Assembly: GCA_029891345.1 (NCBI GenBank)
Contig: CM056995.1
Span: forward strand, 213,355,047 to 213,419,046
Length of the DNA: 64,000 nt
Source of the DNA: Dryococelus australis
Taxonomy: Eukaryota; Arthropoda; Insecta; Phasmatodea; Phasmatidae
Reading direction: 5' to 3'
Shown: positions 1 through 64,000 of the stretch, piece by piece
Layout of the letters: each line of letters begins with the position of its first letter
How positions within the stretch are numbered: position 1 is the first letter of the stretch
Program-made: the position numbers and the translations under genes
The notes under the pieces: model-generated
The model's input: only the letters and a program-made list of their open reading frames with translations
Database searches by the model: none
What the model was told of the DNA's origin: nothing

Positions 1-2002
1 GTGGAAGTGTGAAATTGCCTTCACCATGGCTAGAAGCTCTCTGTGTGTAACAGTAATTTTTCTCATGCTTATGCAATATTTTGCTGAAGTATTCTAATGG
101 TCTTTTCTTCCCATCTTGAACCTGAGGCAATACAGCTACAATGGCTAAATCACTAACATCAGTGTCCAAAATGAATACACCCTTACTTTTCGGGAAACCT
201 GTGACTAATGGAGGTGTCAGAATTTTCTTTAGTTTACTAAAAGCATTTTCACGCTCAGTGGTCCAATGAAATCTCCCTTTTGCCTCAGTCAGCTCATGTA
301 GTGGCGAACCCAGGTACAAATTGATTGTAATAGGCACAAAATCCCAGAAAACTCCCCACTTCAGTTTTGTCAGTTTATATCAGTTAATTTCTCATTGCTT
401 TGGTCTTCTTGGAATCTGTTTTGATTCCATGTGCCGACACTACATATTCCAAGAAATGTATTTTCTTCTGGAGCAGGTGGCACTTCTTAGGAACTAATTT
501 CTGCTGTCACTTTCTGGAATACAGAGTCTAAGCGTGATAGGTGTTCTTCAAATGTCCTTCCTGACACAACAACGTCTACGTAAACCTGAAAGATATCTTA
601 TAGCAAAACATTTCCCAAAAGGCGTTCAAAGATAGCAGTGGCATTACATAGCCCAAAGGGCATAACTTTAAACTGCCAGATTCCTTTCCCCTGGACAAAA
701 AATGCAGTCTTCTCTTGGTCCTCTGGAGCCACCTTGCACTACCAGTACTCACTCTTCATGTCCAAAGTAGAAAACCACTTTGAACCTGCTAGGCTGTTTA
801 AGGTGTTATCAATCCTTGGAAGCGAATAAGTCTCTTTCTTTATCACATTATTAAGCTGGCAATAATCTACGCAAAACCTCAGACACATCTTTCTTCTTAA
901 CAAGAACTACGGGTGATGACCATGGAATAACTGATGGTTCTAGCTCATCTAGATCCTTCATTTCCTCCAGAATTCCCTCACTGCCTCCATCGAAGCTAGC
1001 GGCAATAGTCTTGGTGGCTGTTTAATGGGCCTCTCATCTCCTGTATATATGTGGTGGTAAGTCATGTTAGTCTGTCCAAGGTCATTTGGTCCACACGAGA
1101 AGGCATCCCTATTTCTCTGCAGTAATTCAGGACAGCCTTCTCCTGTTGCCAGTTAAAATTTTATTTTGTTCTTACCAACAGTTCCTCCAGTACTTCTGGT
1201 AAATGACATCCTATTTATTTTACTCTCAAATCTCCTTGACCATTTGGAAATATGTACTAGGTGACCTGCTTGCAAACACCTACCACAGCCCCATCCTCAA
1301 GATTAATGGCACTATCGGACAAATTTATCATTCTTACTGGAAAACTGTCAGAATTAGAAGAGACCAAAGTCCTTGCTAGAATAACTTTACATGGAAGGAT
1401 GCCAATCCTCTCCGCTAACTCAATTAGACCCAAACATCTGACAAACTTTCCTTGATCCTGTAATGACAATTTCACTAGAAGCAGGAAGCACAGTGGGTCG
1501 ACCACATACGTGTTTACAAGTTTTCCAAATGTGCTGTATTCTCACCTGCCTTTCACTGCCTCTTTTCTCGCTGCTGCTGCTGTTGTGGGCTCTCAGGTGT
1601 CCCGCTGTCCACATGACCAACACTCCGGCAGCTTAGTTCAAGGGCGGGGCGGCGAAGCTCTGTAGCACAGACCCTGGAAGCAATGTCCCTTATGGCAGTT
1701 TGCATGTCCTTCAGTGATTTTGTCGTCTTCGTTCAGCATCACTGCTCATATCGGATAGTGGAGTGCGGCTACCTGTCTTGTTGACTTCACCTCCAGTGCT
1801 TCGGACAGGGCATCCTGCATGTTGTGGGATGCCAAACACACCTCTTATTGTACTTCTGCATCAGCCATGGCATCGACGAAAAAGCCGACTGCGGTGGATC
1901 CCCTGGTCGCTGGTTGCAGTTTCTCAATTAGGCATGGTGAGCATGTTGCAGGTACTAGTCGAAACGTAGCTCCAAGGTCGACACCAATGTGGGGTACTCC
2001 CG

Positions 2003-2626
2003 TCAATGTCGCTCTGGCAGTGATTGTAGTATGCTCAGTGCTATGCTTCTCAGTACTGCGGCGAGATAGTAAGCACGCGGTTTTATTACCCCGCCATTAA
2101 GAGTAGCGACTATTTCAAACTGGTGTTGGTACTTGCGCCATGAATTCTGGCCATCGTAAGGGGCGGATTTAATTGAGACCCTCTTCCCCACTGCTGGCTG
2201 CACGACACCAATGCCACAGATCTTCTTAATCTTCTCCAAGGTTGCTGTAATGGTTTCGACTTGCATTGCTTCTTCATTTTTCTCAGCTGTCGATGTGGTG
2301 GTAAGTGAACACAGCTGAAGAAATTTCTGCCTTTCCGTCTTCATTGCACTTATTTCCTGTTTCACTTCATTCTCGACACTGTCCATCCTTTCATTTATGC
2401 TGTCAATCTTCTTGTCCACACAATCAACTCTTTTATTCACTAACTCACAAATGCCTTCTATTTTCCTGTCAACATTTTCATTTACTGCATCTATTTTCCA
2501 ATTCACCCTGTCTACATTTTCATTTACCGAATCTATTTCCCTGTCCACATTTTCATTTACACTATTTACAGTTTCATTCACACTACTAATTTGAGTATTT
2601 TCAATGTCATAAACAATATCTTTCAC
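2003..2626 (-). pseudogene. Gag-like frame with repetitive coiled coil (Gypsy fossil)
   Basis: This is an open stretch of about 207 codons within the Gypsy fossil. The first ~90 residues are a strongly repetitive coiled coil built on an ~11-residue theme (DSVNENVDR and variants such as DAVNENVDR and DSINERMDS). The C-terminal part, with PYDGQNSWRKYQHQFEIVA and a following ALRS-like leucine-rich segment, matches the usual N-terminal capsid signature of Gypsy gags (F/YDG-x-W-x-x-Y-x-x-QF). The function would have been the structural capsid protein. It is flanked by the primer-binding site on the 5' side and decayed pol on the 3' side. It is treated as a fossil part. Confidence 0.75.
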
Positions 2627-2910
2627 ACTACTAATTTGTGTATTTTGAGTCTCATTTACTCTACTAACTTGGAACTTTGTTATTTACATCTTCTTTCAAG
2701 CTATTTACACTTGCGCTCAATTGGCTACTCAGCCCCTCAATCAGTGCTCGCAGTGCTTCGAATTCTGCACAACATTCACTGCGTTAGTTATACAAAACAG
2801 ACGTTAATTATTTTCACACACAGCTATTACAATTAATTAATTTGTTTTAAAAATCACTAACTACTTGCCTACAGCCGTTATTTACAATTGATTAGTTAAT
2901 AATTGCAGCC

Positions 2911-2928
2911 ATCCCACTTCTGACACCA
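2911..2928 (-). other. Primer-binding site of the Gypsy fossil
   Basis: On the minus strand the LTR end ...TGTAACA is followed at once by TGGTGTCAGAAGTGGGAT, a sequence of the type (TGG-x-G/T-x-CAGAAGTGGGA) seen just inside the 5' LTR of many invertebrate Gypsy elements. It fixes the LTR boundary at about 2930 and confirms element orientation. Confidence 0.65.
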
Positions 2929-3199
2929 GTGTTACATGCAGATATCTGAGGGGTGTATCTGAGTTCATAAGGGATGGAAGTATTAATAAAAATAAAATAA
3001 CTAAATTCAATAATTATATTTATTCTCAATGCTACAAACAGACAAACATCTGTTATTTACCAGTCTGAGCATCCTATTAACTCTTATTATTCTCATTGAA
3101 TGCAATATTTATTTAATTAGAAGCCACTCCCCCTCCCTCTCTTGGTACTCACTATAGGGCGTTCAGGAGTGGACAAGCACAGGGGGGTGCAAAAGTAAA

Positions 3200-5182
3200 A
3201 CGCTTGGCTGGGTCGAGAGTTCTCCAAATTGATGAAAATTTTACAATTTAATTTTCTTTACCCTAATTCGAGAAGTAAACTTGACCACTGACATTTCCCT
3301 ATGGGAAGTCTTGGTTCTGATAACCTTGCGGCCAGTAGCACAGAGTGCATTTAGGAAGCTAGACTGGAACCTTAGATTTCTAACGTGCCCGGCCGTTACG
3401 TAAAGTCGGCCTGGTTGGCTGACGGGAAGGTAGAAAATCTGGAGTTATTGTTATAACCCTACATCTTTTTGGTATCTTGGTTTCGATGTGGAGACGGATG
3501 CTCTTCCCCGCTCCCATGTTCACTTTGCAGGAGAGTAGTAGTGGTGGTGGTGGTGGTGTTGACACTGCAGGGAGTGGAGGGGTGGTGTTGGGGTCAGGGG
3601 GAATAATCTGGTGTGGAGGCTCTGGTAGTGATACCCTATGCCAGGGCCAGTCGATACCCAAGAGGGCCTTTCCTCCCTGTCGGATCGCCTCATGGTCACA
3701 TGTTCTTTAACGGAGATCTTTAGTAGTGGTCCAAATACAGGTACAGTGAGTATGGTGGGTTGTATTACTATCACCTGTGGTGGTTTCAACTGACGTTAAC
3801 TTAATTATTTCTCTTACTGCAGCCAGCAGGGCCCTTCTAAGTCTTTTGCTAATACTACCCTGCTGAACGTACGGAATTTAAGACTGGTGTAAACTGTAAA
3901 GGAGAAGCTGGTATTAAATTGGCCCTAATGTGTACGTTCAGGATCCAGACTGGTGACTTCTAGGTAGATAATCGTTCAGTCTTTTCAAGCTAGGATGGAA
4001 CGCAAGTTACTCCCTTGCCGGGTCATGGGTGAGTAACCCAAAAGAGGTCAACCAGGCCTGAGTGCTATTAGTCCCCCTCCGGACTTCGCAAGATGGGAGA
4101 AGTACTGAACACCCGGTCCGGTCAATTCTCTTAGTGGGTTAGAGTACCTAGTGTATTCAGGCGCAGCTGAAGGTCTACCCGCTGGCAGATATTGGTTTGC
4201 CTCTTAACAGTGTAGGTGTTCTACCTTGGTGGTTTCACGCAGCTAACAGCTTTCCCTCAAAGCGATTAAATTACCTTAAGTTTCTGAAGTAACAGAAAAT
4301 ATATATTTTAAGTAAATTACATAAGGCACATTATTAATAAGGTTAAAGGTTTTACAGTTACGTTAAATGACGCTCACAGGAAAAATACTTTAGCGAACAC
4401 GTATTTTATTATATGTATTGGAAGACAATGGTGATGGCACACCAACCCCTAATTGAACTTAAGGAAGCTACCTAATAACTAAACCACGTGAAGGTGACCT
4501 GGGTGAACTAGGTATAATGTCTAGTAAGATTAAAGTTTAAAATTAAGAATAACTAGCGCATTTGACAGCACGAGTCTATTATGGATGTGTTCTTAAGGAA
4601 CCTGATAAGTTGCAATTACCAAAGGGGTGATTGAGGTAAATGCACCGTCCGGTGGGTTGCACTGGAGGTTTACCAGAAGGTAGGTGGTAGAAGTGGGGTG
4701 ACATCTTTGGGAGCCTCAGGTGCGGTGACATCTTCCAGAAGCTTGGAATCTGTGGTGGCTACGGAGGTCGGTCAACGGCGGCTGAAGTGTTGAGCCTCTG
4801 GTTGTCGACGTCTTTGGACTGGTATGAGAATCCCGACCTTTTCAAGCTGTGGAATATCTGAGTACCAATCGGCACGCACCTCAAGAGCAATCTCTGGCCT
4901 TTGCAAGCTGTGGAGCATGCACTGGCAAGTTAAGGGATGCTCTCCCTTTTATACTAATTTTCAAAGCTTGTAGGCCCTCAGAGGGGGGAGGCGGTGGCTA
5001 ACCTCGCTTCTCAGGGGTTGAAAATTCTTGCTACACTTCTTATCACCTCGGCTGGAGGCATTGGCATTCCTTATCTCCTCAGTGAGAAGCTGGAACCACT
5101 GGAATAGACTGGGTGTTGCCCTCTAGTGGCGAGCTTTGGCACTAGCTTGAACTCCCTGGAGTGTGCCGGTGTCTCACCCAAC
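3200..5182 (-). other. LTR-like segment with its own promoter, probably a second retroelement fragment
   Basis: On the minus strand a TATAAAAG box lies at 4946-4953, followed by a GC-richer ~450-bp stretch and an AATAAA near 4415-4425, the layout of U3-R-U5. A possible LTR start (TGTTGGGTGAG on the minus strand) is at about 5182. The stretch at 3380-3790 has a proline- and histidine-rich minus-strand frame over a (TGG)n run and resembles no protein I know. No gag or pol motif is visible. Origin as a retroelement fragment inserted in the neighbouring LTR is inference. Confidence 0.3.
3535..3565 (+). repeat. (TGG)n microsatellite
   Basis: Six or so tandem TGG units with a few variants. It produces artificial proline/histidine runs in antisense frames. 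Confidence 0.8.
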
Positions 5183-5942
5183 AGTACAATTCTACATCAG
5201 GGGTTGGACGACGACATGACAGCTTCTTGGAGTTGCTTGGTGAACAATACAATTTCATGCCACATGTCTGTAGTCTCTCTTGACGTGTGCCAACATACTC
5301 TGCAGGCACGTGTCCCGTTGTACTGTTAGGAGTAATGACTTGCCCCTGTAAGAGCAGCATACTCGAAGATGGGACGAAGTCGGCAAGTAGTGTGTGCATT
5401 GTAAATGTGTCATGCGTCAAACTACTATCTCCATTTCAATTATAAAGTCTTTATCACAGTCTTTATTCTTGTTAATGGCCCTTAAACTGCACCAATTATT
5501 TCCACACGTTTAGTAAAAACTGCCTATATCCATTGTCCCAAATGTCTTTTCACTCATGTATCCAGTCCACAGCCCCGTAGATCAGTCCCACTTTTCACTG
5601 CACACAAGTTCGCTGACACACACTTGCAGATTACTGCAGTCATTCCTTGCCGCTCTGAAATTGCCTAACTGTCACTTAGGTCGCACAAGACAACCAAACT
5701 CTTGGCTCTTAATCACTCTCCCCTCAGAGGCCCACATGTGGTATTTATACTAGAGGAAGGTGCCATCTAGAACGTTCTCAGCAAATGCAAGATGTTCTAG
5801 GTTAAGTAATGGTGATGATGACGCCATCCCTGCATGATAAATGGAAAATTATGAGCTTCTCGGTCAGCTAGGCACTAACTGCAGTAAGTTTATCTACGTG
5901 TGTGGCGCCATCTTTTATGAGAGGCCGCTCGCTTCTCTAACA

Positions 5943-6409
5943 CAACAAATTTGACCTCCAGCTTTCGGCACCTACTCAAATGAAGAAAACACTGGCCAGC
6001 AAAAAAATTATTGCATCAGCTTGCTTTCTGTAACAGACATACGACCACCAGCCTATCGCTCGCTTTTTCATTTCAAACAATCCTTTGGCTTGCTGCTGTC
6101 TTTCATTTCCAGTTGTTCACACGGGATGCAAAGCAGCAAGCGCATAACAATATTTTTCACACATAACATATGCTTTTCTGAAAATTTTACTGTTCTCACT
6201 TAGATGGTGCTTGAATAAAGTGAGATGTCCACTGCAACATTAATCTTATGTACAGGGAAAAGACACAAAATTAAATCCTAATCATGGCTTTCAAAAGTTC
6301 TTAATTAATGGTGAACAAACTTTAACAGCTGTGTGTATGATGAGCTAGTAAAGGTCCTTCAAGGCTTTACTCTCCTGTTCCGTAATGTCACCATTTAACC
6401 ACACATTAA
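5943..6409. other. No recognisable feature
   Basis: AT-rich unique-looking DNA between the LTR-like region and the first MITE. I see no coding, RNA or repeat signal. Confidence 0.5.
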
Positions 6410-6790
6410 GGCTGTTCACCGTAATGTGAGCGCTTTTGAAATCAATCTTAGAAAATGGGCACACTGTGTGGTATGCACCCAGTAAAGTTGGTAATGGTGG
6501 AAGGAAAGTATTTCCATGTTTAACATTAAATTAAAAGTGTCAGGAAAACATTTGTGAACATTGTTTTGCTGTATGTGTTTTTAATGCGTATACGAGTAAG
6601 AATTGGCAAATTTGTAAAATATTTACTTTCCTAATAATTATACAATTTAATTTGGCTGATGCATGAGTAGAGAGATCAAGCGCATGGCAATTTTAATTGT
6701 ACATATGGTGGAAGAATACATAATGTGCACACAAGTAGATCTTAAGAAAGGTTTTCAAAAGTGCTCAGTTTATCGTGGACTTTAGCAGTC
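6410..6790 (+). mobile_element. MITE family M1, copy 1 (diverged)
   Basis: The left end begins GGCTGTTCACCGTAATGTGA and continues GCGCTTTTGAAA; the right end at about 6752-6780 is the inverted counterpart (TTTTCAAAAGTGCTC then TTTATCGTGGAC). The interior, read on the opposite strand, matches copy 2 at 9427-9834, including a shared block around the TTTACTTTCCTAATAATTA motif and another around ACAAGTAGATCTT. Both TIRs plus the shared interior show a short non-autonomous DNA transposon. The superfamily is unknown; no clear target duplication is visible. Confidence 0.7.
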
Positions 6791-7674
6791 ATAGCATGCA
6801 GGCTGGTATTTGAGAACTAGTGGTGAGTGAGTACCAAGTGGTGGGAGGAATAGAAGATGGCAGCACCACGTGATTGGTTGAGGGCTCTGCCCAGGCGGTA
6901 CATGAAGTGCACTGCTACGGTTTGGCAGAAAACACATCATTCAAAATTGATTGGCTATTTTATGGTGGTGCCTAAACACACAGCAATTGAGAAACATTTT
7001 TTGCACTAAGGCAAGTTTCAATTTATCATTTAAACTCCAAGGAATATTTTTTTTGGACATGAAATGACAAAAACAGGTGTTTTTCAGAATCAGTTTTAGC
7101 TGCTAAATATTTTATACCAAAACTTTTAGAGTTGTCTGTAGACATGCAACATATAAGTATTGCATAAAAATATAGGGTCATGGCTTAGAGTAATGTTCGG
7201 GTGAGTCGCCGAGGAAAGACTGGACGCCAGTTAATGCCTTGCACATATGGGCAATGAAGCAAGTGGTGAGCATATGTCTAGTCAATAAACATTGATTACC
7301 ACTTGCTGCTGCTAAAACTAAGACATCAAATTTTTAGTTTGCTAAATTAATAAAACCCCTTAATTGTATCACTAAAACATGGTCCTCTGAGTCTACCAAT
7401 TTAAAAGTTATAAGGCTTTCGAAAAGCACTGAAAATTTAAAAACAGTCAGAAAAAATACTTGTTCTCTATTTTAAGCAACGGACAAGATATCAAAAGCCA
7501 TTTTGCACTCCACTGTTTAACATTCATGATTAGAAAACATATGGAGCCAATTAAAATTGGCATCATGATAAATACTAGCAGTCTTTCAGTTTTAGCTTAC
7601 CATCATTTTTAATGACTATTTGTTAAACCAGATGAATAATAATGCATATAATACTAATCTGACTTATAAATTAT
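6791..7674. other. No recognisable gene
   Basis: Mostly AT-rich. A slightly GC-richer patch at 6830-6950 contains ACCACGTGATTGG, a CACGTG E-box beside an ATTGG (inverted CCAAT), but without coding sequence beside it I do not call a promoter. Confidence 0.4.
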
Positions 7675-8565
7675 AACTTCAGAGGTGTAACACACAAATA
7701 AATACATACATACATACATACACTCACAATTAGGCTACCGCCCGGTGACAAGCTCTCTCACCTATCCTTCACCCAACCAACTACTTTTACACTCCCTTCC
7801 TGAACTTACCAACGCCTCTCACAGATACCAATTCCTCCCTCAAAACATTCCACTCCCTCACAGACCTCACAAGCATGGACTGCCTACCCCGCTCCGTTCT
7901 CCTCCACACCCTCTGAAGCTTCTACTGCTGTTTCCTCTTCCTCTAAACACCCCCTTACTTAGCTTGCAGTGTAGCCCTCCCCATCCTCCCTCTTCATTCA
8001 CCATCCTGTACATCCTGACTAACCTTTCAACTTTCCTCCTGTCCCATTTCTTTATCATCACTAATGGCATATAGTTCCCTTCTTCCTCACCATCCTGCGC
8101 TTGCCTTCTAAACCTACCCTTCTCCCATCTTTCTGCCTTTCTCTGCACCTTTTCCAGTTCTCGCACCTCCACATACGGGTCCCATACTGCTGCAGTATAT
8201 TCTAACATTGGCCGTACCATTGTGCCATACGCCTTCTTCTTCACCTCACAGCTGACTCCCTTCAGCACTCTTCCCAGCATGCCCAGAGCCCTTCTTCCCT
8301 TTGCAGCTACCCTTTCTACCTTTTTTTTCCATCTGAGGTCTCCCTGCAGTACAATCCCTAGATACTTATATTCTGCTGCTTCTTCTATCTCTTGTCCCTC
8401 CTATCTGTACATGTCCCTGCTTATCATCTTCTTCCTTGTGAACCTCACTACCTTAGTTTTTCTTACATTTATCTTCATTTTATTTTTCCTGATCCACAAC
8501 CATATCATATCAATGTATCAATGTCCACCTGCAAATTTCCCCCCCCCCCCTTCCCACTTCAGGTG
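7675..8565 (-). mobile_element. 5'-truncated LINE (CR1/Jockey-like), 3' part of the RT open frame and 3' tail
   Basis: On the minus strand this encodes the C-terminal part of a non-LTR reverse transcriptase. Diagnostic pieces are an EYKYLGIVLQGDLRW block (about 8325-8370) and LEYTAAVWDP followed by LEKVQRKAERW (within 7867-8280), the typical thumb/C-terminal signature of CR1/Jockey-group LINEs (LEYxxxVWDP...E.VQRRA.R). The longest intact frame is 7867-8280. A REWNVLREEL-like C-terminus follows in another frame near 7810-7860, so the gene is frameshifted. The 3' end is a short tetranucleotide tail, (ATGT)n, at about 7700-7722. The element is 5'-truncated as usual for LINEs: endonuclease and most of RT are absent. 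Confidence 0.85.
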
Positions 8566-9426
8566 AACTTGCTACAATTCATTAAATATCCTTAACTTAT
8601 AAAGGATACAATTATTTTGCAGTGTTGATTTCCTTTCAAATGATTTAGAACAACTAGAATCCTTTCAGCTGCCATGTTGCTCCTGGAAGAAAACATTTTA
8701 GACCATTAACAACAATGCTTGCCATTTTGTGCCATACAAGAAGTCTAGTAAAAAGGGAAGTTATATTTTACAGTTTGTTTCACTACAGTGACACACAGAC
8801 ATAATAAATGGGAAAACTAAATTATTCGAAATTTATTTTGATATTTCAGAATACAATGCAATAAAAATAATTCCATGCAATGCAATGAAAGAAGTAATAC
8901 AAACACAGCAAACTGAAAATATGGTATGGTTCAAGATTGTGTAAATAAATACATAATCATTCCATGCCACTGTAATTAGAAAAATTATTGCCCATTTGAG
9001 TAACACCCAGTCATATGAAAACCAAGTAGAAAATGACAACCTAAGTCAGGATTTGTTTGTAAAATAAAAATTCCAATTTTACAAATAGTTTGCACAATTC
9101 AACTGTTAGGCCAGCATACTTGTGCCTCTTGCATCTGATGGTACATACTTATAGGCAAATAAAATAAAGTGTGCACGCAACCATTCACAATGATTATATT
9201 TTTTATAAATTTGACAGTGAGAGACAAATTTTGAAATGGAGTAAAAAATATTTTGGTAGTTGGTAGGAGATAAAGATTTTAAAATGCCCAAAATATTAAA
9301 ATACAGACAAGGAAATTCAATAAATTCAGAATAGCTGATAAGTTACTGCTTCTATTATCACTGAAATCACCCACATATTATAAAAACTCATGCCCCCACT
9401 GGCATAACTCCAGCTATGCTGATATA
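8566..9426. other. No recognisable feature
   Basis: AT-rich DNA with short chance frames; no repeat relationship to the rest of the window was noticed. Confidence 0.5.
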
Positions 9427-9834
9427 GGCTGTTCACTGTAAAGTGAGCACTTTTGAAAGCTCTGCTAAAGATCTACTTGTATGGACTTTGTGTATACTTC
9501 CCCCATATGTAAAATTGACATTTCCACGGGCCTCATCACGTTGGTCAAGTGAAACTGCGAAAATTATTAGGAAAGTAAATATTTTATAAATTTGCTCATG
9601 TTTTACATTTCGATGTTTGAAATAAAGAGAAGACAAAAGAAATAAGTTAAGTTATCATAAATCATTACCTAACATTTTTTTTTTCAATGTTAAGATATGG
9701 AACTACTTTTCATCACCATTACCCACTTTGCTGAGCGAATGTCACTCAGTGCACCCATTAAAATATATGCAGGCAGGGCAAGTGGCTTTTTTCTAAGGTT
9801 GATTTCAAAAGTGCTCACTTTATCGTGAACAGCC
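9427..9834 (-). mobile_element. MITE family M1, copy 2
   Basis: Ends are near-perfect inverted repeats of about 32 bp: left GGCTGTTCACTGTAAAGTGA plus GCACTTTTGAAA, right the reverse complement of GGCTGTTCACGATAAAGTGA plus GCACTTTTGAAA, two mismatches. It is 408 bp long, in opposite orientation to copy 1, and carries no coding frame of note. Non-autonomous DNA transposon; family not identified. Confidence 0.8.
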
Positions 9835-10830
9835 TTCAAAAACACTGCAGCAAGACAACACAGTAAGATAACCAATCACCAGACACGAACATACCTCCGT
9901 CACGTTGTTAATCCACAATGACAACTCCAGTAAAGTTGGGAAGGCTGTAGTGGGAAAAGTGAGCTGTTTCTACAAGTGAATCTGTGTGGTTTCAAAAGCT
10001 GAGGACTTTGGTTAAAACTTTCACATTAGTTTTCAGTAATTCAACCTACATACGCAACCTGTAAACACAATAAAATACCATTTACGTGGTCAGTGCCATA
10101 TGACAACTAACTCCACCTCACTTAAGACTGTTTAAGAGATAAAAATTCTTTTTAGGTTTTGTGAACATGTTAGTTTCTTGACATCATGATAATGACTAAA
10201 TAAAATTACAAAATCATATGAAAAATAATATTCATTATTTTTTTTTTAGCATAAACAACTGAATTTCAAATTAAAATTCTGATTTGTACACATTTCAAAA
10301 AGATTTTACAACACAAAGTTTGGTTTCAGCTAAATCGTTTACTAAAGTCATAGGAGCGGTACATTGCTATTTCTTTGAAATCTCATATTTGGTTTCGCCT
10401 GCAAATAACAGTTTTAACTTCTTAAAAACTTTGGCTTTAAATTTTACTTCAAAATGTTCCATTTTCCAATAAATGTGAAAGACAGCTAAGTTTTATTTTT
10501 TTTCTGAGTTTTTACATTGTTAACCATTTAGTAATTATGCCAGCAAAATTCCTTCAAAAATGCAAACTTTTTGGAGAACATTACATGATTCTTTTGTCTT
10601 TATCAACAATCGTAAATTTTTTCCTGGCTGTTTTTTTTTACACACGTTTGTGTTCAGAAGTGCGTAATATTTTCAAAATTTCATGTTTATTTGCTAGGAA
10701 ATAAAAAACCTGTTAAACAAATAAACTTATCAAAGATATATGATCAAAATGTATCTGATACTGAGCTGTTCGAGACTGATTATCTGTCAAATAACCCAAT
10801 TGTGTCCAGTGCTGTGTGAATGCCGCTACA
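9835..10830. other. No recognisable feature
   Basis: AT-rich DNA between the second MITE copy and a solitary MITE end. Several poly-T and poly-A runs, no coding signal. Confidence 0.5.
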
Positions 10831-10860
10831 GGCTGTTCACGGTAAAGTGAGCACTTTTCA
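10831..10860 (+). repeat. Solitary MITE M1 terminal repeat
   Basis: GGCTGTTCACGGTAAAGTGA followed by GCACTTTTCA matches the M1 terminus, but no inverted partner was found in the next kilobase. Either the other end was deleted or the interior decayed beyond recognition. Confidence 0.65.
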
Positions 10861-12128
10861 GGCCATAGTAACTTTTTTTCTTTCAGCCATTTTTTATCCT
10901 TCAGCCCCCTTCTTTAAATAAATATTGCCATGTAAGTAATAAACACAGTGTGTATTGGCCATGATTTTGGGATAAGATTTTACATGTAATATATTTTTAA
11001 CTGATCTGTGACATAAACAACAGTATGTAATTGTGTATATTTCCAGTATAAAATTATATGTGCTATTTCTATACGTCATTTTCTTGCACGTGTCTTCTTT
11101 TTCTAATGCTAGTTATTTGAATGTGTCCTCTTTTTGAATACCACACATCTGGTGACCCTATATGAATGGCATAACAAATTTCCAATTTTAAGCTGTAGCC
11201 TAACAAATCAATTTCATTCTATTAGAAATTTGTACAACAAAAGGTATAATTTAAAATTACTGCAACTCATCTCATTTTTTTAAAAGTAACCTCACTCTAG
11301 TGTCATACTTTTTTCAGACTATTATTTAATATCACAGTAAAAATTCTGTAATATGCTAAAAATGTACAAAGTAATTTTTGCCTCTTGTATGCATTTAAAG
11401 AATTGTTAAATAACAAAGTTTTTATTTTTACGTCAAAACATATTACATTTATACACATTGTTGTTAATGGCACTACAAAATCTTCGTCATAATTTCTGCA
11501 TAACTGTCAATTTCACTAAACCACCTGTACAAAATGGCAATGAGAGCTGACTACTACAACACTAAGAAGATAGCAGCGACACATTCTTGCCTGAAACAGA
11601 GTCAACACAAGTTAACAGGTAGGTAATATGAACCAAATGGATACAGCAGCTCTAACTGAAGGACACACTGGATGTTCCCAGCCTGCTGAATTAGGAAAAA
11701 ATGAGGACGGGACAAAGCTATAACTGAATGAATGTGGTGGGGGAAAGAGAAATTTCTACAAAAAAGCCTGCACTGCAAGTGGCAGCCACACACTGCACAA
11801 CACTAAGGTGTCTAAAAATTTATGTCCACTAGAGAATTGAATTCAATAAAGGACTTGCACTATAAGAGACTATCGACTAACCACAAAGCCAAACACACAA
11901 GTTCCTTCTAGAAAATAGCTAGGAGTTCAAATTGCACTATTAAGTAATAATGAAGAAACACGAGTATACCTAAAAATAGAAGTCTGGATTTCCTAGAAAC
12001 AAAGATGTTTCCTCGGTGAGGCTAACCAAAGGTTACCCTCATGGACAAGCAGAACACCACAATGCCCTAAATTACCACCCCAGGATAATTCTACTGAGTG
12101 TCACAATCAAGAATTAAAGCAGGGCATC
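10861..12128. other. No recognisable gene
   Basis: AT-rich DNA. A minus-strand frame at 11602-11793 is open for 63 codons, but I recognise no domain and see no start context or splice site strong enough to call it. Confidence 0.4.
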
Positions 12129-13272
12129 CAGGGGGCCGATTAAATACATGCTTCTATGGGGGCAACGCAAAATTTGCACTTGTGTTGCACCAAAATGTAA
12201 TTAAATATGAATAAACAGAGGTGCAAGTAGTTACATACAGATTCAAAATGCAGAGAAATGGTAAATTTTTGTTGGTGGCAAATTGGGTAAATTACAAAAC
12301 TAGAGTGATTTCAACAACAAATTGAAGTGAGTAGAATGGAGAATGATTGTTTTCTGAGGGTGCTTCTGGCTTATCTTTTCACATAAGGTAAAACACTTAT
12401 TTCCATCAACGCAGTACAAAAATTAATTCTTATTGAAAAGTGCTTAAAACTTTTTTATTCATATTTTGGAGGGGGATTTGTTGTGGAACACAAAAGAGTC
12501 TTGTTTCATTAACTGTCAAAGGGTGCGTCGACGATAAAAATGATAAAAATGTTTATGGCACGACATGCAACACGAATATCATTAGAAGTCTGCGGATGTA
12601 ACATAAACTACAAACACATAATATTCAACATGAGCACTGCACCAATTGCATTTGCAGAGAAAATATCATCCATATGGAAATTCGTAATGGGGAAAAAAAA
12701 AATACACAATAGTAGGTAGGTCATACTCCGAACACAGTTACAAATCATATTAACGCTTATCACTAATCACTACTCTATCACGTCTCTTCTTTAACGTAAA
12801 TAACATCAAACACACAATTTCCTGTCTGCTAAAAATTTGTCGTCGTCCACGTATTAATCACCAATCATTACGCTTCACCAATTAGTGAAATAAGCGGCTT
12901 TCCACGTCCAAACGGCTCAGTATAAACATTACACCTGCCTGTTGCCCTTTAGGTTATAACTACTACAAAATATCAACAGCTTTCGGCTCAAAATAAACAT
13001 TATTCCCGGCCACTTGAAAACACAGTAGTGCATGTAAAATCCTTTGCAGCTTAAGTATCTATGTGGCTGTAACGACCTTGTAAAAATTATTTCATTGGCC
13101 ACTGTAGTTCGAGTAGTGGGAGTGAAATTGTGTAGCAAAAAAAAGCCCCGCCCACTTGCGTTCGGTGTATTTAATTGCACCCATAGTTTTGGGTGCAAGA
13201 GCAGCGGAGTTTTATTTAAGCAGCGTTAGCGCAGGTGCAAATGTTAGGTTTTTATATTTAATCGACCCCCAG
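12129..13272. mobile_element. Probable non-autonomous DNA transposon (TIR element, 1.14 kb)
   Basis: The left end CAGGGGGCCGATTAAATAC and the reverse complement of the right end, CTGGGGGTCGATTAAATAT, match at 16 of 19 positions. A direct ATC lies immediately outside both ends (12126-12128 and 13273-13275), a possible 3-bp target duplication. The interior has no transposase. A GC-box-like CCCCGCCCAC and a TATTTAAG lie at about 13140-13220, so part of the interior could instead be a promoter. Confidence 0.4.
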
Positions 13273-15795
13273 ATCCGCATAAGTGAAAGACACGAGAGCT
13301 GGGATCTTCACCTGTCTGAAATCCTGTTTTCATTGTGGCATAATTAAAATTATGCAATCAATGCCTCTACGATCTTAAAAGCCCCATAGACCTGGACATT
13401 GGGAACTTGAGGGCAGTGGCAGCAGCACAACCTCAAGACGACCTGCAAACACTCAACACAAGGAAGTGCAACAGGCATAGAAATAATACCATGAAAAATC
13501 CTAACCCCAACCCCAGTGCCTGAAGTAGGGGATCAAGTGTATGAGGTGAAATACCTGTGAAAAATTTTACACAGGGTTTTCCACAAGATGGGAAGGCCCA
13601 TAACTCATGCAACACAATGCTGGGTAGGTGTATTAGTTCGGCCACACCCATGAGAACACCACATCGTTGTATCAAAAACGCCACATTGCGGCAACCTTAG
13701 ACCAAAAAATCAGTAGAAGTTCCTAACAAGGAAAACAATGGGAAACGTGCTCCATAAAAAAAAGGGGGTTGCAGAAAAATATTACCTCCATAAATACATT
13801 TTGTCTGTTGGACTAATCCAAATGGGTGGATCCATGCTACCTACTGTAATACCAAAAGACAGAGTGGGATGCATCCAATGACACAAGACGAAGTACCCTG
13901 AACATAACTCAGGCCAGCAGGTTCTTACACACCACAACCCTAAGAAGTCAAAATACAAAATGATTGGGAGCTACTATACAACCCTGTGAAATCCCAAGAC
14001 TAATAGATTTTCTAAGCACTTCCACAACTTCCTGTCTTGAAAACTAGTGTTCTGTTTGTGAAATAGCACTTAATAGTTTTCAGTAAAATTCCTCAGACCC
14101 CATAATATTCTAATTTTTAAAATACATCATTATGGTTATGCACACTAAATGCTTTAGTGGTAATGATGTTATTCATTTTTATGTAAATTCTAATGCATTT
14201 CCACACCAAACTCTACTATGAGTGGAATAGCAGTAATGATACCCAATTTAATATTTATTTTTATGAGATATGTGCAAAGTAGTGTTCACTTTTTTTGTGT
14301 GTGTGTTCTGAGGATCAGTTTTGTACATGTAACTATTTTATTTGAGATTATAGGTACTGACGCCATCGGGTGAAACACGAGACGAACAGTGACACAATAA
14401 ACTTACTGTAAGTGGGCACCAGCGGTGTTTCCCAGTCACCGTACTGTTGAGACTCAGTTCTCAGGGACGCTGTGGGTTCTGTTTGTGTGTCTCACCCAAG
14501 CGTACTTATGAAACACTTTGCATTACTAACCATCAATACTAAACCTTTTTCACTGAAAACAATGGCATGTGGTTGCTGTCACTACAATAAAATACTTGAT
14601 GCACTGGTATACTTGCTTTTATTTTACCACTAATACAAAAGTCTTGCCAGGATTTTACGTTTACGAATTACACTCGGATGTGTCTATCTAACTCTGTTTG
14701 GGTGCTCCCCAGTCCGAAATTTATCTAGCGCGCTCCTAGAAAGATGACTTCTCTGTGGTGTTAGAAAACACAAGCTTCGCAAGGAAAGGAATCAACACGG
14801 CACAAGGGTGGACTGGCGATTTTTCCTGAAGACAGGGTGCAGAGAATAATGAAATGAATGAGGGAACATGTGTGACTATTTTGCATCACTAGTGCAAACT
14901 CGTCAGGGCATGTCTTCCAGCATGTGGTTAGTGTGGTGGCGGCGGCCTATACACATAGCCGGCTAAGACAGAAATAATTTCACCATACAAATTACACAAA
15001 ATGATACAAATACAACTGGAACAAGATGGGACACAACATAAATGGTCACAATAAACACGCAAGCGCCTGAAAGCAAGATTAGATGGCGTGGATGCCGCTG
15101 GGTAAGTATTGCAGTGGAGCACGTGGTGTAGGTGAAATTTCAGTATTTCTCAGCAAAAATGGCAAATTTGGGTCAAACTAATTATTATTTCTGTTAAGAA
15201 ATTATTCTTTTGCAGATTGAATTGGTTTTGGACTTGTAATATACCGGATGGCAAGAAAATCAAACATTGAAATGCCTGCATGGTCAAACATACAAAGTAT
15301 CCATTACATGAAAAATACACGGAACCCTGAATGAAAATTACAAAAAACATTGAAACAAATTATGGCGCATATGATATTACAAAAATAAGCTCTCAAAGCG
15401 CATGGATGGCGCAGATATTGACTTGGCGGCTATGAACCACGTGGTTGCAAATTATATGGCCGTAAAACAATTAAACATTAAATATACCCTCAAACACATA
15501 CATAGGAAACACTTGTTTTTATTGATAAACACATAGCACAACCTTTATCGAGAATCTCCCTTGTAAAGTTTCATATGTCTACACGTTTTCTATTCATGTG
15601 AAAGTCTGTGAGTCCATCTTTAATTGACTAAAAAAAAAGTTAAAGTAGAGTTCTAAAAACAAATCCACATTAACACATGGCGTTTCAGACATATGTCTTT
15701 GAGAACCGGTCCACCTTCGTACATGGTTGGAGAACGTAACTGGTGATGTCAGTATTCCAATACTGGACAGTACTGTCTCTACTGGATAACCCTAT

Positions 15796-15796
<1 letters not shown>
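13273..15796. other. No recognisable gene
   Basis: Unique-looking DNA. Minus frame 13433-13684 (hydrophobic, 83 codons) has no recognisable family. The patches at 14340-14500 and 14690-15120 are GC-richer than their surroundings, which may reflect old repeats, but I cannot name any. Confidence 0.4.

Positions 15797-15880
<84 letters not shown>
15797..15880. repeat. (TA)n microsatellite
   Basis: Uninterrupted TA dinucleotide run of about 84 bp following TATCT. Likely polymorphic in length. Confidence 0.97.
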
Positions 15881-15882
<2 letters not shown>

Positions 15883-17029
15883 GAGAACACTTAATATTCA
15901 CTAAACCTGATTTGGTTAGTTATAAATAATATTATTAACATAACACTCGCCACAGTGGCCTTTGTGTGGCAATTTCAAGAACTATAAAAGATTGCATCTC
16001 CCGTGCCCAAACTAACACATTAAATAAACAAACATACTACACCTCACATAACAAAGCACTGAATAATAATATAAATTAAAAGGGGGACTATTTGCCTCAT
16101 ACCTACTTGTGGTACAAACTAACATGGGAATAATAACTGACACACTGACATAACACTTTGAAAAACATACATAACCCTGGAACGTAACATAGTAAACATC
16201 AACATTGGCACATGGCCATAAGCATTGACGTGCGTGACATTCGATGTTAGTAAAGTATGTACCTGTTTTGATATGAATAATAAATATTGTGACTTGAGCA
16301 CCAATGTGCGATACGGAACACCTGACTGCATATGACATTAATTAATTTACACAAAGTTACACTAGAAAGCACTGGCATGGTGGCATTGCAGGAGAAAATA
16401 AACAACCACAAAATAAACAAACACATACTCCCGATCATATTTAAAAAGACCATAAAAACACTTTCCACACGAACACTACATTAACATTGAAACACACATG
16501 ACACTGGTTCAAAGACGCAGGTGTTTCTCTGTAGTGATGTGTTGGCTACGTGATGTTCCAGATGGAATGGTGTGGCGAACGTCCTGAGGCCAAGGCGCTG
16601 CCAACATCACACCATTTGTCAATAGTACTGGAACAGTTCGCTATCAACAGTCTCACTTATAGTACAGAGAATTGCCATATCGGAAAAACCAATATTGATT
16701 TTCTTAAACATGTCGTGGAAACAGTAGTAAATTAGCCAAACCCAGACTAGCTGAAATTAAACGACAACTATTGTAGGCCAAAAATCCTCAAGTAGCTTAG
16801 AAAAATTTTCGGTTTTTTTAATTGGCTAAGTGAATACATTGAAAATTTCGCAGTAATCACAACCCCACTGCTTTCAGTGGAAACAGAAGCATAAAATGTG
16901 TTCGAAAACAAAAAAAAAAAAAACAAAAAAACAAAAATCAGGTCAATCATAACTCTCGCAAGTTACGATGTGAGCAGATATCTGTACTTGCAAACAGACA
17001 CGAGCCAACAATGAATAGGGGCCGTACTG
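15881..17029. other. No recognisable gene
   Basis: A minus-strand frame of 108 codons at 16012-16338 has no recognisable domain and overlaps other open frames, as expected by chance in AT-rich DNA. A poly-A/AAAC-rich run lies at 16907-16936. Confidence 0.4.
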
Positions 17030-19578
17030 CATCAGGAGAATGACAGAAGAGTGAGACAAGTCATTGACTTCACTAGCGCCAAGCTTGGCCAGATGGGTGG
17101 CGATATGGCGTCAATGAGAATGAATGTCTGGTGGTAATCTGGGTTGTTAAGAAGTACCATGTGTACTTATAATTACACCGTTTCACCCTAAAGACAGATA
17201 ATATGTGCCGGTATTGTGATCAGCATGAGAGAGGCATGGAGTAAACTAACGAGTTGGGCCCTTCGTTTGCAAATGTACGATTTTGTTGTGGAACATTTAC
17301 AAGGAAAAGATATTCAGCTAATGGATGTGTTGTCACATGCCTCTAATGAGAGTGTAATATTGCATAATGATGCAGAGTGGGATGAATCCTTCAGCCGGAT
17401 GCAGAGGTGTACATGTAGCAGCTCAGCCTTGTGGAAGCAGATGTTTTGATTAATGAGCTACATATACAAGTCGTGCAAGCACAACAGGGTTGCTAATAGT
17501 CACAGGAGAAAGTCAGACATTGCGACCAAGCTGCATTAGTAGGATGTCATGTTGTGGATGGGTGCTTGGAAACATGTTCACTGCAACAACCAAGGAAGTG
17601 GAGGGTGTTTGTCCCCACGTGTGCGTGAGCCAGTGTTAAGCCCAATAACACAGTGACAACATGACATGCCACCCTTGTGTTGAAAAAACGATACACAATG
17701 TTCGGGAACGTTGTTTCTGGCCAGGGCTCACACAGTACATTCATCGCTATTAGCAAAAGTGCACTAAGTGTAACCTGCTCAAGTTGTACAGAGCAGATGG
17801 CAGGGAGCAACAACAACCACAAGTACTGAGAAAACCCTTTGACGCAATGTTCCTAGACTTATTGCGCCATTATACAAGGACTGCAGGTGGAAAAAATCTT
17901 TAGTCGTGGTCACAGACAATTTTTCAAAAGTGGGTTGAGGCGTATCCGGTAAGCAGTGCTCGGACCGCAAACTACTCACTGATAATGGAAGTCAGTTCAA
18001 GGGGAAAAGGTGGAGAGAGTTGTGCACCAAGTGCGGAAGTATACAACATGACAACTGCCATTTACCACCTGAGGGCCAACCCAGTGTAGCAACAGAACCA
18101 ATAGCTAAAAATCCAGTCATGGCTCCATGTGGGTGACTAGCACATCACATGAGTGGAACATCTGCCAGTAGCATTGTACACCCACCGTCGGGGCATCAAT
18201 GCTGCCCCCAGCAAAACACTAACTGAAGTCCTACTGGGGCGCAATTTACATCTACAAGGGGAAGCGAATTTCCTACAGGCAAATAGTAGCAGCGAAGTTC
18301 CAATAGCACAATTCACCACAGAGTATGCCGTCGCCGAGAGCAGCAGGTGTGTGAGCAACATGCAAAGTACACTGCAAGGTGGCTACCCATCAGTATGAGA
18401 CTGCCACCGCTGTTGGAGGTAGGCCAACAGGTATATGTGAGAACCCACTCATAGTCGCAAGAAATTTTGTGTGGGCTTTGCAGCGAAGTGGAAATGTCCA
18501 CGCTGGGCCATCGAAAAACACAAATAAACACAGTGCACATTGGAAGGAGGAGGGTGCGGGTACACCGAGACAACATCCAGTTCACACAGGGTGCCATTAA
18601 CGACAAGGTTGATCCTGGTGTACCTCAGCCCCATGACGGCGATGGCGGTACCGTACCTCAACAGGTAAGAGAGGGAGAGTAAGGTGCAACAGCACCTATG
18701 GAAAGCAGGGAGGAAGCGAATCCGCAAGAAACTGTGGATGCAGAGGTACCACTGGGTAAGATGCACTATGGCCTCGTTGACGACGAGCTCCCCAGGGTAG
18801 GTACAAGTAGGGAAGGTACCATACTTCAAGCAGGAGAGGAGCCAGAAGTGGTAGAAGACCCGACATTGCCGGCATCACCGTACCCGACAGGGAGCATCGG
18901 AGTGCTTCCCTAGGTGTCACTGATGGCGCAGCACTTACGAACAACGCCGTTGGTCGTACGACACCCGTTGTGGCGGCAACACCAGAGCAATAGCAGCCGT
19001 AAGAGGATGCCACAGCATCAGATATATCAAGAGTAGCAAGTGAGGTGGGAGTTGCACAGAAAACACCGCAGGCTACAAGTGATGTAGTGATGTCCCCAGC
19101 CATTATATCAACTGGTCAAGACAAACATGAGAGACGTCAACCACAAGCAAGATACACGCAACAGAACAACACAGGAGGATACAGGAAGTCGCAGCTCACC
19201 TGGGTCGCAACAGGAATCTGCGGAGCAGGGTGAAGCCAGGCAGTGAGCAGAAGAGGAGCAGCAGGAGGAGCACGAGCAAGGAGAGTGCAAGCAGCGATGG
19301 TGTGAGCAAGGACAGCAGATCCATTGCTTTGTTCCATCTTCACCGATCACTGCAGCAGATTTACCCCCACTGCAGTGTCGCCAGTACGGGTGGGCGCAGG
19401 CCACCCATGGCACAACACACTGCAACACAACCCAGCTAACCACAAGTAAGTGAAGGGAATAATTCCCAACCAGGTAGGGCATACTTCATCAGACCTTGGA
19501 GGATCCCAAGGACTCCCCAATGCTACAGGTATTGACATCGGCCCACAAACTGTCTCCAAAAAAGGGGGGCATTTAATA
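17030..19578 (+). mobile_element. Ty3/Gypsy-like fossil, RNase H to integrase, 5'-truncated
   Basis: Plus-strand remnants in correct pol order: an RNase H segment (VIWVVKKYHVYLY near 17135-17180 and SWALRLQMYDFVVEHLQGKD near 17250-17310), the zinc-binding HHCC region of integrase (ERCFWPGLTQYIH, then KCTKCNLLK near 17705-17790), the integrase core (SLVVVTDNFSK and LLTDNGSQFKGK near 17895-18010) and the basic C-terminal region around 18400-18660. RT and gag are absent. A purine run (A6G6) at 19558-19569 ends the interior. The element is broken by numerous breaks and is old. Confidence 0.85.
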
Positions 19579-20340
19579 TGTGTTCATCCCCACCCTAGCC
19601 CAACCAATTGTCAGGCCAACTGCTCTGACAGCGCCAGAGTTAGCGCCTACACTCTACTTAGTGCACCAGTGTCAGTGTGTTTGTGAAGCGTGCAGAGTGC
19701 AATGTGGAGTGAAATCCAACAGGTCAAGTTAGGGTAATTGGCTAGCATCTCGCACACCTCTGTCCGATCTAGCGACCAGAGACTTTGCTGCATGGAGTAA
19801 TACGCAAGGGTGGATAAAGTGCCAAAGTTATTTCAGGGAGTTTGGACACACGTAAAACGAGACTGAATTATATGCCTAATAGAAGCAGCATCTCCAATAA
19901 TGCTTTTCTATGTTTGGCATGTTTTTATGTGTTTTTGCTATGTTGTGTTTTTGTCTTCATCTCATGTATGCATGTCCATCATCAAATCGCATCATCCTAT
20001 TCAAGGTGAGGTGTAAGTTGTTAATGGTACTTATTTTATAATATATTAAATTTCACGCAAGTATCGTGTAAGGAGAGTTGTGTTGTCTATCTGCAAGTAG
20101 TCCTTCCTTGACATACAAGCCCGTTCTTGCCTGCTCCCATGCCAGGGTGGGAAGTCAGTCAGCAAGTGCCATCCAGAGGGGTTGCTTGTGTGTGACTGCG
20201 TTTCACATTTTCTCGTGCCCAGGCGGCATGAAAAGCTTGAACTTATTATTTAACTACAATATTGTTAATTTAACCAGAACCGTTTTTCTTTTGCCAGCCA
20301 GGACACGATCCCTCGCCACCCCATGGAATAGCATTGCCTA
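19579..20340 (+). repeat. Probable 3' LTR of the 17-20 kb Gypsy fossil
   Basis: It starts TGTGTTCATCCCC just after a polypurine tract, as a 3' LTR should. The far end is not determined, since no partner LTR is in the window; the end given is where GC content falls back and is only a guess. Confidence 0.4.
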
Positions 20341-21596
20341 GGGAGGTATAGTCAGCACTTTAAACTATGTTAGTTTGATAATGATTTTACAGTATAACCT
20401 CCACCAGCAGGTCAAGCAGGCAAAGCGTGTAAATTTGCTTCCATGAAATGTACGAAGAATCAGGGCCGATTAAATGCAATTTGGAACTGAAACGTGTTCT
20501 TTAATTTGGTAGCTGCAAGGCATTTCAGGGTACAGCCGGTTACAATCTCATTAATTTCCAGCACGTATTATGCGTCTATTTTCAGGGTAATTTTTTATTA
20601 ATGTATGCTGCATCACTTAAGTGTCATTTGTATGGGCATGTGGGTAGCCCCAATAATCCACACCATAGGGAGTACTCAGTCGGCAAGTCATTCAAGCCAT
20701 GTAATAATTACACTGCTATAAACGAGGCATATGGGCCGGTTTAATTTTCCCTCATTTAGCAAACTGCAATGGTAATGAGATAACAATAATACAGGCAAAC
20801 TTCAACAAGCAGGACACGAATTTTATGTCCGGGTGATTGGCCCCCTTGATCGACGTATGGTGCCTAAAGGGGGAAAAAACACTATCCAAAACCTAACCTA
20901 CACCTTCGACAGCCTGTAAAATATTCTTTGACACCTTTTGCCACTATGCCAAGCTGTGAAATTGTCGCCAAAGTTAGTGGCGATATCCTTCTCGCCTCCT
21001 TTTGACAATTTGACCCTGTTTCACCACGTCACCATGAAAAACAAATCAGAAAATAAATACACATTGGACTAAACCGTATTGCATTAGTGCACTTACGTGT
21101 GGCACTGGCTTCATGCAACATCTGGCTGTATGTGGTTAAGGTGACTTGTAGCGGCGTAGCTGGCAACTTGGTGAATGGGCTAGGGAATGGTCGACGACAT
21201 GGTGCTTTTAAAATATTTTTTTCTGAAATACATCTTTATGTTCCTGTAATGCTTGAAGGCACATTACATTACGATCCTCTGCTTTCGCAGTCCCAAAAAC
21301 CAATATATTACACACACCAGCCAAGTATTTATAGTAAAACTCGGTAACGAAGGCTCCGAAGTGGTTCGTTTTCATTTCGAGTTTCTTAACAAACATAGTA
21401 ACTTCAAACGAACTCCTGAATGCTTAGAATAGCTCCTTTTGTTAGTAGACAAAAATTCGAGTAATCACGAATATTTTTGTCACATCCGTTGATTCAAAAC
21501 AAATTATCTCGGTTCAAGTTTTATCTATGGCTGTTGAAGTCGCTGAAATTTGTGGTTGCATCCTTAGCAACAACAGAGAAGCTATCAGTTTTTTTT
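20341..21596. other. No recognisable gene
   Basis: Mixed DNA. The motif GGGCCGATTAAATGCA at about 20463 resembles the terminus of the 12.1-kb TIR element, but no partner end was found. Nothing else recognised. Confidence 0.4.
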
Positions 21597-21700
21597 TACA
21601 TACATACATTCGCAATTAGGCTACCACCTGGTGGCGAGCTCTCTTACCTCTCCTTCACCCAACTAACTCCTTTTCCACTTCCTTGGCCAGTGGTCTTCTG
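21597..21700 (-). mobile_element. Extreme 3' end of the same LINE family (copy 2)
   Basis: About 100 bp closely matches the 3' end of the LINE at 7.7 kb: the tetranucleotide (CATA)n tail, then on the plus strand CGCAATTAGGCTACCACC, GGTGGCGAGCTCTCTTACC and CTTCACCCAAC. It is a severe 5' truncation in the same minus orientation. Confidence 0.8.
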
Positions 21701-21929
21701 TGTTTACTTGATCTGATAGCTTAGTGTAATCGTATGCTTTATCTGTAGGAATAATTTCCAGAAACAAATCTGTTGTATGAGGAACAAGATATTTAAGCAG
21801 TACTTGATAGTGTTAATTGTCATCTTTGCAAATATGTAGAGTTTGGAAACATGTTTTTACTTCAAGTAATTCTACCCATGTTTATTTTTATTTTCACAGT
21901 TGACATGGCTACACAAGGACGACCACTTA

Positions 21930-23769
21930 GGTCTAGTTGCACCAACATCACCCGATCTGAGATCGAATGATCCTAGTTCCGAAACATGGCAAAGTTTGAA
22001 CTCGGTTTCAAAGTAAAAATGTTCCACCAACGAAATTGTGTTATTCTGGATCTCGGATTCTTCGATCTTGGTTCAATTTTTTTTTCTGGCGAGCCCTCAA
22101 ATCCCACTACCCTAATGTTAGCACCTTCACAGTTTTGTGTGCCCTCCGGCATGCATGTTAGTAGCTATGTCGGTTGGAGATTGGGATGTGTCTCAGGGCA
22201 AGCCCTTTACACCTTAGGTCGGGTTTAATTATTATAATCGGTGCATGCATCGCGGCTAAGCAGGGCTATAATGCCATGGTCGCAATTGTAGCTATTTGCA
22301 CACCCCGAAAGAAGAAAGGTCTAGATGGAAGACTATAACAAACCAGGCAAAACAGAGAGGGCTGTGGAAAATCTATGCGACAGTCGCATAGGATAAAATA
22401 ATTTCTTTTAACTGGATTAGGACTGGATAAAGTAGGATATTTGTTAGTTCGGAAAGAAATAATTCGGTTGGTTCGATATGGGGTGAAATTAAATGAGATC
22501 GCAGCTGGTGTGTGATGGGGAGAGCAGAACAACCCCCATGCCGATGCCAGTCATGTGGGCGCAGGCGCCCTTGAAGTTAAGCTGCTGTCAATACTGCTGT
22601 GTAGGTGAACCAGTACTGCAGTACCGACAGTAACTGAGGATGCAGGGCCCCCCGCTTCTTGTCGAGTACGTCGGAAAACCTGACAACTCAGTCGTAACAT
22701 TGACTCCATCTTCGTCCTTCCGCACCAATGCCAGGATCTCCAATCTATGGGTGAAGGTGGGGAGAGTTCTTTGGGGAGCCACCCCTCCCCTTTCACCAAA
22801 ATAGCCCGTCGGTTTGGGAAATGCGAAACATCTGGGTCTAGTAGTGATTGTGGCAAATCCGCTGGCCCAGGAGTGAAGTCTGACATCGGGGTGCTTCCAA
22901 GTTTCGACACATTCTATTCCATTATTCACCCACCTGCAATCGGCAGCCTGCATAATCCAGCAGTGAGGGTCGCTACACTTCGCATTTTTCAGCACCTCGA
23001 GATCCTCCACCCCACCTTGATCATTGGGCCAGCTCCAGCAGATGCACTTCGCCATCTTGTACAGAGCTGCCCACGTTCCCGGCGTCCACGGCGGACGACA
23101 GCACCGGCCATTTGGTTCGTTGGCTAGTATTTGATCCCAGAGCCTGGGGTTCCCCTGTCCACCAAATGGGGACGCAACAAGTTGAACAGCGCCGGTCAGT
23201 GCACCAGTGCATTCGTGGGTTGGTGTTTCGTTATTCGCAGCTATCCCAGAGCCTTGGTATCCCCTATCCACCACCTGGGAATGCAGCACGCAAGCTCCCA
23301 TGGTCCTATCGCTGGTCCTAAAGTCGGAGGCAGTTCCCGAGTAAGCAGCCACGAGTGCGACATTCTTCCCATGACAGTTTAGCTAGTGACCTTGGTTCCA
23401 AAGTGAGAGGTGGATATTAAGTATGGGACGATTTTTCCTCTTGGTTTGAATTATATGTCGTCATGAAAGTAGGCGTATTTTTCACTATAGATAGAACTAG
23501 ATGTGCAATGTTTGATCATTTTTAAGTGAATTTTTTTACTGAATAATATTCAATTCGTATAATGTTGTTTTAATTTCCTTAGAAAACAATCGACCGTAGT
23601 TCTATCTGCTTTCGTATTATCAAACTAAATTTGTCGATTTTCAGTGGTTCGAAATGAATTTTATCTCGATCTCAGTCGAGCTCTGAACTCTCATGGTGCA
23701 ACAGTTTTCTGTGTAGATCTATAATACGATCTCAAATAGAGTTTCGAACCACGATGATGCAACTGGACC
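21930..23769. mobile_element. PIF/Harbinger-like non-autonomous element with TTA target duplication
   Basis: The left end is GGTCTAGTTGCACCA; the right end, reverse-complemented, is GGTCCAGTTGCATCA (13 of 15 identical). TTA flanks both ends directly (21927-21929 and 23770-23772), the 3-bp TWA duplication typical of PIF/Harbinger. The last ~130 bp repeats a subterminal module (GATCTCA..., then GAAC..., then TGCAAC) about twice. No transposase is visible inside. A GC-rich block (about 22500-23400) within AT-rich shoulders may be a captured or nested sequence. Confidence 0.6.
22588..23352 (-). other. Unidentified 254-codon open frame in a GC-rich block
   Basis: This is the longest uninterrupted frame in the window. 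It is rich in Cys, Trp, Gly and Pro and I recognise no domain in it. Two stretches are internally related at DNA level: on the minus strand, the one containing AGGCTCTGGGATAGCTGCG and the one containing AGGCTCTGGGATCAAATAC, about 100 bp apart, each followed by ACGAA. Overlapping frames of 126 and 83 codons on the plus strand show that high GC alone lengthens open frames here. It may be noncoding cargo of the surrounding Harbinger-like element, an old nested element, or less likely a real gene. No function is proposed. Confidence 0.25.
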
Positions 23770-23772
23770 TTA

Positions 23773-24104
23773 ATGAAGTAGTTGTAAAAGTTAGTTTCTT
23801 GTGCAAGCTATAATAAAAAAAAACTTTCTTTTAAATTTGATGACTATGGAATCAGCTGATGAATCCAGTGTTTGTATCTGTCATTTCCAAGTTGTAAATA
23901 AGAACAATCCCTGCCTACTCAGGAGAACAACTTAAGTTGTGTTTATTAAACATGCAAGGTATCACAGTTTTGACATTATTCTTACCATAAACTGTTGCTA
24001 TGATTATTGTATTGAACTAAATACTGAATCTTGTAAAAAAGATTTTCCACGAGATAAGATTTCTTACGCTTTATAATTAATGTAACCTTATATGAATATT
24101 ATAT
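23773..24104. other. No recognisable feature
   Basis: AT-rich spacer without repeats or frames of note. Confidence 0.5.
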
Positions 24105-24495
24105 ATTAAGTGAAACATTGGTTTGGGCATGTGCCTTTGCAGCAGAGCTCGTGTAGCACAAAACTAAAATTTCACATACGGACATACAGACACAAAAAAC
24201 CATCTGAGAATAGTTGTTAACAGGTAGGCCTACGTGAAGAACACAGAGAGAACTGTGTAGAAGGAATTCAGTTAATAAGCAGCATATTAAAGACACAAAA
24301 AACTAATGGTGGACGCAACAAAAACAGACAAACACAGTGGTCTTCTTGCAGTTAAATGATTCATTCTACAGGATTCTGTGTGTTCATGTACCTGTTGATA
24401 ACTATTCCTATTTATTTTTGTGTGTTTGTATGTGTAATTTTAGTTTTCTGCAACATAAACTCTGCTACAACGGCTAACATCCAAAACAATTTATT
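24105..24495. repeat. Inverted duplication (arms about 150 bp, loop about 65 bp)
   Basis: The reverse complement of 24105-24275 aligns with 24340-24495 at roughly 75% by eye; shared blocks include ACCTGTTAACAACTATTC versus ACCTGTTGATAACTATTC, a TGTGTCTGTATGT-type block, and ATTTTAGTTTT followed by TGCWACA. Both arms therefore yield similar peptides on opposite strands. A foldback or MITE-like origin is likely. No target duplication was identified. Confidence 0.65.
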
Positions 24496-25019
24496 ATTTG
24501 TTTCATATATCACTGCTGCAGACCTGGCGAAAAGTCAGAAATGTGAGTGGAGAAAATGTCATTATTTTAAACATTATCATCACCTTGTCACAATACTTAC
24601 CATTGTTGTAAAAGTGAGTAGGTTTATTGCAAAAGTTATCAGTTGGTATTTCCAGGAATACATGACTTCTCTATGATTTTATTTAACTTATTCTCTATTC
24701 TATTTTTTTTGTGTAAATCCCATTTCTTAATGCTGTTATGTTAACATGTATGTCGGTACATTGCAACCTATTTATTATATTTTACAACTCCCAGTATGTA
24801 CTGGTAGGTACCTAAGAAATAAACAAGTATATATAATTATAGAAAAATAAAATTCACATTGGCAAAATACTGTCCCGCCCATTCAGAAATTATATCTATA
24901 ATAAGCTGATCGAGAATTTTATTAATTGTTACAGTCATATTTTTAAATTTAACTTTGTAATTAACTTTGCCAAAATATAATTAAATAAATGGGTTCATTT
25001 CCTCTCTTCCTAAGTAGAG
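24496..25019. other. No recognisable feature
   Basis: AT-rich DNA, no coding or repeat signal seen. Confidence 0.5.
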
Positions 25020-25174
25020 GGAAGGGGGGCATTGTGGTGGGCATAGTGGTGAGATGATTGCCTTCCACCAGTGTGATCCATATTTCTTACCCTGTAAGGG
25101 TACTCACAGATTTCCACGTATAGGAATTGTGCTGATTGAGGCTACTGGCTGGCATTTTTCTCGAGGTTTTCTTG
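25020..25174 (+). repeat. Possible degenerate tRNA-derived SINE
   Basis: GGCATAGTGGTGAGATGATT resembles a pol III A box in a SINE head (GGCRTAGTGGTTAGA...), followed by TTGCCTTCCACC as in many tRNA-like SINEs. The B box (GGTTCGANTCC) is not clear. It directly abuts the LTR at 25175. Confidence 0.25.
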
Positions 25175-26469
25175 TGACATGGTGTCATGTGGTCAGATGA
25201 GGATTGGGTTTACGTTAGAGGAGTGGTAAATATAAAATGTTTAAAATGGAAGTTTAGGAATTTTGTGACCCGGGGCACCAGACATTATTCTCCAGAATAA
25301 TGCCAGTGATGTCGGTAGAGCTGACTCGTTGTCTTCAGGGTCATTCGGCGGACGACCACAGTGTAATCCTTCTAGGGGTTGGAAGTACTCCTCTCAAAAT
25401 CATTATATGTTCTTCCTTGTGGCACTGAGGGATATCAGGGCACCCAACACACCCATAAGACACTTTACTTACGTAGCTGTTACATGTAACCATTTAAAAA
25501 ATTAAATGCACAATCTGTATGCTTACAGTAAAATTGGCAGAATAAGGCCTGTACTGTAAACGCCTTGTGGCTACCTGAAATAAATAACAGCTATATTTTG
25601 TGTCACTGCGTAATTTATTTGGTATCACTCTACACACCTCAGTTGAGGTAACATACACTTGCTTCCTTAGTTAAACCCATCAGCAAGGGTTAAACAGAAT
25701 AAAAGACACGTGATCACAATACTTTAAGTTGAACGAATAAAGTCCACCCAGGCAATGCAAGCACTGAGTGGTATGAGGGGTGGAGTCTCGGCGGCAGATA
25801 AAACAACGGTTCTGGTTAATTAACAAAGTCTATTGCTGAAGAAATGATTGTGAAAAGAGTTGATTGCCACCGATTGCACGAAACGGGAGTCACGATGCAA
25901 CGTGCTCCACCCCTCGCAAGACAGATAATGACTAACTTGGAAAAAGCGGCATGCTGGCTGGATTGGCGGACCAGAACCCCACACAACACTACTTTCTAAA
26001 CAATACCCTTGCATAAAAACACTCAGCACTTGCCTTTGGAGATTCCTTCAAGTTCCTAAAATTTCCCCTTGTAAAACTAAATAATGTACATGCATAATAA
26101 CACTATGATGTGACATGAGGATGGTTACATGTGAGAATGAAAAATATGGTACATAAAGAAAAAGATTTCTAAAGAATCCCCTTGGGTATTAAGGCATTTA
26201 ATTGATGTGTTTATGTGTACACATGTCTTGGTGTATCACTTGTGTTGTGTTAAGCTCCTTAGAAACATAAAATGTAAAATGTGGGATCTCCTTTCATATC
26301 ACTGCGCTCAGGTGCTCATTGCACTTGTGTTGCTCTTGTGGCACTACCACTGCAATGCACTGCACCTACGCCACCTGCGGCGTAGAATGTGCACACTCCC
26401 TTTGTTGCTTGGAATCCTTGCTGATTTGGTGCGGAGGACAAACTGACTTTTGGTAGGGAGTACGTGACA
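25175..26469 (-). repeat. 3' LTR of the 25-30 kb Gypsy element
   Basis: The plus strand begins TGACATGGTGTCATG and ends GTGACA, so the minus strand begins TGTCAC. It aligns end to end with 29073-30354. Positions 25621-25845 are identical to the partner. Confidence 0.85.
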
Positions 26470-29072
26470 TGCATCACACACATCCCCCCCCCCCCCCCGA
26501 CAATGCGATACCAATTGCAGCCGCACACATCACTTGCAGCAGAGGCATACCTTGGTTTCTGCTCGGCATTGACGTAATGCATAAGGGGTTCTTCCCGGAC
26601 CCTTATGTTCTGGAACCACCAGCTGCTACTAATGTCCCTTGCGGTCTTGCACTTTATGTGGCGTTGGAACACCCATGCATGTCATACATCCCGTCGGTGG
26701 CTATTTCTTCCGCCATGACCGTCGAAGAGTCCTCGAGTCAACTTACCTACTGTTTCCGCTGTCGCTGCTGCTGTCTTCATGTGCATGCTGTTGTCACTGC
26801 CACTAGCTACCTGGGCAGGCGACTACTGGGGGTGATCGACCATCCTCGGGTGGTCAAGCTGTCGTTGGCACTGGTTCTCTGCTTGCTAATGTGCTTCCCC
26901 CATCTACTGTTTGGGCCGTAATAACAGGCACTCTATAGCCAGATAGGGAACCTTCCCCAGAAATGCTGCACATGGTCAGTGTCCCGGGTCTTGGACGCTG
27001 TCTCTCGTAGCCACTGCACCATCAGACACCTCAGTATCGGACTCCCAATGCTCGCCCTCTAGTGCCATGTTGCCGGGCGACGTCGTGCTTCCTGCATCTG
27101 CTGTTATTTTTCCTGGAGAAGTGCTGATGCACCCTCCTCACTTGTGTTCTCCTCCAGGAGCTCCTCCCCGACATCGCAGTCATGCAGCTCTGGTCCGCTT
27201 GCAACCCCTCACTATGTGCTTCCTGCTCTTCAATTGCAACTTGCTTTCTGCTTGCTAGAGGTGTTGCGAGCACAGTTTCCACTGCATTTCCGCTGTTCCT
27301 ATCACTTGTGCGCGCGCTCGCCTGACACCTGGCGGATATGGCCTCGTCCTATGTCGATGGTGCTTCGGCATCTTTTAGCGGCACTCTTGTAGGAGGTGCC
27401 GCAGAACCTTCCTTCTCTCTCATGTGTGTTCCTTACTTGGTAGGTAGTGTGTCATCGTGGGGTGCTTGGGCTCCGGGTTCGTCTGTGCCGCGGCTGTCTC
27501 CTGGTGACAGATGGATTGCATCCTGATGTGCCCTTATGCATTTTCTTCCCACTCGGATCAGGTAGGTTCTGGATACTATGTCTTTTATGACCTGGTGCGG
27601 CCCTGTCCAGCGTGCAGCGAATCTAGTGCAGAAGTTCTGTCGCACTGCGGACTGCGGATGTGCTTTCAGGTACACCTGTTGACCTGGTCGCAATTCTGGT
27701 GGCAGTCTAATACTTGTGGAGACCCACCCTGCGATGTAGCACTTGTCATTCCACCTGTTCTTTGTTGTTTTTGCTGCGTATTTGCACTGTGCCATGCTGC
27801 CTCCATTACACTCGCCACTTGCATTTAGGGGGCAATTACTTTTGCCAGGTACTTTTAGATTCTGACCTTACAGTACGTCTGGTGGTGTGCATTATGGTAC
27901 ACCATTCAGACACTGGTGGAGGGTGAAGAGAGCTGAAGGCAGGTGTTCTGCCCAGATTGTGAGTAACTCACCCACACAGAGCCGTAGTCACCCCTTCAGA
28001 TCTTGATTGCAGCACTGCATGGGGTCAGCTCTGGGATGGTACATCACTATCTTCAAATGGTACACGCCTCCCCCTTTCTGCGGAATGCACATTTCTTGCC
28101 ACTTGCGACGAGAATTCTGTCCTACTGTCAGTGAGCACCTGTTAAGGGTAACCCCACCCCTCTCCTCCATTAAAAAAACTCTCGTTCTAGCATTTTCACA
28201 ATACTTGTCACTCGTGAGTTGCTCATCGTGTAAGCTTCAGTCCACTGGGAAAAATTTTCCTTTACCACAAGGAGAAACCTTTTCCCCAAGACGTTCCTGG
28301 GTAGGGTCCCATTAAGTCGAGGCTAACGGTCTCGAAGGGCCATCATGGCTGATTCTGCTGAATCCCATCATTCCTGCACTATTTAAAAGTTTGACACTTC
28401 ACACAGTTTTTCACGTATCTCCACGCAACACGTGACAGGCCGGGCCAGAAAAAGTGCAGTTTCACATTCATAAGTGTCTGTTCCGTTCCCGGTTGTCTCG
28501 CTACATGACTGGCATCTGCATGGCAGTCCTGTGTGGTGCGGGCAGGGGTCAACAAATAGCGCACTCTCAATTGTTCCGCTCAGCGTGTGGTGGAGAACGT
28601 GGGAGGAGGAGCAGCCAGATGTTTCTCCTTCTTCTAGTTTCTCCTTCTCGCTCCTTGTCGTGCGGTGTGAACAGGTGGAGGGGAACGATGGCGCGCTCAA
28701 CTCACTCTGTGTCCTTTGCCCCACTGCTGTGATGTTATATTGCTGTCCAAAGATGGCGGCTCCTCGCCGCTTTCTCACCACTACCTCATTGTGCCGAAGT
28801 AATGGCACTGCTAGGCTGTTTTGGGGAACTTTTCTCACTTGGTCACCTGCATACTTCCCAGCATATCCTGGATGTCTGGAAGGCATAACGTCGCTGCCAC
28901 AGAATTCTCTGGTCGCAAGGTTGATCATGTTTCTCCCTCATTGCTGGTATTACAGGAATTGTGAGGTAAAATTTGGAAATATTTGGAAATTTTAGATTTT
29001 TGCAGGTAATTTTGCGGAAAAGTATTTTTCGGACATTCCTAGAGCGATACGCCCCTAAGTTGTGCGACACTT
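26470..29072 (-). pseudogene. Integrase remnant (Gypsy fossil interior)
   Basis: On the minus strand, the zinc-binding region at about 28380-28570 shows FFWPGLSRVAWRYVKNC followed by VKCQ, the H-H-C-C finger of Gypsy integrases. The C-terminal region at 27433-27795 shows RWTGPHQVIKDIVSRTYLIR, the GPH/Y... chromodomain-proximal block of Gypsy integrases. The region between, where the catalytic core would be, is decayed. The tail from about 26500 to 27430 is a low-complexity linker with no domain recognised. It is broken with several breaks. Confidence 0.8.
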
Positions 29073-30354
29073 TGACGTGGTATCATGTCGTCAGTGAAGG
29101 GGTGGGTTTAGGTTAGAGGAACAGTAAATAGAAAATGTTTGAAATGGAAGTTCAGGAATTTTGTTACCCGGGGCACCAAACATATATCTCCAGAATAATA
29201 CCAATGATTTCGGTAGAGCTGACTCGTCATCATGGTCGTTCGATCAACGACCACGACATGATCCTTCCAGGGATTGGAAGTACTCCTCTGAAGATTATTA
29301 TATATTCTTGCTTACTGCACTATAGGACATCAGGACTCCCCACATGCCCGTAAGACACTTTACTTACGTTGCTGTTACATGTGACCTTTTAAAACACTCA
29401 TTGCACTGTCTGTATGCTTACGATAAAATTGGCAGGAGGAGACCTGTACTTTAAAAGCCTTGAGGCTACCTGAAATAAACACCAGCTATATTTTGCGTCA
29501 CTGCATGATTTATTCGGTATCACTCTACACACCTCAGTTGAGGTAACATACACTTGCTTCCTTAGTTAAACCCATCAGCAAGGGTTAAACAGAATAAAAG
29601 ACACGTGATCACAATACTTTAAGTTGAACGAATAAAGTCCACCCAGGCAATGCAAGCACTGAGTGGTATGAGGGGTGGAGTCTCGGCGGCAGATAAAACA
29701 ACGGTTCTGGTTAATTAACAAAGTCTATTGCTGAAGAAATAATTATGCAAAGAGTTGATTGCCACCGATTGCACGAAACGGGAGTCACGATGCAACACGC
29801 TGCACCCCTCGCAAAACTGACTATTACTAACTTCGAAAACGTGGCATGCTGGCCGTTCTTGGCGGGCCAGCACCTCACACGGCACTACTTTTTAAACATC
29901 ACCCTTGCACGAAAACACTTAGCACGTGCCTTTGGAGATTTCCACGCATTTCTAAGATGAACCCTTGTAAAAAAAAAGAACATACATGCATGATAACACT
30001 ATGATGTGAGATGAAGATGGTTACACATGAGAATGAAAAATATGGTATATAAAAAAACATTTCAAAAGAATGTACTAGGGCGTTTAGGCATTTAATTGAT
30101 GTGTTTATGTGTACACATGTCTTGGTGTATCACTTGTGCTGCCGTTAAGCCCTTTAGAAACATCAAATTTTAAATGTAGGATATGCTTTCATATCACTGC
30201 ACGTGGGCGCTCACTGCTCTTGTGTTGCTCTTGTGGCACTACCACTGTGCTGCACCTGCGCCACCTGTGGTGTAGAATGTGCACACTTCCTGCATATCTT
30301 GGAGACCTTGCTGATTTGGTGCGGCGGGCAAACTGACTTCTGGGAGAGGTTACA
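29073..30354 (-). repeat. 5' LTR of the 25-30 kb Gypsy element
   Basis: The plus strand begins TGACGTGGTATCATG and ends GTTACA (minus strand begins TGTAACCTCTCCC). The partner is 25175-26469. Beside its inner edge lies the primer-binding-like site at about 29051-29070. Confidence 0.85.
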
Positions 30355-30470
30355 CGAGACTCACCCTTGCATTTCAGTGCTGCTTCATATCTGCCATATT
30401 CCATGCTAATTGGCTCTCTCAACACCTTGTTGCAAATCACCTAAACCTGTCTTAATTCCTCCCTTTTTAA

Positions 30471-31152
30471 GGCAGTGTCTCAATTTAAATAATACTCACG
30501 AGAGAGAGCACTCTTTCGCACAACCTGGTGAAAGTACTGCTTCGTGCTCTCACTCTGGGAATTGAGACAACCGCTCTCTCGTTTATCTCTGACACCAGGC
30601 AAACAGTTGATGCCAAAAGACAGGAAATGATGTTACGATAAAATAGCGGTCACAGCTATTGTAAGTAATTTATGTGAGCTTAGAACTATACACAAATAAT
30701 TATAGTACTATTATGTTATTTTATTATATATATAATGTTATATATTTTTTATATAGTAATATTATTTTGGTTTTAAATTTTACCGTCATGTTACAGAAAA
30801 GTAACAAAAAAAAACCGATGCGTAGTCAGAAATCCATATTTGTATTTTTATAGATACATGTTGTGTATATCATTTCGCTGTTTAAAAAGGTTAAAATTAT
30901 TCACTTACAATTGAAATAAAACGTCGTTTTGGTCCAGAATGCTGCTATAACCTTATTCAAACATTGAAATTATGTAAACAAATATGGCGCTCGTGATAGA
31001 ACAATTTTGATCTTAAATTTTGTGCTCTCTATGTGCTCTCGCTCTTTCGTTCTCTATCCGACGAATTCAGAGGAGTGGAGAGAGCTGTCTCTTACGTCAT
31101 AAAGACTTCGCGAGAGCATGAGTGTACTCTCTCGGACAATTGAGACACTGCC
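30471..31152. mobile_element. PIF/Harbinger-type MITE with perfect 15-bp TIRs and TAA duplication
   Basis: The ends are GGCAGTGTCTCAATT and its exact reverse complement, directly flanked by TAA on both sides (30468-30470 and 31153-31155). Length is 682 bp. Subterminal zones on both sides carry clusters of CTCTC/GAGAG and CTCTTTCG motifs in inverted arrangement, and a further GAATTGAGACA copy lies near 30561. There is no transposase frame inside. TSD, TIR and size fit a non-autonomous Harbinger (Tourist-like) element; the TIR is unlike that of the 21.9-kb element, so these are two families. Confidence 0.85.
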
Positions 31153-31155
31153 TAA

Positions 31156-32478
31156 TATGATGGAGGCAACGAGCTCGTTGGGTGGAGACAATGGTGGTGC
31201 AGTAGCTAGAGTACTCGTATTTCACGAAGAACATGTCGTTCTAAATACCAATGATTCACTATCAGTATTAAAATAAGCTTTATGCCAATTAGTTGCCCTC
31301 AAAAGGATAATTTCAAATATCCTAAAGAAGTTTGAAATAGCATTTAAAGAAAATCATGTGAAATTTTTAATTTAGCATATGGTGTAGTTACAGGAATAGA
31401 TCGGCTTAGTCTATGTTTTCTTTATTTTACCTACCTTTGGAAAACGATAACATGTATATATTTGTCATCTACTGTAATGATTACTGCCTACCATTAAATG
31501 CATCACCATCTAAACACATGTGTAAACATTATTTATTTAACTAGACATCTTGTCGACAGCAGGTTCGTTAAAGAATGGTACACCAAGAACGCAATGAAGG
31601 GAATACCATGGCAAATAAAAAATTCAGGAAGGCTACATTCATTAGCTATTTAAAATATGAGAACTGATTTGCTTGTATATTCTTGTGTTGATAAAAGCTG
31701 AATTCTGGTTTGTCACTGCAACTCCGCTGTCTTGGGGAGAAATAAAATTGTAAGATTGGTATTTTATAAGGTGTAGCCGAGGTGATTTTCCATAAATGCC
31801 CGGCACCGCCAAACAGCAATTTTATCATGAGGAAAGCTACATGTTATGTTTGTGACATGCTTTGATATATTGTTTATGTTTTTTTTGTTTATCTTCACTC
31901 GATCTTTCACAGCTTTAATTACTAATAAATTACTTGCCATAAACTCCTACACTGAAATGGCAAATCCGCATTTAGAAAACTACGTATCTGCAGATTTATA
32001 AAAGTGCCTGTATCTCTAACGAGTACGCTACTTATTGTAGGCCATAATACACGACAGGTTAGTTTTTGTGCAAAAATTAAAAACTTACGCATGTAACATA
32101 TCACTAATCATGCCATAAATGTGCGATATCTTTCACATCTACATCCACAGTATTATATATACGAATACACTAAACACGGTTACTTTCGGGACTGTGCGCT
32201 TCTGAAATTGCATGGCCCGGCTCGTACGCATTTCCATCTATTAATATTAATTTTCGTTTGTCACCTATTAAATCAAACATAAACGTGTTTGTATGACAAA
32301 TTCACATTTCACAGTGCAAGAATAACACAAAGTTAGAAGAAATTCAGAACAACTAAGTTGTGTGTCTCCGGTATGGCTGTGCATTAGTGACACTCTAGCA
32401 GACGACTGCAACAGCGTATTGGAGGTTACGATCATAGTTAAATAAGGCTCTTGATTTTGCTTATTTTGTATTTTTACT
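31156..32478. other. No recognisable gene
   Basis: AT-rich DNA between the MITE and the Harbinger transposase remnant. It might include the 5' region of the decayed autonomous element, but no TIR was found to show it. Confidence 0.4.
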
Positions 32479-32950
32479 ATGAAGGCAACAGAATTAGCAA
32501 ATGCACTTGATGAGATACCTAGCCCAAGACAGTACATGAGGAGACAGCACCCTTTCCAGAACCTGAGTGATGAGATATTTAATATGCAGTTCCGTCTTTC
32601 GAAACAGACTATTTTGGAATTGCTACATAAAATCGAAAACAATTTAAGTTTTGGTAGCATCAGAAATAGGTCTGTTTATACCCTCAATCAATAATTTTTG
32701 ACAATTAGGTTTTAAGCCACTGGGTCGTTTTTTATTGTGTGTGGCGATCTAATGGGTATACACAAGTTCACAGCCTGTAGAATAATACACACACCAGACT
32801 GATTGTTTGTTTGATTTCATTTGTAAGATCTTAGATGAGAACAGCGCACTATCATGCAAAACTTTTATGGGATTGCAGGCTATCCTGGTGTTATTAGGAC
32901 AATTGTATACATGCGTTATCGTAACATATCTGAAGCTGATTTGTAGTTCT
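32479..32950 (+). pseudogene. Decayed Harbinger (HARBI1-like) transposase, N-terminal half
   Basis: The frame from 32479 gives FQNLSDEIFNMQFRLSKQT, then after in-frame stops ATGSFFIVCGDLMGIHK and CRIIH, matching the HARBI1 N-terminal pattern (F..RFRLSK.T...L, then ATGSF..v.gd..GvsqsT.SR.I). In another frame at about 32853-32905 lies MQNFYGIAGYPGVIRTI, matching FY.IAGFPGVIGAID just before the first catalytic Asp. The DDE core after that is not recognisable. So this is a host-silent transposon gene with at least two stops (about 32692 and 32713), one frameshift and loss of the C-terminal half. It would have cut and pasted Harbinger DNA at TWA sites. Confidence 0.8.
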
Positions 32951-33949
32951 GTGAATGACGTTCTGAGAATTAAAGACAGCAGCAGCTGTTTGCAACGTGA
33001 ATTCTTTGCTTTCAAAGACACAGTATCAGTGTTTCTGCTCTCAATTATTGTCATGCTTTCTCCTATTAATCTATTAACAATTCTTTTTCATGTTATGTCT
33101 TGTTCGTTACATGCGACTTACTAACTACTGAAAAAAAAAAGTGTAATCTGTAAACGCCAAGAAACAATTATGTTTATATTTTCACTCAAATCTACATCTC
33201 CTTCATCACCTCTTACTTACTCCAGTCCAGGAAGAGATTAGTGTAAATACTCCTGCATGACCAGGAATGTCGCTATATGTTTCCTCCATCGCTCAGACTT
33301 GGGCCAGACGAAGCCGGTGGCAGTTAGCACTTTCTGGTACACCTGCAGATTCCACCGCTCTCTTCAGGGCCGGAATCAGCTACCAGTTGAAAACACACCT
33401 CCAGAATCCACTTCTGCGTGTATTTTAGACCCCTCTGCTTCTGGAATAATACATTCAATAGCCTCGAAGACGTATGTTCCTTCCTTACCAGACCTTGGTA
33501 TCGCCCCATTTGGTAACAGTTGCGACGGTCCCTTCAGGACACTGCCTTACCAGATGGTAACAAAAACACTGCCTTTCTGGTAATTATCCTTGGTTCCTTA
33601 AGAACAACAGGCAGATAGTTAACGGCAGTGTAAGCAACTATCCTAGCAGATATTACCTCTTTATTCCCATCAGATTTAGAACGAGATTACCTTCACCGGG
33701 CCTTACATAGTATAGAACTTCTGTATCAATTTGGATAAGTATAGGAGGTAGTACACGGCAACCGTATTATGTACTCCATCAATATAACACGCATTTTCTC
33801 AGCAATTCTGTGTGTGGTAATTTCTGGAGTATCACTGCATTGCTTCCTACATAAACGCAGCCCGCCAGAGTGAAGCCAGCAGACCATGTGTTATTTACAG
33901 CCAGAAACGCTCACATTAGACAGTCTGGAGTACAGATACGATCAGTGTC
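32951..33949. other. Unassigned; may include leader or LTR of the next Gypsy fossil
   Basis: From about 33230 base composition becomes more GC-rich, as in the following retroelement. I could not align it to the LTR at 35.8-36.8 kb, so it is left unassigned. No gene seen. Confidence 0.35.
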
Positions 33950-35772
33950 GAGCACAACAGATAGCTTTTTGTAATTGAATTACTGTGTGGGAAAACATAC
34001 CACTACGGTTGTATCGGTTGGCCGGACGAGAGGATATCCCGACCAGGTATGGTTTACCATTGTGAGGTGTGTCGGCGTGCCATCGATTGTAGACCACTGG
34101 ACCAGCCTCCCCCACAAGCATTGCTCGGTGCACTGGAGAGCCTCAACTACCAGAATTGTTTGGGCGTCCTCATGAGAACCTGTTAGTGATCATGGCCGAA
34201 TGCAAGAAGGAGTTCCAGGCCAACGAGATTCCTGAAAATGAATGGTTTGCTAGGACACAAGCGAAACTCAAAGGCAACACCCTCGAATGTTGGGAGAAGT
34301 ATGGCAAATTCATTTCGGAGTAGAGCCAACTCAGTAGCCATCTCGCCACACAGTTTTCTGGTGAGGAAATACTGGCACGCCTCACAACAGAATTATATAG
34401 CCAGATGCATACATCAGATGAAGAGGCGGAAATATTCGTCTGCGGAAAGGTATAGATGTACCATCAAATATTCTCAGCCGGAGACAACGAAAGCTGTGTA
34501 CAGCATGTAACACACATGTAGCTACCAAAGCTAAGAAACTTTTTGTAATGCTCAAAACCATGAACAGTGGCAGAAATTATAGTACAGGTCAAAGGCAAGG
34601 AACACAATTTCCATGAACGGGACAAGCTGGACCATAGGCAAAGGAGATAGGAGAAGCGAAGATGACAGGCTGCATGCCCTCCTGTACTCACCCAGCGCCC
34701 ATCTATGTAAACAACCAGCCATTCGACTTACTCGCTATGCAAACAAAGGAGGAGTGGTGAGAAAGGAAGCAGGCAAAGTCATGCCCGCCCCCTCCCCCAG
34801 ACACCAAGCTACCAGAATGCTGATTTTGCCCCAAGAGGCGTATAAACCGCAATTGCCCCAAAAAGCAGGCCAGCTTTATGGGGAAGAAAGAAGGCAGTCC
34901 CACCTTCCTCAATCACAGATTAAGGGAGAATAAAAAGTCAAGTCCAACATAGAATTACTAACATTGACCTTGTGGCATCCCGCCCACCACAAATGTCAAT
35001 GGAATCAATACAGTATTGCAACTACAAATAGTGAATGTGAACGACCGGCCTCAGACGCCACCGAAGCAGACCCGAAGGCAGGCCCGAAGAGCCCGACGAC
35101 ATCATGTGCGGATTTTTACTCAATTATCTCCGAAACACTGGACGACACTGAAGAGCCATTAACAATGGCCACCCAATAAGTATGGCAACCACCAGCCACC
35201 TAGGGAACAGGCATTTTAAAAGCCAACTAGCCAGGAAACCACCTACTCCATGTCTGCATGAGTGGTATTCCCAAAGCCTAAAGCAGCAGAATCTGTATTG
35301 TTGCTGCCCTCAATTCTCGCGGAGTTTAAACATAAGTTCGCCAACTGACCTCGAAAGTGGACTCCAAGCACAGTGGAGTCTCTTGGCAAAGTCCATTGCA
35401 TCATGTGCCATGCAAAAAAAGCCTACCAACGATCCCAATCGCCGAGAAACACGAAGAACCAAGTGTCGTCGAGACAGTGGGATGCCCCAAACCACCATCT
35501 CGACCGACACCACCAAAACCGCTGGCTCCCGTGAGCCAAATCAGAGATAGGACTGCAGCATCGGACATCGCAGCCACTGCTAAAACACCACCTCCCACAA
35601 GAGAGGCGCCTCACAGAACTGCTACCCAAGACGATGCCTTTCTCAATACCCTACTTCAGCTGGTACCATCGGCCGTGATCTACCTAGTCCGCGCAGCCAT
35701 GCAGCCGGCCGAAATGCCACCCAGTGTCACCTGACTCCAAGGCCACTTTTCTTGGACAAGAGGAGGGGACAC
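33950..35772 (+). mobile_element. Ty3/Gypsy-like fossil, gag region only
   Basis: The plus strand at about 34190-34440 gives EWFARTQAKLKGNTLECWE and, further on, EEILARLTTELYSQM, the pattern of Gypsy gag capsids (W.......LKG.AL.WW, then RL..ELY.R.Q). Downstream is Pro/Thr/Ala-rich open sequence (35041-35730) without a zinc knuckle or pol motif. A purine tract (ACAAGAGGAGGGGAC) at 35757-35771 ends it, as before a 3' LTR. It is a broken copy with gag left and pol missing; family is by gag pattern only. Confidence 0.6.
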
Positions 35773-36821
35773 CCATAGGTGCTGTCGAGACTGAGGTCAC
35801 CACCCGACCTCTGACTCAGGCGTCAGTCTAATGCGTGCCGCTTATGCCACTATTAAATACGATTGCGACTCATCTCACATCACACCAAGTGTATCTACTT
35901 CAACCCACGTGAGTGTCGAACCCGCCAACCTGTACACGGATGTTGCAGGCCGCCACAATCCTGGCGGGCACCCGAACACGTGGATACAAGAAGTTGTGCA
36001 AGCCAGCGGACACATCGCCCTTCCCTCTTCGCACTGAGAGTCTAGAACCCATCAGCCGCCTCAGCGCATGGCCGAGCGCCACAAAGATACGCGAAGGCCG
36101 AGAAGATGACCAGAGGGTTGCTACCGGCCTCGCGCTAGAGGGACGTCAAACACCCCCCTCAACCCCGTGTCTCACCGCTGCACCTGTCCATCGGACTATA
36201 TAAGACAGTGCACAGCAGGGCTCGTGCGTTATTTCTTCTTGTTCTTCGAGCTCGCTCCACCACTTCTAGTGCTGAGGCCTCCAACTACAGCGAACTCTTC
36301 AGCAACCTTCCAGAGGCTACTCCCATTGACTTCAACACTTTTCAGCAGCCACCAGCGGCTGCTAACATTGCCGTCACCAGAATATTTTGGAGCAACAACG
36401 ACCAGAGGCTACAGTAATATCAATACCTACCGGTTACCAGAAGTTTCTTCCTTCTGCAATATCACTGACATGCAACACACCCTTCTACTAAAGCAGTAGG
36501 CTTTAACTTATCTGTCTCTTATAGACATTCCCCTTATTTAGTTAGCTTCGTATAGTATCTTAATTATCTGTCAGTTTGTATTATTTCCCGAATAGCCTAG
36601 AACCAAGTCACCTACATCTGGATTGCGTAGGTTACTTCCAGCAACCCGTCTACTTGGTAGGAGTTAGCACGAGTCACTGTGTTTATTACGATATCAATCA
36701 ACACAGCTTTGTTCTTCCAGTGGGGGGTTTTATTTCTAGAGTAATTTTGAATATGCCTGCTATGAAGGATACGATTTGTGCATTGCCGATCGAGACTTGG
36801 TATTTTCAATACGAACTAGCT
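35773..36821 (+). repeat. Probable LTR next to the gag fossil
   Basis: Directly after a polypurine tract; it contains CTATATAAG at about 36196-36204 followed by a GC-rich ~200-bp transcribed-looking part, as in U3-R. The end is placed before CTGGGGACCC at 36823, which could be part of a primer-binding site, but a partner LTR was not identified. Confidence 0.45.
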
Positions 36822-37907
36822 ACGACTGGGGACCCCTTTCTGAAATCCACCAGTCCCAAACACACAGAGTCGACAGCCACCTGTTCTAGACCTCCAGGGA
36901 TAGAACAGTGGAGCCCTAACCATTATAAACTCCTCCAACCAGGGCTAGACAGTACATTTGAGTTGTATCCCTGCCGGACCATGTAGGTGCTGGCGGGGTA
37001 TTTGCTTAGGTGTAACGGCCTGGCCTTGGTTGAGATACTACAATCAGTAGGAGCAGGAAGGTTGCCCACACTGCATCAACACTTCTGGTCTGCCCACCAG
37101 GTTGGGAAGGGGGAGGGGGGCTTCTGAAGCAACGAGCTCGTCCCACCAACTGCTACTGTTAGTACTCTCTTCTAGGGTTTTGTCTCGCATTCGTAGTGCA
37201 CAACCAATTTCATTCAGTGGCAGTCTACACTCTATGTCATACAAGGTAAGGCATGGCTCCTGGAGAGATGAATAAAAGATTGCACACATCGCTACCATGC
37301 AGCAGGCTGTATTGGCTCCACTGACAGTGGGCAGACAGGCAGAATGAGACTGCACCGCCTTAGTAAGGCTTTTGGAGAGACCGGCATCTCCTGTATCTAA
37401 CTACATTGTTTTCCCTCTGTATAAGTGTACACACCAGGATTATCATCCTGTCCTGAGTGGTGTATTACACGGAACTGAGGTAAGGTACGGTATCTCCAAT
37501 TCCAGATTCTGGAGTTCAGAGGGAGTCGGCTGGAATCTGCGGTACCATGTTGGCCTACACGATGCCATCAGCCTGAAGACTGCACTATCAACTCCTGTCT
37601 ACAGCCAGCCACCACTCTTCAACAGGCCGAAGAGGTCGTCAGTAAGTCTGTTAAACCCAACACCTCCTGTCAGCCATCTACCGTAACTCGTAATCCTATA
37701 ATCAGCAAGAGGGTAGTCAACCATATGGGACTAGCCAGCCAGGCTATTGAGAACTTCCTCTCATTATGTAAAGCAACTTGCCATACAAATATATCAAGGC
37801 AGAAGCGGCCATTCGTAAATCCCTAAACACATCTTCTGGCCTAGTGTAAATAAAGCTACGACGACCGTGCCACATACTCAGTAACCCGGGCACGCATCAA
37901 CTCACAG
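36645..37907 (+). repeat. Retroelement-like repeat R, copy 1 (uninterrupted)
   Basis: It aligns in order with two separated blocks at 40317-40756 and 43050-43680. Shared landmarks are CTTGGTAGGAG..AGCACGA near the start, TTTATTTCTAGAGTAA, GGCCTGGCCTT near 37019, TCTGGAGTTCAGAG near 37508 versus TCTGGAGTCAAGAG, and GACCGTGCCACA...GGCACGCATCAAC at the end. In the 37.2-37.35 kb part both copies conserve a similar plus-strand frame (SM-x-YK-x-RH, then RQAE-x-DC), like the start of a gag coiled coil. I read it as LTR tail plus leader and gag start of an old Gypsy-like element; the copies are strongly diverged. Confidence 0.55.
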
Positions 37908-38700
37908 GGGCGGGAGAAGAGGTCCATCCACGGCTTCACGCCACTGACGTGGAGCTTCACCGGGGCTGCTTCACCATCACTGCTCTCTGGACGAAGGGAA
38001 ACCATCGACGAGTCTTCAACCGGAGAAGCAGCACAAGAAGGTCAGATGACAAGCCGCCTCAGATGGTCAACGAGGACCTGGTGTCACCTGACAATTGGGC
38101 CGAACCGCCAGCGCAGCTTCCCGGGTGGAGGAAGAGGATCCAGATCCACAGTGAACTTGCTGTCGAATAAAAAATCCCTCAGCTTCCAGCAACTGTAGCT
38201 GGAAAGGTGGCAGCACCAACAGAACCACTGCCTCCACTGGCTACACAGTCAACAGCGATGGTGTCTTCAACCAAGGAGGTAGGCGACACAGCCTCCAACG
38301 TATCCCTGACAGGAATGGAGCCATCCGGCACCACGACCAAACCACAAGCCCCTAATCTTGAAGGAGAAAATGAGCCGCAAATCAGAGCCATCAAACCTGA
38401 GGTCCTGACACAATCTCCAGCTTCGGCCCAAACGAGGGGGTAGGCGACGCATCCTCCAGACTGCCTCTGATGGCAATGCAGCCCGCAAAACAGCACAACG
38501 ATGCAACCACAGGTCTCTCCCCCCCCCCCCCAGTATCTAGAGGTCAGCCCTAGACTATTGCCGAGGACTGTCCCTCCATGACAGCCATCCTTCCACATCG
38601 CCTGCAGCCGCCATATGCCTGTCAAGCCAGCTCTGTGCCAGATCGGTATCGCGAGGCTCCCTGGTGGCCAAATGCTCACTTCACCTGGCCGTATTTATAG
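37908..38700 (+). other. GC-rich retroelement-like tail, unassigned
   Basis: Pro/Thr/Ser-rich frames, with an imperfect internal repeat of about 170 bp (GGTAGGCGACACAGCCTCCA near 38279 and GGTAGGCGACGCATCCTCCA near 38440). A TATTTATAG at about 38692 lies at its end. It probably belongs to the neighbouring retroelement remains. No domain recognised. Confidence 0.3.
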
Positions 38701-39414
38701 TATGCGGCACTACATAAGTGGGGGTGGCCACCAAAGAAGAGAATACCGAAACTGGAAAGAAAGTGCCATGCACGAACAGACCTAAATTTGATAGCAGTCA
38801 ATATGCTATCATTCTTAACTATTCAATAACCACGTACCGCCATCATACATTATTAAGTGAACAGTGCAGTTGCATAATTATCAAAAATCCTGGGTGCTTA
38901 ACTTAAGCACAATTCTTTAACCTAACTTTCTTACTGCCGTTATCAGCTGTGCAATTTCCTTTTACTAGCCTAGGTGAGATTAAGTAACTGTCCAGTGCAA
39001 TGTAATGGCTGACAGTGCCGTTCATAAAGTTTCACGTTAACACTTTGGACACCTCCTAGTGCCAGTACACATAACCTGTGTTAAGAAGACATCACGTGTG
39101 TAAAAACATTTGAATTCGCTGAATTCTTGTTGAAAAGAAAATGGACAGTAATCATTAAAATTTCAATGTTTTGCTGAAAGCAATTTACAAAGATAATTGA
39201 ATCTGCTTTGTATAGAATCACCTCAATAAAATGTAAATATATTCTTAGTATTGTGTAAAATTAATAATCAATTTTATATTCTCAAAGCAAACCCAAGTTC
39301 AATTTTATGCTGTAGATAATATTTTTGCTTTTTAATAACTCATTTTTTGTTTTATGTAGCATCACTTCAAGAAACATCAAGTCTTACTGATTATGTTGTA
39401 AAGTATATATGCAT
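38701..39414. other. No recognisable gene
   Basis: AT-rich spacer up to the hAT terminus. Confidence 0.5.
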
Positions 39415-40316
39415 CAGTGGCGTCTCGTTAGGGCAAGCACTGCAATTTGTGCTTGCCCAAACAGTTTCCCGACAATGCTATATTTAAAATAAATATTAAA
39501 TTCTAACTTATATTTACTTTAAGGTAACTTTTCACTCATGCGGTACACATTCTACTCAGGAAACAATACTGTACATTATAATAAAACAACTCGTTAGCTA
39601 GCAAAACCAAAATGTTTGGAAGCGCTATATGTAATGCTTTCAGCAGGTAGGCGGTCGCAATGGTTTCCCGACCGACAGAGGGGAGGAAGGATAAGAAGAC
39701 CACTTGGGGAGGAGCTGGTCTTATGGCTGCATCGACCTGTGTTAGAAGCTAAGATGGTAGTTTCTTCTCTGAACTGAAGCGTACATAGCGGAAGCTGATC
39801 TACCCACAGACAGGGTGTAGTTTACAGTAATTAGATATAGGTGTGGGAAAGTTCGTACGCACAACACGAATCGTATTGTCTTTATTTCATTTAGTGTAGG
39901 TGCTGAGACTATTATACATATTTGTGCGCAATGTCTACCCTACATAAAAATTATAAAGTTACCATGTGAGACTGAGAACCGAGTAGATAGAATGAGTGCA
40001 ACAGAAACATATGGATGTAAGTGTGGTGTGCGTGGATTACGAGTGAAGCATTTTTCCAGCAGTGCTTTCACTTTTCTGGAAAGATGTGACATCATAAAAT
40101 AGGGTAGGCCGACACCTGAACTTACAGGCGCGACAACACGCAGGAAAGGTAATTTTTTACGTCATTTCCAAACAAAAATATTTATCAGAAACACTCATGG
40201 TTAGCTGGATTTAGTTGCCTAAGCAAACTGTTTTGCGGGCCATGTTTTAATTTTCAAAGGTATTCTGACATTAAAAATTTCTGCAATGCTGTTCAAAAAC
40301 ACGAGCATTCTGAAGT
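39415..40316 (+). mobile_element. hAT transposon, 5' part with TTF-type zinc finger remnant
   Basis: It starts CAGTGGCGTCTCG, a usual hAT terminus (CAGTGGCG...). At about 40110-40310 the plus strand encodes the N-terminal TTF/ZMYM-type finger of hAT transposases: GRPTPELTGATTRRKGNFLR in one frame, then SWLAGFSCLSKLFCGPCFNF and AVQKHEHSE in another, with the F-C-x-x-C-F core and the K-H-E-H-S motif. There is thus at least one frameshift and a stop. The reading ends where repeat R copy 2 begins; the catalytic core of the transposase was not found beyond it. Confidence 0.7.
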
Positions 40317-40756
40317 CCCATCTGCTTGGTAGGAGATAGCACGAATCACTATATTTATTGAGTCCTCAATAAATACAGCTTGTTCTCTATCCTAACACTT
40401 TTATTTCTAGAGTAACAGCTACTTCACTCACTAGGAATAAGTCGCACTGTGCACTACTGACAGAAACCGTAACTTTTGTAACTCTGAACTAACTTGACTG
40501 AGGCACCCCCTCTGGAGACACAGCAGTCTGGAACACACCCATTAGACGGCCGCCTGTTGCTTCCTACTACCCCCCACGCACCCAGGTGCTTGGAGGAAGG
40601 AACAGAGGAGCCACAACAACTAGGAATACCTTCCACCAAGGTGAGACAGCAAACCTAGATTGTATCACCTACCAGAGCACCTAGGTGTTGGGGGGGGGGG
40701 GGCGATATTGGCCTGGGTGTTGCGGCCTGGCCTTAGCTGGCAAGTCAAATCCAGTA
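40317..40756 (+). repeat. Retroelement-like repeat R, copy 2, left block
   Basis: It matches 36645-37040 in order. It contains a G14 run at about 40689 absent from copy 1. It is interrupted at about 40756 by a DNA transposon and resumes at 43050. Confidence 0.55.
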
Positions 40757-40838
40757 TTATTGTGTATTCGCGTTAAAGTGCGAGGGCGTGAAGCAAGTGC
40801 ACGTGATCGAATGTAAGCTGTGACAGTGAAAACATGCA

Positions 40839-40886
40839 GTGTTCACATTATCTCGGCCTGTACACAGGGCGCGATAACGTGAACAC
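40839..40886. repeat. 48-bp near-perfect palindrome
   Basis: Arms GTGTTCACATTATC and GATAACGTGAACAC are inverted repeats with one mismatch, and the 20 bases between them are themselves largely self-complementary. It lies about 80 bp inside the left end of the Tc1/IS630 element, so may be a subterminal site. Confidence 0.75.
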
Positions 40887-41447
40887 AGGGCTGTCCGGAA
40901 TACTCGATGCGCAAGCAGAGAAATATATGCACAGATATGCAAAGGTTGACGAAACTTTTGTGTATATATCAAGTAGACAACTATGTAATATCACGACCGT
41001 ATGGTACGAGCAGAGTGGAGAGATTTGAGCGGGTCGTTACAGCATGGTCATGAGAGCCAATGGGGGTGAAGTGAAGCGAGTACGGATCAGTGTCGGAATG
41101 CAAGGACGGGGGGAAATGGGAGGTCCCTGGGACGGCTTTCGTCTACCAGCAGCATCGTCCGATACGTTACCCAAGCGATTAGTCTGACCACCACACCACC
41201 GTGGCCCCACTCCATGGTAGGGGTACATAAACATCAACACGGTTAGTAATAACACACTCTGTTGTGATATTTATTTACGCCAGCGGTAGCACGTGAAACA
41301 ACAAGCAAACAAAAAGGAACAAGAAATGTACTGGTTATTCACTAACAGAACACCGACATTTATGGGGTACACAAACAACATGACGTAAAATGAACTCTAA
41401 TCGTCACTATGCATATCGCAAATGACAACACACAACACTAATTGCGT

Positions 41448-42720
41448 TCAATCAGATGAATGGCAACTGTCATCATTGAGGTTTATTATGAAAGTATCCT
41501 CCTTCTGGTCTATAATGTCATCCAGTTTCCACATTTCACTTTCAACCTTTTTGACCACATTGCATACACATTTGCTCCACACATCTGGAGTATCTGCTTG
41601 TATTGCTCCTTCCAGAAATATTTTAATGTCCGACAACTTGTATGACCTATTATTCGCTGAAACAAATCCTTTAGTTCGGACCCAAACCAGTTCTATAGGA
41701 TTCAATTCGCAGTGATATGGGGGAATTCGCAGAACACACCCGCATCCCTAACCATTTCATCAACTGCATACGCATTACATGCTAATTTGTGTTGGTTAAC
41801 AATGTTGAGCAATTCCTTCTTTAACATGGCATCTTCTAAATCAATATTCTTTGCTCTTAACCAGTCCTGTATATCCTGCTTCTTAGTATTTGCATTGGGA
41901 ATTCTTTCCTTCTTACGGGAGTGGTATGGCGCGTTATCAAGCACAATAACAGCATTATCTTCAAGTCGAGGAAGTATACCTTTGAACCACTTCTCAAAGG
42001 AATCCGCACACATCTCCTCATGGTAATCTTCAGTCCTTTTGGACTTGAACACCCACAAAGCCTAACTTGCTCCCAATGTGCGTGATTATGAGGCGTTTTC
42101 ATTTGCCTGTAGGGCCTTAAATACTGGTTGATAGTCCAGAGAGAAATGCCTTTTTGGATGATGTAATAATGGCATCCACCCAGACCCTGTTTCGTGTGTG
42201 TCCTTCATTTAACCACGTTTCATCGAGGTAGTAAATTGATCGTCCACGCAAATAACATCGCCTCCATAGAATATCATCATCCCTATCTTATCAGAATACT
42301 GTCTCATCCACATCTAACAAATTTGAAGTGCAGTTCCTTTAATAAATGGTAAAATGTGGTTCTCCGAAAAGTGCGCAAATCGGGGTCGTCATTCACAACA
42401 GCAACAAATTTATCCGACAGTTGGCAGTTAATTACGGAAGTAAAACCCATGTACCTTTCTCCGTATTGCATTCCTGTCGAACCCGTCAACACTTTACGTA
42501 AACTTCCGGCGTTGTTTTTCTTTCTTCTGTGACTTCAAGGTGTGCGTGGATTTATACTCGCTTATCACACGATAAACTGTTGCACGACTTACTCCAATAG
42601 AACGTCCTGCTTTTTTAACATCATCTATATGCATGCCTGGATTCAGTTCTATCTTGACTTTATACACATTGAGAACAATGTTTTTCCGATGAATTGAGCG
42701 CCCTCCTCTTCAGTCGCTTC
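41448..42720 (-). pseudogene. Broken Tc1/IS630-like DDE transposase
   Basis: On the minus strand the order is: an N-terminal helix-turn-helix (GRSIGVSRATVYRVISEYKS, about 42545-42620), a linker block with VVNDDPDLRTFRRTTFYHLL (about 42340-42405), the first catalytic Asp in YYLDETWLNEGHTR (about 42190-42235), the second in VIVLDNAPYHSRK (about 41920-41955) and the final acidic residue in PPYHCELNPIELVWVRTKGF (about 41660-41720). All three catalytic positions are still visible. The gene is shifted between frames at least four times, for example between 42058 and 42110 and near 41705-41725. Length corresponds to the usual ~340-400 residues. It would have inserted DNA at TA. C-terminal acidic tail ends at 41448. 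Confidence 0.9.
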
Positions 42721-43049
42721 TTGGCCAGACTTAACCAGCCCTGTCGGTACCGCTCACCGTCTCCTATTGTTATTACTTGGTACAGAACAGAGTATGGAAC
42801 ATCACATCGTTCGGCCTACAGGTACTTACATTCACACGTAACAGAACAACACATTTAAAGCCACACCTACAGTCAAACTAACACAATATCACAACAAAAT
42901 AAAGACAATCCCATGCCCAGGCACCAATACAGCATAGGGCACACTGCAGCAACGCCCGCTGGTTTGTGGCTTGTACACCCCCTGCTACTCACTCTGGTAT
43001 CACGCGCTCGTGTGTACAAACCCCAACTCTTACTTCTTGACGAATGGAC

Positions 43050-43680
43050 TATAGTATTGGTGGCCCACATGGCTCAAAGTCTCTGATCTGCCCGCAGACA
43101 TGTGGGATTAGTGGAGACTTACCGAGCTTGTGCCACAAATCATCTACTGGACTTACACTCTCATTGGGTATCTTCTTCAGCGGCGAACTAAACTCTATGA
43201 CTTACAAGATAAGACACCGCCGAAGGCAAATGGATTCAAAGATTGCTCCTCTTGCTGTCCAGCAGCTGAGTACCTTAGCCCTTCTTATGAAGGAAAGGCA
43301 GGCGGAACGGGACTGCCGTCTCACCGAGATTACGGGCAGTCTCAATTGTCCATGTAGTACGATATATTCATTTTCCACTGCTCGTCCGCACCAGTCCCTA
43401 CTATCACCCGGTGGTGAGGGGTTTAGTCTACCAGACTGAAGCTAAGTACGGTCTAGCCAATCCTAACTTCTGGAGTCAAGAGTCAGCGGACTGGAACTTG
43501 AAGTACAACGTAATTTAACTCAATCAGTTAATCCACATTACCAACTGACCAAAGACCTTCCGAGTAAGTCACGTTTCTAACACCTCCCCTCAACCACCTA
43601 TAACCACGCACTTGGTCTAGCACATCAAATCTCAATGACCGTGCCACACAGTCAATAACCAGGCACGCATCAACCTTGAT
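43050..43680 (+). repeat. Retroelement-like repeat R, copy 2, right block
   Basis: It matches 37070-37907: landmarks TCTGCCC at the start, the RQAERDC-encoding stretch near 43285-43320, GGTTTAGTCTACCAGACTGA near 43425 and GACCGTGCCACAC...GGCACGCATCAAC near 43637-43676. Copy 1 has about 170 bp extra (37690-37860). Confidence 0.55.
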
Positions 43681-44280
43681 AGTGCAACAACAGAGGGTGT
43701 GCTTTATACCATGTCGCTGCTAGTGTTAAAAAGGATACATTAGTTGTTAGTGTTGCATATAAACCTGATATTTTAGAAAAAATTTAAACTATACTGGATA
43801 AAAACTTAGAATCAGTACGTAATAATTTTAAACTGTGATTTTTACGCTGTCCTATTGTGACGGACAAACACCATTCATTTGGGTGAATAAGACAGTCGCA
43901 TCAATACAGCTATACTATATTTCATTCCCAACTAATGCTTGGAGAAAAAAATAACAGTAAATAAGATGTGGTACAGTTTTGTAGTTTGCGTGCATCTTGA
44001 GAATACATATTGTACATCCAGCACAACTAATGACAACCTGATATACTTTCCCATTTATGTTATAAAAAAAAAAAAAACTGTGCAAATATTAATGAAAGGG
44101 TATAAATATACAAACTTTTCTCAAGAATATTGAACCCCAGAACTTTTACACATTTAGTGCTTACAGGTACCATTTATCATGCATTATCAAATCTTGTAAT
44201 AAAAAGTTTACATTGTACAGCCTTGCACCAAATTTTATTGAACTGATCAAATAGTATTTACTTGAAGCATTCCACATCAC
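43681..44280. other. Unassigned; could be the continuation of the interrupted hAT element
   Basis: A short coding-like plus-strand stretch (SVAYKPDILEKI, then DKNLESVRNN near 43745-43840) follows repeat R directly. I do not recognise it. No TIR was found. Confidence 0.25.
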
Positions 44281-44283
44281 CAA

Positions 44284-44345
44284 CCTACAGTAAACTCCCG
44301 ATTTACTGGAGACGGCTTAACTGTCGAGTCACCAGTTCAAAGTCA
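44284..44345 (+). repeat. Possible pogo/Tigger-like terminus
   Basis: TACAGTAAACTCCCGATTTA followed by CTGGAGACGGCTTAACTG resembles the CAGT-start pogo/Tigger ends (CAGTNNANNCTCGATTATCCG...). No partner end was located. Confidence 0.35.
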
Positions 44346-45207
44346 AATACTGAACAGCTGCCGCCAGTTGCACCCCGCTGTTATTTATAACTAGCCCACA
44401 CAGGAAGTTAATTACCAGACTGCAGTCGAGTGACAGATTAATTTTAATATTAAGAGTTTGGGTACTACATTTAGACACATTTTTAACAGAAATATATGTG
44501 AAACTCTGAAGTATTAGGAATTCGGAGAAATTGTCAGGCAGCACACTTCCATTCATAATAATGAAGTATTTCATGATTAAAACTGGCATCTGCTCATCAA
44601 AAAGGTGAATTTTGTAGTTTACAGTAGTTCCTACATGCAGAGAGGCTATTTATAAATTAACCATTGCTCAGAGTGCAACTGGATAACAAAATAAAGTATG
44701 ACATTAACATAAATATTAATTTATGAAAAAAGTATTTCATCGCAAACAACACGTGATTTTAATAAATAAATAAAATTTATTTCCGCTTTGTTGCTAGAGG
44801 GAAAGGAGTCGGGACAAAAAAATTGATGAACCGGCCTCAGAATGGCTTGACGATAGTAGTCCGAATCCAAATTATTAGCTAGCAGAATCGCTTCATACAG
44901 AAGTATATTACATTAAAATATTTATATAGCTTGCAGAAAATTTAGAACTCTGAGAATTCATTCACATATTTGCATTTAACACAGTGGTGAAAAAGAGTTT
45001 CACGAGGGTCGTGGTTTCCAAATCAAGCCGCACGCACTGGCCAACAGATAGCAGCATGTCACGGTCACCTATTTCGCTGCTGTGTAGTGAAAAGGTATCT
45101 TATCACATCCCTATAAATTACTGTATTTCAGCGTATATAGGCCACAAATTTTTACAGAAAAATTACAACAAAAAGTGGGATGCAGCTTATATTCAAGACA
45201 CCATATT
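44346..45207. other. No recognisable gene
   Basis: AT-rich DNA, possibly the interior of a decayed pogo-like MITE. Confidence 0.4.
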
Positions 45208-45940
45208 TACTTATTTACTCGTGTATAACACACCCTATTTTCCCAAAAGAAAGGAAAAAAAATTCTGGAGTGTGTACGATACACGTAAAAAATAAAAGGA
45301 AGGGGGAGCATTAGCCATAAATTGTCCGGAGATGTTGAGGGAAGTGGCGAAACTGTCCGTTGTCTCATCTCTTGTTCTTACATCACTCCTTTCCCTTATC
45401 ACTCTCTCACTCAGTGACCCTTCAGTTATGTGTACGTCGAAACGTGTTTATGCCCCCCCCCCCCCACCACTCTGTAATAACACCCAGATGTTGCCGGTCC
45501 AGTCGATAATTCCGTCATCCTTCTTTGTTTTCATGGCAGAGGTTAGCGAGCCATGTTAGTGGAAGGCTTGATGAGGAGGGGGGGAGAAGAGATGAAACCT
45601 TTTTTTTATGTAAGGGCAGTACGACATTCTAACACGGCAAAAAAAAAAAAAGGGCCCCATCACTGCTAAAAGGAGAAAGAAAAACGAAGCTGGCTAAGTT
45701 GAGTAGTAGAAGAAAGAGGTTTCTGGGAATTTTTTATTTTGGCTTTTTGTACCCAAGTTATTTAATTAAAGTATTTTCTAAACATATCGCAATCACCACA
45801 CATTAATTTAAAAGAGAATAATATATTCCGTACTTACTAACAGGGTGCCAGAAATTTTTGGTGCAATTTTAGTTTTAAAAATTTTTTCCCTGGGACTTGT
45901 TGCAAAAATCATGATGTGACTATACACGAGTAAATACAGT
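45208..45940. mobile_element. Pogo/Tc1-like MITE (0.73 kb)
   Basis: TATTTACTCGTGTATA occurs at 45212-45227 and as its exact inverse at 45921-45936. This terminus (TATTTACTCGTGTATAA.RC.CACC) is well known from pogo-like MITEs of many animals. The interior includes poly-C and poly-A runs and no transposase. Boundaries are good to about 5 bp. Confidence 0.65.
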
Positions 45941-46796
45941 ATTAGCAAAAAAAAAAAAATTACTCCCAAAACATGTTTAGAAATTTGTCAACAAACAGTA
46001 CATTTTAAAGTTTTAAGTTAGTTTCAAAGGAAGGCAAGGGAAGAAACAGGTTTTAAATATATTATGCGAAATTAATGTAGAAATATTTTTAAAATATTCT
46101 ACAGTAGATGTGGTCTCTTCAATTAATATGAAGTATGCACATGGCGACATTAGCAGCAAGCACTAAAAAGGCCTATGAACAGACAAATGAAGGTGAACTA
46201 TTGCATAGTGTTTCATTTTGTTTAAACACCTAAACATTATTCTAGAACAAAGTTTAATTTGTTACACTAATAACAGCTGTTTAGTAACAGTATATAACCA
46301 AATACATAGACATTTTGTCTACAATCTCTTCCTGCCCACATATTCCTCCGATGTCTGTTGTGCAAATGTAGGCTGTCAAAATAGCCAACATGAAATTTTC
46401 TTGCAATCATTCACGCATCAGCTGATACAGTATTTTGTGTATGTGATGATGTTAATATCATTTACGACGCCACACACTGGCCGTCAAAAAATTGAATTCT
46501 TATTGACTACATAATGTTATTTGTTTACATAATCTATATGTACAGTATGTAGGCCTAAAGTATACATTTTCCCCTCCCCATTGCTGTAACTGTGAACCCT
46601 TAGGCAGTCATTACCCCTGGAAAATTATGAGTCTACTGTACTTCAGTCTAGCTATAATAAAACACTCTCCCCAATTTGATTTGATTTTTGTTAGAATAAA
46701 AATATATACTCCAACTCTTCCATAAACAATACTGTATTCAACAATCAGTTGAACTAATTTCTGCAAGGCAAGTTGAAAGTGTTATCCTGACACATC
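45941..46796. other. No recognisable gene
   Basis: AT-rich. The 98-codon plus frame at 46218-46514 has no recognised domain. Confidence 0.45.
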
Positions 46797-47150
46797 ATTA
46801 ACACTATGACTGCCACGTCAGACATATCTGAGTGTCACCACTCTATTCTTGCAAGGCCACATCAGACAGATACAAATGACACACTCCATTTCAGAACAGG
46901 CTGTGTCAGGTATTCCTAACCGACACCAAATGGGATTTTACATTGTATTGTGAGAACATGGCCTCTGAGAGAGCATGCGTATTACTGGTTGTGCTTGGTG
47001 GTGAATAGGATTCATGATTTCAAATGAATTTCACAATCAAACAGACAATCCATGCCTTTATGATGTCAGTCATATGTGTCTGACAAGGCCATGTAATGAA
47101 GTCATCACACAATATGGCCATGTCAGACATACGTGACTGACAAATTTTAA
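46797..47150. repeat. piggyBac-like end and cluster of palindromic GTCAGACAT motifs
   Basis: TTAACACTATGACTGCC at about 46798 resembles a piggyBac-type end at a TTAA site. Inside are four related ~20-bp motifs: GTCAGACATATCTGAGTGTC (46817), ATCAGACAGATACAAATGAC (46861), GTCAGTCATATGTGTCTGAC (47065) and GTCAGACATACGTGACTGAC (47122); the last two are near-palindromes. A matching right end was not seen. Confidence 0.45.
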
Positions 47151-47574
47151 TTTTTACAATTATAAAGTATATAACCAAGTGAAATGTATATAAAATCATT
47201 TTTTCCAATACTACCAATGTGTGTGAGAGAAAAAACGTACTTAGCCTCAGGCAATGTGATAATTATGTCACATCACAAGTCAATACACACATGTTAAAGA
47301 AAACAAAAGGATTGGAGATGTTTTTAAAAAAAAACCAGTCTTTATTAGAAAAGTATAAAAGTTATGCTACTTAACACTTTTAACATAAATCACTTCACAA
47401 AGAAACAAAACTTATTACAGTTATATTACAAGATATTGCAATGGGACAGCATAACTTTAGTATTGCTACATAATTATAAATTGCCCATGTAAATTTAACT
47501 TAGTATAACATAATACATAATTTGAACTTAATGGACAGTTCAAGGTGAATAACAATGTCATATTTTCTTTGATG

Positions 47575-47985
47575 AAACCTGTATCTTGAAGGGAGATGAT
47601 AAGGGGTGGAAGAGGGTGGGGAAGGCGGGTAAACAAGCGGAATCATGTGATACCGAGTATGGGTTATGGTGACTTTTACTACAGGAATAATAATAATACA
47701 AGCTCTTACTAATTTTAAATTAGTACATTTACATGTTCTTGCATGCAATAGTGATAAACCACTCTTTCCATAAGCTAAAACCCATGTAAATATTATCACC
47801 TTTGAACAATCTGCAAACACTTTGCGTAATTGTAAAATAAGAAAAAATTATGTCATGAACTTTTACTTTTTTGTTGTCTCAAGCACACACAAAAGGGACG
47901 GAGAGGAATGTCGGGTCCCTTATCCCTATACAATATGGTACCACCTCTTCACTTCCCCCACCCACCTCCTTCAAGATACATGCAA
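47575..47985. repeat. Imperfect inverted repeat (arms about 85-100 bp)
   Basis: The reverse complement of about 47575-47670 aligns with about 47905-47985 through CTTCAAGATACA, CCCCACCC and ATGG-type blocks. Loop is about 240 bp. It may be a decayed foldback element. Confidence 0.45.
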
Positions 47986-49212
47986 CTGCACAGTGAGTGC
48001 AGTTTAGGTTAAGAAAGCATACAGCTTAAACACTTCAGGCAGCTGAATCATTTAATGTATATTTTTAGTCTTCGTTCTGTGAAATTGTGATTAGGGATGA
48101 CAATATTTTTTTCTCAACTATCAGTGAATACTATTTTTCTTAATCTTAATAGTATTAAAATGAACAATGATCACACATGCAAAGGGCTGCTGTCAGATAT
48201 TACTGCATTGTATTTTGTTGAACCTTAGCGTTGTGCGTGGGCACCCACAGTTGCTGTAAGCTACAACTTCAGGTCATATCAACACTAGGTACGAAGCATC
48301 AAAGTTTCCACCATATTAGGAGTGCAAAATTTCAAAGCGAAAAGATTACGCACCACATCTGTGTTTTCCCATCAACTTGTCTGCTCCCAACCTGTAATGA
48401 AATTATGCTACATGGTAAATTCAGTTATAACAAAAATTTGCTACAGCATTAATTTACCTTGCCATTGTCAACTTTCACAAATTATTACTGCTTTACTAGA
48501 AAATAAAATAAGCCTCTGACTATCTCAGTACAGAAAGCTGGAAAACCATTTTAACACACGTCGTATAAATTTAGAATTCAAGCAACTATGTAGATTGCCA
48601 GTAGTCTTAAAAGTTTCATATCAAAGTCGGGCAGTGATTTAAGTCGAATTTATAGCTTAGATCACTGAACTTGAGGTATCTCCATATCAGAATGCAAAAC
48701 TACCGGCTTTGCAGAAAGACTACCAAGCATCATGGATGGCAAAAGAAGCATCACTTTGAAGTCACTAGCAATACAAAGTAATCAGGGATTAAGTAGCCAC
48801 ACAAGCCTTGAAGACACAAAAGTAATGTGGACTTACAGTGATGGACCTAAAATTTATCAGATTTTTGGTCAATATTCCGCATATGATATTGACAATATAT
48901 ATAAACATAGATTTGCGCAGGACGGTGCAATCCGGTGTAGTTTTTGTTGTGTGTGATAATTTTGATATTGAATAAATTTTAGTAGTTCTGTATTGTTTAC
49001 ATAGATGGCTCTGCATGAGCGACGTATGTGACATCACAGGTACGTGCAAGTTTTTAATAAAGGGAGTGTGCTCTGTCGGATGTGTGTTTCGCTCGCTTCT
49101 TAACATAAAGCACATTTTAGAAATGAGTCTGCATTTTATTTTCACCACAGTATTCAAGGAATAGTTTTTTCCCTTAATGTAAAGGGGCACCCTATCAGAT
49201 AATGTGAAAGCT
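47986..49212. other. No recognisable gene
   Basis: A 133-codon minus frame (48789-49190) is open but has no recognised domain and is crossed by other frames. Left uncalled. Confidence 0.4.
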
Positions 49213-49447
49213 TAATTTAGTAGAGATGGGCCGATGCCAATACAGATGACGATTAATTGGCCGATACCACGACCATCGGCGGCATCGAAACATTATTTGC
49301 AGATTATTATGGACCTTTGAATTTTGGATTCTACGAGTTTTGATGATTTTCTGCCGCGTTTAATAACATGTTTTGAGTTTTCGACGTTTCTTGTATTCGA
49401 TTTTGATGGTTATATGGCTGTACGGCTATGGTTTTCGAATTTAAATT

Positions 49448-49799
49448 GTGCATTGCCTAAAGCCCACAAAATACCGAAGATTTTGTCAATCAAAAATTGT
49501 GAAAGGGAGTACAAAAATGATGGATTTTACATTTTTTAAAAATAGAAAACACAAAATAATGATGTGTAGGTTTTGCAATGTGCGCTTGGACTGGATGTGC
49601 AAAAACACGTGCACAACATCAATCCACATTGTCTACCAAACAAGTTTCTATTGGTGATTCGCTTCAAAACGTAACCAGTTTGCAGAAAAACAAAAAAAAA
49701 AAATCAGTGTGTGATTTTGTAGAAATGATGGTAGCATCCAGCATTCCCCTGGATAAAGCCAACAATCCCAGCATGAGAAACTGGCTAGAAAAATAAGTT
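49448..49799 (+). pseudogene. hAT transposase N-terminal remnant (CGGBP1/BED-like finger)
   Basis: The plus strand gives MMCRFCNVRLDW (CxxC of a finger) in one frame up to about 49640, and in the next frame KTRAQHQSTLSTKQ then CDFVEMMVASSIPLDKANNP and SMRNWLEK up to the stop at 49794-49796. DFVxMxVAxxIPLxKxxxP is a signature of the CGGBP1-like hAT group. At least one frameshift lies between 49600 and 49640. Nothing of the DDE/dimerisation region follows, so it is a truncated gene inside a non-autonomous element. Confidence 0.75.
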
Positions 49800-50254
49800 C
49801 AAGCTGAGTTTAGCGTAAAATTACGTGCACGTTTTCCGCAGCGGTAAATATTTTGCTTTTCAGCATAGTAGTCTTTGTGAGTATACCTACAAGCTGCATT
49901 GAACCTAACCTCAAATAGCAGAAACTAACCTAGCAGCTATTATTTTTTCCTTTGTTATTTGATTTTAAGACCTATATTGCACGTCTGTTTTCCACTACTT
50001 GTGTAACATGACTAGGACTGAGTTGTAATTATGTGCAAGATGCATTTACATAATACAGCAAGGATATAATAATTTTCTAAGGGATAGAGAAAAATAAACC
50101 ATTGAAGGAGGGGTAGTTCAAAAAAATTAAAAGTATTTCAAATAATAAATTAGAATTGTGTGTATTAAATTTCCCAGATCTAAAATCAACTTCTTTAATG
50201 AACTCTGTTTGTAATTAATGCTGTATTGTCCTTGACTGTTAAGTTACTTATTTG

Positions 50255-50728
50255 TAGGGTTGTGCGAATGTTCGGTATAACGAAACGAAAGTGAAAAATG
50301 TCAACTTTCATTTTCGCTTCGGTAAGACGGTTATCGAAAGTCGTAACATAATGAAAATTCTCGATTTCGATGAATTTTTGGGTGTTTAATAAATATTCAT
50401 TTAGTGCACCAGCAGAGAACATTGTTGAATGTAAATAATCTTGTTTGGTTTCATTATTTTATAACTGAAATAAGTACATAAAATGAAAATTGAAATCTAG
50501 GAAAAACCCCCTTTGGTAAATACTCCATATCCTGCATATTTTCGGTTTGATTTTCCAACAAATTTGTTATAATGAATAACCTGCTCTAATGTTAGGAAAT
50601 TCGTTAAGGATTCACTAAGGCTGAGCCTTAATTATATTATATTTCATTTTTGTTTCAGTTTTACAAAAAGTCATAATATATCTTTCATTTTTGTTTAGTG
50701 AGAAAAAAGTCACATTCGCACAACCCTA
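50255..50728. mobile_element. hAT-type MITE nested in the hAT element, exact 8-bp duplication
   Basis: TAGGGTTGTGCGAATGT and its exact inverse form the ends (17 bp, perfect). CTTATTTG flanks both sides (50247-50254 and 50729-50736). It is 474 bp with no coding sequence; the interior near the left end is rich in CGAAA/TTTCG inverted motifs. Confidence 0.95.
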
Positions 50729-50990
50729 CTTATTTGCCCAGTTAAATTGTCTAGCTTCTCATTTTATTATTAAAATTAGTGTTGTATTTCCTTTCCAAGC
50801 TGTAGACACCTAATACAAAGTGCTTAAAGTGTTCATAAAACTGAATACTTAGAATTTAAGTAATAAAAAGTATTTCTAAATTTTGGGAATTGGGAATTAC
50901 AATTGTGCTCATAAAAACTGGTATCGGCAGTTGAGAATCTGTATCATTGGTATCTGCAAAATGTGGTATCGGGCCATCCCTATAATTTAG

Positions 50991-53499
50991 CTACAATGGG
51001 TTATTTACATATTGGGTGACTAGCAATACTCTATGAAAAAAACATTTCTTTGCACTTTCAGGTATCCTGTTGCTTTTTGTTTGAACTTCGCAAGGCAATG
51101 AACACAAAGTTTTGTATTATTTACTTATAAATCTAAACAGAATTTTTCAATAATAATACCCATATAATTTTGCTTTGCAGAAGCTCCAATGTATTTAAAT
51201 ATTAATAAAATATTATCAATGGAAATTATACACAAAGTTGACATGTAAAAACAAGTTGATATATTATAGGCTTAAGACATATTAGTGTATCAAAAAGGTC
51301 TTGATATCGAGGGAACAAATACACAAAGAAACAGTACAACTGTTTGAAGTAGAGTAACACCACCTATTACTGTAAATGCTTGGGGCACGTCAATTTTTCT
51401 GTTATAGAAAGTTTTTCAGTCACAAGGTGGTTGAAGTACGGTATGCATATGTGCATGCATGCGCATGTGTGGATATGTGTGTGGGGGAGAGGGGCAGCAT
51501 GAAACTGTACTGTACTAACAAAATTTTGTTCAACTATGGGTAAATTAAAAGCGTATTTTGCAAAAATATAATACCCATTGTTCCTAGAAATGTTAGTTGA
51601 CACTGCTTCTGTGTGTAAAACTAGAACAGAAATAGGCAAAATTTCTTCCCCTTGTATAATTGGTTTAATAATGGTTGGTTAATACAACAGTCATACAACA
51701 ACTTGATAGTCCACTCATGATTTCTTCGCAAATTTTGAAACAAACCTTTGAAAAATCACCCTAGTATGTATCTATTTTCTGGCCCTAGTGACCTGGCTTT
51801 TTTTAGCTAAGGAAGTAACTTTAATAGGCGGAGCAGAGCAAAGATTGTCGGCACAACAGAGCTTCTCACTCTCTCCCCCTCCCTCTCTAAAAAATTCACA
51901 GCGCTAGAATTAGCAGGTAAATTATATGTGTTTTCAATTTTAGAATATTTATACTTATTCTTATTACAGCAATTTAAAAAATGTTTGCATTTGTGATTTA
52001 AAACTAAAACGAGATTTTAATGTTTGAATACTTATTACATTTAGATGTGAAGGTGGGGCGGTTACAAATTGGAAGTTGACACGAGTGGCGATGATAGTTT
52101 GTTGCTTTTTTGCTAAATTAAGTGTTTACTTTTTATTCTTGTGAAAAATAATTAAAATTATTACATCAAGTTTGTACACATTATGCTTTTCAAACCTACC
52201 TAGACAAGTAACAATGTCGTCGTAATGCTGGGTAATTGTGTGTATGAATGCAAATATTGGACATGCAATATTTATACATTTTAACCGTAAACTGTTTTAT
52301 GACTAAAAATTAACTATTTGAAAGTCACATCTGCTTATTTATCACAACTTTGCAACTTTACCCTAGATGTTTGAAACACAATTGTATAATGTGCTTACAT
52401 TGAATGTTTGCCATAATCCCCAACAAATTACAAAAGCCAAGCCAGAAAATTTTAAATAGATAATTAAATATAGCAAAATCTAAATATGCAAAGAAATATG
52501 AGCTGAATAAATGTTACGGTAGGCCTATTTGCGTGAATGTATGTTTGTTGTTGCTGCTTAGTTTGTTGCTGCTTAGAACAAAAAATAAATGGCACAAGTT
52601 GAGTGCTTGAATTCACTGTATTTTCTTAGGACTGGTTGCCCCTCTGATTTAATTTTTTTTCCAATTAAGGCTCTCCTTTTAAAGAAATAACCTAACATAC
52701 ATCAATAACGAGACTAGAGGATCAATACTACAGTTTTTTTCCCCACAGTTCTAACAGGGTAATAAAACACAGTTGCGGCAAAATATTAATGTGTACTACG
52801 TGCAATCTGCTGTATAGTGAATAACACATATGTTACCTATGTGTACAATAATAACCATAATTAATATCATTAATACAATATTAAAAAGTCATATAAAGCA
52901 GACCTAAATACAGTTATAGGCTTTAATTGTTAACATTCATACATAATGGCTTTTGAAATAGGCAAGAAGTAAAAGATGTGATTCTGCAATAATTAATATG
53001 AAGTAGGCCTACATAGTTGCAAGTTTTATTCTAGTAAAACAAGTTGTAAATTTTTATTTCAATATGCAGTAATGTTTTGAACTTAAGAGGTTGTCAGACT
53101 ATAAACTTGACTTGTGATTTCTTCAGTAAGAATTTGTTTTACCTATTTGAGTTGTAAGGGCCTCATGCCAAGCAGTCACTACACAGGTGACTCAGATTAC
53201 GCTAATTAAATACCACTGATCTGGCAAAGACTCCTGAAGCTTAGTTTTCTGGTAAAAAGAGGTTCCATTTTAGGAGAAGTACTTTTTTTATATATTTGGA
53301 AGGTGGATCACTCACATTTTCTGTTGCAGGGAAGTTTTCCCCTTCAAAGGGTTCCATCTCGCTTAATACTTTATTTTAGGCACCAACTGCACAGTGGAAA
53401 TGTTACAGATGTAATTGTAATGTTATTGCAGTATTATACCAACTGTTACTTTAACATGCACGGCAGGTGACTTGGGACTGAACAAAAACATTTTGGCAT
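50991..53499. other. No recognisable gene
   Basis: AT-rich. The palindromic octamer TAGGCCTA or near forms occur here at about 52518 and 53004, and elsewhere in the window at 24229 and 46551. No coding signal seen. Confidence 0.45.
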
Positions 53500-55868
53500 A
53501 ATTCATGCAGAAAGTTTTAATCTTGAAGCCAGCACTATATATTTTTTTTCTGAAAATTACATTGAGATCGTGGATTAGCATCTGCTTCCACATAATGCAT
53601 CGAAGAGAACTGGGCTTTCAACAATGAAAACATGCTAAAACTTACAGAATTGATTGTTGGGCAAAATATGTGAAATGTGCCTACTGCAAAATCATTATAT
53701 TTCCATGATAAAACATTGCAATAAAACTGCAACCTGTCTTTAGACAGGAAAATTATTTTTTGTACCAACCTAATTTTAGGGACATTTAAAAAACTTGGCA
53801 ATATCTAGAAAGAACAATTATTTGGATATAGAACACAATGCAGATACAATAAAGTAAAATAAATATGTAACTATACACAGTTTGGCTGCAACAGTCAAAA
53901 TGCTAAATCTGAGAAAAATACTGCCATTTTGTGTTTTACATACAGTATATACAGTATACTTATTAAGTATCTAAATTATTTCACTACACATACACAAAGC
54001 ATGAAAGTCATTTTACACAAAGAGTAGAAAGGCCATTTCACAACAACTGATTATTACTGAAATATTTACAAAACTCACTGCAAAAAATCGGTATGGTTAA
54101 AAAAAAATTTAAGAACCTAACACACTTCAAGACACACAGCTCTCCTCGCAGATATATGTATTAAGATGGCTAGACACCCATGAACTTGAAATCAGTTCCA
54201 TGATTTCTATTAACAAATTTTATGACATTATTTATAACAATTGATAAGATATATATGTATTGCTTTCTCAGGGTGGTTTTGAAAGGTGTAACTGGAACAG
54301 AAGTCTCATTGTTCATTTCAGAAAATCTAATGTATATTAATGTCACACATTAGCAACTTTATCGTGACAATATTGCGGTGAACACTTGACAATTCAAAAT
54401 AATGAGTCTAAACACCTTAGCACCTTAAAATTCACATTCCAAGTATTAAAACTATGTATTTTTTTTACAATAAAATGTACCGAAAAAAAATGTGTGAACA
54501 ATTATTTTTGCTGATCACAAAAATAAATTTTTCAGCATGTTCTTTTACTAAAATATTTTTAAATTTTTAAATAAAAAATATATGTGTAAAGCTTAACAGA
54601 TGGCTGGTTTATTTAAATTAATCACTGCTATTTTTAATATTAAAAAAAAAAAAAAAAGCACATATTACAACTAAAATACAATTTAAATCAATGGTTCTGT
54701 TTTACATAACTAATTTACAATTACTAAAATATTACTATTTCAAACAAACTAAAAGAAATGATTTCACAGAATAAGCTGCAAACAATAAAAATCTTTACAA
54801 GATGATGAACTACAATACATCTTCGAATATAATTTAATTGCCTTCTAAGTTACTGAAATAAAACTTTAATACATATTTACAAGTTAAAAGAACTACATGG
54901 CAGTGAATACACTAAAGTTTGAAAGTCAGTACTGGCTGCTGCATACAAAATATGCATATTGAATAGCCGTAAATAAAATACAATGGTTAAATAATTATAC
55001 AATTTTTAACACTAATTAAATTCAGGACAATGTGCAGTTCACACAACTTTTTAATGCTAATTTCTACAATGTATATGTTCACAAACATACAGCAGAAGTT
55101 GTATTTGTCATTCAAACCTACTCTATTTTTTCTACCCGTTTCTAAGTTAACTATATAGCAAAGTCTTTAAAACATAGTGCAACAAGATTAAATAACATCA
55201 AAATTCTATTACAAGTTCTACAAACAGGCAGGTACTTCTTGGGTTTTTAAAATATACGAGTTTACATTTTTAAAAAACTACACTATTTCTATAACTGCAA
55301 TTAAACTAAAATTTTTGTTACTTAAGAATAATTTATATTAAATTATAAATATAGTGTTTGGTACATTTTAAATTTGTCATGATTCTCTAAAAAAATCATG
55401 TTATGTCCTATGCACTATTACAAAATTTGACATAAACCCCATAACATCATAATGGTAGATAGTCTAAAATCAATATACATACAGCTATACTTCTTTCATA
55501 ATATGTATTGCCATAAGAACACACTATGTGCACAATAATTCCTAAAAATATTCATGTTCATCTTGTTAAAATCCTGATCAACTATGGACAATAACTGAAG
55601 TACAACAAAATTTCTAAATAACTTTTAAATTTAATGAGATCCAACCTAATCACAAACCAACACTTTTAAATAACATGAATATTTCATTACAAAAAAGCTA
55701 CAAATCAACTACATATCAGTGAAACTTTTATTAAAAATATTATAGGACAATTAGTTTTTACTTCCAATGTCAGAAGTTGACGTACATCACTACAAACCTC
55801 CTTTTACACAAACTCAACACTTTAAAACTTGTGTCCACATTTTTTAAAAGTCAAATTACATGTCCATA
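53500..55868 (-). other. Probable long AT-rich 3' UTR of a host gene
   Basis: This immediately follows the stop codon of the putative terminal exon on the minus strand. It is very AT-rich with many ATTTA-like and poly-U-like stretches in transcript sense, and contains no recognisable transposon, in contrast to the rest of the window. The polyadenylation site is not determined; several AATAAA-like sites occur. Its status as UTR is inference from the adjacent exon. Confidence 0.35.
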
Positions 55869-55946
55869 CTATGAAGCATTTGTTGTTTCTGACTCCACAA
55901 ACGAACTGTTGCACATTGCATAATGGGAAGTTTCCCAGTCTGTGAG
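55869..55946 (-). CDS. Putative terminal coding exon of an unidentified host gene (25 codons plus stop)
   Basis: On the minus strand a polypyrimidine tract and acceptor (GTTCACTTTTTTTCCAG) at 55947-55963 lead into an exon that is open in one frame, beginning LTDWETSH, then YAMCNSSF, and ending ETTNAS before a TAG at 55869-55871. Composition is protein-like (acidic and serine-rich) and GC content is clearly above the flanks. The exon is 78 nt, so phase 0 is possible. I do not recognise the protein; it would be the C-terminus of a larger product whose other exons lie at higher coordinates, perhaps beyond the satellite. No upstream exon was confidently found at 56.0-58.5 kb. Confidence 0.45.
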   Translation of the reverse strand, partial: LTDWETSHYAMCNSSFVESETTNAS

Positions 55947-55963
55947 CTGGAAAAAAAGTGAAC

Positions 55964-58513
55964 ACAAAAATATAATTTTAAACTACGGGTACCAAAATTA
56001 ACAATACAACAACATGATCATGTATAAAAATATTAAGTCTTTTTAACTCTACATCTAATGAACACTCTTAAAACATAAAACTTAAAGTAGATGTTATCTC
56101 AACTAACATTGCTTCAATTGGTTATCTATTATTATGGTATCACAATGCTTATCTTGATACATTCGAGACTCAACTTTATAACTACCTGATTTAACGTGCG
56201 CAACTATTTCACGAGGCCATTCTCAAGAAAAGTAAAAAAAATTATGAAAAGTGACAAAAATTAAAACAGAAAAATCCTAGCATAAATGTCAGAAATCATT
56301 ATTAAATTTGATTAAAAATAAGTTTGTTAGTTCAGAGCAATAAAATATATGGATTGTAGCGTCGCTACTCTTAACTGTATGCCACAACATAATTTTAAAA
56401 AATGATGAAAATCTATCCAAAAAAATGTGGAAGTGGTGGTTTGGAGCGAGTATGAAACCTGGTGCCCGCACCTGAAGGTTGTCGGCCTGCCATACGTGCG
56501 ACACATGTCTTCAAGAGAAGCTTTGTTCTATACCCATGCCTCTCTCCACCTAGTTATCTCACATGATGAGCCACAATTGCATGTCAAGGCCGGCCAATAA
56601 CAATGCAAGATACACATCCCACCTTTCACCCTTCAGCCGATAGTCTCAAGGTAGCTTCGCTATAATAGTTTTTGAGCACATAGTGTTTAACCACCATAAG
56701 TTTTGTGATATTACTGTTATAAGTTTGATTTTTGCTTCTCATTTTTGTTTTTTGAGCTTGAATTGCATGTGTAAATTAACTGTACTGAATGTCAACTGCC
56801 TACTTATGCAGTGTTTTCTGGATTATAATTTTATTTACGTTTTCGGATGTCTTTCTTATACTTTGAACTTCTTGATGACACGTTCATATCCAATATGTGT
56901 GTAGTTCCACTCATGTGTTTACAATTTATGAAACAGATAATAGTCTGCAGTGCTTGTAAAATCCCTTCCCTCTTCCTCAGCGTGTTCGTATGTGCTTGTC
57001 TTAAATGTTGGTGTGTCAAAATGGGACAAATTTTAAAGTCCCGGAATGCCAAGCGAAATATTTTAGTACAGTGGAAGTCACTTGCTGCTTGGAAAGCTAC
57101 TATGCACTGTGTTTAACTTCTCTTTTGGGAATAAACAGGTCATATATATTCTTCTACGTTAACATTTCAATCTAAAGACATCTGAATATTAAAAGTAAAT
57201 TATCTGTTTGTAATAATACATCTGAATTTCCTACAAGAAGTTACTGAAAATGGACTTTGCACGCACCAGAAGTGACTCGGTGCCTGGTGTTTACATTTTT
57301 TTTGGGGTATACTTTTATTCGGAGACATCTGCCTATTGATATAAATTAGTAGTTCGTTTTTAAAAACCTGTTACTTATATGCCAGAGATGATTAAAAATC
57401 GACTTAATAAGAAAAATGCACTTTTAACACTTTTTTTTGGTCTCCTACAATTTTACGAGTACATCAATTTTACAAAGCTATTCTCCGGAACCACCTGGCC
57501 TTGTAAAATCAGGTCCTGACTGTAGGAAGGATTAATGCAGGTATAAATACAGCCCACTACACCAACACAGGAATTTTCCTATAAGTACGTGAATAGTAGT
57601 GGTTGGTGAGTGACCTTGTGGGTTTGGCAAGTGTAGTGATTCACGACAATGCAGACATAGCAACATGCAAGTCTAAACAACTGCTGGGGTCAGGTCTTGT
57701 TTCCTCTTTGCATCTGAATTAAGCTAGTTAAACAAAGGTAATTTTTACCAAGTTTAAATACAATACCCATTTTAATGGTAATAAGTTCTGAACACCTGTG
57801 ATGCATAACTCCGTAGGCAGTGTATGGCCCTGAAATGTGATAACATCAAAGATCACTAAACTCACCAACTGCAACAACCTGCATGTGAAAGTTGTGACAA
57901 AACCTCAGAACACTGACTGAAACTGACCCATGAGTTACTGCCAAAATCCCAAGTTGGCCCAGGTGGTGATCAACTGGTTATTTCATTTCATGTATAAGTC
58001 CATATATGTAATTGAGCTCTATTATGTAGAGGGGATTATCAAAGTTCTAAAGTACATCACACACCAAGGAAATTTCGCTAACTGGGACAGCTAGAGCATG
58101 TCCACTGAAATTCCATTTTAGAATTCCCTGACTTTTCCCTGTTTTCCAGGTAGAATCTTACCATTTTCCTTCCATATTTTCAAGACAGAAACTTTCAAAT
58201 ACCATATTTTTTGCACCACTGACAAAACAAATTTGCTATGAGAGAAGATGAATTAAATTACACTGCAGCAGACCAAACAAGCAGGGCCAACATGAATAAA
58301 AGATGGAGAAAAGCCTATAACGCAGATGCAAATCTTTATTTAAGTATCAAAAATAAATAATTCAGTAAAGATTAGAGATTGTATACAATAAAACACTTGA
58401 CATGTAAAAATTGTTTGGGTGCCCATTTACTCTCATTCTGGAACCCTTTAATAAACGTTGGGAGCACCTGCAATGTATACCCCCGGCCCCCCTTTTTCCA
58501 ATCAAGTTGTTCC
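55964..58513. other. No recognisable gene; possible intron
   Basis: If the exon at 55.9 kb is real, this is intron. A GC-richer patch at 56450-56660 contains a CCAAT (GGCCGGCCAATAACAATG) and could be a promoter or old repeat. Small possible exons (for example around 57250-57290) are too short to support. Confidence 0.35.
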
Positions 58514-61500
58514 ACCACTGTTGCCAATACCTAGGCAGAAATGCAGGGAGAAGGGAGTAAGGCAATGGTATCAGCAATGTTCAACTGTGATTCATAATAC
58601 ACACTGTTGCCAGTAACAAGGCAGAAATGCAGGGAGAAGGAAGTAAGTCAATGGTATCATCAATGTTCAACTGTGACTCTCATAGTACACACTGTCGCCA
58701 GTAACAAGGCAGAAATGCAGGGAGAAGGGAGTAAGGCAATGGTATCAGCAATGTTCAACTGTGACTCTCATAGCACACTGTCGCTAGTAAAAAGGCAGAA
58801 ATGCAGGGAGAAGGGAGTAAGTCAATGGTATTATCAATGTTCAACTGTGACTCTCATAGTACACACTGTCGCCAGTAACAAGGCAGAAATGCAGGGAGAA
58901 GGGAGTAAGTCAATGGTATCATCAATGTTCAACTGTGACTCTCATAGTACACACTGTCGCCAGTAACATGGCAGAAATGCAGGGAGAAGGGAGTAAGGCA
59001 ATGGAATCAGCAATGTTCAACTATGATTCATAGTACACACTGTTGCCAGTAACAAGGCAGCAATGCAGAGAGAAGGGAGTAAGTCAATGGTATCATCAAC
59101 GTTCAACTGTGACTCTCATAGAGCACACTGTCGCCAGTAACAAGGCAGAAATGCAGAGAGAAGGGAGTAAGTCATTGGTATCATCAACGTTTAACTGTGA
59201 CTCTCATAGTACACACTGTCACCAGTAACAAGGCAGAAATGCAGGGAGAAGGGAGTAAGGCAATGGTTATCAGCAATGTTCAACTATGATTCATAGTACA
59301 CACTGTCGCCAGTAACAAGGCAGAAATGCAGGGACAAGGGAGTAAGTCAATGGTATCATCTATGTTCAACTGTGACTCTCATAGTACACACTGTCGCCAG
59401 TAACAAGGCAGAAATGCAGGGAGAAGGGAGTAAGTCAAAGGTATCATCAACGTTCAACTGTGACTCTCATAGTGCACACTGTCACCAGTAACAAGGCAGA
59501 AATGCAGGGAGAAGGGAGTAAGGCAATGGTTATCAGCAATGTTCAACTATGATTCATAGTACAAACTGTTGCCAGTAACAAGGCAGAAATGCAGGGAGAA
59601 GGGAGTAAGGCAATGGTTATCAGCAATGTTCAACTATGATTCATAGTACACACTGTCGCCAGTAACAAGGCAGAAATGCAGGGAGAAGGGAGTAAGGCAA
59701 TGGTATCAGCAATGTTCAACTGTGACTCTGATAGTACACACTGTCGCCAGCAACAAGGCAGAAATGCAGGGAGAAGGGAGTAAGGCAATGGTATCAGCAA
59801 TGTTCAACTGTGATTCATAGTACACACTGTCGCCAGTAACAAGGCAGAAATGCAGGGAGAAGGGAGTAAGGCAATGGTTATCAGCAATGTTCAACTATGA
59901 TTCATAGTACACACTGTTGACAGTAACAAGGCAGAAATGCAGGGACAAGGGAGTAAGTCAATGGTATCATCTATGTTCAACTGTGACTCTCATAGTACAC
60001 ACTGTCGCCAGTAACAAGGCAGAAATGCAGGGAGAAGGGAGTAAGTCAATGGTATCATCAACGTTCAACTGTGACTCTCATAGTGCACACTGTCGCCAGT
60101 AACAAGGCAGAAATGCACGGAGAAGGGAGTAAGGCAATGGTATCAGCAATGTTCAACTATGATTCATAGTACACACTGTTGCCAGTAACAAGGCAGCAAT
60201 GCAGAGAGAAGGGAGTAAGTCAATGGTATCATCAACGTTCAACTGTGACTCTCATAGTGCACACTGTCACCAGTAACAAGGCAGAAATGCAGGGAGAAGG
60301 GAGTAAGGCAATGGTTATCAGCAATGTTCAACTATGATTCATAGTACACACTGTCGCCAGTAACAAGGCAGAAATGCAGGGACAAGGAGTAAGTCAATGG
60401 TATCATCAATGTTCAACTGTGACTCTCTGTACACACTGTCGCCAGTATCAAGGCAGAAAGCAGGGAGAAGGGAGTAAGTCAATGGTATCATCAACGTTCA
60501 ACTGTGACTCTCATATACACACTGTGGCCAGTAAATGCAGAAAAGCAGGGAGAAGGGAGTAAGGCAATGGTATCAGCAATGTTCAACTGTGATTCATAGT
60601 ACACACTGTCACCAGTAACAAGCAGAAATGGAGAAGGAGTAAGGCAAGGTTATCAGCATGTTCAACTATGATTCATAGTACACACTGTTGCAGTAACAAG
60701 CAGAAATGCAGGGAGTGGGAGTAAGGCGATGGTATCAGCAATGTTAACTATGATTCATAGTACACACTGTTGCAGTAACAAGGCAGAAATGCAGATAGAG
60801 GGATAAGTCATGGTATCATCATCGTTCAACTGTGACTCTCATAGTGCCACTGTCGCCAGTAACAAGGCAGAAATGCGGGAGAAGGGAGTAAGGCAATGGT
60901 TCATCAACGTTCAACTGTGACTCATAGTGCACACTGTCGCCAGTAACAATTCAGAAATGCAGGAAGGGAGTAAGGCAATGGTTATCAGCAATGTTCAACT
61001 ATGATTCATAGTACACACTGTCGCCAGTAACAAGGCAGAAATGCAGGGACAAGGGAGATAAGTCAATGGTATCATCTATGTTCAACTGTGACTCTCATAG
61101 TACACACTGTCGCCAGTAACAAGGCAGAAATGCAGGGAGAAGGGAGTAAGTCAATGGTATCATCAACGTTCGACTGTGACTCTCATAGTGCACACTGTCG
61201 CCAGCAACAAGGCAGAAATGCAGGGAGAAGGGAGTAAGACAATGGGTATCAGCAATGTTCAACTATGATTCATAGTACACACTGTTGACAGTAACAAGGG
61301 AGAAATGCAGGGAGAAGGGAGTAAGGCAATGGTATCAGCAATGTTCAACTATGATTCATAGTACACGCTGTTGCCAGTAACAAGGCAGAAATGCAGAGAG
61401 AAGGGAGTAAGGCAATGGTTATCAGCAATGTTCAACTGTGATTTATAGTACACACTGTCGCCAGGAACAAGGCAAAAATGCAGGGAGAAGGGAGTAAGGC

Positions 61501-64000
61501 AATGGTTATCAGCAATGTTCAACTATGATTCATAGTACACACTGTTGCCAGTAACAAGGCAGAAATGCAGGAGAAGGGAGTAAGTCAATGGTATCATCAA
61601 GTTCAACTGTGACTCTCATAGTCACACTGTGCCATAACAAGGCAGAAATGAGGAGAAGGGAGTAAGGCAATGGTATCACAATGTTAACTTGATCTCATAG
61701 TACACACTGTGCCAGAACAAGGCAGAAATGCAGGGAGAAGGGAGTAAGCAATGGTATCACAAGTTCAACTGTGACTCTCATAGTACACTGTCGCCAGAAC
61801 AAGCAGAAATGCAGGGAGAAGGGAGTAAGCAATGGTATCAGCAATGTTCAACTTGATTCATAGTACACACTGTGCCAGTAACAAGGAGAAATGCAGGAGA
61901 AGGGAGTAAGGCAATGGTATCACAATGTTCAACTTGATTCATAGTACACCTGTAAGTAACAAGGCAGAAATGCAGGAGAAGGGAGTAAGCAATGGTATCA
62001 TAAGTTCAACTTGATTCATAGTCACACTGTGCCAGTAACAAGGCAGAAATGCAGGAGAAGGAGTAAGGCAATGGTATCAGCAAGTTCAACTTGATTCATA
62101 GTACACACTGTGCCAGTAACAAGGCAGAAACAGGAGAAGGGAGTAAGCAATGGTATCACAATGTTCAACTGTGATTCATAGTACACACTGTGCCAGTAAC
62201 AAGGCAGAAATGCAGGGAAGGGAGTAAGGCAATGTATCACAATGTTCAACTATGATTCATAGTACACACTGTGCCAGTAACAAGGCAGAAAGCAGGGAGA
62301 AGGGGTAAGTCAATGTATCACAATGTTCAACTGTGATTTATAGTCACACTGTGCCAGAACAAGGCAAAATGCAGGAGAAGGGAGTAAGGCAATGGTATCA
62401 GCAATGTTCAACTATGATTCATAGTACACACTGTGCAGTAACAAGGCAGAAATGCAGGAGAAGGGAGTAAGCAATGGTATCACAAGTTCAACTTGATTCA
62501 TAGTACACATGTGCCAGTAACAAGGAGAAATGCAGGGAGAAGGGAGTAAGGCAATGGTATCACATGTTCACTTGATTCATAGTACACACTGTGCAGTAAC
62601 AAGAGAAATCAGGAGAAGGGAGTAAGGCAATGGTATCACAAGTTCAACTGTGATCTCATAGTCACACTGTGCCAGTAACAAGCAAATGCAGGAAAGGAGT
62701 AAGCAATGGTATCACAAGTTCAACTTGATTCATAGTACACACTGTTGCCAGTACAAGGAGAAAAGCAGAGAAGGAGTAAGGCAATGGTATCAGCAATGTT
62801 CACTATGATTCATAGTACACCTGTGCCAGTAACAAGGCAGAAAGCAGAAAGGAGTAAGCAATGGTATCACAAGTTCAACTGTGATTAAGTACACACTGTG
62901 CCAGAACAAGCAAAATGCGGAGAAGGAGTAAGGCAATGTTCACAATGTTCAATTGATTCATAGTCACACTGTGCCAGTAACAAGGCAGAAATGCAGAGAA
63001 GGGAGTAGCAATGGTATCACAAGTTCAACTGTGATTATAGTCACACTGTCGCCAGAACAAGGCAAAATCAAGAAGGGAGTAAGGCAATGGTATCACAGTT
63101 AACTTGATTCATGTAACCTGTGCCAGACAAGCAGAATGCAGGAGAAGGAGTAAGGCAATGGTATCACAAGTTCAACTTGATTTGTACACACTGTTCCAGA
63201 ACAAGAGAAATGCAGGAAGGGAGTAAGCAATGTATCACAATTCAACTGGATTCATAGTCACACTGTCCAGTACAAGGAAATGCAGAGAAGGGAGACTGTG
63301 CCAGTAACAAGCAGAAATGCAGGAGAAGGGAGTAAGCAATGGTATCATCAAGTTCAACTATGATTCATAGTACACACTGTTGCCAGTAACAAGGCAGAAA
63401 TGCGGGAGAAGGGAGTAAGGCAATGGTATCACAATGTTCAACTATGATTCTATAGTCACACTGTGCCAGTAACAAGGCAGAAATGCAGGAGAAGGGAGTA
63501 AGGCAATGGTATCATCAATGTTCAACTGTGACTCTCATAGTGCACACTGTCGCCAGTAACAAGGCAAAATGCAGGAGAAGGATAAGAATGGTATCATCAA
63601 GTTCAACTGTGATTCATAGTACACACTGTTGCCAGTAACAAGGCAGAAATGCAGAGAGAAGGGAGTAAGCAATGGTATCATCAATGTTCAACTGTGATTC
63701 ATAGTACACTGTCGCCAGTAACAAGGCAGAAATGCAGGGAGAAGGGAGTAAGTCAATGGTATCATCAAGTTCAACTGTGACTCTCATAGTGCACACTGTC
63801 GCCAGTGCCAGTAACAAGGCAGAAATGCAGGAAAGGGAGTAAGGCAATGGTATCAGCAATGTTCAACTTGATTCATAGTACACACTGTGCCAGTAACAAG
63901 GCAGAAATGCAGGGAAAGGGAGTAAGCAATGGTATCACAATGTTCAACTGTGATTCATAGTACACACTGTCGCCAGTAACAAGGCAGAAATGCAGGGAGA
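58514..64000. repeat. Satellite array, about 87-bp monomer, two main monomer types
   Basis: Tandem units of 85-88 bp built on GTAACAAGGCAGAAATGCAG and GGAGAAGGGAGTAAG repeat from a partial first unit at about 58514 to the window end, some 60 or more copies. Type I has GGCAATGG, ATCAGCAATG and GATTCATAG; type II has GTCAATGG, ATCATCAA(T/C)G and GACTCTCATAG; a few are hybrids. Monomer length is not a multiple of three, so open frames across it are artefacts. The array continues past 64000. Two stretches (about 60.36-60.96 and 61.56-63.34 kb) are dense in one-base losses. Confidence 0.97.

Follow-up and report, generated by a model that had tools for sequence, protein, structure and literature searches.

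Why should the two LTRs of a single decayed retroelement match base for base across 225 bp, when the sequence to either side has drifted apart at 17–18% of sites? The pair lies in a window of 64,000 nucleotides from the stick insect Dryococelus australis (GCA_029891345.1, contig CM056995.1, positions 213,355,047 to 213,419,046 of the forward strand), which is the whole stretch of DNA analyzed here. A first-pass annotation had drawn attention to a gapless match between 25621-25845 and 29516-29740, judged the surrounding LTR sequence by eye to be roughly 15–20% different, and offered LTR–LTR gene conversion, assembly patching or constraint on the segment as explanations. Its coordinates proved exact—225 of 225 positions are identical, gap-free and in register in the pairwise LTR alignment—and the measured flank divergence falls within its estimate. 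Mismatches stand directly outside each end of the tract, at 25620 and 25846, and homology between the LTRs continues on both sides. Among the options named, conversion fits best in terms of tract length, the sharp left edge, the similar divergence of the two flanks and the register; we assign a probability of roughly 0.8 to gene conversion without crossover from one LTR to the other, late in the life of the element.

The host element

The two LTRs were delineated by blastn, which pairs 25175-26456 with 29073-30346 as direct repeats at 85.7% identity. LTR ends follow the TG/CA rule, and with it the inner end of the left LTR was placed by eye at 26482, at the CA before a poly-C run; the last 29 bases of this LTR align poorly, with 13 of 28 sites differing. 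Each LTR is about 1.3 kb long, the interior (26483-29072) spans 2.6 kb, and the LTR copies lie 3.9 kb apart. The poly-G run adjoining the left LTR presumably occupies the position of the polypurine tract. The features of the element, together with the tract and its surroundings, are collected in Table 1.

Table 1 Features of the LTR element and of the identical tract, in window positions
Feature	Position	Strand	Basis
Left LTR (3' LTR of minus-strand element)	25175..26482	-	blastn; inner end set by eye
Right LTR (5' LTR of minus-strand element)	29073..30371	-	blastn; outer end 30371 uncertain
Identical tract, inferred gene-conversion tract	25621..25845	-	alignment, shuffles, change-point search, context-rate test
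Partner copy in other LTR	29516..29740	-	same tests as 25621..25845
Possible ragged right edge of tract	25846..25901 (partner 29741-29796)	-	mismatch spacing
Second identical run, 53 bases	26192..26244 (partner 30086-30138)	-	shuffle P 0.0069, tract removed
Poly-G run on minus strand, adjoining left LTR	26483..26499	-	read directly
Integrase C-terminal end remnant	27433..27864	-	weak SH3_Tf2-1 match, E 0.0023, 18.5 bits, below cut-off 30
Integrase zinc-binding (H2C2) domain remnant	28382..28579	-	Pfam PF17921, E 2.2e-10, 40.9 bits, cut-off 25.5

Paired direct LTRs and an integrase domain in the interior, the latter an H2C2 match above its cut-off, are Ty3/Gypsy-like features, and judged from its sequence the element reads as an old, decayed and shortened remnant of this kind on the minus strand. 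Reverse transcriptase precedes integrase in pol; none was seen in the 8 of 36 interior frames of at least 45 aa that were scanned against Pfam. No target-site duplication occupies a matching position at the expected ends of the element; the shared 4-mers TTTC and CTTG lie close to the ends, not directly at both.

Searches for relatives of the element covered viral and prokaryotic sequence collections, so that an empty result says little about copies of the family. With the integrase piece, no relative was confirmed among 7 pattern-matching stretches from viral contigs and 68 from genome contigs, and a PDB sequence search returned one match that is not meaningful (E 0.64). One IMG/VR contig carrying a 20-base piece of the tract was considered as a further LTR copy and rejected: compared by blastn over 7036 bases, it matches the LTRs over only 20 bases and is therefore taken as chance. 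A second 20-base piece of the tract gave 0 matches in IMG/VR.

Other repeats and candidate retroelement fragments are scattered through the window. On the minus strand, an ORF of 226 aa (2003-2683) resembles, by eye, a coiled coil with a retroelement gag-like region, and matched nine Pfam families, all below their cut-offs; a second minus-strand ORF (7867-8400, 177 aa) resembles by eye the C-terminal portion of LINE reverse transcriptases and has no Pfam match. An inverted repeat pair (6408-6780 and 9431-9836) is about 67–71% identical, a perfect TA repeat of 41 copies occupies 15798-15879, and a satellite array with a unit of about 86–88 bp (about 65 copies) runs from 58516 to the window end at 64000.

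Divergence across the LTR pair

The sequence outside the tract has the appearance of plain decay. To the left (25175-25620), 80 of 443 sites differ, giving a K2P of 0.21; to the right (25902-26463), 94 of 555 differ, giving a K2P of 0.19, a count that omits the 25846-25901 segment with its 3 mismatches in 56 sites. Taken to the likely LTR end (25846-26482), the full right side differs at 106 of 629 sites. Flank identity is thus 82–83%, and the mismatches outside the tract are evenly distributed in 25-site bins, with no overdispersion (variance/mean 0.88, P 0.38).

Against this background the tract stands out. When the mismatches were shuffled 20,000 times across the 1279 ungapped sites, the longest identical stretch to arise was 97 sites, and analytically a run of 225 sites has a probability of about 10^-15.6. 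A change-point search allowing 1 to 8 segments, each of at least 10 sites and scored by BIC, reached its lowest value with three segments (1024.8), the middle one being exactly 25621-25845; four segments were nearly equal (1025.2), the additional boundary lying where the LTR end aligns poorly, while a single segment, representing uniform decay, scored 1073.6. Nor does composition or CpG bias account for the identity. When outside rates specific to base and CpG context are applied, the tract should contain 38.6 or 39.1 mismatches, depending on the reference copy, and has 0; the probability of none is about 10^-18.6, in an alignment that takes in the poorly aligned LTR end and so carries a slightly higher outside rate. 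The identical stretch is therefore longer than background divergence allows by shuffle, BIC and context-rate tests alike, bearing out the earlier judgment that uniform decay could not produce it; the even divergence across the LTRs that would have undone that judgment was not found.

Beyond the right end of the tract, mismatches at 25846, 25850 and 25853 are followed by 48 identical bases (25854-25901), a run that is modestly unusual by shuffling with the tract removed (P 0.024 for a run of at least 47); the probability of a run of at least 48 starting from one given place is about 0.0001. A ragged tract edge at 25846-25901 is possible. Past 25901 there is no gradient, with 11 of the first 50 sites differing, and on the left the nearest 50 sites show somewhat reduced divergence (6 of 50). 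The 53-base run at 26192-26244 may possibly be a small second conversion patch, or chance. Neither the 48-base nor the 53-base run received BIC support as a separate segment in the change-point search.

Probable gene conversion between the LTRs

A single late conversion predicts an in-register tract, flanks of similar divergence and a tract composition that looks no younger than its surroundings, and all three are seen. We infer the following course of events. A Ty3/Gypsy-like element with LTRs of about 1.3 kb would have decayed until the two differed at about 17–18% of sites, whereupon a break in one LTR may have been repaired by homology with the other, 3.9 kb off, as template. Such repair would have copied about 225 bp, or perhaps 281 bp if the ragged right edge is included, and either LTR may have been the donor. 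Resolution without crossover would explain why the element survives as more than a solo LTR.

The timing of such an event can be bounded from the tract itself. The 95% upper bound on its divergence, 0.013, amounts to about 6.6% of the outside value of 0.20; at even rates, the event would therefore be late relative to insertion, within roughly the last 7% of the age of the element. The observed/expected CpG ratio of the tract (0.51) resembles that of the rest of the left LTR (0.46–0.55) and lies below that of the right LTR (0.68–0.71), so the tract bears no mark of youth, although the test is weak because the whole window stands at 0.54.

The dimensions of the tract are in keeping with published examples. 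In yeast, a review reports one study with an average minimum of about 500 bp and most follow-ups at 200–300 bp, and in Chinese hamster conversion tracts of 287–296 bp; it places gene conversion mainly above 80% identity (PMC3924818). At 225 bp, the tract falls inside the 200–300 bp yeast averages and near the Chinese hamster values, with flanks above the approximate 80% mark (PMC3924818). Their identity of 82–83% is nevertheless near the low end for conversion, which counts against this reading.

Conversion between LTRs has itself been described in several genomes. In plants, possible converted regions were found in 25% of LTR pairs, figures that the authors call upper limits; tracts were most often 100–1000 bp, and longer within than between elements (PMC7251063). 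The present case shares with that survey a locally identical segment in a diverged pair, and its 225 bp lie within the plant range, but the plant study used GENECONV, whereas shuffle and change-point tests were applied here against a background divergence of 17–18%. For animal genomes, a camelid study supplies the same signature and inference: in dromedary, evidence of intra-element conversion was reported in 1,886 elements, the classification table there totaling 4,473 LTR elements (PMC8605555). Those camelid elements are mostly ERVs, in contrast to the Ty3/Gypsy-like remnant considered here (PMC8605555). Human LTRs likewise undergo non-allelic conversion among themselves and so serve as conversion substrates, with maximum tracts of 14–450 bp in the HERV case; there, at least 14 different LTR donors contributed to two studied LTRs (PMC4921805), whereas in the present case one element supplies both partners.

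Alternative explanations

The reduced divergence next to the tract, with 6 mismatches over 50 sites to its left and 3 over 56 to its right, means that a single clean event is not the sole reading. A self-sustaining conversion island, in which repeated exchanges have kept the core identical since soon after insertion, carries a small though appreciable share of the probability. Each exchange would preserve local identity for the next while the remainder of the LTR drifted toward the conversion limit, a course to which we give the same modest weight. On this view, earlier exchanges, since overwritten in part, would have left the ragged right edge, the reduced divergence on the left and the 53-bp run. 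The data may fit such repeated exchange and one late event alike.

Somewhat less probable is an artefact of assembly or polishing, whereby one tract was overwritten with the sequence of the other. Conversion tracts are of short-read size, such that reads from paralogous LTRs can be confused, a concern raised in the HERV work (PMC4921805). At 82–83% identity, however, short reads too should be assignable to one LTR or the other, and mixing would not be expected to erase about 39 differences; at most, it should remove a few within a tract already converted. Repeats that are 17–18% different are hard to mistake for one another, so only a gross assembly error should produce such a patch; the window is without N.

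Two further explanations are possible but need more steps than late conversion between the LTRs. That both LTRs were converted from a third, younger family member at another genomic site is quite unlikely: two events would have to share their end points, or LTR–LTR copying would have to follow a single one, and the CpG ratio of the tract (a weak test) is unlike that of a young copy. More doubtful still is the proposal that the LTRs were never identical, the element being a hybrid of two diverged subfamilies that share a conserved core. The lack of an intact target-site duplication at the expected ends might speak for such an origin, but its loss is expected after decay of this extent; moreover, such a core would need to escape mutation in both copies during the decay of the flanks, and mismatches outside the tract are spread evenly, as in plain decay.

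Promoter and polyadenylation signals often sit in the middle of LTRs, where this tract also lies, but constraint from a regulatory element or RNA would have to act on all 225 sites in both copies, and its probability is next to negligible. Structured RNA, tRNA and coding constraint were each considered for the tract and rejected: Rfam gave 0 matches at gathering score across the whole window, ARAGORN (bacterial settings) found 0 tRNAs, the folds are ordinary against shuffles (z -0.47 and -0.74, with 60 of 200 and 49 of 200 shuffles folding at least as well), and stops interrupt the tract in all six reading frames. A bacterial promoter and terminator scan is uninformative for a eukaryotic LTR.

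Implications for LTR pairs

Late conversion between the two LTRs, as preferred here, would make the tract most likely a commonplace result of a known mechanism; published surveys often find conversion tracts in LTR pairs. For dating, however, it calls for caution: the whole-LTR K2P of 0.155, which includes the tract, underestimates the value outside it (0.19–0.21) by about a fifth to a quarter. Standard theory, on which the reading as a conversion island draws, holds that the conversion rate drops with divergence until concerted evolution ends (PMC3924837). If the event is real and late, exchange would have taken place at a flank identity of only about 82–83%, which bears on how long LTR pairs keep exchanging sequence.
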